A stretch of DNA of 64,000 bases, taken from contig JABYQR010000025.1 of the NCBI GenBank assembly GCA_022592445.1, forward strand, positions 1 through 64,000, given 5' to 3'. This document shows, piece after piece, positions 1 to 64,000 of this stretch. Below the pieces are notes generated by a model that made no database searches, was not told where the DNA came from, and saw nothing but the letters and a program-made list of their open reading frames with translations. This DNA comes from Cytidiella melzeri. Taxonomy: Eukaryota; Basidiomycota; Agaricomycetes; Polyporales; Irpicaceae. The translations under genes and the position numbers were made by a program. Every line of letters begins with the position of its first letter. Position 1 is the first letter of the stretch.

Positions 1-58
1 TCTTCTATGTAGGTCTTTCTAGAGGGACTCGAGGGTGCGGTTTCACCTGGAGTCCGTT

Positions 59-1612
59 CTAAAAATCCCTTTGATTACCCAGCTGCTTGACCTGGTCCGT
101 GAGCGATGACATCTGCTTCATAATGGCATCGTAGTCGAACGGACTTGGTGACGAGGAGCTGGCGACGGAGGCGGCGGGTGGATTAGGCAGGGGCCTTGTA
201 GACGAGGACGACGAGGGAGCCGGAGTTGATGGATCAAACAGAGTATTTGCAGCCACCTTCTGTTGCCTAGGTGGGTACCCAAGGAATCGACTTTGGCAAA
301 CCTGCGTTTGATGGTTGCCACCACAATGTCCGCACAGTTCACGATCATGTTTTCCGTCCTTCTTCTGATGATCCTTCGATCCGCATCCGTAACATCTGCC
401 GTTCATAGCCTTCATGAAGTCGGCGCGTGTTTTTCCGTTAGGTCCAACCTTGGTAGCATCGATTTCCATGGCATTGGAGTCACGAGGTGCTTGGACGAAG
501 GGAGCCGGGGACGAGGTGGAGACCGGAGTGGTTTTGAACAGGTTGGGGACCGTTCGACCTTGTTCACGAGCTTTCTCTTGAGCTCGAACACGAAGACGAT
601 TGTCAATGTCTGTAGCAACATTGATCAGGTCTACGAGAGTGACGTGAGGCCTTGCGGTGTGAACCAGCTCATCCTTGATGGTAGTACTCAGGTGTTCGTA
701 GTACCGGTCACGTAGGTCTTGTGTCGAGTAGCCGGTCCTGTCCATGATTTCCCTGAATCGTGCCGTGTATTCCGGAACCGTTTTCTTGCCTTGCCATAGC
801 TCCCTGAGCTTGGCCTTAGCATCCACCATTTCGTCAACTGGTTCAAATCGTGCTTTGAACGCCGCCTTGAAATCGTCCCAATCACCATTGAATGCCATTT
901 GATGGCTGGCAATTAAATCCATGTGGGGCGTAGCCCAAACTGCTGCATCCTCGGTCATAAATGACAAGGCCGACGAGATCCAAAGATGGTCTAACCGGGT
1001 CTGACCACCTTGGGCATTGTACGGCGACAGCTTCTCATTAAACTGTGCGTACATTGAGAAGGCAGCTAGAAAGCGACGCGCGTCACTACTTGCATTGCCC
1101 TTGAAACTAGCAGGTTTCTCTACAACCCTTTCCCTTGACCTGTTGTTGACCGGTTGCTGGTTTTGAACCAGCGCTGTGATGGCTTGTGTCAGCTGTTGCT
1201 GACCGAGGAGTAGCGCATGCAGAAGTTGTTCTGCTGTGGGGGGCGGAGACGGTTCTTGTGCGGGGGCTGGGGTTGCTGCCCTAGAAGCATGCTGAGACAC
1301 GTTGGTGGAATCCATCTGGTATTGCTCCTGTGTGAAGGTTCGATCGAAGTCTTCTTCAGGCAAGGGTGGGAGGGATTCAAGGATACGAGCTTCTTGCCAA
1401 TGATGAATGGGTCGATACTGGTTTGCGTATCGACCGGGATATGCAATACCGTTGTATCGGTTTGGACAGGGCTGAGTTTCACAGGCTTCGTGTCCCTCTT
1501 CTGGGTCGTAACACTCGTCTCTGATGGTACGGTGATTGAAAGCGTGTGGGTAGTTCTCACAGGGGAGATGATCTCTAGACCAAACACTACTTCTGGGACT
1601 TTGAGAAGCCAC
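59..1612 (-). CDS. Ty3/gypsy Gag polyprotein (element 1)
   Basis: Structural Gag of an LTR retrotransposon, which packages element RNA in cytoplasmic particles. The 517-codon frame has a Pro/Ser-rich N-terminal third, a retrotransposon-gag capsid region at about residues 190-350 (including WDDFKAAFKARF and ELWQGKKTVPEYTARFREIM), and a Cys-rich knuckle region near residues 405-440 (CYGCGSKDH, then CGHCGGNH). The frame is free of stops, so this copy looks young. The frame opens with GTG, not ATG, and is in phase with ORF0, from which it is separated only by a TAG and three codons. The first internal ATG lies about 105 codons in (MDSTN). The stretch before it is conserved with the second copy at 49 kb (QPC-x-NRY motif), so it is probably translated. 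Pol should follow beyond position 1 and is outside the window. Confidence 0.9.
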   Translation of the reverse strand: MASQSPRSSVWSRDHLPCENYPHAFNHRTIRDECYDPEEGHEACETQPCPNRYNGIAYPGRYANQYRPIHHWQEARILESLPPLPEEDFDRTFTQEQYQMDSTNVSQHASRAATPAPAQEPSPPPTAEQLLHALLLGQQQLTQAITALVQNQQPVNNRSRERVVEKPASFKGNASSDARRFLAAFSMYAQFNEKLSPYNAQGGQTRLDHLWISSALSFMTEDAAVWATPHMDLIASHQMAFNGDWDDFKAAFKARFEPVDEMVDAKAKLRELWQGKKTVPEYTARFREIMDRTGYSTQDLRDRYYEHLSTTIKDELVHTARPHVTLVDLINVATDIDNRLRVRAQEKAREQGRTVPNLFKTTPVSTSSPAPFVQAPRDSNAMEIDATKVGPNGKTRADFMKAMNGRCYGCGSKDHQKKDGKHDRELCGHCGGNHQTQVCQSRFLGYPPRQQKVAANTLFDPSTPAPSSSSSTRPLPNPPAASVASSSSPSPFDYDAIMKQMSSLTDQVKQLGNQRDF

Positions 1613-1621
1613 ACTGTATTT

Positions 1622-2449
1622 CTAGAATGATACGAAGTACTCGTCCGACCAAACTCTGTCTAAAGCTTTGAACACTTGTTCGTAATTCCTTCTTAGACCC
1701 TTGAAACTGATTCCTCCTATTGCCTTTAAACCCCAATCCAGCAGCTGCCACTCACGCTGAGTGATGACAGTGGCTCGGGTTGGTAGCTCCTCCAGAAGCT
1801 TTTCTAACTTCTGTTTCTCTTTCTCAAAGTTACGCCTCGTGCCTTCGTTAAGCTGTTGGTACTTGTTGATGGTGGGTAGAATCGACAGGCGTTGGAGGGT
1901 GGCGGTGAGCTTTGGAGTGAAGATTCCTTGAAGGTCTTCAAGGGTGTGCTTTTGGAAGTCGATGAGAGTCGGCTTTGCGGCTATGAGGGCTGCACCAGGG
2001 TTGGTGGCTGGCCGGGCTGGGAAGCGTTCTGCTAACGAAGGCTTCTTAGGAAGACTTGCTAAGGCCTCAGCTCGTTCGCGTGCGGTACGGGCAGCGAACT
2101 CTTTGGACTCAGCACGGAGTTTCTCAAACTCCTCTGCAGTGGGGAATCTGTGTGTGAGGGCAGAACCCTTGGGTTTACGGCGACCGACGTAGGAGGCAAT
2201 AGCCTTGAGCTCCTTCTCCGTGTACTTGTGGCTCTTGCCACGTGCGTGCTCTGCGTCGAGTTGATCAAACACGGCCTGGGGCAAGGCGCGATGGATCTTG
2301 ACTTCTCGACGCGCTTGGTTCAGATCCTTGTGCAAAGGATCTGGACGAGCGGTGAAACGGGAGTGGGATTCTTTCGGCACTAAGAATCAACCACGGAAAG
2401 TGAACGAGTCAGCGATCAAGCACGTCAAGACGGACGGCGATGGCTTACT
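1622..2449 (-). CDS. ORF0: conserved accessory protein upstream of gag, spliced start codon
   Basis: A basic, Lys/Arg/Glu-rich, coiled-coil-prone protein of about 252 residues with no recognised domain, encoded between the 5' LTR and gag. A second, degraded copy with the same position, length and ending sits at 48057-48858, so it belongs to the element. The contiguous frame starts at GTG (2380), preceded by a splice-acceptor-like TTCTTAG. Removing a 69-nt intron (2380-2448, donor GTAAGC after GAGA) joins A at 2449 to TG and makes ATG CCG AAA. The same happens in copy 2. Near the C-terminus EWQLLDWGLKAI is the best-conserved block (copy 2: GWQLLDWGCKAI). The frame ends with TAG, followed in phase by gag. 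Function is unknown; RNA-binding or Gag-extension roles are only guesses. Confidence 0.72.
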
Positions 2450-2552
2450 CTCAAACGTAGGGGGGAATAAACTTTTTAAAACTGGGGGGACAGGAAGACT
2501 TGATCCAAGCTAAGGGCAGTCGTGCCGGTAGCTGTGTGGTATCTTGACCTAA
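2450..2552 (-). other. 5' leader of gypsy element 1 (primer-binding region)
   Basis: About 100 nt between the 5' LTR and the inferred ORF0 intron. By position it must contain the tRNA primer-binding site next to 2552, but I could not match it to a specific tRNA. A GTTTATTCC block is shared with the leader of the second ORF0 element (near 48040). Confidence 0.5.
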
Positions 2553-3343
2553 TGTCGCGGAGCGACTGCTGCTATACTACTAAACCCTAAACAAGGGTAG
2601 AGAGGGGAGGGAGTGGAAGTGGAAGTGGATCTTCAACGACGACAACAAGGTCAAAGTCGATGATGAGCAGGCAAGCAGGCTCAAAGGCCGGATACTAGCA
2701 GTGCAAATGACAGAGTTAATAAGATATGATACTAAGTTACATGCAGTAACTCACCTAGCAGTGCAAATGACAGAGAGGTCAAGATGCAGAGCTAGGGAGG
2801 GTAAGGGCTACTATATATACTGTGGCTGGGTGGTCTGTGCACAAGTTCCCACACTAGGGACTGGAGTAACTGTGGGGCTGGAGTAACAATAGAACAATAA
2901 GGGACCAGGGTAGCTGTCAAAGACCAGGGTACGTAGAACAATAGAGCTAGAACAATAAGACAATAGAACAATAGAAACTGGAACAATAGAACAATAGAAA
3001 CTGGGGAATCCCTGGGAAATCCCTAACAATAGACAGAAGACAATAGACGAAAGACAATAAGACAATAAGAACTGGGGAAATCCCTGGGGAATCCCTGGGG
3101 AATCCCTAACAATGGAAGGAGAACAATAGAACAATAGCCTAGGTTGATCTGGAACCGCTCCAGATTGAGTCTAGGGTTTGGGTCTGGACTATTGATAAAT
3201 AAGGCAGGATGTCACGTGACCCGGGTTAGGGTTAGGTCCGGTAACATTCCTAGCCGGAAAATAAGCGCTCTAGATAGGCGCCTAAGGCTGTAAACTGGTG
3301 ACATTGTTGGAAAAATCCGGTCTCTGTTGGACTATCCATGTCA
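2553..3343 (-). repeat. LTR-A, 5' LTR of gypsy element 1
   Basis: 791 bp, TGACATGG...CGCGACA in element orientation. It is defined by alignment to the solo LTR at 37479-38150, which shares both ends and most of the body. It contains a TATATATAG promoter-like box (about 2813-2821) and a short-unit expansion built on AGAACAAT (about 2885-3135) that explains its extra length over the solo copy. Confidence 0.88.
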
Positions 3344-4236
3344 CAGAATACATACATACCGTTGTTCATATCTGTACACAGCAGGTACAAACTAGCATCC
3401 AAATACTATGCTTTAGACCAAAATAAAGTAGAATTTACCACAACTGCACATACATTGCTGGCTATAGCATGTGTTTAACTTCAAATGCGAAGACTTTCTA
3501 GGTCAGCCATCTAGATGCGTCAAAAATACAGCCACTGAGTAATCAACCACTGAGTCATGCATGCAACACAAGAAGATAGCCTGCAAGCCAGCCAAGTGTA
3601 CTTGAAATTGCAGAGTGGTTGACAAATGCACATTTCACAGGGTTTGAACATTTGGAAGGTCCGAATTCTCTAAATCAGGTTTATCTGTGGGGTAGAGCGT
3701 TACCTACTGACTATTATAAGGTTTGCTATCAGAGAGAGGGGAAATCGGCCCGATGCGGCGGCAGCCGCTTGCAAACTATGTGATAGGTACAAACCGGATA
3801 GCCAAAAATCATGTGATAACCTGCAAGAAAAAGATCAGCGGGGTTCCAAATGGAGTCTGAGCAACTTTTATCAGTACATTGACTGTACATCCCCAACGTT
3901 GGGTTCAACCAAGAAGATTTTTATGTCTGTGTGTTGCTGAAGGGCAGGACTATCTGATGATGTAAAATTTGTGTCTATTCATGTACATGTGTTCAATACA
4001 AAAAACAAAAACAGATTTTTGATGGGAAATTCAGCTCATCACACACATTTGTAGAGTGAATAACAAAGCAAATGAAACACCATCAAATCATTACACCACA
4101 CTGTAACAAAATCTATTACCGCATGTATTACCCCATCAAATTCCCACAGTTTGGGGGACAAAAAGGTCACATCTGAAAAAGCATCAATGCGCTGGCGCAA
4201 ACTGGAACGATTCTTCTTCATTCTTCAGGAATCGTA
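3344..4236. repeat. Noncoding repeat DNA ending in an R-family 5' end (R1, partial)
   Basis: No coding potential seen. The right end (about 4140-4236) matches the 5' end of the R repeat family: a block around TTTGGGGGACAAAAAGG, then the terminal CAGGAATCGTA. The R end abuts a gypsy integrase frame at 4237, so R1 inserted into that gene. The left limit of R1 is unclear; 3344-3500 shows nothing recognisable. Confidence 0.5.
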
Positions 4237-5023
4237 ACCAGAGAAATGGAATTTTGAGAATGGATTACTTCTATATTGTGGAAAAGTCTACATCCCCAAA
4301 GATCAGGAATTAGATCTGAGACGCCAAATCATCCAGATGCATCACGATCTACCTTCTGCCGGACATCCTGGCAGATGGATAACGTACGAACTGATCTTGA
4401 GAAACTACTGGTGGCCAGGTTTAACCACCAATGTCAAGAAATACGTGACAGGCTGTGACACATGTCAGCGGATGAAGACTTGTCTGCAACAGCCTTATGG
4501 ACCACTCATCCCTAATCCGGTTCCGGCCGAACCATGGGATATCATGACTGTCGACTTGATTACTCAGTTACCAAAGTCTGATGGCTTCAATGCTATCTGC
4601 GTAGTCGTAGACCGCCTCACTAAAAGGGCGCACTTCTTCCCTATCGTAAACGAGTTCTCAGCAAAAGATCTTGCAGCTCTACTCTATGAGAGAGTCTGGA
4701 CCCTTCACGGGTTACCTTTGCAAATCATTTCCGACCAAGGTCCACAATTCGCAGCAGATTTATTCCAGGAATGGTGTAAAATGCTAGGGATAGAATCTAC
4801 GATGACCACCGCATATCATCCGCAGACTGATGGTCAAACTGAACGAGTTAATCAAACGCTCGAACAGTACCTGCGTTGTTACGTCGATCAACTACATGAC
4901 GACTGGGCTAGATTGCTCAGTTCGGCTGAGTTCGCATACAACAATGCAGCGCACGAGGGAACTAAGCACTCGCCTTTTTACCTTGAATACGGCAGGAACC
5001 CTAGAGCTGGTCAGCATTGCTAA
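4237..5023 (+). pseudogene. Gypsy pol fragment: integrase H2C2 zinc domain and catalytic core
   Basis: Fragment of Ty3/gypsy integrase, the enzyme that inserts element cDNA. The open frame runs from the R1 boundary (EKWNFENGLLLY) through the H2C2 zinc-binding region (HHDLPSAGHPGR...CDTCQRMKT) and the rve core with all three acidic residues visible (TVDLITQLP; ISDQGPQF; TERVNQ). It stops at 5023 shortly after the core, in EYGRNPRAG, with no C-terminal domain. RT and RNase H are missing on the left because R1 interrupts the gene. It is open but truncated at both ends, hence a remnant. It lies on the plus strand, unlike the larger gypsy elements nearby. Confidence 0.88.
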
Positions 5024-5403
5024 TACCCATAGCAAGAGTGCAAATTTCAGCCTCATATACGCCAGAATTACCCATAGGGGTGTGTTTCCTAGTAAGAGTT
5101 ACACCCATTTGGTGTGTGGTCCAGGCTATTCCTGACTTGGGGTTTTCAGCTCATGGAAAGTCCAGCCGGTGAAGATCAGCCAAATTCTGTGACCGCCTTG
5201 TTTTTCAAGAACGTGTGTATATTGGCCAGTACACCCCCAGTCAATTCAAATATCTGGAGGATAATTTCCCCCTGATATTCCGTCGGAGATTGGTGTTGTA
5301 GTACACAGATGTCTTCCACGCTCATGTCTCTGCAACATTTGATACACAGTGTACCACAGACAATTATATCCTCTGTGACATAGACAGCAATACAACATTG
5401 ACA
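5024..5403. other. No recognised feature
   Basis: AT-rich DNA after the integrase break. A short motif (ATTACCCATAG-like) recurs a few times between 5020 and 5110. No gene or repeat end was identified. Confidence 0.4.
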
Positions 5404-5975
5404 TGTTATGATCCGAATTGGATCACGTCATTGGGACCAAACTTCTGATCACTCTAGCATCCTCCCGCCACTACCTCGCGCACCCATCATCACATGCTTC
5501 CAACCAAAATTCCAAACCCTTTCACAATCCCGTCATATGATCAGCCACGCCCATCCTTCCCTTGTACTTCCCGCTTCATCAGATCCCCAACTCCAATCCA
5601 ATTCCAATATTGACTCCAGAACACTTATCCATATTAGTTCCGTATACGTCTCCTATCAGACTTCTAACGTGTAGTAGTATATAAGCCAATCCAACTTGTA
5701 CAGTAGAAGTTCTAAGTTCAAATATTGATTTAGATTCACCACTCTGCTTCATTCTGCTTCACTAGCTGAAGCAGTCTTACTTGTCACTGCCTGACCTCTG
5801 TTCACTATCCAATACTTCTGATCCAATTCCCAAATCCAATTACAATACTCAGAGGTTGAACCGCTGATCCTGCTAAGTCCTGAATCCGAGTCTGAGCATT
5901 TCAAAAAGGTGCAGATTACTTAGCTGAAGCTAAGGACTTACTTATGTCCCCCTTGCACTGACCCTAATCCCAACA
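5404..5975 (+). repeat. Possible solo LTR or promoter block
   Basis: Starts TGTTATGATCC and could end CCCAACA, giving TG...CA termini. It has a TATA box (AGTATATAAGCC near 5676) and pyrimidine-rich sequence typical of fungal LTRs. The start includes a palindrome, GATCCGAATTGGATC. No matching 5-bp duplication flanks it and no second copy is in the window, so this is weak. Confidence 0.3.
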
Positions 5976-6310
5976 ACCATGTTGTTGATTGGCCCCGAGT
6001 GTGACCCGATACAATCAGGCACAGGTCTTAACATGAGAGAATGAAAACAATTTTTTTTGTGTAGACGTAAGTGAAACCACATATGCACATGAGGATCAAC
6101 TCCTGGGATATGCTATGGCTTCATTTGGTTAGATAATAAAGCTGTGCACCAGAGACATTGTAAATATCTTGGGTCATCACACAGTAAGATATTATTAGCA
6201 TACAAACAAATTATGTACTATACAAAGATGGCAACAAAAGTAACAACAGAATCCACAAACAACATTATACAATGCAAGACGAGCACAAGTGACAGCGGTG
6301 ATAAAAAATG
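5976..6310. other. No recognised feature
   Basis: AT-rich DNA. No convincing coding frame or repeat boundary was seen. Confidence 0.35.
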
Positions 6311-7893
6311 CCCCCCTTCACTCATGGCAGGAAATCGACGGTACCCATAGGCAGCGCTCCCTTGCAGATGCAGAAGGTGTTCAGGTCACTCTGAAGACAA
6401 GCATTGAAGAACCTAGGGGGCGGCTTAGATGGCTTGCAATGAACAGAAATGCATACTTACATCTTCAACTTGGCTTTTGTCTCATCTGCGGTGGTCGACT
6501 GCACTGTGGACCTCAGCTCTGCTTCTTGGAGCTTGTTGTTGACAATGGGCCAGAACTTGTCCTTATCCTTCTTGACAGCGGTTATGTGCAACCCCTCCTA
6601 AATCCTTGCTTAAAGGTTGTAGTACTTGATGAATGAAAGGCACTGTGGATGATGTCGTGGATGGCCCAACTAGCCCTCATTTTTTGCATTTTTATCTCGA
6701 GTTTACACCTTGCAACACTCTTGCACGTCTATTAAGCATTCATATCACGTGGCTTAGAGGCTCTACACAGTCACGCTACTTGCTGCTACGTCACACTGGC
6801 ACATGACTCACTTCTATTGTTCTTTTGCTATTGTTCTCTTTATGGAAGAATGTTCTCACAGGTGTAGGAATGGAATACAATAGTTGGTCTCCTTTTAGAT
6901 AGATTCTCTCACGAGTAGAGGTCTTGGCAAAGTCCAGACAATAGCTATTATTCTCCTTTAGGTAGTTCTATTGTTCTTCATTCACACGGCTTGTTGCAAA
7001 GCCTGCCCTTAACATGGTCTGTGCGCAGGTCACTGAAGTCTATATAAGATGCTGCATGTATGCTCCTAGCCCCCCATCTCGACCTCTTGGTCTTTACTGG
7101 GCTAGGTAAGCAAACCCCTCCTGTACTACATAGCTAGTAGTACCCAATGCTAACTTGGTCTTTACTGGGCTAGATACCTGCATAAGGTTTATAGTGGGTG
7201 AGAGCATTGTGCTACATGCCTGCCACCACCTCGTTGTTGTCTTCCACTTTGTGTCCCTAATTGCTGTGTAAAGCTCTGTCTCTGTGACAGTGTCAATGTC
7301 CATGTAATCAGGCTTGATGGTGTTCACCATCCCAACAATGTCTGTGTTTCTGGGTGAGCACCTTGCCGGTGCAACTCACGCTACGCGGAGTTTCCCGGAC
7401 TAAACAGTTGACTGGGAATTTAATCTAGAAAAGTACCTGCATCATGTATCTATGATTAGTCTCCTCTTTTGTTAAGTGGTTCACCTCATCTTGCCTGTGC
7501 CTGCTCCTCACTCCAATAGTCTGAAGAACCATCTCAGCCTGTTGTTGAACTGAGAGAGGCCAAGATCTAGAAAGATGTGAGCAATGTGGCAACAATGCAA
7601 CAGGGCAGACTCACAGCAGAGTTGATTTCAAAGTGGTGCCAAATGAGTGCACCGCTGACCATTTGCTTGATGAGTTTCCACTTTTCAAGACTTCCCAACC
7701 TCACCTGGTCCAACTTAAAGAGCTCCCTGCGAATCTTGATGAAGGCCTGTTGTTTGATTTGGTCAGCACGTGCGGTGTCTGTGTCAATGGGGTGTGGGCA
7801 CGGGAGACTCACCATCACGGTCTCTGCAGCGTTCTTGAGGTATGCGTTAAAGTTGGGGGACAAGAGACAAACAACGGCCTGGCCCACAATGTG
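6311..7893 (-). pseudogene. Broken multi-exon gene of unknown function, interrupted by LTR-B
   Basis: Several minus-strand stretches read as real protein joined by plausible introns. The N-terminal part (7567-7887) includes IKQQAFIKIRRELFKLDQVR. A next exon near 7435-7545 includes QQQAEMVLQTIGVRSRHRQD and ends at a GTACTT donor. A segment near 7290-7345 reads NTIKPDYMDIDT. After the inserted LTR, 6460-6600 reads KDKDKFWPIVNNKLQEAE and ends at a GTAAGT donor; the acceptor CTTCAG leads to SDLNTFCICKGALP. In-frame stops and the LTR break it. I do not recognise the family. It may be a host gene or a transposon passenger. Confidence 0.45.
6653..7289 (+). repeat. LTR-B copy
   Basis: TGTCGTGGATGGCC...CTGTGACA, about 637 bp, aligning with LTR-B at 47228-47982 and 41822-42578. 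It contains the family TATA box (CTATATAAG near 7042) and the conserved donor-like GGGCTAGGTAAGC (GT at 7106). The flanks (GATGA / GTGTC) are not a matching duplication, so this is an old or rearranged copy. Confidence 0.8.
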
Positions 7894-8005
7894 AGACTGT
7901 GGCTATGTTTAAGTGTGTGTACATGATTTGTTAGCAAGACTGTGCTGTACAACAGTCTCAAGCAAGATTATGCACTTTGAACTCCAAGCTTTGCAGGGTG
8001 TTGGG

Positions 8006-8688
8006 TGTTAAGACCGGCTATTGTCAAGTCGAACCCCCTTGGTGTGACTACACACAAGTTCAAATGATGGTCTAGGCCACGCAGCTGCTATCAAGCACAT
8101 TGGCAGACAGATGATGGATTGATAGAAGGAATATTGATACAAAGTGGATAGACTGAGGTTCTAGCCCCATATTTAGCAGCTATTCATACATGTTGACCTA
8201 ACTACTTCTGGACCAGTCCAACGTAGTGGCAATCAGAGGAATGGAAAGGAAGAACAATAGGCAGAGAACAATAGCTACTTTGTGGGAGAAGAGACCGTCA
8301 AGACGCAGGAACTAGGGACGATGGAAAGGTAAACCATGAGCCAGAGAACAATGAAAAGGGGTTGAACCCAAAACAGGGAATAGGTGGGGTTGGACCCGGA
8401 ACAGGGGATAGACGAGGATGGACCCGATGGAACAGTAACAGAAGTATAAAAAGGCAGAGGGTGAAACCAAGGCAAATGTAACCAATCGGAGTTTGGTCCA
8501 AGGTTCAAATGGAAGCAAAAAGAAAACTGATGATGTAATAGTCTGTGTAGAACAGAGGCAATGAGGATCAAGAAATGAGGGAGGAAAGACAAGTTGGATT
8601 GTCAAGGCAAAGAAAAAGCGAACAACTGGTTACTAGGATAATCAAAAAAGTAAAGAGAAATAGTAGGGTGCAAAGACTGTTTGTAACA
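8006..8688 (-). repeat. LTR-C, 3' LTR of a minus-strand retroelement
   Basis: 683 bp, TGTTACAAAC...CTTAACA in element orientation, alignable end to end with the solo LTR at 49763-50475. Directly upstream (8689-8702) lies a polypurine tract, AAGGGGGAGGTAA, as expected before a 3' LTR. That sets the orientation and places the internal region to the right. Confidence 0.82.
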
Positions 8689-9974
8689 TTACCTCCCCCT
8701 TGAGACTTGTTGTCTGCAAGGGTGGCCTCATTGTTATTGCTAAGGGATGTGAGGGGTGATGACGGTGAACATGGTGGATCTTCTTTGACAATAGTTGGAG
8801 ACTGTGGTGAGCCTGCTGTAGGACGATAGGATGGTGCAGGGGGTGATACTCCTGTAGAAGTAGCCACAGGAGGCATTGTTGGGGAAGTAATCATTATTTG
8901 GTGTTGCTGACGGGGACGTTCAACAGGTGCGGCGTTCTCAGTTTCAGTGAATGGGAAGGGAGTGCAAGGACATTGGAATCTAGTGTAAGGGACCACATTA
9001 TTGACTTGAAGAGGTCGGGGGATGCAATGGTAGTTGGCGAAATTTTTGGTTGCCTGTGCAATTCAGCATTCTAAATTGACGCGAGCTCTTGTATCGAGCT
9101 CATCCCTCAACTATTTATACCATGCCATGCATTCCCATAAGACTAAGTCAAACTCTCCTTGCAGAACCCACTGGTTCTGATTTGCTGTTAACTCCTTGTC
9201 ACTCCTAGTGCATTTTGAAGCTGAAACTCCATGTCTCCTGCTGCAATGGCTTGCACACGACTAAGTTCTCAACGACCAACTTCTCGCAGCCATGGTCGCT
9301 CAATGTTGAGTTCCTCTTCTTGATCAAGAAAAGGGGGAGGAAGTTGTTGATGAATAACGGTGCAAAAATTCTGTGTACTTCCCTGAATGTCAATGTTTAC
9401 CCATTCAGGTCTGTCACCAGGCATAGGGGTATATCTAATAATAGGCAATGGTAAGAACTTTCTTGGATGGTTAATCATGGTTGGTATGTCAAACCGTGAT
9501 GAGAAGATTTGGTTGTGCTGAGGGTGACTCCATTCCAGGAGAAGATGTTGCATAAGGCATAGTTGTCAGAGACAACGAGGGCCTTGGTAGGTATAGTTTT
9601 GCAAAGGGTTGAGGGGATTAACAAAAATGGTGAAGGTCTTGTTGTTCTAATACACGTCACAGATGTGCATATAAAGTTGAATTAATGAGAAGATGGATGG
9701 CAAAGAAATTTGGAAATGGAATGCATCACTAGGCTCGCCAGTGGGTAGGGGAGTATTGCAAAAGGTGGCAGTGAGAAGTGCAAAGTTTGGGATAAAAGTG
9801 GATAAGCACATCACCATGTCCGAAGGAAGTGTTTCAAAAGGATGGAAATGGACTCTAGAATGACATAGTATGTGGTAAATCAAGTAGTAGGAGGTGGCAC
9901 AAAATCAAAGATTTTGGGATAGCAATCAATGGTGTGCTGGAAGTGGTATTCAATAAGGGCATCCTGTTGATGGG
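8689..9974 (-). pseudogene. 3'-terminal ORF of the LTR-C element (unknown protein, decayed)
   Basis: Largely one minus-strand reading frame runs from the LTR-D edge to the polypurine tract of LTR-C, with several in-frame stops and at least one frameshift. Readable blocks, in order: QQDALIEYHFQHTIDCYPK, PEWVNIDIQGSTQNFC, LSRVQAIAAGDMEFQLQNA, QWVLQGEFDLVLWECMAWYK, then a Pro/Ser/Thr-rich tail ending ADNKSQGGGNVTN, whose last codons are the polypurine tract. No RT, integrase or chromodomain motif is visible. It may be an extra ORF at the 3' end of the element, or a novel C-terminal extension of Pol. Function not recognised. Confidence 0.55.
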
Positions 9975-11218
9975 TGTCAAGAGACCCAGAACAAGCTTAT
10001 ATGATGCTGCTCATGATCCTGATTGATCTGGTCTAATGGGTCAGGGTGAGACACTAACACTCCCTTTGGACATGGAGGGACCAGGCACAAACACACCAGA
10101 CCTTGAGGAAGGTAATCACATGTGTGAGTAGTAATAGGGACGGAGTGGATATGTGATGTGGGTAGGTCCAAGAGTGCTAAGCTGCACTTGACCACTACTG
10201 AGAGGTGATGCAATGTGGCAAGAGGCAAAGAGATGCAACGAGTTGCGGCAAGGAGCACAAGTGGTATGTGGGCGCTGCACAACAACTAGGGGCAAGAGGA
10301 GGGGATCGGGTATGTAGGGAAGTGCAAGAAATGACAGTGATGCACGCCGAGGGATTTACAAGGCGTGAGGTAAAGAACCCAAGAGGGTAATGGTGGGAAA
10401 AGCTCAAAGTTTGAGGGAAACAATAGAAAAAGGTCACGAGGGACGAGAGGAAAGGAGAGAACGCAGTGAATCACAGTTGTCAAGTATAAGAGATATATGG
10501 CTTTAAAACACAAGGCAGTGAAATGAACACAATATAAACACAGTGGCCAAGAGAAGGTAAACACTGGCTCAAAAGGAGGATACAGTGGAAGAGGAACACA
10601 ATGCAGTGGAATGACACAGTAGAATGAACGCAGTGAAGAACGCAGTGAAGAACGCAGTGAAGAACGCAGTGAAGAACGCAAGAGGGCTCGAGAATGCAAC
10701 ACAAATGAGATATATGCACCTGTCAGGAACACAACCAAACTCTATGCAGAGGAAGGGAGTGACGACGAGGGTGGAGGAACGACGAGATAACTTGTGCGGA
10801 CAATGACAACAGGGATATATGTGATGAGGAGGAGTGGGGACACGACAGAGGGGGATCAGCCAGGAATGAGCTAAGGACTAGGTTATATTAGTACAGTAAT
10901 GGATCTAGTACAAGGTGGATGTTACCTAAAGACCAGGAGGTAGAATCTGAGGTCTTTAGGGAGCTACACGGTGCGTTTATATACATCTCAGACAAGGACT
11001 CCTGGTACTGGGTCTGTACTCCTAACACTGCCGTGGGAACATATGGTGTGCTATGGTGCAATGTTCTACAATGTTCCACAATGCTCCAGCAGCTTCTATG
11101 ATCATGTGACCAGTCTGTCATATGTACTTGATGACATGCAGGAGCCATGTGCCATCAATGAGATAAGATAAGGAAAATAAAAGGAAAATAAAAGGAAAAA
11201 GTATGCATGTTCGTGACA
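9975..11218 (-). repeat. LTR-D, 3' LTR of the chromodomain gypsy element
   Basis: The right end is clear: TGTCACGAAC at 11218, immediately preceded (minus strand) by the polypurine tract AGGAGGGGGGTAA. The left end is inferred at TGTCAAGAGACC (9975), giving TGTC...GACA termini. The body is purine-rich on the plus strand. A diverged relative of 10.0-10.45 kb lies at about 29990-30300. It appears inserted into the LTR-C element's ORF. Confidence 0.6.
10625..10683. repeat. 12-bp tandem repeat inside LTR-D
   Basis: About 4.7 near-perfect copies of GAACGCAGTGAA. Further GCAGTG-containing variants lie just to the left (10455-10625), suggesting expansion from a pre-existing motif. Confidence 0.85.
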
Positions 11219-11937
11219 TTACCCCCCTCCTAAAGGCCTTTTCTCCGGAAGGCAGAAGTTGAGTCTTTTTCGTCTTCCCATAAGGATACGTGTCGTAAAG
11301 TTTCTGAAGGTAATTTCTCAAAGGTCTTGTTGATTGGTCAGAAATTCATCGCCAAGAATAAAGATGCAGCAATTGGTCATGGAGCTCCTGGGTGTTGTCT
11401 ATGGAAGTCTTTGAAAGCTTCATCGGCATGAGTGATGTTGGTTGCTGGTTCCCAGGAATTTTCTGATTCTGGATATCCACTTGAAACAATGCTGAAACTC
11501 CTTCTTTCGCCCAAAGATCCTTAAATCAAGAATATGTTCTACCTTGTACTCCTCTTCTCTGTCGACCACAATTGGCTCAGGTTCAGGAAATTCCCGGTTT
11601 GGGACCAAACTTGCTGTGTTGGCTGGCCGCAACCTATCCACAAGGAATACCGGGTGTCGCTTATCTTGAATGATGAGTTTGACCCAGTAATTCAGGTCCC
11701 CAATCTTTTCTAAGACTTCATAAGGACCATCCCGTTTTGGTGCTAGTTTTGCCACCAGCTGTTTGTTTGGATGTTTCTTGTGTTCCACGTAAACCTTATC
11801 ACCAACAGTTAACTGCGGGGCCTTTGTCCGTGATCATAGAATTGTTTCATATGTTCTGCCGTGAGTTGCAGTGCAGCTTTGGCGTCTTCTTGTGCTTCTC
11901 GCAAAGTTTGAAGATGTTCGTCTATGGCAGGACATTT
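11219..11937 (-). pseudogene. Gypsy pol 3' part: integrase C-terminus and chromodomain
   Basis: C-terminal end of the pol gene whose upstream part is at 18289-20555; the LINE splits them. Blocks: HLQTLREAQEDAKAALQLTA, then a one-base frameshift near 11815, then the GPY/F-like region (KLAPKRDGPYEVLEKIG), WVKLI...HPVFLVDRLRPA, and a chromodomain-like segment (EEEYKVEHILDLR...FKWI). Chromodomains of such integrases direct insertion to modified chromatin in related elements. A second shift scrambles the last residues. It ends at the polypurine tract before LTR-D. Nonfunctional. Confidence 0.85.
11926..11937. repeat. LINE target-site duplication, 3' side
   Basis: GGCAGGACATTT, identical to 18289-18300. 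It joins the two halves of the interrupted pol frame. Confidence 0.92.
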
Positions 11938-12366
11938 TTTTTTTAATCCATTTACATCCGCTGTAGGGCTTGGCCCCATGTTGGATGCTACACAATGAGA
12001 AAGCTATACAGGACGGAACGTGGCAACCTAAACGTGCAGTAATCGAAGGGTATTCAGAAGTGTCTCGCTGGCATCTGTCGTGCGTACGGAACGGGGAGAG
12101 TGTCTGTCTATCGAGTTTGGGAGAGGTTGGCTATCACGGAGCAAGAGGGGCTGGGAGCGAATAGCAAAAGACGTAGGTACTGGATTAAGGAAATGGTAAT
12201 GATATAAAGGTGTAAGAGCGGTGTAAGCGTGAAATTATATGTGAAGTTGTGAGAAGGGCGAGAGATAAATGGATTTGAAGGGATAACGAAACGGCATGGG
12301 AGACGGCATAGAATCTTACGTGGGGGACCCATAGGTACGTGGGAGGTTGGGAAAAGCTGCTCTAAG

Positions 12367-13548
12367 TCACCCCGTCGCGTGGATGTATGTCATGAGTGCT
12401 GGTCGTAGCGCTGGCGTGCTGAGGAGGATCTTCAGGGTGATGTTACGTCCGTTCAGCATTCGGAGGAGGGGCGCGCGCTCTCGGCAGTATGCCGGGCAGT
12501 GGATGAGGAAGTGGGATGCGGTGTCCTTGCTGCTTGGGTCTTGGCACAATGGGCAACGAGGCGTTGGGTTTTACCTATGCGGTGCAGATGATGGTTGAGG
12601 GGGATGTGTCCGGTCCTCAGTTGTATCAAGAGGCTGGCTTGCTGTCTCGGAGTGTCTGCAACGTATTTCAGGAATGATGGTCCGGGGAGGGCAGGGTCGA
12701 TTTGGTCCATCTTGCTGGCTTGTAACGATTCCTTCCACGAATCTCTCGCTTTCGTCTTCAGCGTTGCCTCGGCGTGCTGCTTCACCACCGACGAGCTGGT
12801 GGCCAGGGGGGAGCTGAAAGCCGTGGGTAGCATGTCAGGTTGGCTAGACCTGCCAGAGGCCGCCTTTTTCGCGGCTTTGTCTGCGAGCTCGTTCCCTTTA
12901 GCATCTTTGTGGCCTGGAACCCAGTGTATTGTGATGGCTAAGCCGGGGCAATTTCGCGTCAGGTGGTCAAGCTGACGGTAGAAAACGTCGACGAGATGGT
13001 GGCCGGCTTGCGCACTGGGTTTCTGTAGCGCCTGGATGGCAGCTTGGTTGTCTACGAAAAGCGAGATCCTCGGGAAGTTGGCGTACTTGCCTGCTAGATA
13101 GATACCAAGAATCAGCCCTACCAGTTCCCCTTCGAACACCGTGTGCTCCTTGTCAGTTCCCAGGTACACTGGCCTCGTCAGACGGCAATTCCAGTCTCCC
13201 CAATATACTAGGACTGCTGCTCCTCCTATTCCTCCGTTTGAGCCCGATCCGTCTCCGTATATCTTGACAGCGTCCGTGCACTTTTCTCCTCCTCCAGCAC
13301 AGCGTCCTTGTTTGGTGCTATTGAGAAGTGCAGCTGGTGCGGCGGTAATCAGTGTGGTGGTCGGCGATGATGGGTGATGGTTTCGATGTTGTGTAGAGGG
13401 AGGTTGAATGCGTGGAAGATGGAGTGGAGAGGGGAAAGGTGACGTGCCGGGAGAAGGCGAATGGCGCCCCGCACCGCTGTTGCTATGGCATGATCTCTGG
13501 GTAGTGTGGCCATGCGTACCGCTGCTCGGATGCATATTTTCTCAACCT
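12367..13548 (-). pseudogene. LINE ORF2 C-terminal part: RNase H and CCHC-type tail
   Basis: RNase H domain with its acidic residues visible: IYGDGSGSNGG (D), FEGELVG (E), FVDNQAA (D), and HWVPGHKDAKGNELADKAA (H, D). It removes the RNA strand after reverse transcription. After LRTGHIPLNHHLHRIG the frame slips near 12550. The Cys/His tail (SHFLIHCPAYCRERAPLL) continues in another frame from 12549 to 12367. It links to the RT upstream across an in-frame TGA near 13553. Confidence 0.88.
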
Positions 13549-13552
13549 GTAA

Positions 13553-14929
13553 TCAAAAGGGGAGTAGGTTAGCGTGAGCTTCCAGTGAATCAGTAGGAGA
13601 TGTACGCATCGCTCCAATCATTGTCACCGCTGCCTCGCGTTGTATGCGCGCAAGTTGCCGTACGTGACTCGATGGCTTTGCTGAGATAAGTCTGCCCTTG
13701 CGAGTTAGGACGGGCGGGCAGAACACATCTGCTGCATAGAGGACTCTCGGTATCACTACCACCGTGTACAGTTGTCTGGCGTATCTGACCGGGAGCCCCG
13801 TGATGATCTTGTTCATGTGACGTAGCCCCAAGTTCCAGATTGCACCTTTCTTCAGTGCCTTGGCAGCGTGTTCGCGGTATCGCAGCTTGCAATCCATGAT
13901 GAGTCCCAGGTAGGTGTGGGCTGGAGAGGAGTTGATGGTTTTTCCGTCTACGTGGAGTGAGGGGCGTGGGATGGGGATTGTTTGGCGGGGGCGATTGGGG
14001 TCTGGTGTGCGCTTACGAGAGAAGTCCACCACCGCTGTCTTGCTGACTTCAAAGATGTGGTTGCGTTGTTGAGCCTCTGGAAGGAGACTTTGCCGCATTG
14101 GTTGCTCCGTTCCATGCATGATATTCTTGAGTTGTCGGTGCGTGTCGTCAAAGCTGCGCCTGATGCTAAGGAAGGCGATGTTGTCGATGAACCCAGATCC
14201 AGACTCAGTTGTTGCCAGTTGGAGCTCGAGGACATACGCGTTGTAGAGGTTGTGTAGGATGACTGACAGTGTGCATCCTTGCGAGAGGCCGCTCAGCACT
14301 GGGGTCGGTTCTGAGGTGAATCCGTCAAAACACAGCGAGGTTGTCCTGCCCTCCATCATCCTCATGATCCAGTTCACCATCGACGCTGGCACTCCTTTTT
14401 TGCGCAGATCATGGGCGAGCCGAGCGGGTACCACACTCGGAAAGGCAGATTTGACGTCCAGGTACATGGCCAATGCGACCATTCCCTTTCGCCATACATT
14501 GCGTATTTTCGCATTCAGGAGATGCAGCGCGTCTGTGGTAGAGTGTCCCGCTCGGCCCCCGAACTGTGTTTTTGGGATGAGGTGGAGGCGTTCTGCGTGG
14601 TATGTCAGTATAGTCGCAACACAGGTGGAGAGGATCTTAGCGAAACAGTCCAGGAGGGCTATCGGCCGGTAGGCCTTTGGCAGGTGATAGTTTGGACGGC
14701 TGGGTTTGCGTAGTACGAGTGTCGTGTAATGCTTCCACTGCTCCAGGTACACCTCGTATGTCACTGCGCCTCTGAAAATAGGTCCCGCGTAGGGCGCCAG
14801 CAAGGCTGCACAGTTCTTGTAGACATCGTTGGCTATGCCGTCGGGTCCCGGAGCTTTGTGGGGTTCCACACTATTCATCACTGCAAGGATCAATTCGTCA
14901 GTTATGTCTCGTGCTCGGAAGCTAAACAC
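13553..14929 (-). pseudogene. LINE ORF2 reverse transcriptase
   Basis: 458-codon open segment with RT landmarks: HKAPGPDGIANDVYK, YRPIALLDCFAKIL, KTQFGGRAGHST, MYLDVKSAFPSV (catalytic Asp), and GLSQGCTLSVILHNLYNA. The normally invariant FxDD box reads GFIDNIAF, so the second Asp is Asn (GAC AAC), which should abolish polymerase activity. It is entered by a frameshift from the endonuclease near 14930 and left through a TGA after LLPF. The domain would reverse-transcribe its own mRNA at the nicked target. Confidence 0.93.
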
Positions 14930-16335
14930 GTTGGGTGGGTAACAGGGTCGTCTGGAATGTCCAGCTGCTCCAGCGGAGGCGGGGGTATGAAGAAAGCGTC
15001 ACAAAGTAGGTTGCACTTAGCAGCGTTGTCCGAGATCTGGGGTGAGCCCGGGGCGTCAGACTCCTGTAGCGCTGGCATCCATGTTTGCGCTGCATCAGTG
15101 CCCGTATTTGACACATATCGGCTCGCCATCCAGACCGTCTCTGGTGTCGCATCTCCCAGGAACTCCTCCCAATGGCGTTGCTTCTGGGTCTTGATTGTGT
15201 CTTTGTACTGTTGTCGTTTCATGCGTAGAGCAGCATGTTCCTGGTGGTCGGGGTTTCTGTGCAACTTGGAAGCCGCCCGCGCTGCCTTGCGTACCTCAGA
15301 CTGCATGGCTCGAAGGTCTTTGGTCCACCACCGGCGCATATATGGAGATGGATTGCTCAGGGGGACCCTGCTTTCCACTGCCAGGCGAATCGCTTCGGAT
15401 AGGTCTGAGGCCTTGGTCAGAACGTCTTGGGCCGATGTGGCCTCGGACGGGTGTCCCAGCTCACAAAGCCTGTCGTCGAGAGTGGCCCTGACTTTGGCCC
15501 AGTTCGCCTGTCTATAGTTACGTCTGGGCTGCTGTTCTGATCTCGTGAGAGACACGTCTAAGTCAGTAAAGATGGGATAGTGATTGGTGCAGATGGGGCG
15601 ACGAGATGGAAAGGCTGTGCACTGTACCAGTTGGTCCGCTAGCTCTGAGCTACCAAAGACATTGTCGGGCCTCGTTTCTGTTTTTGCAGACAAGATGAGT
15701 GTTGGGACGGCCGGTAGGAGCATCATAGTTAGCTCTGCTGTAGACACAGCGTCGAGTAGGGTTTGCGCTGCGTCGAGGTTCGCTCGAGTGAACAGCCCAG
15801 TGTGATGCGGATCGTCCCACATTGGGTAGTAGCGATTGAAGTCGCCTAACCACAAAACGTAGACCGTGCCTTGGAGCTTCGCGTGTTCCCCTGCTGTGTG
15901 CTCTGCGAGGTCTACGATGTTTTGGGAGTGGAGCTGGGTGTTGTAGATATTGTACAGCAGGATGTGGTGATCGGGTTCTGGTGTGAAGCTGACGCCTGTT
16001 ATGGCACGGGAAGGGACCTCGAGCGGCTGCCAGATGTTGGAGTTGATGCGGGTGCTGATGAGTGTGATGGAGCGAGTACGGCGGAATGACGAGGTGGGGT
16101 TGCGGTGGTCAGGCGGGTATATCATGGCCCAGTGGCTGCTACCTCTCGAGAAACCCTGGCTGTTGATGTACGGCTCCTCCAAAAGTATCATGTCAATGTC
16201 GTTTGGAGAGATTGCGTTAAGGAGGTCAAGCTGAGCTTCAAGGAGTTTGTTTACGTTCTGCTGCCAGATACATAGACAGTGGTTTTGTGTTGCTTCATGC
16301 CCATTGTGTTGTTCTGCGTGAGGATCTTTGTTCAT
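14902..16335 (-). pseudogene. LINE ORF2 N-terminus: AP-type endonuclease
   Basis: The ATG at 16335 overlaps the ORF1 stop (ATGA). Endonuclease motifs in order: IWQQNVNK (Asn), LLEEPY (Glu), WLGDFNRYYPMWD (Asp/Asn), RPDNVF and TNHYPIFTDLD (His, in place of the usual SDH). It nicks the genomic target to prime reverse transcription. The rest (about residues 270-460) is a basic linker with QANWAKVRATLDD and RRWWTKDLR. The open frame ends at 14902, overlapping the RT frame by 28 nt in a different phase, which marks a frameshift. Confidence 0.9.
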
Positions 16336-18129
16336 TGAGTGGGGAACAGAGTGCTCTGCCTAGAGTGCGGGAAAGGTTTGCGCGGCGTGCGGAAGTGCTT
16401 GTCGCCTGAGTCGACCAAACCATGCGTCGAGGTGGCTCTCCCTGCTGGCGAAGCCGCTCTGGAGAAAAGGTCAGTTATCTTTTGTGTTTTAAAGTGCTTT
16501 GCCGTCGGTCCTTTCGCATTTGCAGCTGCTTTGGCATTCGCCGCGCGCTGCTTCTGCGAAGGTCCTGCTATGGTGACAGGCACGTCAGCTAGGTGTGCCG
16601 GGGCTGGTCGGCCACCCTCTGGGAGGGGGATAGCGTTTGCGCCTGTCACCTGCTGGAGATGCTGAGGCCGAGTGCGCTCAAAGCGGTTTGTGCAACTCGG
16701 CTCAGGAGGGCGGTCAGCTTGGGCCCAAGTACGGGGGTCCTTCGTTGGGTAGTACAGGTACATGTTACCTGGCGTGTTGCGGTTAAACCGCTCCTGGGCG
16801 GCGAGGAAGGTGGGGCATGTGTGATCCCAAACTCCATGGCCGTGGGTTTTGCAGTTGACGCAGAAAAACTCACCGCGCTCCCGTACCGTACACATGTTTG
16901 TACGGTGATCCTTCCCGCACGTGCCGCATACCTCCATTGTGCTGGGACACTGCGCGGCTTGGTGTGTGGCTCCCAGCGTGTGACACTTCAAGCAGCGGTG
17001 AACGTCCTGTACCAGCTTCCGCACCCTGACGCGGGTGCCCTCCATCACTACTCCCTCCAGCATGAGCTCGTTCGCCGCCTCTGGGGTAGTGAGTGTTAGT
17101 AGCAAATGGGCCCGTGACTGTGCTGGGTCACGGCGTTGGAGGGGTTTGATCCACCTCGTCACCGCAATTAAGCCTGTCGGTATACCTGCCTCACCTTCCA
17201 GTCGTTGCACCATTCTCTCATCATCTGGATCAAATGTGACTGGGACCGACTGTGCTATGACTGGCAAGCAACGGGATCTCGCCGTGCTTAAGCCTCCGTC
17301 CCAGTGCTGCAAAAAAAACTCGGAGTGCCTCCGACTTCCTGAGCCAATTCGCCTGCTCCCTCGAACCCATCTCCAACCATATCCCTCCATTCTTCATTTT
17401 CCGTGCACTGCGGAAACATGCTCCCTCTATAATGCCCGCCCCTGGCTCGCGCATGACCTCGAGGACCTTGTTCGCATGGTCAACGAGCTGCTTCCCCAAC
17501 ATCGTAGCAGCCGGGGTTTCTGGTGCTCCCGTTGCCTTGTCCAGGAAGATGCCCTTGGTCCACGCTTTGTGCTTGTCGATTGTGCTCGCATGTGTCGCGG
17601 GGGGGGGGGGGGACTTTGCTAGAGCCATCGCATACGACAGAGCCTGACAATCCAAGGAGGTGAATGCGGTCGTGGTTGTGGTGCCCGTCCCTCGCGCTCC
17701 TGCTATGACCTCCTCAACCTGCTTACATTCTACTGCCCTCGTTACCGCCTCTGCCACTGTCTCCTTCAGTTGCTCTGCCAGCCTCTCAACGCTCTCCGCT
17801 ACCTTGCCTGCTACCAGCTGTGCTAGCTGTCCCTCCGTTTCTGCTTTCTCCAGCAGTAGGTACACCACTGCGCGGAGTCCATCTTGGATGGTGGAGTTGC
17901 TGCTCGTCGCACCTATATTTAAAATGAGTTGAGCTATGTCCTCGACGGAGTTGTTCTCCCCATTTGTATACTTCTGGCCTGCTAGGTACTTTCTCGCAGA
18001 CTCTGTCGAGTGGATCGTATGATCTCAAAGCTTAGCAGAGTTGCACAGCGTCTCTATCGTCACTGCTGGCAGTGCCTTACTTCTCAGATTCGGTGTGCCT
18101 GCCTTGGAGTTTCCTCCTGAAGGCGACAT
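16332..18129 (-). pseudogene. LINE ORF1: nucleic-acid-binding Gag-like protein
   Basis: Begins MSPSGGNSKAG at 18129, passes an in-frame TGA (NSAKL-stop-DHTIHS) near 18026, and continues through EDIAQLILNIGATSSN and VYLLLEKAETEGQLAQL to about 17320. There, at a T-rich run, the frame shifts to the one ending at 16332. The second half has VPVTFDPDDERMVQRLEGEA, then zinc-knuckle-like Cys/His clusters (CLKCHTLGATHQAAQC, CGTCGKDHRTNMC). A G13 run (plus strand near 17601) encodes a Pro tract. It should coat LINE RNA. Two lesions make it inactive. Confidence 0.85.
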
Positions 18130-18288
18130 GCTCACTTTCGCAGTTGCACTCTATTACCTGATTATCTGACTCGGTGGTGATTTTTGTTGAATGAATATCA
18201 AGAAATGCCGCCACGTCGACAGTCAGCGCAGTGACCGCGAGCGTGGGAAAATAGTTGAAGATGGTGGTGTGAGAAGAAGAGCGCCCCC

Positions 18289-20555
18289 GGCAGGACATTT
18301 GAAACTGGATTTAGAGGTACCTGGAATTCCGGTAAATACCCACAGATCAGTTCGAAGGGAGCCTTCCCGGTAGATGAGTGTACTCGGCTATTAAGCACAA
18401 ACTCTGCAATTGGTAACCAATCTACCCAGTCATCCTGTCTGAAGGAGCAGAACAATTGGAGATACTGTTCTATCTCTTGGTTCATACGTTCGGTTTTGCC
18501 ATCTGTCTGAGGATGATACACAGTAGACATGGAAGACTTTACTCCGAGTGCATTGTAGATAGCACAGAGAAACTTGGACGCAAACACTGATACGCGGTCT
18601 GAGATCATCTGGCAAGGTACACCGTGGAGTCAAAACACATTTGCAATATAATCCTGCATGTGTTCAGGAGTTTTCATGCTTTTCTGTGATGGGTAGCAAT
18701 GCACCTGCACTGTTGTTCAATCAACCACAGCCGTGATGGAACCGTATCCTTGACATGGCGGTAGTTTGACAATGAAGTCCGTGGTGACACTTTCCCATGG
18801 AGCATTGGGTGGATCTAGCGGAGTGAGCGGACCGCGTGGTGGGGCAGGGTACGTCTTGGCTCTTTGGCAGGTGTCACACGTGTCTACGTAATCATTGACA
18901 AAGCGTGTCATGCTGGGCCACCAGTAGTTCCGAGATAGTAGCTCCAGTGTTTTGTACCTGCCCGGATGTCCGGCGGCAGGTAAGTCATGATGTCTCCGAG
19001 CTAGTTCTTCTCGGATCTCGTCATCTTTATGGACATAAACCTTTCCCCGGAACAATAACAGTCCATTCTCCATGTTCCACTCTTTGAGTCCTCGGCTAAG
19101 AAGGCGAGGTCCGAGTTTCTTAACTTTGGCAAGTGCTTCTGCCACTTTGGTCTCTTGAAGAGAACATTCACAGATATGTTTTAACAGGTCTTTGTCTGGT
19201 TGTACACTAGCTTGTCCCTGTTGAGAAGCAGTAGCTCGGAAGACCTCAAATGCTAAGACTACTCGTGACAAATTGTCTTCTTCGTCATTGACCTCATGTT
19301 GGCCTATCCGGGACATAGAATCTGACTTTCCCATTAAACTTCCGGGATTTGGAATAATCTCGAAGCTGAAGCATGAGAGAAACAACGACCAACACGCTTG
19401 GCAACGTGTCAAGTTAAAAGCTGTCTTCCAGTACTCGAGGTTCTTGTGGTCAGAGAAGATAGGAAATTTCTCTGGTAGCCCTTTCAAGTAGTGGCTCCAG
19501 CCTTCAAGGGCTCATACAATTTCCATGAGTTCTCGATTGTAGATCTCATAGTTTTGTTTGGTCTCAGCCATGCCTTCAGACCGATAGGCTACTGGATGCC
19601 ACGTGCCGTCTTCGGCTTGTTGCTGCAATACCCCTCCCATTGCATAACCAGATGCATCCGTTTCTAAACGTGTGGGTCTATCAAAACTCCACATTGCTAA
19701 CACCGGCGCTTCCACGAATTGTTGGCAGAGTTCATCAAACACCAACTGTTCTTCAGGGCCCCATTTGCAAGGAACCTTGCCCGTGAGATGGTCTAGGGGC
19801 TTACATATCTTTCCAAAGTCTTTGATGAATCTCTGGTAGAAGTTTGCGTACCCACGGAATTGGCGGATATTAAAGACGTTCTGCAGTACAGGCCACTCAG
19901 CCACTGCCTTTACTTTGACAGGTTCCATGCGTAGCTGGTTGTGGCCAATGGTAGCACCAAGATATTCTGTCTCTGAGCGCTCAAATTTGCATTTCTCAGG
20001 TTTAAGAAACAGGTCATGCTGTCTGAGCCGTCTCAGAACTTCTTGTACCACCTCGCGGCGCTCGGATATCTCCTTGGAATAGATGAGGATATCATCTAGG
20101 TAAACAGTGACCTTGCCTTCAGCAATGAGGTCAGCAAAGATGTTGTTCATCATGTTCTGAAACGTGGCCGGGGAATTGGTAAGGCCAAAGAACAGGACTG
20201 TAGGTTCAAACAGTCCTTGGTTAGTGACAAATGCAGCTTTGTGTTCATTGCCTTCTTTAATGCGGACATTATGGTATCCCCATCTGACATCCAGCTTAGT
20301 GAAGAACTTAGTGCCTCTTAGCCTATCCATAAGTTCAGAAATTAATGGTAGTGGATATCTGTTCTTGATGGTAACTTTGTTCAACTTTTGATAACCCTGA
20401 ACCAGGCGCAACTTTCCGTCCTTTTTCTTGACAAAGAAGAAAGGTGACACCATTGGGGACTTTGACGGTTGAATGTACCATTTTTCTAGGTTCTCCTGGT
20501 CAAACTTGTCAAGTTTTTCTTGCTCGGGATGCTTTTGCTTCCGGAACCAACTCAA
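18289..20555 (-). pseudogene. Gypsy pol: RT, RNase H, integrase (element D)
   Basis: One continuous reading frame with three TGA stops and no frameshift over about 2.2 kb. RT: SPFFFVKKKDGKLRLVQGYQ, LDVRWGYHN, FFGLTNSPATFQ, and YLDDILIYS (intact catalytic YLDD). RNase H: LETDASGYAMGGVL. Integrase: RHHDLPAAGHPGR...CDTCQRAKT, then SITAVVD, MISDRVSVFAS, TVYHPQTDGKTERMNQE. The stops fall at MEIV-stop-ALEGW, VVD-stop-TTVQ and VF-stop-LHGVP, where related elements usually have Arg. The frame is cut by the LINE at 18289 and resumes at 11937. The N-terminus has lost a short segment near 20530. Confidence 0.93.
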
Positions 20556-21507
20556 TTACATGGTCGTCTGACTTGTGTTCTGGAAGTTGTTGAGATTCCG
20601 TCTCAGAGAAGATATGAGCATGTTGACAATATTGTTCAGGTACCATCTCCTCAAAGGTTTTGACTGGTTTTACCTGATTCTCAACCTCAGCTAGTTCACC
20701 GGAGTATGTATATCCTGCTAGAGTGAGCAAACGTTCACCTTCCTGTACCATAGGTGCTGGACATGTGTGTAGATTGTGTCGGGGAGTTCCTTTTCTACCA
20801 AGCTGAGTAGTGGCCTGCGCCTGTAACTTCGGCAATTTGGCCCCATCCAAACTTCCTGAACCTTCCATGGTTTCCTCAAAATCTTCTTCAGCCTCTTCCG
20901 TATCTACTGGCAAGTACGGAAGTTGTTCTACAACTTTCCGCAATCCTGGGGACCTATTTCTTTGTTTAGGCTCAGCTGTTCTCTTGGCTGCAGCCTCCCT
21001 CGCTTCCTTAACCCGTTCCCTGGGTTTACATGCATCAGTACATCCATCCATCCAAATGATGCCTTTGTACCAATCAATGGTGGGATTGTGATACCTCAAT
21101 CAATCAATCCCTATGATCACGTCTTCCGGCCCAATATTGGTAACCGTGAAGATAGTCCTTTCCTCGTGGTCCCCTATCCTCATATTGTGAATGGCGACTT
21201 CATGAATAGCCCCATCTTGATTTGGGGTTCCATCTATGTTGTACACCGGAATGGGTTGTTTCAACTTCTGTGTTCTGATACAATGCTCTCGGACAAACCG
21301 TTTATGAATGAATAGTGTCGAGGCTCCACTATCAATCATTGCTGCAACTTCTTTAGATCTCTGCACTCCTGAGACTGTGATGAGTACGTGAAAATGTTTG
21401 GATTCAGAACCAGTCTCTAGTACATCAGACGCAAGTATGGAAAACCTATTAGTACATGGTAAACGTGGGGCGCGTGCTTGCACAGCTTGAATCAGGGCCC
21501 GAATCAA
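20509..21507 (-). pseudogene. Gypsy aspartic protease and linker (element D)
   Basis: Retroviral-type protease, which processes Gag-Pol: AAMIDSGASTLFIHKRFV (catalytic DSG) and EDVIIGID. It is followed, after a TGA where the family has Trp (GID-stop-LRYHNPTIDW), by an acidic linker rich in Lys/Glu that reads to SDDHVIELVPEAKAS before the RT. The two open halves (21100-21507 and 20509-21099) are in the same phase, so the TGA is the only break until the small deletion at the RT border. Confidence 0.85.
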
Positions 21508-22228
21508 AAATTCTCTTCCATTCTTTTCTTGAGGTCGGCATTTTCCGCCCTCAGCTTCTCCAATTCTCCTAGTATAGCATTGAGCATTACTTCTGATATG
21601 CTTGACGAGCTCAATGCTGCCTCTTTCTCAGGCTTGTTTTTTTCGGCCTTATAAGAAGATGCCTCCGCATTGGTAGCGGCCACAAGGGGTCCTCGAGGAG
21701 GTAGACGGGGAACTGCCGGTTTTGTGCACGTGCGTGCAATGTGGTTGGGGTCAGCTGTAAGCTCCTGGCAGTTGTAACACCGCCGAACCTGTTGAATTTT
21801 GGAGGTGTCTACCTCCATAGGGACTGGACTGTTTGAGGGATGTGGAGCCGGAGTGAAACGAGGTTGCAACAGGGTTGGTTTTGACGTAACCAAGGAGTAA
21901 GATGACAATGGTCTCTTTCCCGTTGTTTCACGGATATGGGCATAGGCAGCTGCCATCTTGAGAGACCGGTCTACCCAGTCCTGGTAGTATTTCGGCGGTG
22001 CTTCCGCCGTTGCCAATTGTCTGTAAATAAACTCCAGGAGACCTTTGATGAACCGAATCTCCTTATCCTTATCACTCAGTCCAGAGATCCGGCCTACGTA
22101 GGATTGGACATACGTCCCTACATCACGTGCGTTCTTCTCCTTTCCCTCAGTTCCACATAGTTTTTTCAGCTCGCAAATGGCTGTGTCATCAGGGGTTGTG
22201 TTGATACACCCGGAAACAGCTGTACATG
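21504..22228 (-). pseudogene. Gypsy gag, 5'-truncated (element D)
   Basis: C-terminal 240 residues of Gag: a capsid-like region (VQSYVGRISGLSDKDKEIRF, YYQDWVDRSLKMAAAYA), a Pro-rich stretch, a single zinc knuckle (CYNCQELTADPNHIARTC), and a Glu/Lys-rich coiled-coil tail ending MEENF. It overlaps the protease frame by 4 nt in another phase, typical of gag-pol arrangements using frameshifting. Its N-terminal half and the 5' LTR are missing because a CTCGAG-rich repeat block replaces them from about 22228. Confidence 0.88.
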
Positions 22229-22780
22229 CAACAAGCTCAACGAGGACCCCTTCTCGCGAACAAGCAGGGCTCCTTGTCACTCAAGAGCCCTTGCGAGATG
22301 TCTCGAGGATCACGCAAGAGCTGGTTCTACAGCTTGCTTCTCGAGCTTGTCATACAGCTCGCGTCTCGAGCTGACTTGCTCCTTGCACCTCGCATCTCAA
22401 GCTTTTCTATAGCTCAGCCCTTTGGGCACTCGAGCTTGTGCTCCCTTGAGTTATGGTTCGCCTTCTCGCACGAGTTCTCGTTCATGTCTCTTGTGAATTT
22501 TGGGCAGCCTCGAGTACATTCGCACTTTCCTTTGCCACTCTTGGTTTCCTTGCAGCCCCCTTGCTGCAACAAGATCAAACGAGGCACTCTTCTTGCAAAC
22601 AAGCAGAGCTCCTTGTCACTCGAGAGCCCTTGGATCCCACGGCTCTTCTCATGAATAGGGGAACCTCGAGCAGCCTCTCTCTCTCTTCATCAATCCTCCA
22701 AACTCGTCACTACCAAGATTTGTTTCCATTGCACTGCCTCCTTCTCCTGTGTGGACTCGAGTCACCAAGCCTTTGTTTGA
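22227..22780. repeat. CTCGAG-rich block bounded by 66-bp direct repeats
   Basis: At least eight CTCGAG hexamers in about 550 bp, where about 0.1 would be expected. An imperfect direct repeat of about 66 bp opens the block (22227-22292) and recurs at 22564-22632 (shared core AACAAGCAGRGCTCCTTGTC). No coding evidence. It replaces the start of element D gag, so it is likely an insertion of unknown type. Confidence 0.7.
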
Positions 22781-23304
22781 CTGGCGTTAGCAAGGCCGGC
22801 AAACGGCAAGCACAATTCCTGAACATTAAATGAAATATTACTTTTTGAGCCAGATTTGTAAGTAAACTTGATGCTGGTAGCAGCCTGAACAAGTAATTTT
22901 GTTGGGAATAGCTTCTTCAATGAGTAATGTTTAGTAAGTTGGTGGTTTGTCTTCTCTGGAGCACACAATCATTCATGAAAGAAGAGGGACTGTGCTGTGT
23001 TTTTTGAAGTGCAATAATGGGTGTCGGCACAGAATTAAAACAAGTTTGTGGAGTAGAGCATGGAGATAAAGATTGTTTGACATGCATCTTCTTCTCAATG
23101 GCATTGAATTATATTAGATGATCTAGATAAAGTTTGGTAAACTGCAGGAGCAGGGTTACAAGTGATTATGTTATTGATACAAATTGAATAAATCATATAG
23201 CGTGAGATAGTCAATTGCACCGGTGACTTTGTTACTAAAAAGAACCTCAGTAAACAACTCTGTTCCTGGTAAGGATCTTGCCAAGCCATCTGGTGATGAA
23301 TATT
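22781..23304 (-). repeat. R2 repeat, 3' part
   Basis: Minus-oriented R-family copy. The 3' terminus (complement of CTGGCGTTAGCAAGG) is at 22781 with a flanking T on the target side. The subterminal TACAATTCCTGAA-type motif sits about 35 bp inside as CACAATTCCTGAA. It is interrupted at 23304 by R3. It continues at 25360-26467 and 27988-28404, collinear with the uninterrupted copy R5. Confidence 0.8.
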
Positions 23305-25359
23305 TACAATTCCTGAAGAATGAAGAAGAATTATTCCAGTGTGCTCCAGCACATTGATGCCTTTTCAGATGTGACCTTTTTGTCCCCCAAAGTGTGGGAA
23401 TCTGATGGCAGAATACAGAAAGTAACTGTGTCAATAACAAAAACAATGAATACAGCTGATGGCATCACACTGGCCTTGTTATCAGCCCTTTATAACTTTG
23501 TATCAGATCACTTTTGCAATCAAAATGCAGTTTTTGATTTTTACAGACTGCATATGGGGATAAATCTGTACATATCATACACCATTGGATAGCCCTATCT
23601 TGTGGCAACATCTTGGTACAAACATCCTGTCAATTGAAGTGGAGTTGAGCAAGTTATGGCCTGTCTACTGAAAAAGGTCACTCAGACTCAGATTCAAACT
23701 GCACTCTTGCTATGATGTCAAATTCTGGTCAGGTACATGTGCAGCAGTCTACAGACATTGCTGGCTCTCTGAACAAGGAATACAATTAGAAGACATGCCA
23801 CACATGGTATTGGCTCTGAGCAAGAGTTACCAGTACTTTGGAAGCTAACTACCAAATCTCAATCCCTACATTCTTGGACAATGTAAATTTGTGGCTGCAT
23901 TAGTCGTGAGTACTGTATCTGATTGTTTCACAAAGTTTCACAACTTTTAGTTGCTCTCTAAGCAGGAATTACAATCAGAACACAGCCTGTGGCAGTTCCA
24001 ATGGGGTGAGGCAGTTCAGACATCAACAGTACATGGTTGCATCAGCAGCAAGCACTGCAATGGATTGTTGCACAAAGTTTTACAACCATTCGTTGCTCTC
24101 TAAGGAGGAGTTAAAATCAGAACATAGCCTGTGGCAGTTCTGATGGGGCTGAGGCAGTCCAGACATCAACAGGCCGTGGTTGCATCACCATAGAGCACTG
24201 CCTTTGATTCTTCCATACAGTTTCACAACCACCAGTTGCTCTATAAGCAGGAGTTACAATCAGAACATAGGCTGTTGCAGCTCTGATGGGGGTGAGGCAA
24301 TGCAGACATTAGCTAGACATGGTTTCATCAGCAGCCAGCGCTGCATTCAATTGGTCCACAAAATTTCACAACCATTAGTTGCTCTCTAAGGAGAAGTTAC
24401 AATCAGAGCACAGCCTGTGGCAGTTCTAGTGGGGCTGAGGCAGTTCAGACATCAACAGGACATAGTTGCATCAGCAGCAAGCACTGCATTTGATAGTTCC
24501 ACAAAGTTTCACAACCACTAGTTGCTCTATAAGCAGGAGTTACAATCAGAACACAGCCTGTGGCAGTTTCAATGGAGACAAGGCAGTTCATACCTCAACA
24601 GGATATCAAGCCCTTCATTTCTTAAGCAAGCAATTTTCTGTCATCAGCAGTGAACACTGCACAAGATTCATGATAAGATATATGAAGCCCCTTGCCACCA
24701 TTGGTGACTACCCTCATCAATGTATGGCTTGTTTTCCTGCAACCAAACTTATCATTTGTAGTACAGTCACTTTATCCCAGATCAAGTTGCCTATCAACAG
24801 TGTCCCCAATAGAAATGCCCGTAATACAGTCAATATTCATGACCAGATGGCTTGGCAAGGTTCTTACCAGGAACAGAGTTGTTTACTCAGGTTCCTTTTG
24901 GTAACAAAGTCACAGGTGCAATTAACTACAATCTAGATGATTTATTCAATCTGCTATCAATAACATAAACACTTGCAACCCTGCTCCTGCAGTTTACCAA
25001 ATTGTTTGTAGAATATTTAACATAGTTCAACACCATCAAGAAGAAGACACATGTCAAACAATCTTTATCTCCATGCTCTACTCCACAAACTTGTACATGT
25101 TTTAATTCTGTACTCACATCCATTGTTGCACTTCAAACAATGCAGCACAGTCCCTCTTCTTTCATGAATAATTGTGTGCTCCAGTGGAGACAAACCACCA
25201 AATTACTATACATTAATCATTGAAGAAGCTATTCCCAACAGAATTACTTGTTCAGGCTGCTACAAGCACCAAGTTTACTTACAAATCTGGCTACAAAAGT
25301 AATATTTTATTCAATCTGCAGGAATTGTACTTGCCGCTTGCCGGCCTTGCTAACGCTAG
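23305..25359 (+). mobile_element. R3: complete R-family element (Helentron/HINE-like, noncoding)
   Basis: 2055 bp from TACAATTCCTGAAG to AACGCTAG, inserted into R2 without a multi-base target duplication; T lies on both sides. Ends: a 5' TACAATTCCTGAA and an inverted copy about 30 bp from the 3' end, followed by GC-rich CTTGCCGCTTGCCGGCC and CTAG. A central array of about 142-bp tandem repeats lies at 23925-24610. No ORF. This layout (subterminal inverted repeats, central satellite, T/T site) is that of Helentron-associated elements in animals. Assignment is inference. Confidence 0.65.
23925..24610 (+). repeat. 142-bp tandem repeat array A1
   Basis: About five units. The landmark GTGGCAGTTC or a close variant recurs at 23991, 24131, 24274, 24417 and 24560, a spacing of 140-143 bp. 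Each unit also has GTTGCTCTCTAAGSAGGA and GACATCAACAG. Confidence 0.9.
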
Positions 25360-26467
25360 TGACTGTATTACGGGCATTTGCTATTGGTGACACCTTTGAT
25401 AGGCAACTTGATGTGGGATAAAGTGACTGTACTACAATTGATAAGTTTGGCTGCGGGAAAAGGAGCCATACATTGATGAAGATAGTCGCCAATGGTAGCA
25501 AGGGGCTTCATCTATCTTGTCATTAATCTTGTGCAGTGTTCACTGCTGATTCTAGAAAATTACTTGCCTCAAGAATGAAGGGCTTGAGGGTGTCTCATTG
25601 ATCAATTTCTAGAACATGTTACATGTGTCCTGTTGATGTCTGCACTGCCTCACCCCCATCAGAGCTGCCACAGGCTGTGTTCTGATTGTAACTCCTGCTT
25701 ATAGAGCAACTAGTGGTTGTGAAACTGTATGGAAGAATCAAAGGCAGCGCTCTATGCTGATGAAACCACGTCCTGTTGATGTCTGAATTGCCTCAGCCAC
25801 ATCAGAATTGCCACAGGCTATGTTCTGATTCTAACTCCTCCTTAGAGAGCAACTAATGGTTGTGAAACTTTGTGGAAGAATCAAAGGCAGTGCTTGCTGT
25901 TGATGCAACCATATCCTGTTGATGTCTGAACTGCTTCAGCCCCATCAGAACTGCCACAGGCTATGTTCTGATTTTAATTCCTCCTTAGAGAGCAACTTAT
26001 GGTTGTGAAACCTTGTGCAACAATCCGACACAGTGCTTGCTGCTGATGCAACCATGTCCTGTTGATATCCGAACTGCCTCACTGCCATTGGAACTGCCAC
26101 AGGCTATGTTCTGATTTTAACTCCTCCTTAGAGAGCAACTAATGGTTGTAAAACTTTGTGCAACAATCCATTGCAGTGCTTGCTGCTGATGCAACCATGT
26201 ACTGTTTCTGATTGTAACTCCTGCTTAGAGAGCAACTAACCGTTGTGAGACTTGTGGAACAATCAGATGCAGCACTCACTGCTGATGCAGCCACAAATTT
26301 ACATTGTTGAACAATGTAGGGGTTGAGAACTTGTGCTTAGCTTCCAAAGTACTGGTAATCCTTGCTCAGAGCCAACACTATGTGTGGCATGTCTTCTAAT
26401 TGTATTCCTTGTTCAGAGAGCAAGCAATGTCTGTAGATTGCTGCAAATCAACCTGACCAGGATTTGA
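25360..26467 (-). repeat. R2 repeat, central part with array A2
   Basis: Continues R2 after R3. It holds a reverse-oriented 142-bp array (25630-26280; CTGCCACAGG landmark at 25666, 25808, 25951 and 26093) and then a unique arm, ending where the RecQ transposon inserted. Confidence 0.8.
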
Positions 26468-26719
26468 TAGTCTCGGTCCCAGACGTTCGGGCACCTTCCT
26501 GTTTAGGGAGCGGAGAACGAAAAAAAAGAGAGGGGGGCGCCCGAACGTCTGGTGTTTTTGGCCTATCCGGGTGTAGGTAAACTCCCACGTGGCAATCGTG
26601 TCGCGTCCACAACGCGTCCACTTCGGGCGCTTATGTTATTAGCACTACGCGCGATCCTGTATTTACTTCGTCTCTGTCTTGCTATTACATTGTCCCTCCA
26701 TGTCTTATTGCTCAACAAT

Positions 26720-27535
26720 ATGCCAGTAACAATTACACGAGTCAACAAGCAGCGATGGGACCCTCTCGACGCCCTGATGGCACCTCGCCCGCGCCCCGAA
26801 GCTACTGCAGCCCTGTCTGGTAGCCAATCTTTGACAACTGCGTCTTGCACGACCTCGTCCCTTCCATCACAGCCTTCAGCAGCAAATACATATGAGTCTA
26901 TTCTGGATGAACTACAGCCCCTGGCTCCAAAGACAATCAACCATGCTCGGTCGTACAAGCTACTCGGAGAGGCCCGAGAACAGGCAAAGAAAGATTGCCA
27001 GTATTGTTCTGAGACATGGCGGAGTAGAGTCAGACACGAGATTGAAGCTAGATGTCATGGACGCGTACTGTATTGGTATCAAGAAGACGTCGCGGAAGCC
27101 TTCCATCTCGAGTTGGACATCGCGATTGTGGCGGGGACAGGCTTTGGGAAAACACTCCCCTTCGTCATGCCACTGCTCGTCGAGGAGTCCGGTTCAAAGG
27201 TGATCATTGTCTCACCTCTCAATGCTCTCGAACGTGACCAGGTGAGTTTCTGATGAGGATTGTCAATGTACTCGAAGCTGACTATATGTGCCATGCACTC
27301 ACTCACTCTGATAGGCTGCGCGGTTCCGTGATATGGGGCTGACCGCTGTGGCTGTCAATGGCGAGGACTATTCGCACGAGCTGCACCAGGTGATATTTCA
27401 CGTGATTCACATTTTAGTACAAAGACTCACCTTAGTTTCCAGCAACTCGAAGCTGATCACTTTCGTGTCATCATCACCTCTCCGGAAATGATCTTGAAGC
27501 ATCCTCGGTTCTCAAAGCTCATGAGGAGCTCGAGT
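26720..27535 (+). pseudogene. RecQ-like helicase, N-terminal part (RQ-A)
   Basis: Exons 26720-27241, 27315-27389 and 27443 onward. Exon 2 is 75 nt, exactly as in the copy at 59842. Visible: a disordered N-terminus, WYQEDVAEAF before motif I, Walker A AGTGFGKTLPF, VSPLNALERDQ (motif Ia), FRDMGLTAVAVNG, and ITSPEMILKHPRFSKLM. It terminates at RSSS-stop, where the internal deletion fuses it to the right end. Without DEAH and helicase-C it cannot be active. It would be an ATP-driven DNA unwinding enzyme in the intact element. Confidence 0.85.
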
Positions 27536-27740
27536 TGATGGTGCATCTCAACTTCGCGGCAATCCGTCGATGCGAGGTGTTCTCAAGGCGACTCGCGCAC
27601 CGTGTTGTCCTACCAAGCGGTCCTCTGGCAGGGCTGGGCTCAGACTCGTCACCAGAGTCCGAGTCGTCTTCGTCCTCGAGGTCGGCACCTTCAAAGTACT
27701 GGCGTGGAACGCGTGCGCGAGGCATTTGAGGGCGAACGAG
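27536..27740 (-). pseudogene. 5' end of a minus-strand gene next to the right TIR (RQ-A)
   Basis: Minus-strand frame starting MPRARVPRQYFEGADLE and continuing with an acidic Asp/Ser/Glu-rich stretch. It is truncated by the internal deletion. By position it should be the start of the convergent gene whose C-terminal part is seen at 62938-63999. That match cannot be confirmed here because the regions do not overlap. Confidence 0.45.
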
Positions 27741-27987
27741 ACGAGACGGGGGAAAGCAAAGTTTATTGGGACGTGTAGTGTACAAAACTCGTAAATTAAT
27801 CGCGCCGTGATTTGCAGTCACGGTCGCAGATAATCACGACCACGTGGGATTCACCTACACCCGGATAGGCCAGGAACACCAGACCCTCAGCTGGCTTCCT
27901 GGTTTTTTTTTCGTTCTCCGCCCCCAAAACAGGAAGGCAGCGCACGTGGCAGTGTGCAGAGGGTCTGGGACCGAGACTAGGATTTGA

Positions 27988-28404
27988 CATCATTTGCCAG
28001 CAGGAGTGGAGTTTGAATCTGAGTCTGGATGACTTTTTTCAGTAGACTGGCCATAACTTGCTCAATTCCACTTCAATTGACAGGATGTCTGTACCAGGAT
28101 GTTGCTACAAGATAGTGCTATCCAATGGTGTATGATATGTACAGATTTATCCCCATATGCAGTCTGTAAAAATCAAAAACTGCATTTTGATTGCAAAAGT
28201 GATCTGATACAAAGTTATAAAGGGCTGATAACAAGGCCAGTGTGATGCCATCAGCTGTATTCATTGTTTTGTTATTGACACTGTTACTGTCTGTATTCTG
28301 ACATCAAAATCCCACACTTTGGGGGACAAAAAGCTCACATCTGAAAAGGCATGAATGTGCTGGAGCACACTGGAACAATTCTTCTTCATTCTTCAGGAGT
28401 TGTA
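27988..28404 (-). repeat. R2 repeat, 5' part
   Basis: Resumes right after the RQ-A target duplication, collinear with 44130-44543. It ends with the R 5' terminus (complement of CAGGAGTTGTA) and contains the family block TTTGGGGGACAAAAAG. Confidence 0.8.
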
Positions 28405-29975
28405 ATTGTTCCACAAAGTTTCACAACCATTAGTTGCTCTCTAAGGAGGAGCTACAATCAGAGCACAACCTGTGGTAGTTCCAGTGGGGCGGAAGCAGTT
28501 CAGACATCAACAGGATGTGGTTGCATCACCATAGAGCACTGCCTTTGATTCTTTCACACAGTTTCACAACCACCAGTTGCTCCATAGGCAGCAGTTAAAA
28601 TTTTACAATCAGAACACAGCTTGTGGCAGCTCTAATGGGGGTGAGGCAGCGCAGGCATCAGCTGGATGTGGTTTCATCAGCAGCCAGTGCTGCCTTTAAT
28701 TGGTCCACCAAATTTCACAACCACTACTTTCTAAGCAGGAGTTACAACTGTGGCAGTTCTGATGGGGGTGAGGCAGTCCAGACATCAACAGTACATGGTT
28801 GCATTGGCAGCACGCACTGCATTCGATTGGTTCACAAGGTTTCACAACTACTACTCTCTAAGCAGGAGTTCCAATCAGAACACAGTCTGTGGCAGTTTTG
28901 ATAGGGGTGATGCAGCTCAGACATCAACTGACCATGGTTGCATCGGCAGCAAGCACTGCATTGCATTGTTCCACAAAGTTTCACAACCATGTTGCTCTCT
29001 AAGGAGGAAATACAATCAGAACACAGGCTGTGGCAGTTCCAGTGGGGCTGATGCAGTTCAGACATCAACAAGACGTGGCTGCATCACCATAGAGCACTGC
29101 CTTTGATTCTTCCATACTGTTTCACAACCACTAGTTGCTCTATAAGCAGGAGTTACACTCAGAACCCAGCCTGTGGCGGATACAATGGGGGTGAGGCAGT
29201 GCAGACATCAACATGACACATGTAACAAGTCTTAGCAAGTGATCTGATGAGACAACCTCAAGCCCTTCATTCTTGAAGCAAGTAGTTTTCTAGACTCAGC
29301 AGTGAACACTGCACAAGATCAATGACAAGATCGATAAATTCCCTTGCTACCAATTGGTGACTACCATCATCAATGTATGGCTCCTTTTCCCGCAACCAAA
29401 CTTATCAATTGTACAGTCACTTTATCCCAGATCAAGTTACCTATCAAAGGTGTCACCGATAGCAAATGCCTGTATTGCGGTTGATATTCATGACCGGATG
29501 GTTTGGCAAGGTCCTTGCCAAGAACAGAGCGCTTTACTGAGGTTCTTATTAGTAACAAAGTTACAGGTGCAATGTACCACGTCATGCTATATGAGTTATT
29601 TAATTTGCTTTCAATAACGTAATTGCTTGTGATGCTGCTCCTGCAGCTTACCAAATTGTATGTGGATTATTTAATGTAGTTCAACATTATTAAGCAGAAG
29701 ACAATTGTCAAACAATCCTTGTCTCTATGCTCTACTCCACAAACCTGTCTTAATTCTGTACTCACACCCATCATTGCACTTTAAACAATACAGTACAGTC
29801 CCTCTTCTTTCATGAATGATTGTGTGCTCCAGTGAAGACAACCACCAACTTACTATACATTACTCATCCAAAAAGCTATTCCCAACAAATTTACTTGTTC
29901 AGGCTGCTACCAGCACCAAGTTTACTTACAAATCTGGCTCAAAAAGTGATATTTACTCAATATTCAGGAATTGTA
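28405..29975 (+). repeat. R4 repeat, truncated, with array A3
   Basis: Plus-oriented R copy lacking its 5' portion. It begins directly in the 142-bp array (28410-29215; six units, landmarks 28472, 28623, 28750, 28889, 29030 and 29173) and runs to ATTCAGGAATTGTA at 29975, where the 3' terminal 30 bp are lost. Confidence 0.8.
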
Positions 29976-30397
29976 AATGCAAGCAGGAGGTGGTGTAATG
30001 CAGCGAGAAGCGATGAGATGTGAGGAGATATAGCAAGCAGCAATGAGGTACAAGGTACGTGGGGCATAGTGACAAGGCACAAGAAGGGCAAGTAGTGGGG
30101 AGCAAGTGGCAGGTTTGAGCAGCACAACAACAAGGGGCAAGAGAATGAGATACGGTTTGTAGGTTAAGGACAAGGAATAACAGTGATGCACACAAAGGGG
30201 TTAACAAGGTACAAGACAGAGAGTCCAAGAGGGTAATGGGGGGGGGGGGGGGACACAAAGGTTGAGCGGAAGAGTGCAAGGAATGTAGGAAAGGAGATCA
30301 AGAAAGGAATGTGAGAACTTGGAGTGAGGAAGTATCCCCTATTGCTCTTGCATTGTGCTGTATTCCGATATATGATTGCACCTATTTGAATTGTCTC
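29976..30397. repeat. LTR-D-related fragment with G14 run
   Basis: Resembles 10.2-10.45 kb (shared CAAGAGGGTAATGG and AACAGTGATGCAC blocks). A run of 14 G follows at about 30239-30252. No gene. Confidence 0.5.
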
Positions 30398-31052
30398 TGC
30401 CATACATGGCCCAACTAGCCCTTCTACCTCTGGTTTACAGGTTTAAACCCCTTTCAAATTCTTTGCACACCTATGAAGTACTCACACCATGTGGCTTGGA
30501 CTCTACACATACATGGTAAGATTACACTGCTACCCATCACACTGGCACATCCACATGGCAACCATCATGTGTCTTAGCCCAGAGCTAGGCTTGTAACCTC
30601 ATAGTTCTATTTATATGGCCTCTGTTCTCTATATGGTTAGATTTTTATCACAAGTGTGAGATCAGAATACAAGGACTATGCTCATTCCAGAAAGATTAAA
30701 GATCTTGGCATAGTCTAGACAACAGTTATTATACTTCTTTAGGTAATTCTTTTGTACTTTCTTCACATGGCTTCTTGCAATGGCTGCTCTCAAGCATGGT
30801 CTGTGCACACATCCCTGAAGTCTATATATACTGCTGCATGTATGCTTCTGATCCTCTATCTCAACCTCTTGGTCTTTGCTGGACTAGGTAAGCCACACCT
30901 CTCTTCCACTAAATAGATTCTAGTCAATGCTAACAAGTGTGTAGCAGTTAGCATTGAGTTTGTGGAAATTTTGTGCTTCACACCAACCACCACCTCCCTT
31001 TTACACAGCTGCTGTGTCAAGCCCTTGTCTCCACATCAGTCTCTGTGTGTAC
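30398..31052 (+). repeat. Diverged LTR-B copy
   Basis: Starts TGCCATACATGGCCC AACTAGCCC and follows LTR-B to about 31052, with the TATA block (GTCTATATATACTGC near 30819) and the donor-like GGACTAGGTAAGC (GT at 30888). It lies directly upstream of the region conserved between the two secreted-protein genes. Confidence 0.65.
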
Positions 31053-31058
31053 TAGGTA

Positions 31059-31362
31059 CATTCTACATCATTATTGTGCTCTCCATATTGCACCTGGATT
31101 AACCTGTCTTTGTGTGTACTAGGTTCCTACAGTCTGCAGTGGGATTACAGCAGTTCATCCACCCTTAGGCTTTCTATCTACATAACAACACTGTCCTCTC
31201 TCAGCTTGTCAGTACTTGCATTGCTTCAGTGCTGGTCAGTAAGTGCATTGTTGTCAATATTCCACATACTTTGGATCACTATACTGAAGAAATTGTTCTT
31301 ACAGCTTTCTTCCCAAAGCTTTCCACCCCTACACAAAATATTCTCCAACCTCCTATACCATC
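31059..31362 (+). promoter_or_regulatory. Promoter/5'UTR of secreted protein 1, with UTR intron
   Basis: Aligns over its full length with the reverse complement of 51580-51880 upstream of the paralogue. Shared blocks include GGTACATTCTA, GCACCTGGATTAACCTGTCT and GCTTCAGTGCTGGTCAGTAA. Both contain a UTR intron in the same place; here it is 31239-31305 (GTAAGT...TTACAG, 67 nt). Confidence 0.7.
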
Positions 31363-31845
31363 ATGCAACTCTCAAGTTTCCTCATTTTGTTTGCCACTGT
31401 GGTTACCAGTGCATTCCATATGTCGACTGTGTCTGCCATCCCATACGGCAGTAAAGAGTTTTGTGACCCAACTTTGTTTAACAAACCCAACTCCAAAAAT
31501 GTGGATAGGCACAGCACAGAGACAAGAAACATTGCCCGGGCCAGTCTGCATTGCCTTTGTCAAATTAATCTGGCCAAAAGGGTTGGACCTACACGAGAGG
31601 AATGGGCTTCCATGGTCAATGCAGACACTGATGGTGGTTTGAAGCGCTTGTTTTTGATAATGCTGGAAAAGAAGGAATGGCAATACAAAAAGCCCAAAGA
31701 CGTTATACCAGGAGTTATATGGGAAATTCTCCAAGACCCCGATGCCAGGAAGGGCTGGGAAAAGGGAGTGAGAGCTCGTCTGTTTGTAGCATTGTCAAAA
31801 GGAACACTCAGAACAGGCCCTTTTGAATCTGGAGGAAAGTGCTAG
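31363..31845 (+). CDS. Small secreted protein 1 (candidate effector, unknown fold)
   Basis: 160 codons, single exon after a 5'UTR intron. The N-terminus is a clear signal peptide (MQLSSFLILFATVVTSA, cleavage probably after STVSA). The mature part of about 135 residues is basic, with few cysteines, and has no domain I recognise. It is a paralogue of 51127-51579: shared positions include the signal region, SAxPxGxKE, LFNxPN, a central Trp, PKDV/PVKxxIWxxLQD and a Trp-Arg-Leu tail. The frame is intact despite being surrounded by dead transposons, which suggests maintained function. A role in host interaction is inference from size, secretion and setting. Expression evidence would be needed to exclude a relic. 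Confidence 0.75.
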   Translation: MQLSSFLILFATVVTSAFHMSTVSAIPYGSKEFCDPTLFNKPNSKNVDRHSTETRNIARASLHCLCQINLAKRVGPTREEWASMVNADTDGGLKRLFLIMLEKKEWQYKKPKDVIPGVIWEILQDPDARKGWEKGVRARLFVALSKGTLRTGPFESGGKC

Positions 31846-32564
31846 GGGTTTTTACACAAGTTGTAATGAGAGCTGTTACCAGTAACCAAATTACTTTTCA
31901 AAGCAGGTATTCTGTGCATATTTGTAATGAAAGTTGTTTCTAGTAATAGTGGGAGCAGGGCCGGAATGTGGCAAGTACAATTCCTGAACTTATCAACCTG
32001 TACCTACTGCTTCACCTATGCCAAGAAAGATAATGTGGCAGATTTGATTGTGTCATTCAATACTTTTTGGTTCGTGTGAATCATTGTGCTATATTCACAT
32101 CAACAATTCATCTTTGTTCCAAAACAAGGGGGCACATGCACAGCATAACTACAAGAGTTATGTGGCACTGTGTCGTTCATCACAGGGTATTTTTGCTTGA
32201 CATACAAGCGTGAAAATGCCCCTAACGAACGAGGATTTTGAGCAGTTAATCGAGTTGTGACCCCCGAATGACGCGCGAAAACAACAGTAGAAGTTTGCAC
32301 GATAGATTGCGCCTTTTGCCCGACAGATTCACCTGATAGACACGAGCGTGAATTCACCAGCTTTTCGAGCAATAATTTAACCTGGTTCCTTCAACATATT
32401 ATCTTGTGAATTTAGACAGGTAGCTATTGCAGGATATGGCCCAAAAGTTGGTCAGACCTTATGTGTAAATTCAGCAGTAAAGCAGGCAAAACATCAATTA
32501 TATTTTCTACTGCTACAACAGCGAAAAGATAGGGTAGCGGACACGGACGACTCGGACAACTTTG
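31846..32564. repeat. Palindromic-repeat units, an R 3' end, then GC-richer flank
   Basis: 31860-31960 has diverged units of the GTAACAA array. 31960-32000 resembles an R-family 3' end (GGGCCGGAATGTGGCAAG, ACAATTCCTGAAC). From about 32200 the base composition becomes more GC-rich up to the next gene. No coding evidence here. Confidence 0.45.
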
Positions 32565-33762
32565 CTACATGACGTTGGAATTGCAGTTGTCATCGGCCTG
32601 TCCAAAGTATTGCATCTGTTTGCCGTAGCGACGAGCACTACTCATGAACTGCTTCACAATGGCTGCTGTCGCCCAATCGCCCTCGAAGCGCTCAAGGTAT
32701 GAGTGAATGTGACGAGCCTATAGATTGAGTCAGGGTCATACAATGATGAACAGAAGGATGCGTACTTACCGACACAAAGATCTTGCTTAAATCCTCGGCA
32801 CTGACACAGCGGTAAGGACGCGAGAGGTCCAACTGTGCAGCGTGCACAAGCTCGCGCACAGTTGCCTAGAGTGAAACATCAGCAAACGTTGCAACGATGA
32901 CGAAACGCGCGCGCGACGTACCAATATCATATTATTATTTTTTGCCCCTTCGTGCCCAGTGAGGCCCATGGCCGCCTTCAGATGGTATCCGCGCTGGCCA
33001 CCACCAGCACTCCCTTTCGGCTTGGGGACGGAGTTTGGAGCGCATGTGAGTGAGGGTAACACAAGGCGCTGCGTGTTGATGATGGCAGCGCCTGCGTCAT
33101 GTGTGGTCGGCGCCGTGAACCGAGCCATCTGGGCTGTACAACACACATATGTATCAGGACTGCGAGTACATGTGGGCACACGACAGCGGAGACGCACCTT
33201 GTAACATATGGAACTGTGCGGCCAGCTCCTCCATAGTGAGACCTTCAGGAAATTCGCCGACACCTCCGTTTTGTGTACCCGTGGGTGTGATGGACGTGGT
33301 AGCGTCTGCGTCACGATTAGCCTGCGCTGTCGTGACACCTGAATCAGTCTGTGTCGATGCGCTGGAACCAGTCTGAGACGTGAACTGGCTCTGGCTTTCA
33401 GAGCTCGACTGAGTCTGCGTGTTCGAGGTGGGCTGAGACTGGGCTCCCAAATCCGTTGTTGACGCCGATGAAGCTTGTGTAGATGTTACATCAGAAACAG
33501 AAGAGGGGAGTATGGAGAAAGGAATTGAGATGCTGGTGGGAATCGAGAACGAGAAAGACGAGAAAGATGACGTATCCCCAATGGACGTAGGGGAGACTGT
33601 GACGCTGTCTGAAGTAGCCGTAGTGATCACCACGGTCGAGGTCGCACTGTCCGAGGTCGGCGAGCTGGAAGGAGGCGGTGAGTCAAACACGCTGGAAAGT
33701 ACAGACACAATACTGGACAGGAGGCCTCCTGATTCTGTGTCTGTAGAGGTTGCGCTCGCCAA
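32565..33762 (-). CDS. Four-exon orphan protein, Ser/Thr-rich with conserved-looking C-terminus
   Basis: Exons (minus) 33198-33762, 32922-33133, 32770-32865 and 32565-32717. All junctions are canonical GT-AG and together give an uninterrupted 341-codon frame. Residues 1-165 are low-complexity Ser/Thr/Gln-rich. Then comes GLTMEELAAQFHMLQ, a linker (RFTAPTTHDAGAAI, KAAMGLTGHEGAKNNN), and a well-ordered-looking tail (ATVRELVHAAQLDLSRPYR, VSARHIHSYLERFEGDWATA, KQFMSSARRYGKQMQYFG). I do not recognise a domain. The frame is open further upstream through three 51-bp repeats, so the true start could differ. It lies on a GC-rich island between AT-rich repeats, so it may be a host gene or passenger. 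Confidence 0.65.
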
Positions 33763-33926
33763 TGAAGGTGGCGGAGTAGCGATTGAGCTAGGACCGTCTG
33801 TCTCGCTCGCCGACGAAGGTGGCGGAGTAGGGATCGAGCTAGGAGCATCACTCTCACTTACCGACGAAGGTGGCGGAGTAGGAATAGAGCTGGGACCGTC
33901 TGTCTCGCTTGCCGACGAAGGTTACA
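33763..33926. repeat. 51-bp tandem repeat, three units
   Basis: Three near-identical 51-bp units (landmark GACGAAGGTGGCGGAGTAG) just upstream of and in phase with the orphan gene. On the minus strand each would encode a 17-residue Pro/Ser-rich unit beginning PPPSSASETDG. It may be coding or 5' flank. Confidence 0.75.
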
Positions 33927-34619
33927 GAGTGGTTGTTTTGAGTCAGCAATGTAATACTAGGACAGAAGCGACGCATATACTCACTTGAAAGGCCCTAGTA
34001 GCTCTCCTGGGGTCTAGTCGCGAGCTCTCAGTCCTAGCGGGTGATGGGCTCAGGGGCGTTGGCACTGTTGGACGAGGAGGAGAGGGAAGGAGATGAGTGA
34101 TTAGAAAAAGGAAGGGGGAAAAACAGGTGTTGGGTGATATTTGGACTTTAGAAACCAAAGACGGTAGTGCGGTGTGTGGATTTATGATGTGTTCGCCAGA
34201 GTCGAGGTCGTGGTTGCAGAGTGGTGGTTGTCGCGAAGTGAGTCAAGCAGTGAGTGGTGGGTAGTGAGTAGCAGAGATGTTAGTTGTTGTTGAGGTTGTC
34301 GTCGCCGTCTGGTGGCCGTAATGTCGTTTCCGTCGTCGTACAGACTCAACGCAGCGAATAAATTCACTTGCGAGAGGATGGTGGTTGTCTGAAGCGGTGA
34401 AATTCACCTGCTGAACTCAGCGTGCTGTTGGAAAATACCCCTTGTCGCGCAAATTTCACGCTCCGAGTCGAACGAGGTCATTTTAACGCCCGCCCCGCGA
34501 TATTCGCTCGATATCGACTTTCGCCGACATTCAACTCCTTATCGTGCGAATCCACTTCCCTAACACGTTTGACCGGCGAAATTTACGTGCTATTGGCTCT
34601 GCAGTGTGGGAGACTTAAC

Positions 34620-36531
34620 ATTTTTGTTAACATCACCTTGTTGTGATCAATGGCACCTAAAAAATACTGTTACATTACAAATGTGCTTGGAGTCGCCTAC
34701 AACATCTGTTGTGATTCAAACTGTATTAATTGTGGAAATGAACTTCTCTAGTAACTTTGATAAGTAACTTTCCTGATAGTACTCACTCTCATAGACTACC
34801 TTTGGATTAGTGATAATCTTATGACTAGCTGGATTGCTTGCAGAATCTTCTGCTGGTAGTGTGTACTAGAAGGCCTGACTGCATAAATAATGTTGTTACT
34901 GGTGAACAGTCCCCATATTACCTTGTTTGGGAGCCTCACTGCCATAATTGACTTGCCTAGACCAACTCTGTTATAAGTTACTAGCAACAACTTCAGCTTT
35001 CATGACTAGCAAGCCTGGTCCTTACTTTTATTAGCATAATTTTGTTATTTGTCAACACTTTTGTGACTAACAGGCTTAAGAATTCTCACTTTTATATGCA
35101 ATCTTGTGAGTGGTAAGACCTTTTGATGCTCACTTGCTTATAATATTCACTTCCTAAAGTGATTGTGAACCCTTACCTTTACAGGTAACTTATTTACTGG
35201 TAACAGCTTTTGTTCATGATTTGCTAGGAAATATTGCTTTTATAAGCAATTGTGGTACCAATAACAACTTTTGTGACTAACTTGCCTAGAATAATAGTTT
35301 AACTAAAGTTTCCAAGCAATTTTGTTCCTGGTAACAGCTTTCATTAATAAAATGCACAGAATACTTAATTTTGATTGATTTTTAATCCCTACTTGCTTTA
35401 TAAATTATATGACTGATAACAACTTTCATGTCCATTTTACCCAGAATACTGACTTTTATGATTCCTCTAGAAATGTTCCAGTGCAGGCAACTGCTTTAAT
35501 GTCCCCGTAGATGTAGCGCAACTGTCCCCCAAAGTGTGGGAATTTGATGTGCAATACACTCAGTAACAGTTTCTGTATGAGTGAGATGAATTGAATTGAT
35601 GGAACTACATTAGCTTTGTTACTAGCCTGTTGAAACTTTGTGATAGATCACATTTTCCGATCAAAACACAGTTTTCAATTTTCATTGTTACAGCTGGCAA
35701 AAGGGCACATATGGGTACAAACTATACACCATTGGATAGACCTATGTCTTGCCAATGGGCTGGTACCAAAATCATCAGATTCAGGGCAAAATTGAGGAAG
35801 TTATAACCAGATTACTGGAAAAGGTTGCTCAGACTGAGATTGAAACTCAGCTGATTCCTTTTGTTACAGACTTGTAAAGCATATATCAGCAGTTTGTTAC
35901 TTCGATCAGTCACATTCATTGATGTGTGTAATGATTATAAGAAAGCCTACTTCACACAGCAGTCAGGGCAAAAAAAATGTACATGGCAGGGTTCGAACTG
36001 GTAACCTCTCTCATCTGTAGTGCATGTGGTAGGCCTGATGACCAGAGAAACCGTCTTTTGTCGGAGTTCAAACAAAAAAGTGGGTTTCTGAGGGCATCAG
36101 CATGACACACATGCATTTTTATGGCCCTGGCGACTCTGTGACTTTGTGACTCCAGTGAGTTATTACGTGGGTCTTGTAATACAGGCACGTTGATAACAAA
36201 AGTTGTTACCTGTAACAAAATTACTTATTAAAGTAAGTATTCCTGGCATTTTTGTGAAGAAAGTTGTTACTATCAACAAAATTACTTATCAAAGTAAGTA
36301 TTCCCAGCATGTTTGTGATGAACGTTGTTATATCAACAAAATCAATTATCAAGGTAAGTATTCCTAGCATGTTTGTAATATTTGGTACCTGTAACAAAAT
36401 TAATTATCAAAGTAGATAATTCTGGCAATGTAGTTATGAAAGTTGCTACTAGTAACAAAATTACATATCAAAGTCCTGACATGTTACTTATGAAAGTTGC
36501 TACTAGTAACAAAATTACTTATGAAAGTAAG
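34620..36531. repeat. GTAACAA palindromic array (left block)
   Basis: Many diverged units of about 60-70 bp. The core is GTAACAAAAGTTGTTAC (self-complementary arms GTAACAA/TTGTTAC) plus AAATTACTTATCAAAGT. It includes a partial R copy at about 35500-35870 (CCCCCAAAGTGTGGGAA block). No gene. Confidence 0.7.
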
Positions 36532-37241
36532 TGTAACAGTAATGCTATACTTACCTGATAAGTTGGTTAACCTGATGGGGATGTGGTGAGATAGAGAGTA
36601 AGAGTGGTGGTGAGCGAAGTCCTTGGGAGTACTGAGTAGTCCTTGATGAATAGAGTGGATAAGACTTAGGGGATATGCCCTCAGGAGTACCTCTATATAT
36701 AGATGAAGGGGAGGACCCCAGGTACTACCCTAGAACCCCTGAGACCTACATGAGTAGGCAAAGTTATCTACCTTACTAAGCAGTCTCTATACCCTAGTGG
36801 TGCCACTTCAATAATCAACCAATAGCAATTGTCCCCATGACCTGACCCCATGACCCAGTTCCAAGGCTAGACTTGTTCTAGCTTGTTCTAAGACAAGACT
36901 AGATTTCTCCAGAAGGTTCTAAGAGCTATGACATCATTTAGTAGAATGTTCTCCACTATGACATCATAGTTCCAGCATGTTTCACAAGGTTCCAGAGAGT
37001 TCTATCATGTGATACACAGATAAGGAAAGGAGTGCATCAGCGCATCAGAGACAGAGGGCACATCAGCGCATCAATCATGGAGTGCGCATCAATTGATAGG
37101 CACTGAAATAAGTGACAGAATAAGCACCAGAATAAGCGCTGGATAAGCGCTTAAATAGACACCGGATAAGCGCCTAAATATTCCCAATAATACTGTTGCC
37201 TGTTAAGGCAAGTCTTGTAGAAACATTGCAAATCTGTGACA
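36532..37241 (-). repeat. LTR-E, 3' LTR of a minus-strand gypsy fragment
   Basis: 710 bp, TGTCACAG...CTGTTACA in element orientation. Preceded (37242-37254) by the polypurine tract GGTGGGGTAA. A truncated second copy lies at 45936-46481. It has a CTATATATAG promoter-like box near 36690. Confidence 0.78.
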
Positions 37242-37375
37242 TTACCCCACCTTCTTGCTTTGAACTTTGTGCAAAGAGTTTTGAACAAACACCATGGTCA
37301 TCACTTCTCACCATTGTCAAGAGGGTGCCTAAGCAGTTCTGAGTGACTCTAGCAGCTTCTACCGACGTTCCTGAC
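37242..37375 (-). pseudogene. Extreme 3' end of a retroelement polyprotein
   Basis: Short minus-strand frame ending SKLFAQSSKQEGGVMS, whose last codons are the polypurine tract of LTR-E. This matches the LTR-C element, whose protein also ends in its polypurine tract. The rest of the element is lost at an R-family end (37376). Confidence 0.5.
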
Positions 37376-37478
37376 AGGGTTACAATTCCTGAAGAATGAA
37401 GAATTGTTCCAGTGCATGCCAGTGCTTTGAGCTGTTGCCACATGTACACTGCTGTTCTATGCAACAAGATTTGATAGG
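37376..37478 (+). repeat. R-family 5' end fragment
   Basis: Starts TTACAATTCCTGAAGAATG at the boundary and keeps only about 70-100 bp of R. Confidence 0.65.
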
Positions 37479-38150
37479 TGTTGCGGAGCAACTGCTGCTC
37501 TACTGATAAACCCTAAACAAGGGTAGAGTGGATGTAGGGTAGAAGTGGAAAGGGATCTCCAACGACAACAACAAGGTCAAAGTCAATGATAAGCAGGCAA
37601 GCAGGCACAGAGGCCAGATACTAGCAGTGCAAATGACAGAGTTAATATGGTATAATACTAAGTTACATGCAGTAACTCACCTAGCAGTGCAAATGACAGA
37701 GAGGTCAAGATGCAGAGCTAGGGAGATTAAGGTCTACTATATATACTGTGTCTGGATGGTCTGTGCGCAAGTTCCCACACTAAGGACTGGAGTAACTGTG
37801 GGGCTAGAGTAGCAATAGAACAATAAAGGACCAGGGTAACAATCAGGGACCAGGGTACATAGAACAATAGAACTAGAACAATAGAACAATAGAACAATAG
37901 AAACTGGGGGAATCCCTGGGGAATCCCTGACAATAGAACAATAGCCTAGGTTGATCTGGAACCGCTCCAGATCAAGTCTAGGGTTTGGGTCTGGACTATT
38001 GATAAATAAGGCAGGATGTCACGTGACCCGGATTAGGGTTAGGTCCGGTAATAGTCCTAGCCGGAAAATAAGCACTCTAGATAGGCGCCTGATAATGTAA
38101 ACTGGTGACTGTGATGGAAAAATCTGGTCTCTGATGGACTATCCATGTCA
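37479..38150 (-). repeat. Solo LTR-A with 5-bp target duplication
   Basis: 672 bp, same ends as LTR-A at 2553-3343, flanked by identical ATAGG at 37474-37478 and 38151-38155. No internal sequence, so it arose by LTR-LTR recombination. Confidence 0.93.
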
Positions 38151-39552
38151 ATAGGGAACACAAGAATCAACACTCTTTTTCTTACCAGAATGAATGCAAT
38201 TGATGGGAAAGTACTGAGTTTGCTACTAGCACTTCAAAACTTGTTATGTGGGCGCTTTTTCTGATCAACACAGTATTCGAGTTTTACAGCAAGCACATCC
38301 ACACCAATGGCAAGATTTACACCATTCAATAGCCCTATGTTCTGCGATCATTTCTGCTGCAGAATTTTGTAAGTTGGTGCAAAACTGATTGAGTTAAAGC
38401 CAATTTACTGAGAAACAGTGCTCAGACTCAGATTCAAGGTCAGCTGCACACTTACTGCAGCTAGTCTCGAAACACTGCAATTGCAGCACTTCGACACAGA
38501 GAACCAGCGGGGAATATTTGCCAGTAAGGGGATTTGAAACCGGGACCCATACCAAACTAACAGGCATCATAAACCACTCAGCTATGGGAGCATTTACAAC
38601 TACAACTAAGAGTGATAATTTCATTGCAAAGTGGATACATCAACAGGATAGGATTGCTTCAGCTTCTACTAATGAGAGTTATGGCTAGTATACTGATGGA
38701 GGTGATTAATCTACACACATGAGTAACAAAAGTTGTAAACTCCAACAAAATAGCTTTTGAAGGTGAGTAATGCAAGCTCATTAGTAACAAAGGTTGCCAC
38801 CAATGACAATATTACTTATCAAAGTAAGCATTCTGACCAAGTTAATAATGAAAGTTGTTACCTGTCACCAAAGTACTTATGAAAGTGAGTGATCTAAACA
38901 CATTGGTAACAAAAGCTGTTACCAAACAGTAACAAAAGTTGTTACCAAGAACAACATTACTTATCAAATTGAAAGTTGCTAGTGAGAATTGTTACCAGTA
39001 ACATCAAAGTGAGCAATGCGGGAACATTAGTGATGCAGTAATGCAAGTTGTTACCAATAGCAAAATTATACATCAAAGTGAGTAATTCAGACACACTATT
39101 GACAAAATTACTTCTTTGAGTGGGTAATTGGGGCACATGAGTGATAAAGTGGTTACCCATAACAAATTCACTGATGAAAGTGGGTAATCCAAACACATTA
39201 GTAACATAGGTATTATCAATAAGTCATTTTCTGGGCAAGATACTAATAAAGGTTATCACTAATAACACAATTCCTTATCAAATTGTCTAATGTGAGCACA
39301 TTAGTAAAGCAATGACTCATAAAGGTGGATAATGTGGGCACACCAATGACAAAAGCTTTACAATTGAAAAATTACCTATGAAAGCGAGTGATCCAAACAC
39401 ATTGGTAATGAAAGTTGTTACCAGTAACAAAGTGACTTATCAAAGTGAGTGTTTCAAACACATTGGTAACAATATTTGTCACAAGTAAGATGATTACTTA
39501 TGAAAGGAGGTACACCAGACACATTAGTAACAAAATTACTTAACAAAGTAAG
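38151..39552. repeat. R-derived segment and GTAACAA palindromic array (right block)
   Basis: 38200-38450 resembles diverged R internal sequence. From about 38690 the array of 60-70-bp units resumes, with many GTTACC/GTAACA pairs, up to the TIR element at 39555. Confidence 0.65.
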
Positions 39553-40157
39553 TACTGTACCGGCATGACCTAACATTCGCTGATACGCCCGGAAATCGGC
39601 TAGGCGCGGAGACCCGGCAGCAGCCCGCCATTTGCGCGGCCCACGTCATCCTGAGCGGCAAGTCCCTCCACTTTCCCAGTGTCACGGGCACGAGGAGTTC
39701 GCCGAGGTCACGAGGAGTTCGCCAAGGATCCGAGGACTTGACAAGGAGCAGCAGCGCGCCGGAAACATCCGAGGCCGAGGAATCGCACCGAACTCTGACT
39801 CACAGACACGCTCCTTTTGCATCGGAGCATGGGCCGGCCAGCCACCAAGTGTTTCGGACACGGGTCGGACCAACGGTAGAAGAAACTTGACGCGCGAACC
39901 CCGTTTCAGGAAGACTCCTATCACGCCACGCTGTGCAACTCCTGGACGGCGCCTCATTACCTGCTCGCGACGGTTGGCGCCTCTGCAGCGCGAGGGCGCG
40001 CGCCGCTACTCCGCGTCGACCAACGCTGTGTCCCGCCAGGCGTCGATTCACTGGGCATTTTGCCTCCGCAGACGGAAGTATTCTGCCACCCCGTTTCCTC
40101 GCTCTCGCGTTTGGGTTTAAGACATAGAAGGAAAGGTTTAGGAGAGGGTCGTCAGGG

Positions 40158-40167
40158 TATATAAAAA
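40158..40167 (+). promoter_or_regulatory. TATA box for the passenger ORF
   Basis: TATATAAAAA, about 150 bp upstream of the ATG at 40317, followed by a pyrimidine-rich leader. Confidence 0.6.
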
Positions 40168-40316
40168 GGTGTTGCTTGTACTGCGTAGCAAATCAATCAA
40201 TCCCCACCCCAGTTTCCAGCGTTCACTTTACGCTTTGCGTTCGCGTCGAGGGAGTCTCTTCGCGTCCATAGCTGTAGCTTCTTCTGCGTTGTCTCACTGC
40301 GACCTTTTCCACGTTT

Positions 40317-40844
40317 ATGTCCGCTGCGTCTACCAACGACAACCCGCCTCGAGTCTGCCGTTACTGTCCAACTGTTCCCCACCTACCCGACGGTCGCTGC
40401 CCTTACCGCCCGCGCCCGCGCGAGGTTCTACGCCGTTACCCCATCATCCCCGCGCCCACGCCGCCGCCAGAACCCTCAGCAGCGCCTACGGTCTCCCCTG
40501 CGAGATCAACTCCTAAATCACCCTCGCCAGCGTCGTCCGTCGCCTCCGTCGCGGACTCGCTTGAAAACTGCTCTTACTGCGACACTCAGAGCGATCATCC
40601 AATTCCCCTGCGTTCAGGACCTTTCGTCCCGCTCGACTGCGATCGCCCGCGCGCGCCGCACCCAGATTGCTGGCTATCTCCAGACTTTGAAGGCGAGGAT
40701 CACGAGTGCGAACTTGTACAGTTCAATCTTACCAGCTCAACCAACGTCGTCGTTGGCCACGCATTTGCCTGTAATACGCATCGCCGCTCGGGAGGTGTTG
40801 TTCTACACTACCGCCCCCACGCGCAGTCTGTCGAGTCCACTTGA
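40317..40844 (+). CDS. 175-residue Pro/Cys-rich protein inside the TIR element
   Basis: Single open frame beginning MSAASTNDNPPRVC. The N-terminus has a compact Cys group (CRYCPTVPHLPDGRC) that could bind zinc; a second pair is CSYC near residue 85. The middle is Pro/Ala/Ser-rich and the C-terminus (about 105-175) has scattered Cys and His. No signal peptide or membrane segment, and no family recognised. The TATA box and the sharp composition boundary of the element support it being a gene carried by the transposon. It could instead be a fragment of a captured host gene. Confidence 0.55.
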   Translation: MSAASTNDNPPRVCRYCPTVPHLPDGRCPYRPRPREVLRRYPIIPAPTPPPEPSAAPTVSPARSTPKSPSPASSVASVADSLENCSYCDTQSDHPIPLRSGPFVPLDCDRPRAPHPDCWLSPDFEGEDHECELVQFNLTSSTNVVVGHAFACNTHRRSGGVVLHYRPHAQSVEST

Positions 40845-40869
40845 CGGCGATCTCACATAGCCTTCCGCT

Positions 40870-41330
40870 ACGACTCGCGCGCCATTAGCTTATCTTTCTC
40901 TCACGTTTCCTGTCGGCTTCGTTATACTGCGTTTGCTTTTTAACTGCGTTATCTTACTGCGTTACTGCGTTGCGTTTCATCTTCACTGCATCGAGCTTAC
41001 TGCGTTCACTTTCACTGCGCCCGCGTTTTACAGCGACCACTTCATCTTCACCAGCGACCGCGTTTTGTGTTCGAGATTCATATTGCGTCTGCGTTTATCT
41101 TCTGCGTCCCTCCGCGCGCCGTTTTCCTACAAGCCGCGACCTTTCACGCGCGCTCTCTTGGAGCCGCGCTATAACTCTTTTGCTTTCACCGCGACGACTT
41201 GCCCCTTTTACCCGCGATACGCGTGGTAGTTGCCCGTCTAGTTCCCTTCATATAAACAATATCACAAAAACCTTGTCGCTCTTTTAGCGCAGGTAAAACT
41301 AGGACTCTTAGACCACCTCGCATTACTTTA
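40870..41330 (+). other. Pyrimidine-rich 3' region of the TIR element
   Basis: Strong T/C bias with repeated TACTGCGTT-like words (about 40925-41000). No credible coding frame. Confidence 0.4.
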
Positions 41331-41821
41331 ACACTTCCGCGCTTCCACACCTTTACACTTCTATTGCCACTTCGTGGGTGGTTGTGTTGTCTTTAAGGTT
41401 GTTCTTAGTTTGAAGCGTGACTCAGTGTCTCATCGCGTCACGGTCACAAGGCCTCCGAACATCGCCATTTCGAACGTTGATCACAGGTCGCAGACCGTCG
41501 CAAACATCCTGCTGATTGTGTGACCGCGGGCGCTTACGTAATTAGCGCAATTTTTTGGAGGGGGGCGCTCTGTGTGCGCAAGGATATGATTTCATATGAC
41601 TGGTGCCTGCTGTTGTCAAGTAGCGACGCTAGCAACACATGCCTTGACCGACGCGCGCCTTCATCGAGTGGCCACAGGCGCCTATTGATATATTTGAACA
41701 TCTGGATGTTCGAACATTGGTCACAGGGTCACAACACTTCTCGAACATCCGAATCTTCGAACATCTGAGGGTCACGGTCACAAGCCGCAAACGTTAGTTC
41801 ATGCCGGTTCAGTATGCTGAG

Positions 41822-42578
41822 TGACACAGAGACAAGGCTCGACGTGACAAACAGGGACACAAAGTGGATGACAACAAAGTGGTGGTGGTAGGCGTGAAGC
41901 ACAATATTCTCACCAGCTAAAAACCTTATGCAGATGTCTAGCCCAGTAAAGACCAAGTTAGTATTGATACTACCCGCTATGTAGTACAAGAGGGGTGTTG
42001 CTTACCTAGCCCAGTAAAGACCAAGAGATCAAGATGGGGGGCTAGGAGCGTACATGCAGCTGTATATATAGACTTCAGGGATCTGCGCACAGACCATGTT
42101 GAGGGCAGGCTTTGCAAGAAGCCGTGTGAATGAAGAACAAAAGAACTACCTAAAGGAGAACAATAGCTATTGTCTAGACCTTGCCAAGAACTCTACTCGT
42201 GAGAGAATCTATCTAAAAGGAGACCAACTATTGTATTCCATTCCCACACCTGTGAGAACATCCTTCCATAAAGAGAACAATAGGGAAAGAACAAAAGGAG
42301 TCCATGTGAACGGTATCTATGACATCAAACCCTAGCTATGGGCTGAGCCATGTGTTTGTAGCCAGGTGGTCTTACTTAAGCTAAGTCACATGCCAGTGTC
42401 ACGTAGTAGCAATTAATGTGACCGTGTGGAGCATGTAAGCCACGTGATACAGGCACTTAATAGACGTGCAAAGGAGTTTGTGCAGAGAGAGTTGCAACTG
42501 GGTTGCAGCCCGGAGTTTTAACAATCAAAACAAGAGGTAAATTTCAAAAATTAAGGGCTAGTCGGGCCATCCACGACA
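41822..42578 (-). repeat. Solo LTR-B with 5-bp target duplication
   Basis: 757 bp, TGTCGTGGATGG...CTGTGTCA in element orientation, flanked by identical CTGAG at 41817-41821 and 42579-42583. It carries the TATA block and the donor-like GGGCTAGGTAAGC on the minus strand (near 42000). It sits 8 bp from the TIR element's right TA. Confidence 0.93.
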
Positions 42579-42733
42579 CTGAGCAATTTACTAACAAAAA
42601 TTGGTACCAGTAACAAAACTACTTGTCAAAGTGGGTTAAAGGGGGCACATTAGTAACAGAAGTTGTTACAAATGACAAAACTCCATTGATGCTCGCTAGG
42701 ATCATGGGTGAACCTATCAGATAACATGAGTTA
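42579..42733. repeat. GTAACAA palindromic array, end
   Basis: Last units of the array that begins at about 34.6 kb, including TTAGTAACAGAAGTTGTTAC. Confidence 0.65.
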
Positions 42734-44543
42734 CTAGTGTTAGCAAGGCTGGCAAGCGGCAAGTACAACTCCTAAAGATTGCATGAAATATTACTTGTTG
42801 AGCCAAATTTGTAGGTAAACTTGGTGCTGGTGGCAACCTGAACAAGCAATTTTGTTGGGAATAGCTTCTTCAATGAGCAATGTATAGTAGATTGGTGGTT
42901 GTCTTCACTGGAGCACACAATCATTCATGAAAGAAGAGGGACTGTGCTGTATTGTTTGAAGTGCAACAATGGGTGTGAGTACCGAATTACAACAAGTTTG
43001 TGGAGTAGAGCATGGAGATAAAGATTGTTTGACATGCGTCTTCTTGTAAATGGTGTTGAACTATGTTGAATAATCTAGATAAAATTTGGCAAACTGCAGG
43101 AGCAGAGTTACAAGTGATTATGTTTCTGAAAGCAAATTTAATAAATCATATAGCATGAAATAGTAAATTGCACCTGTGACTTTACTACTGAGAAGAACCT
43201 CAGTAAGGAGCTCTGTTCCTGGAAAGGCCCTTGCCAAGCCACCCGGTCATGTATATTAACTGAATTACAGGCATTTTCTATTTGTGACACTGCTATTGGT
43301 GACACTTGATAGGCAACTTGATTTGGGATAAAGTGACTGTACTACAATTGATAAGTTTGGTTGTGGGAAAAGCAGCCATACATTGATGAAGGTAATGGTA
43401 GCAAGGGGCTTCATCTATCTTGTCATTATTCTTGTGCAGTGTTCACTGCTGATTCTAGAACATTACTTGCTTCAAGAATGAAGGGCTTGAGGGTGTCTCA
43501 TTGATCAATTTCTAGAACATGTTTCATGTGTCCTGTTGATGTCTGCACTGCCTCACCCCCGTTGGAGCTGCCACAGGCTGGGTTCTGATTGTAACTTCTG
43601 CTTATAGAACAACTAGTGGTGGTGAAACTGTGTGGAAGAATCAAAGGCAGTGCTCTATGCTAATGTAACCACGTCCACTTGATGTCTGAACTACCTCCAC
43701 CCCACTAGAACTGCCACAGGCCATGCACCAATTTTAACTCCTCCTTAGAGGGCAACTAATGGTTGTGAAACTTTGTGGAACAATCTAATGCAGTGCTTGC
43801 TGTTGATGCAACCATGTCCTGTTGATGTCTGAACTGCCTCAACCCATATGGAACTGCTACAGGCTGTGTTCTGATTGTAACTCCTGCTTAGAGAGCAACT
43901 AACAGCTGTGAAACTTTGTGGAACAATCAAATGCAGTACTCACTAGTAAAGCAGCCACAAATCTATATTGTCCAAGAATGTAGGGGTTGAGAATTTGTAA
44001 TTAGCTTCCAAGGTACTGGTAATTCTTGCTCAGAGCCAATACTATGTATGGCATGTCTTCTGATTGTATTCCTTGTTCAGAGAGCAAGCAATGTCTGTAG
44101 ATTGCTGCACATGTACCTGACCAGAATTTGACATCATTTGCCAGCAGGAATGGGGTTTGAATCTGAGTCTGGATAATTTTTTACAGTGGACTGGCCATAA
44201 CTTGCTCAATTCCACTTCAATTGACAGGACTTTTGTATCAGGATGTTCCCACAAGATAGGGCTATCCAATGGTGTATTTACAGAATTATACCCATATGTA
44301 ATCTGTAAAAATCATAAACTGCATTTTGATTGCAAAAGTGATCTGATACAAAGTTATAAACGGCTGATAACAAGGCCAGTGTGATGCCATCAGCTGTATC
44401 TACGGTTTTGTTATTGACACTGTTACTGTCTGTATTATGCCATCAAATTCCCACACTTTGGGGAACAAAAAGGTCACATCTGAAAAGGCATCAATGTGCT
44501 GGAGCACATTGAAACAATTCTTCTTCACTCTTCAGGAATTGTA
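42734..44543 (-). mobile_element. R5: uninterrupted R-family element
   Basis: 1810 bp, 5' terminus at 44543 (complement of TTCAGGAATTGTA), 3' terminus CTAG at 42734, T on both flanks. It contains three 142-bp units (43540-43935; landmarks 43568, 43711, 43854). It is the empty-site reference for both insertions that split R2 (R3 at the GTATATTAACTG site near 43255, RQ-A at AGAATTTGAC near 44124). Confidence 0.75.
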
Positions 44544-45935
44544 ACATGAGACCTCTCAAATAAGCATATGGTAAGAGGATTGTCAGGCAATTGAAGACAG
44601 GAATTTTTTGCTTTAGCACTACTTGACAAAATTACTTAATTGAGATTCATGAAAAAATACCCAAAGGTGTTTGTGCTAATCATTGCATATCATCATGATG
44701 ACATGCCAGAGGGATAGATTACATATCTAAATCTCTGCCATGACCATTAAAGTGGGATGAGAAAATTGCTCACAGCATTGAAAATCTGCTTGAAGAGGCG
44801 GTCTGGCAAACGTTGAACAGAACCAAGGGAAATAAAATACAAATAAGACAGTCAATCATACATTGGAAGATCAACCAAGTGAACATATAAATGCTACAGT
44901 AGACAACTTTGTACCTGCTCAAGTCAAAACTGAAACAAACATCTTAGTGAGGTGCAAGGTATAAAACCAATCAACAAGGGTAGAAAGGGCTTAGAAAAAG
45001 TCAAACACTGAACCAAACCCATAAGACACAAAAAATCAATTTGAACCCAGTACTATCCAATTTACTTGGTCTCAAGGAATTAAACTGGAGCAGTTGATCA
45101 TGTAGTTGTGCACATGATAGCTTGTTTACTACACTTATCAACATCAAGACTAAGGATAGTGACAAATGAACAAAATCAACTCCAACAGGCAATAATTACT
45201 TGATAATGCTTGGTGATATCTTTAAAGATCTGAATATTGAGATAGTGACATTAAAGATGGTACCACCATCAATCAAGATTGCGTGCATCAGGATCTACTA
45301 GATATATCTTTCATAGATACAACTGGTAACAATGTAGGAGAACTTTGTGAGTATATGTTTTTACCAGTTACAAGTTCAAAATTAGTAGTATGATACTGTA
45401 ACAGATTTCAACATAAAATTAAACCATATGCTAGATCTACTCTATGGTGTTGCACAAAGAATGGCTGGAAGAATAAGTGAAGTGTAATGGCTCATGTAAC
45501 AGGCAAATATTTCCAACTGGACAAATGCTTTAAGGCACATCACATCAAAAAAAATTGTACCTGCTATCATAGAAGTAGTGACATTTATTCAGATTTGAAC
45601 ATATTATGCAGGCTAGTAGATACAGATTCAACTTGCGTGGAATTGACTACATGGTGACAGCCATTTCATTTGCCATGTTATTGATAACAATGCTCATATA
45701 TGGTTTCACAATGTGATACACACTGATAAACATACTGAACACAATGGTCATACTACAGAAATAAACTGTGATCTGTCAATAACAGTTGATTAAGGATGCA
45801 AATGTTCAGTTGCAATATACATGCTCTACTATAAACTAAACACGTCCTTTCTTTCAAGATGTAAAACATTTAAATCAGATTTTGGACTTCAGGACTTGTA
45901 TCTTGCCACTTGCTGGCCCTACTCCCGCAAGTCTT
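44544..45935. other. AT-rich DNA, no recognised gene
   Basis: No open frame that looks coding and no LTR or TIR ends. 45895-45935 resembles an R 3' end (CTTGCCACTTGCTGGCCC). Confidence 0.45.
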
Positions 45936-46481
45936 AAGTTCACATGGGTGCTTATCAATTGATGTGCACTCTGCCATTGATGCGCTCCTTTCCTTATTTG
46001 TGAATCACATGATAGAACTCTCTGGAACCTTGTGGAACATGCTGAGACTATCATGTCATAGGATAGAACATTCTATTAGATGATGTCATAGTTCTTAGAA
46101 CCTTCTGGAAAAGTCTAGTCTTGTCTTGAAACAAGCTAGAACAAGTCTAGACTTGGAACTGGGTCATGGGGTCAGCTCATGGGGACAATTGCTATTGGTC
46201 GCTTATTGAAGTGGCACCACTAGGGCATAGGGCATGCTGAGTAAGGTAGATTACCTTACTCATGTAGGTATTAGGGGTCCTAGGATAGTACCTTGGGTTC
46301 TTCTCTTCATGTGTATATATAGGCACTTCTGAGGGCATATCCCTCAGTCTTATCCACGCTGTTGAACTAGGACTACTCAGTACCTCACGGTACTTTGCTC
46401 ACCACACGTCTTGTTCTCTATTTTACTCATTTTCCCCAAGTTTATTGACTTACCTGGTGAGTAGTAACCCTCACTGTTACA
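45936..46481 (+). repeat. LTR-E, 5'-truncated
   Basis: Aligns with the reverse complement of 36532-37100 and ends CACTGTTACA at 46481. The TGTCAC start is missing, replaced by an R 3' end. It contains GTGTATATATAGGC (about 46310). Confidence 0.75.
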
Positions 46482-46580
46482 CAGCCAACTTGACCACTCT
46501 GAACTTTCCTAACATAAACAATGCAGCAAGACAATCCATGGTTTTGACAATTTCTACCTCCAGTTGGCATTAGTGAATAG

Positions 46581-47227
46581 CAAGGGTAAACCCCTCATTA
46601 CATTATAATGACCCTTACCCTTACCCTTCAATACCCTTACCCTTGGCAAGGGTGAAGGGTTTATGAAGGGTGAGGAGGGTTGACAACCCTTGAAGGGTCA
46701 ACCCTTAGGGTCTCAAGGGTTTGCAGCATAAACATTTATCTGTAAAATAACTCATACAATGACAATGCGGTCCCAACCATTCTCTAACTCCTCCACAGTT
46801 TCCTCAGCATCTTTCTCAGGCTGTGCAGTTACAGCAAGGACATCCTTGTTGTCTACAAAGCCCTGCTCACTCCAGTTGCCTAGACAAAGCAGAGCTCGAA
46901 TAGACTCAGCAGACAGCCGGTTTTGGACATGGCTCAGTAGAAGACGGCCTTGGCTGAACACTCTTTCAACAGAGACAGAAGTAGCTATACCAGTAGTCAG
47001 CACAACTTGATGCCTGAAAACCCAAACAACATACCCGGGATAGTCAGATAGTCCAAAGCCATTCTTGAGAGGCGAGGATAGATCTGCTTATTTAAATACC
47101 ACCATTTGATGATGTCCTCAACAACCTCAGTTGATGAGCTTAGATATCGGTGCAATTCATCTGTCTTGTGAGATATTCCTGACTGGCGAGCACGTTGCTT
47201 CAGTCGGATTCTGTCAAACATATTTAC
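46581..47227 (-). mobile_element. hAT transposon remnant, 3' part
   Basis: Minus-oriented. The 3' end at about 46581 is dense in AAGGGT/ACCCTT hexamers on both strands (46581-46735), typical of subterminal transposase-binding repeats. The coding end of a hAT transposase follows. The 5' half is removed by the LTR-B boundary at 47228. Confidence 0.65.
46752..47227 (-). pseudogene. hAT transposase C-terminal dimerisation domain
   Basis: Two exons. The first (to about 47031) reads DELHRYLSSSTEVVEDIIKW, WYLNKQIYPRLSRMALDYL, TIP. Donor GTATGT; acceptor GGTATAG restores ATSVSVERVFSQGRLLLSHV, the hATC signature, then NRLSAESIRALLCLGNW. The intron is about 57 nt. The N-terminal zinc finger and catalytic part are absent because the LTR element inserted. 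The remaining frame is intact. Confidence 0.85.
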
Positions 47228-47982
47228 TGTCATGGATGGCCTGACTAGCCCTTAATTTTCGCAATTTACCTCTTGTTTTTATCTGTAAAACTCCGGGCTG
47301 TAACCCAGTTGCAACCCTCTCTGTACAAACTCCTTTGCACGTCTATTAAGCGCCTGTATCACGTGGCTTAGACACTCCACATGGTCACGTTACTTGCTAA
47401 TACCTCACACTGGCATGTGACTTAGCTTATGTAAGACCACATGGCTACCACCACATGGCTCAGCCCATAGCTAGGGTTTGACGTCATAGATACTGTTCAC
47501 ATGTGCTCCTTTTGTTCTTTCCCTATTGTTCTGTTTATGGAAGAATGTTCTCACAGGTGTGGGAATGGAATACAATAGTTGGTCTCCTTTTAGATAGATT
47601 CTCTCACGAGTAGAGTTCTTGGCAAGGTCTAGACAATAGCTATTGTTCTCCTTTAGATAGTTCTTTTGTTCTTCGTTCACACGGCTTCTTGCAAAGCCTG
47701 CCCTTAACATGGTCTGTGCGCAGGTCCCTGAAGTCTATATAAGCAGCTGCATGTACGTTTCTAGCCCCCCATCTTGACCTCTTGGTCTTTACTGGGCTAG
47801 GTAAGCAAACCCCATGTACTACATAGCTAGTAGTACCCAATACTAACTTGGTCTTTACTGGGCTAGATACCTGAATAAGGTTTATAGTTGGTGAGAGCAT
47901 TGTGCTACACGCCTGCCACCACCTCGTTGTTGTCTTCCACTTCATGTCCCTAGTCGCTGCATCAAGCTCTGTCTTTGTGACA
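47228..47982 (+). repeat. LTR-B, 5' LTR of the second ORF0-gag element
   Basis: 755 bp, TGTCATGGATGG...TTTGTGACA. TATA box (TCTATATAAG, 47735) and donor-like GGGCTAG/GTAAGC (GT at 47801). A second CTTGGTCTTTACTGGGCTAG lies about 60 bp further on. It is followed by leader, ORF0 and gag, which makes it the 5' LTR. Confidence 0.88.
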
Positions 47983-48056
47983 TTTGGTCGAGATTGTTGT
48001 GAAACCCTGGGTTCCCCCATTCCCACTGTATAAAAAAAGTTTATTCCTGTTTGGCA

Positions 48057-48858
48057 AGTATGTCTCCGGTCTTTTCATACCGTTGAGCTACGCTTACGTC
48101 ATCTGTTTTTACCCACTACGCGTTGTTTAGTGCCTAAAGACACGCGCCCCCGTTTCAACAAGGACCTCCGTATCACTGAGCCTCAGCTCAAGAGGTGCCT
48201 TCCAACATCTTTCCTCAACGCTCTCGCTGCCAAGCGTAAGAGCGGTCAACCTCATTACTGGTCTGACAAAGACCTCGTCAATGTTGTGAAATACGTGTCA
48301 AAGAAGCCGCCTGTCAAAGGCATCACCCTCACCGTCCCCTCTTACGAGGAAAATTGACAACTTCGCGCTTCTGCCCGAGCATACGAAGAACGCGCGGCTG
48401 AAGAACGTGCTCAAACTCTAGCTGAGCAACAGACCCACAAGCTGACTCTTGCTGGACGGCTTTCCAAGCTCCCCGCACCCACTCCCACTCCCGCTGCACC
48501 AAAACTGGTGCTCCTTGACTTCAAAAAGTTGTCACCATTCAACCTCGTGGGCATCTTCAAGCCTAAGCTCACCGCTGTCCGCACCCAACTACAAGCTCTT
48601 ACAGAGCTTCAGGAACTTCTACATTGTGCATACCCTGACCACCGTTGCGCTTTGCTTCATCTCGTCAATAATCTCAACCGCTTCCTTAATTGACTTGACG
48701 AACTCGCACCAGTCACAGCAGACCGTGGGTGGCAACTCCTAGACTGGGGTTGCAAAGCAATTGAGAAGGTCTCATTCAAGCAGCTTTGTAAGAACTATAG
48801 CAAAGTTCTTGCACAGCTTGACGTAGTGAATAACAATAGCTACTTTGAGTGGATCTAG
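48057..48858 (+). pseudogene. ORF0 homologue, degraded (element 2)
   Basis: Second copy of the pre-gag ORF. The start codon again needs splicing: A at 48057, intron 48058-48130 (GTATGT...TTGTTTAG, 73 nt), then TG CCT AAA. The protein aligns with ORF0 of element 1 over its full length (PKDTRPRFNKDL; KLVLLDFKKLSPFNLVGIFK; GWQLLDWGCKAI; SYFEWI) and ends with TAG at the matching place. Two in-frame TGA codons (48355 and about 48692) inactivate it. Conservation of length and ending in a diverged element argues it is a real part of this gypsy lineage. Confidence 0.72.
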
Positions 48859-49625
48859 ACAAATCCACAGTTTTGCCCACCACGTCTTGTAATAATTGTA
48901 TACATTTCTTTGACTCAAACATGGTTACTGACAACCACTTCTACGGAGGTCTATTCTACGAGTGTGACAACCAACCTTGTTCAAATCGATACTCCACCAA
49001 AGCCGTCAACAGCGAGTACTACTTTGAGCATTACCAGACACCCAACAGAGAAAACGTACGCCTCTTCACATCACAAGACATGGATCCTAATCAGCAGAAC
49101 ACTGCTCCCACCGCCGCCCCAGCTGCTGTTCCCAACCTGAGTGCACAAGACATCCTCAACATGTTCGGTGTCCTGACACAAGGAATGGTGGACCTCACCA
49201 ATCAGGTGGCTGCCTTGACAGCTGCTCAGGCACCAGCAATCGCTGCTGCCACTCACGTCTCCAGGGAATGGAGCATTGTGGAGAAGCCGGTATCCTTTAA
49301 GGGGAAGACCTCCTCAGAGGCCAGGCTCTTTCGACACGCGTTCATTGGGCACAGAATCAGGGCAAAGCATTCTTCCAGCAGGATGCCCAAGGCCAAGTCT
49401 GGCTGGACAACAATGGTGCGAGGATCTTTGATCCTCACAAACCCATCACCAGCGCCCTGTCGTTCATGCAGGACGACGCTGCCGACTGGGCTCGTCCTCA
49501 TATCGAGGAGCTTGCCAGCAGTAAACCAGCTTTTGGCAATAGCTGGGATACGTTTATCGAGGCTTTCAAAGCCAAATTCAAGCCTATAGATGCTGTCATG
49601 GAGGCTAAGACAAAAATTAAGGGCT
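48849..49625 (+). pseudogene. Gag, N-terminal half, truncated (element 2)
   Basis: Starts in the -1 phase relative to ORF0. The first ATG is near 48919 (MVTDNHFYGG). It shares QPCSNRY, a Pro/Ala-rich region, and EWSIVEKPVSFKGKTSSEAR with element 1 Gag, where the match is EKPASFKGNASSDARR. A one-base shift near 49345 moves the frame; it then reads LSFMQDDAADWARPHIEELA and FIEAFKAKFKPIDAVMEAK. It stops abruptly when it meets a 33-bp inverted LTR-B end at 49610. Pol and 3' LTR are absent. Confidence 0.82.
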
Positions 49626-49642
49626 AGTTGGGCCATCCACAA
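49610..49642 (-). repeat. Terminal 33 bp of LTR-B, inverted
   Basis: Reverse complement of the LTR-B start (TGTTGTGGATGGCCC...), ending exactly at its outer TG, fused to the broken gag. No other LTR-B sequence follows. Confidence 0.8.
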
Positions 49643-49762
49643 CAGCTACTACATTCTCAAATTCATGAGCCTCTATCCCTGGTGTCAGAGCTGAGAAAAA
49701 AACTCTGCCAGGTGTCTCAGGATAATAGCAGAAGGCATAAGCAGGGAAAAGCAAAGGCTACC

Positions 49763-50475
49763 TGTTACAAACGGTCTTCACACCCTATTATTTTTCTTCA
49801 CTTCTTCGATTATCCGGACAACTAGTTATCTTCTTTACACTTGCCTTGATGATCCAACTCGTCCTTCCTCCATCATTCCCTGAGTCACATCACCTCTGTT
49901 CAATATGGACTATTATGTCATTGATTGTCTCCCTGTGTCCATTCAAACCTCAGACCTAACTCCGATTGGTTACCATTGCCTTGGTTCAACCCTCTGCCTT
50001 GCCATAACTCTGTTACCATTCCATGGGGTCCAACCCCGTCTATCCCCTGTTTTGGGTCCAACCCCGTCTATCCCCTGTTTCGGGTTCAACCCCTTCTCTA
50101 TTGATCTTTGCCTCATGTCTCACCTTTCTATTGTCCCTTGTTTCCGCACCTTGACGGTCTTTTCTCCCATTAGCTTTCCAAAGCAGCTATTGTTCTCTGT
50201 GTATTGTTTCTCCTTTCTATTCCTCCAATTTGCTACCACTACTTTGGACTGGTCCAAAAGTAGTTAGGTCAATATGTATAAATACTCGCTAGACATGGGG
50301 GCTAGAACCTCAGTCTATCCACTTTGTATCAATATTCCTTATATCGAACCATCATCTGTCTGCCACTGTGCTTGACAGCGACCGCGCGGCCTAGACCATC
50401 ATTCGACCTTGTGTGTAGCTACACCAAGGGGTTCTGACTCAACAACTTGTCCCTTGACGATAGTCAGTCTTAACA
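49763..50475 (+). repeat. Solo LTR-C
   Basis: 713 bp, TGTTACAAACGG...GTCTTAACA. Flanks CTACC / ATACC match at 4 of 5 bases, consistent with an aged target duplication. TATA-like TGTATAAATAC near 50276. It contains a tandem GGGTCCAACCCCGTCTATCC (two units, about 50027-50075). Confidence 0.88.
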
Positions 50476-51126
50476 ATACCAAGGTAAATACCAATGTAGA
50501 GATGATTAAAGCTTGACATTGGAGTATAATGTATATGTGTTGAGCTGCGGGGGCTGGTACCATCTGAATGTCTGATCCACACCTGTGACTGACATCTGCC
50601 AAAGGTAGACATTATCCATGAGTTGGTTTACCTGCAGGTCAGTGCGAGTGTTGACCTGCAGGTACCTCTAGGTAATCTGCACCCATGGCATGCTTTATTA
50701 TGCATGGATACACGCCATCAAGCTGTGTAGAACCCTCCCAAACCAATTCACATGAAAGAAGCACCTGAGCTGGTAAGAACAATTTCCAGGCTTTGCCAAT
50801 GGCATGTATGTACAGCAAGTTCATAAAACACGCCATTTTCATCTTACAACCAGGAAGTGCTAGTTGCAGTGACAGAGGTATAGGAAAGCTGAGGGTAGAG
50901 CCAAGGCTGTAGTAGCCCATCAATGTAAACAAGGGCAAAGAGCCAGAACTGATGATGTAAAAGTCTGTGTTGACAGCTGAAATGAGGACTACAGTTACAG
51001 TAGATGGATCCAGGGTGATTGGAATTGCAAAGGCAGAGACATGGACAACATGTGGATACTAACAAGAGAAAGAGAAATGAAGATGACAAATTGTGAAGAC
51101 TTGTTTGACACAGAACCCTGACATTT
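50476..51126. other. No gene recognised; segment duplicated near 53 kb
   Basis: 50740-50870 resembles 53020-53140 (shared AGAAGCACCYGAGCTGGT and GTGTATGTACAGC). On the minus strand both would read a similar peptide (LYIHA-x3-AWK-x4-A-VLL), so they may be fragments of one gene family. Nothing else is supported. Confidence 0.4.
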
Positions 51127-51579
51127 TCAGTGTGCCTCCTGACTGTTTTCTACTATTTTACCAGGTGGTGGTATCTTCTTGAGTTTTTCCCCGAGTCTGT
51201 TAAGCCAATGTTGCCTTTGACCGGAATCTTGAAGCATTGACCATATGGCCTTCTTGACCGGATCCTTTGGCTCTGATGGGTTGTGCTGTGCAAGCATGGA
51301 TGCCACTTCGCCATGTAAGTCATATTCATCTAATCCTGATAGGAGTTTCTTTTCTTCTGGAGTGGTTTGTTTGGAATCATTGATTAGACGTAAGGGATCC
51401 AGAGCAGGATATTTGCCTGTGCCTGTGCTTCGTCTTGCCATGTAGTCAGGGTTGGGGTTGTTAAAAAGAGTTGTACCCTGGGATTCTTTGGTGCCCCAGG
51501 GAGTGGCAGACACAGTCACCATGGGGAATAAACTGGTGACAGCAGCAACAAGCAAAACAAGAGATGTTGGGAACTGCAT
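51127..51579 (-). CDS. Small secreted protein 2 (candidate effector, paralogue of protein 1)
   Basis: 150 codons, start at 51579 (MQFPTSLVLLVAAVTSL, signal peptide, probable cleavage after VTVSA). The mature region is hydrophilic without cysteines. Blocks shared with the gene at 31363: SATPWGTKES, TLFNNPNPDYMARRSTGTG, VASMLAQ, PKDPVKKAIWSMLQDS, HWLNRLGEKL. A longer in-phase upstream ATG exists at 51687, but the UTR intron (51642-51709) covers it, so 51579 is the better start. Its intact frame and the conserved 5' region support a functional gene. Function unknown; a secreted or host-interaction role is inference. Confidence 0.75.
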   Translation of the reverse strand: MQFPTSLVLLVAAVTSLFPMVTVSATPWGTKESQGTTLFNNPNPDYMARRSTGTGKYPALDPLRLINDSKQTTPEEKKLLSGLDEYDLHGEVASMLAQHNPSEPKDPVKKAIWSMLQDSGQRQHWLNRLGEKLKKIPPPGKIVENSQEAH

Positions 51580-51880
51580 GATGGTATGGAATGTTGAAGG
51601 ATGGTTTGGAAAGGGTTTGGAAGAGGGGAATGACAAGACAGCTGTGAGAGCAACATCAGTGATGGTGATGCGAGGCAGGTGAAACATGAATGAACAAGAT
51701 TGTACTTACTGACTAGCACTGAAGCAAATGAAGAATGATGACAAGTTGAGTGGTGTCACTTGAGGAGGGGGTGGATGCACTGTTGTGATCACACTGCAGG
51801 CTGTCGGGACCTACCACACATAAAGACAGGTTAATCCAGGTGCAATACAGAAAGCACAATGATGGTATAGAATGTACCTT
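51580..51880 (-). promoter_or_regulatory. Promoter/5'UTR of secreted protein 2, with UTR intron
   Basis: Aligns with 31059-31362 in inverted orientation. It contains a 68-nt UTR intron at 51642-51709 (GTAAGT...TCACAG). Conservation extends about 300 bp upstream of the ATG and stops at GGTACATTCTA. Confidence 0.7.
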
Positions 51881-52590
51881 GTACAACCTGAGACTGGCTG
51901 ACTAGGTGCCAAGGTATATGAGTATACAACATAACACAAGAGCAATGGGGGGATACTCACTACCAGGTGGAAGAGAGAACAATGGAGATGGAGGAGTAGA
52001 GAACCAAGGTGAAGAAGGCCCGGGGTTATATGCTACAGGTGAAGGCATCAGGCAGTGTTCTGTGTGGTCAAGACAAAAGATGCAACCTATGTGAGCAAAG
52101 ATGTGAAACTGATCAATCATCAACGGTTCTCAGATAAGGAAAGTGCCCGGAGCAATAGAGGTGTGCTGGGTGCATATGGCAAGGGAGTTTATTTGTCTTG
52201 CAGTGCTTAGAAGAGACATTAGTCGTGGCAACATCTGCGTTTCAGGAAAAAGATCATGATCATGATATTGATATTTCCAGCTCTCGCTCATGGACAAGGT
52301 TACCTTGTTTCTTTTTTTCCTTGTTCTCATTCTATATGAATAACATGTTAGCGTAGCCTAATTCCCATGGACACAGCCTTCTTGATTATCATTTCCTTAT
52401 TGAGCTGTCTCTCGTTGTACTATAAGAGTTCACTCATTCCTCTCTTTTCCCCCCATTGTGCTTTCTTCCTTCGCACCTTGGGGTAAGCTTGTCTCTCTCT
52501 CGCACTTGCAGCATGTACATATGCTGACCCTGTACTTAGCTCACTTGCTCGACACTCGTGTCTTAGGTACTCAGAGGTCTGACAGCGCCC
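51881..52590. other. Intergenic, possible promoter near 52420
   Basis: A TATA-like ACTATAAGAG (about 52420), a pyrimidine-rich tract (52435-52470) and a GGTAAGC...TTGCAG pair (52483-52512) suggest a transcription start with a short leader intron on the plus strand. I cannot find a following ORF. Confidence 0.3.
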
Positions 52591-53133
52591 TTAGGTCTTA
52601 GCAGCGCACACAACCCTGCCTTTCGACGTATCCGTTGTTACATGATGGGTGTGGTCATGGGGACTGATGGTGGCTCGACACCACGACGAACTGCTAGTTG
52701 CTCCGATGCAAACGCCACCACGGACGAGTGCTTCTGCTGAAACAGTGAGAGGCTGTTCTGAAACATGTATCATTGAAATAGCGGTATAATTCAAATATAC
52801 AAGCTCTTCTTCATCCGTCGGACAATATCTTTCACGACATGGGTTACTAGTCCACGAATGAATGCAATACACAGGCTCAAATACCACAACAATGAACATG
52901 AGATAAATTTCCAAGTTGGTTCAATCATCCCCTAGTGAGGTGGCACAGAAGTCGTTGTGTAGGTTGGAATTGCCTATTTCCTGGTCGCTGCGCTCATATG
53001 CATGCTCCAACGGCAAAACAGGGCCACATGGGAGAAGCACCCGAGCTGGTGAGGTAACTTTCCATGCTTCGTCAAGGGCGTGTATGTACAGCGAGTCCAC
53101 ATACATATAACACCACCACTTCCATCTTACCAA
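52591..53133 (-). pseudogene. Unknown ORF with one in-frame stop
   Basis: A single minus-strand phase runs from 53133 to 52591, broken by TGA at 52921. Readable parts: DSLYIHALDEAWKVTSPARV, LEHAYERSDQEIGNSNLH, then MEIYLMFIVVVFEPVYC and CRERYCPTDEEELVYL. No family recognised. The first part resembles 50740-50870. Coding status is uncertain. Confidence 0.3.
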
Positions 53134-53157
53134 CCAAAAAAACCCACAGCAGTTCCA

Positions 53158-54131
53158 TCACACATCTCTCTTCCAAACCACGATCCTCTCCCTACCGACA
53201 TGCGACTCTGAACTTCGCTCAGGGATTTTATCGAGGACTTTCGTCCACCCGTCGTCCGAGTCGCCCAACACCTGCACGTAGTGTTCCGGGCGGACGAAAA
53301 AAGGGGGGACCATGTTCCTGGGGTGGGTCGAGCGGGAACACGAGCGTGATGAGGTACCCACCGGGTTTGATGAGTTCTGCCATTTTGCGAGCCCAGTCGG
53401 TTCGCATGGAGGGGAGGATGGCCACGAAGAAACTAAAGAAGAAGAAGAAGAAGAAAAAGGCGAAAATGCACAAAAAAACACTGGGCGTCAGGTATGTTTT
53501 CAGGGTAGAAAAGGCTGTTTGATGAATTACGTGTAGTCGTATATGATATCAAACCGCTCAGACTCTGCGACTTGGTATGTAAAGAAATCTTGGAGCTGGA
53601 CTGAGACGCTGCCGGACACGGTTGCGCCTTTCGGTGAGGACAGTAACCTGTCGCAGTGTAATGATCGTTGCAGTTCAGATAAAACATGTCTCGAGTTTTT
53701 GTTTTCTGCAGTAGTGCACCTACTCTTCGGCTGCTTTGACGGCAGTAGGCGAAATGTCAATTGCCAATGTATGGTGGCCCAGCTCGTTCGCGATATAGAT
53801 CGCGTCGTAAGCCTATCCATAATATAAGCAGGGAAAAGAAAGGGAGAAGATAACACCCAGGGTACTTGCCCGTCCGCATCCTGGGACCAGAGCTCGACCC
53901 GACTTTGGAAAATCTATCCCGGAAGTCTTCAGCAAGTCGTAAAACGCAGGCTGCACCTCTCCAACATCCCACGGAGTCACGTTTGCTTTCCTGGTACGTC
54001 TGAATCAGACCCACAGACTGGCCGCTTGTGACAGAAGAGAACATCAACAACTAGGCTTACCATGCCTCATCCCATCCCGCTTTTGGGTCTTCTGCGATAA
54101 ACCCGCGTATGCGCTCCATCGCCGATGCCAT
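53158..54131 (-). CDS. SAM-dependent thiol methyltransferase (TPMT family), five exons, one frameshift
   Basis: Exons (minus) 54061-54131, 53870-53990, 53724-53812, 53531-53647 and 53158-53432. The protein runs MASAMERIRGFIAEDPKAG, WKANVTPWDVGEVQPAF, the SAM-binding motif ALVPGCGR (GxGxG-like), ANELGHHTLAIDISPTAV, ERFDIIYDYTFFVAIL, MAELIKPGGYLITLVFPL, ending VWKRDV. This matches fungal TPMT-like thiol/halide methyltransferases, cytosolic enzymes that methylate reduced sulfur or halide with SAM. Intron 2 starts with GC (GCAAGT). In exon 5 a C6T6 run (about 53310) shifts the frame by one base between GPPF and VRPEHYVQVLG. This is a true lesion or a sequencing error. Otherwise it is complete at about 224 residues. 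Confidence 0.82.
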
Positions 54132-56640
54132 ACTGTGTCGATGTTGACCAGAGATCGGAAGGAACAGGGGTTTGTTTTGATACGGAGGGGTTCGCTGTTG
54201 GGTTGAAAAGAGGAGATTCAGACCGCCGTTTGGAACGCATTCAAAGACTTGAGGGTGTGCGTGCGACAATATGAGGACAGGAGTAACATCCGGGTTATAC
54301 AGGATGGGACGGAAATGAATGCGAATGACGTATTTTTCAGCGGGTTGTACCGCTACTATTGAGCGTATCACAGACACCAAGAGAGGAGCGGCAGGAAAAA
54401 GTTGTACTGCCGCGTGCCACACGACCACTGACATCCCTGGCGCACGGGTAAAAGGCAAGCTCTGTCGTGCTTGCTCCCACGCAAGCAAAGAGAGGAGACT
54501 TACATGGCGCTGTGTCTCGTCAAAGACGGTGCAGTCCACTAGAGACCGCTTCAAAGAGTATTTCACCCCGTCGATACCGATTGTGGCTGCGACTTTGTGG
54601 CGTTGCGGCAGGGTAAGTATAGGCGCGGCTGTTCGAATTCAATCTCCGCCCGCCCACCCACGAGGAAGGTGAGAAGGAACAGAGCGCCGGTCAATCGATT
54701 TTCGCACACAACTCCCAGCTCGAAGGGGAGGACATTGCTGTTGATGCTGGGGGTAAGACGCGCGGTGCAGTACTGATTCCTGCACCCAACTACCGATACA
54801 TTGTTTGATCATGCAAACTTTCATTGGGAATGACTGTTACGCTGCCAACACGTTCAAAAAGGTGCGTCGGCACCAACACTCCCTCTCGCTATATACCGCC
54901 AGATGGATGACGTTGGCAGCTCAGTCAGCCTCCTATTCATCTGACAGCTTCCTCATTGAAATGCGCATTTGATACATACCAAGCAGGTAACCTGCGATCC
55001 AAGGGGAGCGGTCGTTCCATCTGATTGTCCAACACGGCTGCGGACGAGCACATTGATCTTACGTTTACGGCTTCATTCCTCTCTGAGGGGTCACTTGTCC
55101 ACGCCTCGCGCGCGGGGAAGTGGAATGAGACCGAGCTCGCCCTTTCGGTCCAAGGACTCTAATGTCCACCTGTACAGCTGGTGGTAAATGCAGGTCCTGG
55201 TAGCGAATATTCAGCGCATCGCCACCCGGAAAGAAGGCGGTACGAGTTTACTGGCCAGGCCAAACTCGCGTACACACTCGCGCATCTAGCAACTCACCAA
55301 TTGTCTACAAAACAGGTCGCAAGCATGGTTCCACAGATCTGTTTCCCGTCGGTGTCAGCCGCTTGCACACCGCGTTTGGAATGTTCATCTGAAACAGCCT
55401 CCGGCCGTGTTATGCGTGACGGCCAGCCAATACGAGAAAAGCAAGAAAACGGGTACAGCCAGAGTACAGCCAAAGTAACAGACTCACCCGGGGTCCTCAC
55501 GATCTCTTTCTGATCGTCAGTACCCAGTGACAACGTGCAGCCGCACATTCAATGTACAGCCCGCATCGGCGGTGCATGCATCTGTGAGAGCGAAACGGGG
55601 CCTAAAAAGGATTCAGCAACAACGGAAAACGGTCCATGAGACGCACAGAGCAACGTAAAAGCAATCGTTCCGTATCATATTCTGATCCTGTGGTATATTG
55701 TGAGGGGGGGGGCTGGATGGGTTGGACGCATTTCGTTCCGTATCGGTTGTGGTAATCGTCCCTGTCACTGATACCGACAACTGACAGACACTGACAGACG
55801 AGACGCATGGGTGTGTGTTTGTTTTTTTGCGTTGCTTACGATAGCGGACGTCCTTGGTCTCGGCGTCCCGTTCGTGCTGTAGTTGGCTGACCGAGACGAT
55901 TGTCAAGTGGGACCTGCGTGGGCAAATGGCGGTGTCGGAGAGTGCGTTGTCTTGTTTGTTGATTGTAGACTTTGTGCGATGTTTGGGTATCAGAGATGTG
56001 CCGAATGCATGCTGGGAGGTCGCACGAGGAAGTGGCCTAGAATAGAACAGCGAATGAGCAAACGACGTCCGAGCAAAGTTTGATATCTGGGGGTGTACTT
56101 GGTTGGTAAGATATGGGTCTGATACTGTGTCTACCAGTTCCTTGGTACCGTATGCGCACCTCGCCAGCACCATCGTGGCGCCACGACCCCTCAGAGTAAA
56201 AGTGAGGAACAGGTTTTGTTCTTTCCAGACGGCTGTCAAGTAAGCTACACATCAGCATCTCTGTGTTGCGCGCACTGCCGAAGAGTGTATGTTGAGAAGT
56301 CATCAGCGAGCTCTCCACCTTCTTCACGAACCTCTACGGCAACGGGTACGATGCTTGACCCCCCCTGATCCGCAAGCCACACCCACGTCTTCCACCTCGC
56401 CCTTCTCGTGTTCTGCAAGAACAGCTTATCTAATCAAGATGGGTGCAGACCGCGCCACGGAAATTGTAGACCACATACAACGGGTTTTGAATGGTGTGGC
56501 GGAAGCAGCCCAAACCTGGTGTCATTCAATCGTGGTGGAGTCATTATTCTTGTTTGCATAGTTGTAAGGGGTATCCCGGTATAATAAACAAAGGGGGGTC
56601 ATTAGGTTGGAAACTGTACATAAAAGCGGAGATTTCCAGG
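54132..56640. other. Genic-looking region, not resolved
   Basis: Several stretches look coding but on conflicting strands. Minus: AATIGIDGVKYSLKRSLVD before a GTAAGT donor (about 54490-54600), and GTDDQKEIVRTP joined by a GTGAGT/TTTCAG intron to EHSKRGVQAADTDGKQICG (about 55320-55540). Plus: AGQSIFAHNSQLEGEDIAVD (about 54690-54750), SNTAADEHIDLTFTASFL (about 55030-55140), and a C-terminus-like STFFTNLYGNGYDA followed by a stop (about 56310-56356). I cannot assemble a full gene or name a product. Probably one or two spliced host genes. Confidence 0.35.
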
Positions 56641-56647
56641 GTCAAGG

Positions 56648-57317
56648 TCAAAGTGTCCGGACCGCGTATGCAATGCAGATACAAATAAGCGAGTCCTACG
56701 GCGAAAAGAAAAAAGTCAGATGGAGGTTGGTCGGGCGAATCTTTGGACACTCACGTTTGCAAACATCTCTTGTATAACCACGTCCGAGTCTTCCCAATGA
56801 CAGACCATGTCCGCTCTACGAGAGCGCCGCGATAAATAAAAACACGACATCCATAGTGGTCTCTGTCAAACATACCTTCCTCCTTGTCCCAGGTTCTCCG
56901 TAATCTGTGTCGTCACGATAAACTTGCTGAAAAAAAAGCCCGCGAGTCCCAATCGTAAGCTCCAACGCAGTCCCACCAAACATACCAAAAACAAGTGGGG
57001 ACTTACAACCCTCTCGGCTGAATCTCTAACACAAAAACCCTCAACATCAATACCTACACCTTAAAGACGCGTTCCAGCCCAAAAAAACAAAAACACAAAA
57101 ACGCACCGAGCATCCTCTCTTTCACTCTCTCCCCAATATCCTTCATCCACTGCTTCACACGATCGCGTTCCCTCGGGGGCGGCCACGCCGCAGAGGACAA
57201 GTTCGTCTGCAGGAGTTTCTTCATGTACACACGCAAGAGGTCCGCGTCGAAGCTCGGGCGCGGCGACGGCGCACCCGAGCGCGGGTTAGAGGGCGAGCGG
57301 AGGCCTGAGGGGATCAT
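56648..57317 (-). CDS. Tctex-1 family dynein light chain, five exons
   Basis: Exons (minus) 57107-57317, 57007-57025, 56876-56926, 56755-56815 and 56648-56695 give a closed 129-residue frame with GT-AG introns, including a 19-nt microexon. The protein follows the Tctex-1 pattern: LLRVYMKKLLQTNLSSAAWP, VKQWMKDIGERVKERMLE, PRGFKFIVTTQITENLGQGG, DMVCHWEDSDVVIQ, NDSLICICIAYAVRTL. Such proteins dimerise on the dynein intermediate chain in cytoplasmic dynein. The start is the ATG at 57317, directly after an in-phase TAA. It is divergent from PEX11 with 272 bp between the start codons, so a shared promoter is likely. Confidence 0.85.
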
Positions 57318-57589
57318 TTATTGTAGTAGGAGGCGGTTGAAAGGCATGCGACGACCCTCCGAGAGTGTCGACGGACTTGTGGCTTGCAACAGCTGCTTTC
57401 CTTTGGAAGTACTTGGCGTCTTGAACTTGGGCGCCTTTGGGATGAAATCACGTGGCGGGAGACTCATCTCAAGAATCACGCCCTGCCACTGCCAGTGACT
57501 ACTGTACTGTGTCAACCGACCCTCTCGCGTCTACTTCGAGGCTCTGTACTCGTAACACCAACCTGGACAGGTAAAAAAAAAAAACAAGA
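57318..57589. promoter_or_regulatory. Bidirectional promoter between Tctex-1 gene and PEX11
   Basis: 272 bp separate the two divergent ATGs. A poly-A tract sits about 20 bp upstream of the PEX11 ATG. No TATA box was recognised. Confidence 0.5.
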
Positions 57590-59089
57590 ATGTCGTCGAT
57601 ATCCTTTCCACACGCCGCACACGACCAAACCGCCTCCTCGTCACACGAAGATGCAGGGTACTTCAACACCGACTCGCACTCGGCGTTCGCAACCTCCTCC
57701 ACTGGCAGCTCCTTCCAAATGAACCCCTTGTCATCTCACCCGCCTCGCACACCCCGTAACTCCATTGTGTCCAGCAACCACGTGTATGGCGGGGATATAT
57801 ACACGCCGAAGGAAGAGGTCATCGAGGAGCGGCCAGAGTATTTTTCTGATGATGGAGAGGAGGAGGAGGAGGAGGAGGTTGGCAAGGCGCGAACGAGGGT
57901 GAGGAGGGAGGACGTTTGGCGTGAGATGTTGAAGACGAGTTATGGGAGGGACAAGGCGTTCGTGCGTATCACCCATTTAACCCTGTTCTCTGGCAAAGTT
58001 GATGGCTTAACTGGCCCAACCCTCACTTTTTACTCGCGCGCGCGCGTGTGTAGAAAATAATGCAATACAGCATGAAACTGTACCTGATATTCCACACGAC
58101 GCTGTCGCGGTCGTCCATTCTCAAGTTGGCACAGCGGCCAATATGGGAGAAGACGCTGGTTCGGCGGTTCGAGAGTGCCATAGCGCATTTCTCGTTGACG
58201 AGGTAAAGCTGTCAGCGTGCCCTGTCATTTTGTAACAATGCTAACAACCAACCAAAAAAAAAACTCTCAGAAAGTTACTGATCCTGTTCAATTGGCTGTC
58301 ACCCCTGACAGAAATCCTAGCACAGCATGCCGAGAACCGAAGCCTCGACACCACGAAGAGCTCTTCCAAGAATAAGTCAAAACCGCTCCTGCACACGTTC
58401 TTGCACGCTTCGCCGCCGACACTACTGGAACTGGCGAACGGGTTATCGGACGACGTGGCTACGTTGTCGAGGATAGGTCTGATAGGAAAACGGACGGGGG
58501 AGCGTGCGGCTTACTATGCGGATTGGTGTTGGTTCTTGAGCACGCTCGTCAACTTGGTTGAGAACGCGGTAGAAAGGAGCGTGATCACCGAGCAACAGCG
58601 GCAAGGTAACGTAGCCATATCTCTGATCTTAAGTCATTTGCTGAGCGCAGCGTGTAGTCGAGTCGCGACTGTACGACGAGTCGATGCTGGGTGCCACCGC
58701 GAAATCAAACCCGAGGGCAAACACGCTGGACGCGAAAGAACTAGGGAGACTGCAACGGCAGGATCATTGGATGGTCATGTCACGGTGGAAGCTGCTGATG
58801 GATCTCATCTTTGTGTGTAAGTGCAGGATGCCATTCAACCCTTTCTGTGCTGTGTTCTCGTTTGCTGATCCATGCATTGCTCTGTGTAGCCTATAACGTG
58901 TTTGGGATGAAGCGAGCGAAGCTTCAGGTGCAAACGCTCACGGGTCTGACAGCAGCTTTCCTGAGGTGAGGGTGTTTCAAACGTCGTCTTCTTGTGATGC
59001 CTCGGCTGACGTGTGCTCGCATCCTTTCTAGCACCGCAAAGACGTACGAACGTCACAAAACGGAACTTGTCAAGACTGCCAAGTATTAG
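57590..59089 (+). CDS. PEX11: Peroxisomal membrane protein PEX11 family, six exons
   Basis: Exons 57590-57961, 58054-58202, 58271-58605, 58658-58816, 58890-58965 and 59032-59089 give a closed 382-residue frame with canonical introns. The N-terminal 115 residues are Ser-rich and acidic (poly-Glu near 90). The PEX11 domain then starts with KIMQYSMKLYLIFHTTLSRS and RRFESAIAHFSLTRKLLIL, followed by SDDVATLSRIGLIGKRTGER, YYADWCWFLSTLVNLVENA, HWMVMSRWKLLMDLIFVSYN and a short basic C-terminus (KTELVKTAKY). PEX11 proteins bend and elongate the peroxisomal membrane during division. The long acidic N-terminus is like the PEX11C-type forms of filamentous fungi. An RQ transposon starts 246 bp downstream. 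Confidence 0.88.
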
Positions 59090-59841
59090 ATTATAGTTTC
59101 TGTGTGGCTGCTGTACACCCTTACTTTGGATTTGTTCGTTCATGCTGCTATCTAAGCTTCTTTTTAGTATGCGAGTAATACTGTTTAGTACTGGGATGGA
59201 GTGTTTGTGGTCAAGAGGAATTAATGGATGGTGTAGAGTGCGCTGTGACGAGTGTTTGTGGTAAGAGAAGTACTGGGAAACGCTGGATCCGGTCCTACAC
59301 GAAAACGGGCCAGCGAGGCCTTGGTGCAAACACTTAGTCTCGGAACCAGCCGTTTAGCTTTGCCTATTTGGGGGCGGGGTTCGAAAAAGAGAAGACGGAG
59401 AGGCAGCTAAACGTCTGGTGAATTTCGTAGAGAGGGGTAGTGATCACCCCCACGTGATGTATCTGATCGCATTCACCACACACACGTCCGTTGCAAGCGC
59501 CGAGTGGCCGTACAGTAAAGTAATTTAAGACTGGCCACTGTCGATCCTATCGACAAAGCTTGGAGGCCATTTCATTTGTATAGTCATAACCTAATGCCAA
59601 GAAAGTTGAATAGTGTGTACTCTCAATCCCCGAGCCCACAGACGACTTGAAGCTACCTGACGCGACGCGACGCGTCCACAACGCGTCCATTATCGGGCGT
59701 TTATTATTATCGTGCTCGCGCGACCTGCGCTCCCATCCTCTCTCCCTCGCTCTGTCCTCGGTCCCTTCCCTCAAAAGCTCCTATAGGTTATTAGCTTATA
59801 ATAATATGCTTTAACCCACTCGTTTACTGCTATATTCCATC

Positions 59842-62800
59842 ATGATGCGCTCCGCTCCGCTCCCTACTGCTAATAAGAGGTCTTCGACGTCAAAGTCTGT
59901 CCGGCGCAACGCCCTCACTACAACTCAAGGTCCTGATAGCTCCGTAAAAGATGCAGAAAAGCCTCAAACTGAGGGCAAAAATCTCTTGCCTCCTGCGTGC
60001 CCAAAGACAAAGCAGCACATTAGTTCCTATCAGACACTCGAGGAGGCTAGAGAAGCCGCGACCAAGGACAAGGATCGCCGTTACTCCTCGTTCATCACCC
60101 AAGTACGAATGGAGTCCGAGCTGAGTTATCGGACGGGTGGTATGGTTCCTCGGTGGTATCAAAAAGACTGCGCCGAAGCTGCATTTCTTGGGATCGACAC
60201 CGGTTTGATCTGCAGCACTGGCTCCGGAAAGACAGAAGCGTTCATGCTCATGCTCTTTGCGGACCCTACTGGTAAGAGCAAGATAATTGTCATCTCAACG
60301 CTCAATGCGCTTGAAGTCGACCAGGTGAGCCTTGTTAGACGAAATTACACTCAAAACTCACTATATGCGCTCATACCAGGCAGCAAGATTTAGTCGCAGG
60401 GGAATTGAGGCAGCCGCTGTAAACGGGGAGACATATTCCGATGAACTTCACAAGGTCAGTCAAGTTATTGTCCCAGATGAATTGTCTCACCATTTCTTGA
60501 TCAGAGACTTGAGAACGACAAGATCCGGGCCATTATTACCTCCCCCGAGATGATCTTCCGGCACCCTCGATTCTCCCTGCTTGTTCGAAGCGCGTACTGG
60601 ATGAAGAATGTTGTAGCCACGGTGATTGACGAGGCTCACTGCGTTCTGGAATGGGGGAAAGAGTTCCGGCGAGACTTTGGTGAAGTCGAGAAAACGCGCT
60701 CACTTATGACTCGCAAACCCATCTTTTTCTGCACCGCCACACTTACTCCAGACATGCTCCGTGAGCTGCTTAACAAGCTTGCGTTCTCACGGGAAAGAAT
60801 GTTCGTTCTCAACTTGGGAAACGAACGTCACAATATCACCGCAGTCGTTTGTCGACTCAAGAGTCCATCGGACTACGGCGCGCTGGACTTTGTCTTGGAT
60901 GAAGGCCTCGCTGGTGATGAACTGGTTCCTGCACTGATCTATGTCAACACACGCGAGCTTGCCATCCGAATCTGGCTTTATCTTCTCCGACAGATCCCTC
61001 GCGACTCACCTCTTCGGGAGCAAATTGACTTTGTCATCTCAACACGCGATTCCGTAGTGAAGCAGCTCGTCATTCAGTTGTTTATGCTTGGAGGCATTAA
61101 GATAGTCATTGCGACAGAGTCCGCAGGAATGGTAAGCATATTTTCATGTCATGCAAAGCAATCAATGTCTCACCTATTTGTAGGGTCTCGACGTTCCACA
61201 TCTTCCCCGAACTATTCAGTTTCAGGCTACTAGAAGTGTAGTTGAATGGGCACAGCATGCTGGACGTGCAGGACGCAACGGCATGTCGGCCTTCTCCTTG
61301 ATGCTGGTCGAGCCGTCGGTTTTTGAACAGACCAAGAAACGCCAGCCACAGGCCTCACAAGCAAAAGAAAATACAAGGGCTATCACGACGGCGAGTGTTA
61401 AGGAAGAAGACATAGATGAGGCTGTACCACCTCGGCCGAAGCGAAAGCGACAAGAAGATCAGGCACAAGGGGTTGAACAGGTACAGCACGCCGACCAAGA
61501 GGATAGCAACCATGTGATCGCAAATCCAGCCAACATGCCAGAAGATGACTTAGAGAATGATCCCGACGTCGAGTATCGCAAGAAGATGGAGCCAACCATG
61601 CGGGAGTACATTATTACTGAGTCCTGTCGTGGCGCGGTTATGAGACAACACTTTGAGAACCCAGATCCGCCGCTGCAAGGCAAGTTCTATTAAACATGAC
61701 GTGCTCTACTGACCTTTCAAATTCCTTCAGAACGCATTGTCATTTGCTGCGACAATTGTCTGCTCAGCAAAGGCCACAATTTCGACTGTCCTATCAATGA
61801 ACATGACGTTGCGATTCTCAACCTCATTCGTCGCCTAAATGCCAGACTAACGGAGGTTACTATCCTTCCTCCAGTTGGCCCTGATGACTTCACTCAGCAG
61901 CAGCTCTTGACCGAGATCCCAAAACGCAACCGCGCCCGCGCAGCTTCCGTCAAGACTGCTCTACTTGCCTTCCGAGATACTTACTGGCGTGAATCCGACC
62001 GACAATCTGGGTTTCTGCCTGACGACGTACTAGCTACTCTCGCATCTGAGGCTAAGATCAGGACTATGGACGATCTGAACCTAGCTCTGCCCGGCTGGAC
62101 TTTTGCTTTCGGAGCTTGGCCCGGGTGCTCTCTCTCATATTGCAGAACTGGATGCTGATTGGCTCAAGAAAAACAAGTCAGGTATACAATCGCGCGCAGC
62201 TGAACGCAAGGCTGAAACGATACGCATGAAGCCTATCACAGAAGAAAAAGAACGTGAGCGTCGCGCAGGAGAACGCGAGGTAAAGCGCTTTGCAAAAGGA
62301 GGAAAGCCGCGCAAACAACCTGGAGAAGTACAGACTACAACGCTATCCCCAGCTTATTATGCCAATCCGATGGGAGCTTCGACACTTGTTCTTCAAAGCA
62401 GCACTATTCATACCCCCGCAACTCCCGTCTATCTCCCTCCTGATGCCCCCGCAACTCCTGTCTATCTTCCTCCTGCAGCACAACCAGCCAGCCCCTTTCC
62501 CTTTGTATCCACTTATTCAGGCCCGACATCATCAGTTCCGCATACACCCAATGCTACGTCTCAGCATGTCACACCCGGATACTTGCCCTTAACGCCTCAT
62601 ACGCCTGTGTTGCAACCTTGGCCTCCCATGTACTATACTCAAATGCCCAGTCCTCCAGCATCCGTTACCTCATTGTCGCATATTTCCATGACCTCTCCCA
62701 CAAGCCCAGCGCATGTATACCCGTTGCCTTCAGCTCATAGCACAATTGCTCCAGCGCCGCTTTGGCAGCCTTACTATACCCCCACCACCACTACATCGAC

Positions 62801-62903
62801 ACCTGTCGCTTCGTCTTTGCAGACTCCCTTCCTGTATCCAACACCGCCTCAAAGCAGTTCAAAGTTTCGATGGAAAGCAGATCCGCGCTCGTCTACAAGC
62901 TGA
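59842..62903 (+). pseudogene. RecQ-like DNA helicase of the RQ transposon, five exons, one frameshift
   Basis: Exons 59842-60324, 60380-60454, 60505-61131, 61184-61679 and 61731-62903; intron 4 is GC-AG. Motifs: WYQKDCAEAAF, Walker A STGSGKTEAF, ISTLNALEVDQ, TSPEMIFRHPRF, DEAH box VIDEAHCVLEWGKEF, FFCTATLTPDM, ALIYVNTRELA, ATESAGMGLDVPHLPRTIQF, and the RecQ-type arginine motif QHAGRAGRNG. A short Cys motif (CCDNC) and a long Pro/Ser/Thr-rich tail follow. A one-base loss near 62103 (in an AC-TTTT-GC run) breaks the frame between LALPGWT and LSELGPGALSH. It would unwind DNA by ATP hydrolysis. Exon 2 is 75 nt, as in RQ-A. Confidence 0.88.
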
Positions 62904-62937
62904 TTCTGCAAATAATGTTGTATGTACATGAATATTA

Positions 62938-63999
62938 TCAATTCTGTGCTACACTCGTGCTTGGCTCTGTGTGAGTCTTGTTTGCCCTCACCGACATCGA
63001 GTCCTTGTACCTCTGGACCAATGTATCTACATCGTCAAATATTTCCTTGTCCGACTTCTCTGTCAATCGTCTCTCTGTCCATCTGTCAATCATCGCCTGC
63101 AGGGTCTTTGGATTAGAGCCAAGGGCCATAACGTCCTTAACCTTGTTGTTCGATGTTAGATGGCGACCAGGCTTGAAGACATGCGCCTTCGCCTCGTGAT
63201 ACTTCCCCTGCAGCTTAACGACGTCCTCATGGTGGCTTGGCGATGTGTGAGACAGCCCGCGACAGAAATGATTGAATTCACGTTCGACGTGATGCTTGAT
63301 TTTACGTTGCGTAGGAATTGATGCCGACATCCTCTTGATGTAATCCCATGTTGCGTACGGTCCCAAAGTTGCAAATGTAACCTAAAAACTTGTAAGCTCG
63401 GTCGATGAGGACAAGGATGAGAAGTGTACCTTAATATCTCGGATATTGTGTTCCTGCACCATGTCAAAGGCGAGGAATGAGTTCTTTTTGCCTGTGGTGT
63501 TGGCAAGCCAACAGAAGCGCATCACGAACGACCTGTAATAATTGTTCAGCGGTGAGTACTCAAAGGAACAGGTACGTACTTAAGATCATCGGGCCACTCG
63601 CGCCACAAGCCTTGCATCAGCTCGAGTAATTCATGTGCTACTTGTGGTTTCCGCCACCATGGAAGCGGAACAGCAGCCGCGGAAGTAAATACTCCATGCG
63701 CCCTACATCACCCGTCGGATGCAGTCGTCCAAGTCGAGGAAGTCGAGTGTGTCACGATTGAATTGCACGCTGAGATCAAAAAGATCATCTTGGGCGGAAC
63801 GAGACTTGTCAGGTTGCCGAAGCTTGACGAGAGCCTCTGTAGAGGCGTATTCGTCAACCACCTTGCACGCGAGATCTCGAAGTTCTTGGGGTGTTTGTTG
63901 ACGAAGCTCCGCGAGCTCTTCAACACCTGCCGTGACCGTCCAAACGTCTCGGAATCGAGCTTCAGCGTGTGCCGTAACGCCTCGCGGAAGGTATAATGA
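62938..63999 (-). pseudogene. DUF6589-like protein of the RQ transposon (C-terminal part), spliced
   Basis: Exons (minus) from the window edge to 63580, then 63430-63532, then 62938-63381, with introns of 47-48 nt. It reads VTAGVEELAELRQQTPQELR, LDFLDLDD, then GDVGRMEYLLPRLLFRFHGG-GN, ELLELMQGLWREWPDDLKSF, WLANTTGKKNSF, MVQEHNIRDIK, GPYATWDYIKRMSASIPTQR. This resembles the conserved block of agaricomycete DUF6589 proteins, from memory. Two one-base losses (about 63712 and 63655) break the frame. It converges on the helicase gene, 34 bp from its stop. Catalytic role unknown; it is the best candidate for the transposase. Confidence 0.6.
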
Positions 64000-64000
64000 A

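Follow-up and report, generated by a model that had tools for sequence, protein, structure and literature searches.

A two-gene transposon whose convergent genes encode a RecQ-like helicase and a DUF6589 protein lies at the right edge of the DNA analysed here. Very likely it is a class II DNA transposon of AcademH, a type that bears a helicase; the DUF6589 protein would then act as the DDE transposase and the helicase as a partner that has been kept. The window, the whole stretch of 64,000 nucleotides under analysis, corresponds to C168:1-64000 in the 49.7-Mb genome (731 contigs) of Cytidiella melzeri, a polypore of the Basidiomycota. The element at 59335 and its sisters represent new families of a known kind, AcademH being compared through its descriptions in citing papers. 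What is new is the role assigned to DUF6589, which on the evidence of its predicted fold is very probably a transposase. The features of this copy are as follows.

59335..64000, no strand assigned: left-hand 4,666 bp of a large copy of the two-gene transposon, which has terminal inverted repeats (TIRs) at both ends and three sister copies more than 99% identical
59335..59351, plus strand: left TIR TAGTCTCGGAACCAGCC, whose right partner outside the window is TAGTCTCGTACCCAGAC on the opposite strand
59842..61680, plus strand: first four exons of the RecQ-like helicase gene (about 59842-60324, 60380-60454, 60505-61131 and 61184-61680), borders placed by eye without a transcript, the last being the least certain
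61732..62903, plus strand: last helicase exon or exons, encoding a Pro/Thr-rich tail, with the frame broken here and a single open frame of 405 aa in sister copy L024
62938..64000, minus strand: 3' part of the DUF6589 (probable transposase) gene, which runs on to about contig position 65819, with frames broken in the window copy

On the right, the large copy ends outside the window at C168:66130 (L021 7131), which gives a total length of 6,796 bp, TAGTCTCG...CGAGACTA as termini and both genes enclosed between them. The initial annotation had recognised the TIR at 59335 and had proposed a transposon with exactly this pair of genes between TIRs, and this description is confirmed. It had also forecast CCGAGACTA followed by CAAACACT past position 64000; a right TIR is indeed present, but it reads GTACGAGACTA and then GATATTGTT, and a target duplication is absent. 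The sister copies on contigs C352, C173 and C667 (6,782-6,783 bp) share more than 99% identity with the large copy across the aligned part. Against C352, the window copy carries 34 inserted bp close to its right end, 20 mismatches, several indels of one base each and a 15-bp difference, and small indels disrupt both of its genes. Longer open frames are found in a sister copy, the helicase of which also contains a stop. Recombination between copies or a later change could account for the absent duplication in the window copy and in C173. Genome-wide, the motif TAGTCTCGNNNCCAG from the TIR occurs at 259 sites, compared with 3 for the same pattern reversed as a backward control.

In the window copy, the first four helicase exons yield one spliced, stop-free frame of 560 aa with a Walker A motif (TGSGKT), a DEAH box and an arginine motif. 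The best NCBIfam match is TIGR00614 (recQ_fam; residues 106-447, E 2e-36); its score of 125.8 bits, obtained with the four exons only, stays below the curated cut-off of 219.8, and the protein is therefore labelled 'RecQ-like'. Pfam reports DEAD (E 3e-19) and Helicase_C (E 9e-10), both above cut-off, and the helicase exon of copy L031 matches chains of BLM, RECQ5 and WRN.

DUF6589 is classified in Pfam as a family of unknown function, and a full-text literature search returned no paper that names it. Its profile matches protein P0004, encoded on a contig as long as that of sister copy C173, with an E of 5e-106 and the window copy in two pieces (E 1e-43 and 1e-14) with internal stops. A search for remoter protein relatives yielded 10 proteins, every one from a mushroom genome; A1 takes in 50 of the 68 proteins from another protein search. 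DUF6589 was found in none of 14 control genomes, three of which are known to be prokaryotes, so that this result carries little weight. An AlphaFold2 model of the protein (pLDDT 86) was compared to structures, and DDE transposases and RAG1 scored well above other folds, occupying all 27 of the 27 top rows, in keeping with an RNase H-like fold, which the initial annotation had named, along with a nuclease fold, as the thing to look for. The model contains strands at 304-316, 328-340, 428-431, 473-477 and 505-509, and a triad-like placement is predicted for D310 at strand 1, D478 at strand 4 and E724 in the helix 719-735. This predicted structure favours the earlier suggestion that DUF6589 is the transposase; the protein very probably belongs to the DDE type with an RNase H fold and would be catalytic. 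If so, many mushroom 'hypothetical proteins' would become recognisable as transposon genes. Foldseek comparison of the model with viral models gave nothing at E 0.001.

The closest fold matches are Hermes (a hAT transposase) and the P element transposase, and a sequence match between these and DUF6589 was not found. Together with the duplications of 8-9 bp described below, this resemblance would suit a hAT, P, MULE or KDZ element that has captured a helicase. P elements produce 8-bp duplications, and we know of no helicase in either hAT or P elements. Duplications of 8 bp are given as usual for hAT, and are also given for Zisupton and one Dileera family, in an excerpt of one paper (PMC12730594). 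Such a capture is nevertheless very improbable. Not one of 97 KDZ rows or 30 MULE rows falls on the contigs of the 12 two-gene elements (90 of these 127 rows were checked by script, and the rest, on inspection, lie on other contigs). Pfam detects DUF6589 alone in P0004 and P0121, with no hAT, P or MULE domain seen and neither the KDZ domain PF18758 nor the MULE domain PF10551 present. KDZ elements occur in the same genome at other loci, and a KDZ profile, represented on the KDZ side by five related copies only, gave no match to DUF6589. Finally, the pairing of the helicase with DUF6589 is present in both deep lineages, and a capture would accordingly not be recent.

Exact target duplications of 9 bp flank 19 of the 28 elements with both ends, and one further element has 9 bp with one mismatch; 8-bp duplications are seen in 4/28, none in 4/28 and 10 bp in 0/28. 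These elements comprise nine and 18 from two surveys plus the small copy in the window, the pairs of the second survey having been chosen by eye among the first 100 of the 259 TIR sites, and the copies are related, so that the counts are non-independent. Outside the 28 are the left ends L028, L034, L036 and L039 (4 of 13 oriented), which have no right end in their stretch, a pair on C101 with a left flank of two bases and a stretch of C57 without an opposing end; where ends in C22 and C93 could also be paired differently, those alternatives were disregarded. In the window's own family, three of five copies have 9 bp (C352, C667 and C115) and two have none (C168 and C173), the exact duplications of C352 and C667 being GTTGGTACC and CCTTCCCAC. 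The element at C93:11432-18377, flanked by the duplication GGGTCTGGG, is nested in the right end of another copy, and its pre-insertion sequence is therefore known from other copies. The initial annotation had compared the 8 bp of the small copy with other superfamilies; 9 bp is usual in related copies, which weakens its comparison with 8-bp superfamilies.

The duplications also bear on KolobokH, a fungus-only lineage of Kolobok. The likeness lies in a fungal DNA transposon with a RecQ helicase, and the difference in the 4-bp, TTAA-specific duplications of Kolobok, both as given in PMC9587614. The duplications observed here are 8-9 bp long, vary in sequence and are not TTAA, and the two genes here are convergent. 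An assignment to KolobokH is contradicted by these duplications and is extremely unlikely.

AcademH, a lineage of Academ reportedly set out by Kojima in 2020 in Mob DNA 11:15, provides the closer comparison. A RecQ helicase in Academ had been noted by 2013, with Kapitonov and others cited, in a passage of one paper (PMC3627910), and excerpts of later papers state that AcademH elements have duplications of 9 or 10 bp (PMC10045372) and occur at low copy number in Basidiomycota, Ascomycota and Mucoromycota (PMC10799480). Putative Academ elements are mentioned for the mushroom Marasmius oreades in part of another study (PMC8290104). AcademX, from the same superfamily, is described with a nuclease replacing the helicase and with duplications of 3 or 4 bp, the difference in duplication length being tied to helicase versus nuclease in the section concerned (PMC10045372). 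The present element resembles AcademH, as portrayed in these portions of the citing papers, in its helicase, 9-bp duplications, TIRs and Basidiomycota host, and departs from it in the 8-bp duplications of some copies. The probable assignment is based on the type of helicase, the length of the duplications and the group of hosts as these papers state them; on the features tested, the minority 8-bp duplications are the exception. While the initial observation was sound, its interpretation is partly supported, and the term 'undescribed' has to be dropped, helicase-bearing Academ or AcademH elements being already in print according to the parts of three papers that refer to them (PMC3627910, PMC10045372 and PMC10799480).

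A distinct superfamily outside Academ, consisting of a DUF6589 DDE transposase with an independently acquired RecQ-like helicase, would render this likeness superficial. Such a reading is consistent with the 8-bp duplications in 4/28 elements, with the lack of a named transposase family for the DUF6589 protein in Pfam and with the lack of a solved chain matching it by sequence (searches of solved structures gave none, and a second search gave three rows with E 0.7-1.0, which is chance level). It is unlikely, since the kind of helicase, the length of the duplications and the range of hosts all agree with AcademH in the cited excerpts. An equally unlikely variant is a superfamily of its own, in which the transposase would be unrelated by sequence to Academ and would depend on the convergent RecQ-like helicase as its second subunit, across at least two ancient mushroom lineages.

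That the two genes belong together is evident from their distribution across the genome. The DUF6589 domain (PF20231) gave at least 120 exon matches at no fewer than 82 loci and the helicase exon at least 87 matches at no fewer than 83 loci, a locus being defined by merging exon matches on one strand that are at most 3 kb apart (120 to 82 and 87 to 83). A DUF6589 locus lies within 6 kb of 56 of the 83 helicase loci, compared to about 2% expected near a random point from a density estimate, and all 56 of the 56 pairs are convergent. TIRs and exact duplications enclose both genes in eight elements. One might still imagine that RecQ and DUF6589 genes, belonging to the host or linked to telomeres, are adjacent by chance within repeats and form no transposon, as 27 of the 83 helicase loci have no DUF6589 locus nearby. 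The eight elements just described, the uniform orientation and the nested insertion with its known empty site speak against chance adjacency, and the structure of TIRs and duplications contradicts it, making it the least probable of the readings considered. The unpaired loci (27 helicase and 26 DUF6589) likely reflect decay and truncation. Around L081, an element of the second lineage, a 14-mer inverted-repeat search gave one weak pair without a duplication, and the motif TAGTCTCG was not above chance.

Both proteins are kept under constraint. With L031 as reference, pN/pS between subfamilies is 0.21-0.27 for one helicase exon, with 0.43 for the most distant copy L038; two transposase exons give 0.25-0.33, or 0.42 and 0.57 when L038 is compared. 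Synonymous sites approach saturation in these comparisons, and the quoted ranges leave out L033 and L034. Within the subfamily (L033 and L034) the values run from 0.12 to 0.54, with few changes. Constraint on both proteins speaks for a helicase that is important to the element. The fixed convergent pairing and the purifying selection on the helicase offer a testable case for the role of a RecQ-like helicase in transposition. In the AcademH reading, recognition of the TAGTCTCG termini would fall to the DUF6589 transposase, which would excise the element along a presumed cut-and-paste route and insert it at target ends staggered by 9 bp, or at times by 8 bp; gap repair at the staggered joint would generate the target duplication. 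The RecQ-like helicase, as a kept partner, would probably open or remodel the ends, or act on repair or replication intermediates.

A second, much smaller element in the window shows the following features.

26468..27979, no strand assigned: non-autonomous deletion derivative of 1,512 bp, made up of two blocks that each share about 97% identity with the elements on C17 and C725
26468..26484, plus strand: left TIR, pairing with the right TIR
27963..27979, minus strand: right TIR, pairing with the left TIR
26460..26467, no strand assigned: left 8-bp target duplication GGATTTGA in the flank
27980..27987, no strand assigned: right 8-bp target duplication GGATTTGA in the flank
26720..27533, plus strand: 5' remnant of the helicase gene, start placed by eye, with an exon match at 27437-27544 (E 5.5e-7)
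27537..27725, minus strand: probable 5' remnant of the convergent (putative transposase) gene, placed by eye and position without a protein match

The TIRs of this copy are complementary at 17 of 17 bases, and they and the 8-bp duplication are as the initial annotation had described them. Its reading as a deletion derivative also proved correct. The full relatives, C17:58234-64756 and C725:56904-63426, both measure 6,523 bp, and since the two blocks meet at a single junction near 27533-27537, the small copy has an internal deletion of about 5 kb. The source is the sister family of C17 and C725, apart from the family of the 59335 element, and the block at 27537..27725 matches the end of these two relatives that adjoins their DUF6589 gene. 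Short internally deleted copies such as this one retain both ends and might be moved in trans. Other shortened copies of the same family have sizes of their own, 1,856 bp on C42 and 1,355 bp on C98.

A second, deep lineage of the two-gene element is represented by L081 (C724:12500-19500), a locus with convergent helicase and DUF6589 genes, in which long open frames are present. The DUF6589 proteins of this lineage share 19-21% identity with P0004, the DUF6589 protein from a contig of the length of that of a full sister copy, and gave a match with a probability of 100 in a profile comparison. Element ends were looked for within 7 kb at C724:12500-19500 and were not found.

On C93, a two-gene element (11432-18377; L040, L077 and L078) with a 9-bp duplication sits within the right end of another copy, and its empty site is therefore known. 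L029 carries approximately 1.85 kb of additional sequence inside an element otherwise about 99% identical to L027, and this stretch is probably another insertion.

Target duplications of 8 bp were found in four copies:
small window copy
C22:44124
C42:41086
C106:14679
Three of these four have GGTCCCAG at both ends, as do the copies on C98, with a 9-bp duplication, and C17, with no duplication.

Besides its TIRs, the small window copy contains two structures that might serve as binding sites:
26494-26581 / 27850-27937, 88-bp subterminal inverted repeat, 82% identical
26479-26552, local hairpin at the left end

KDZ (97 exon rows) and MULE-like (30 rows) transposases also occur in the genome.
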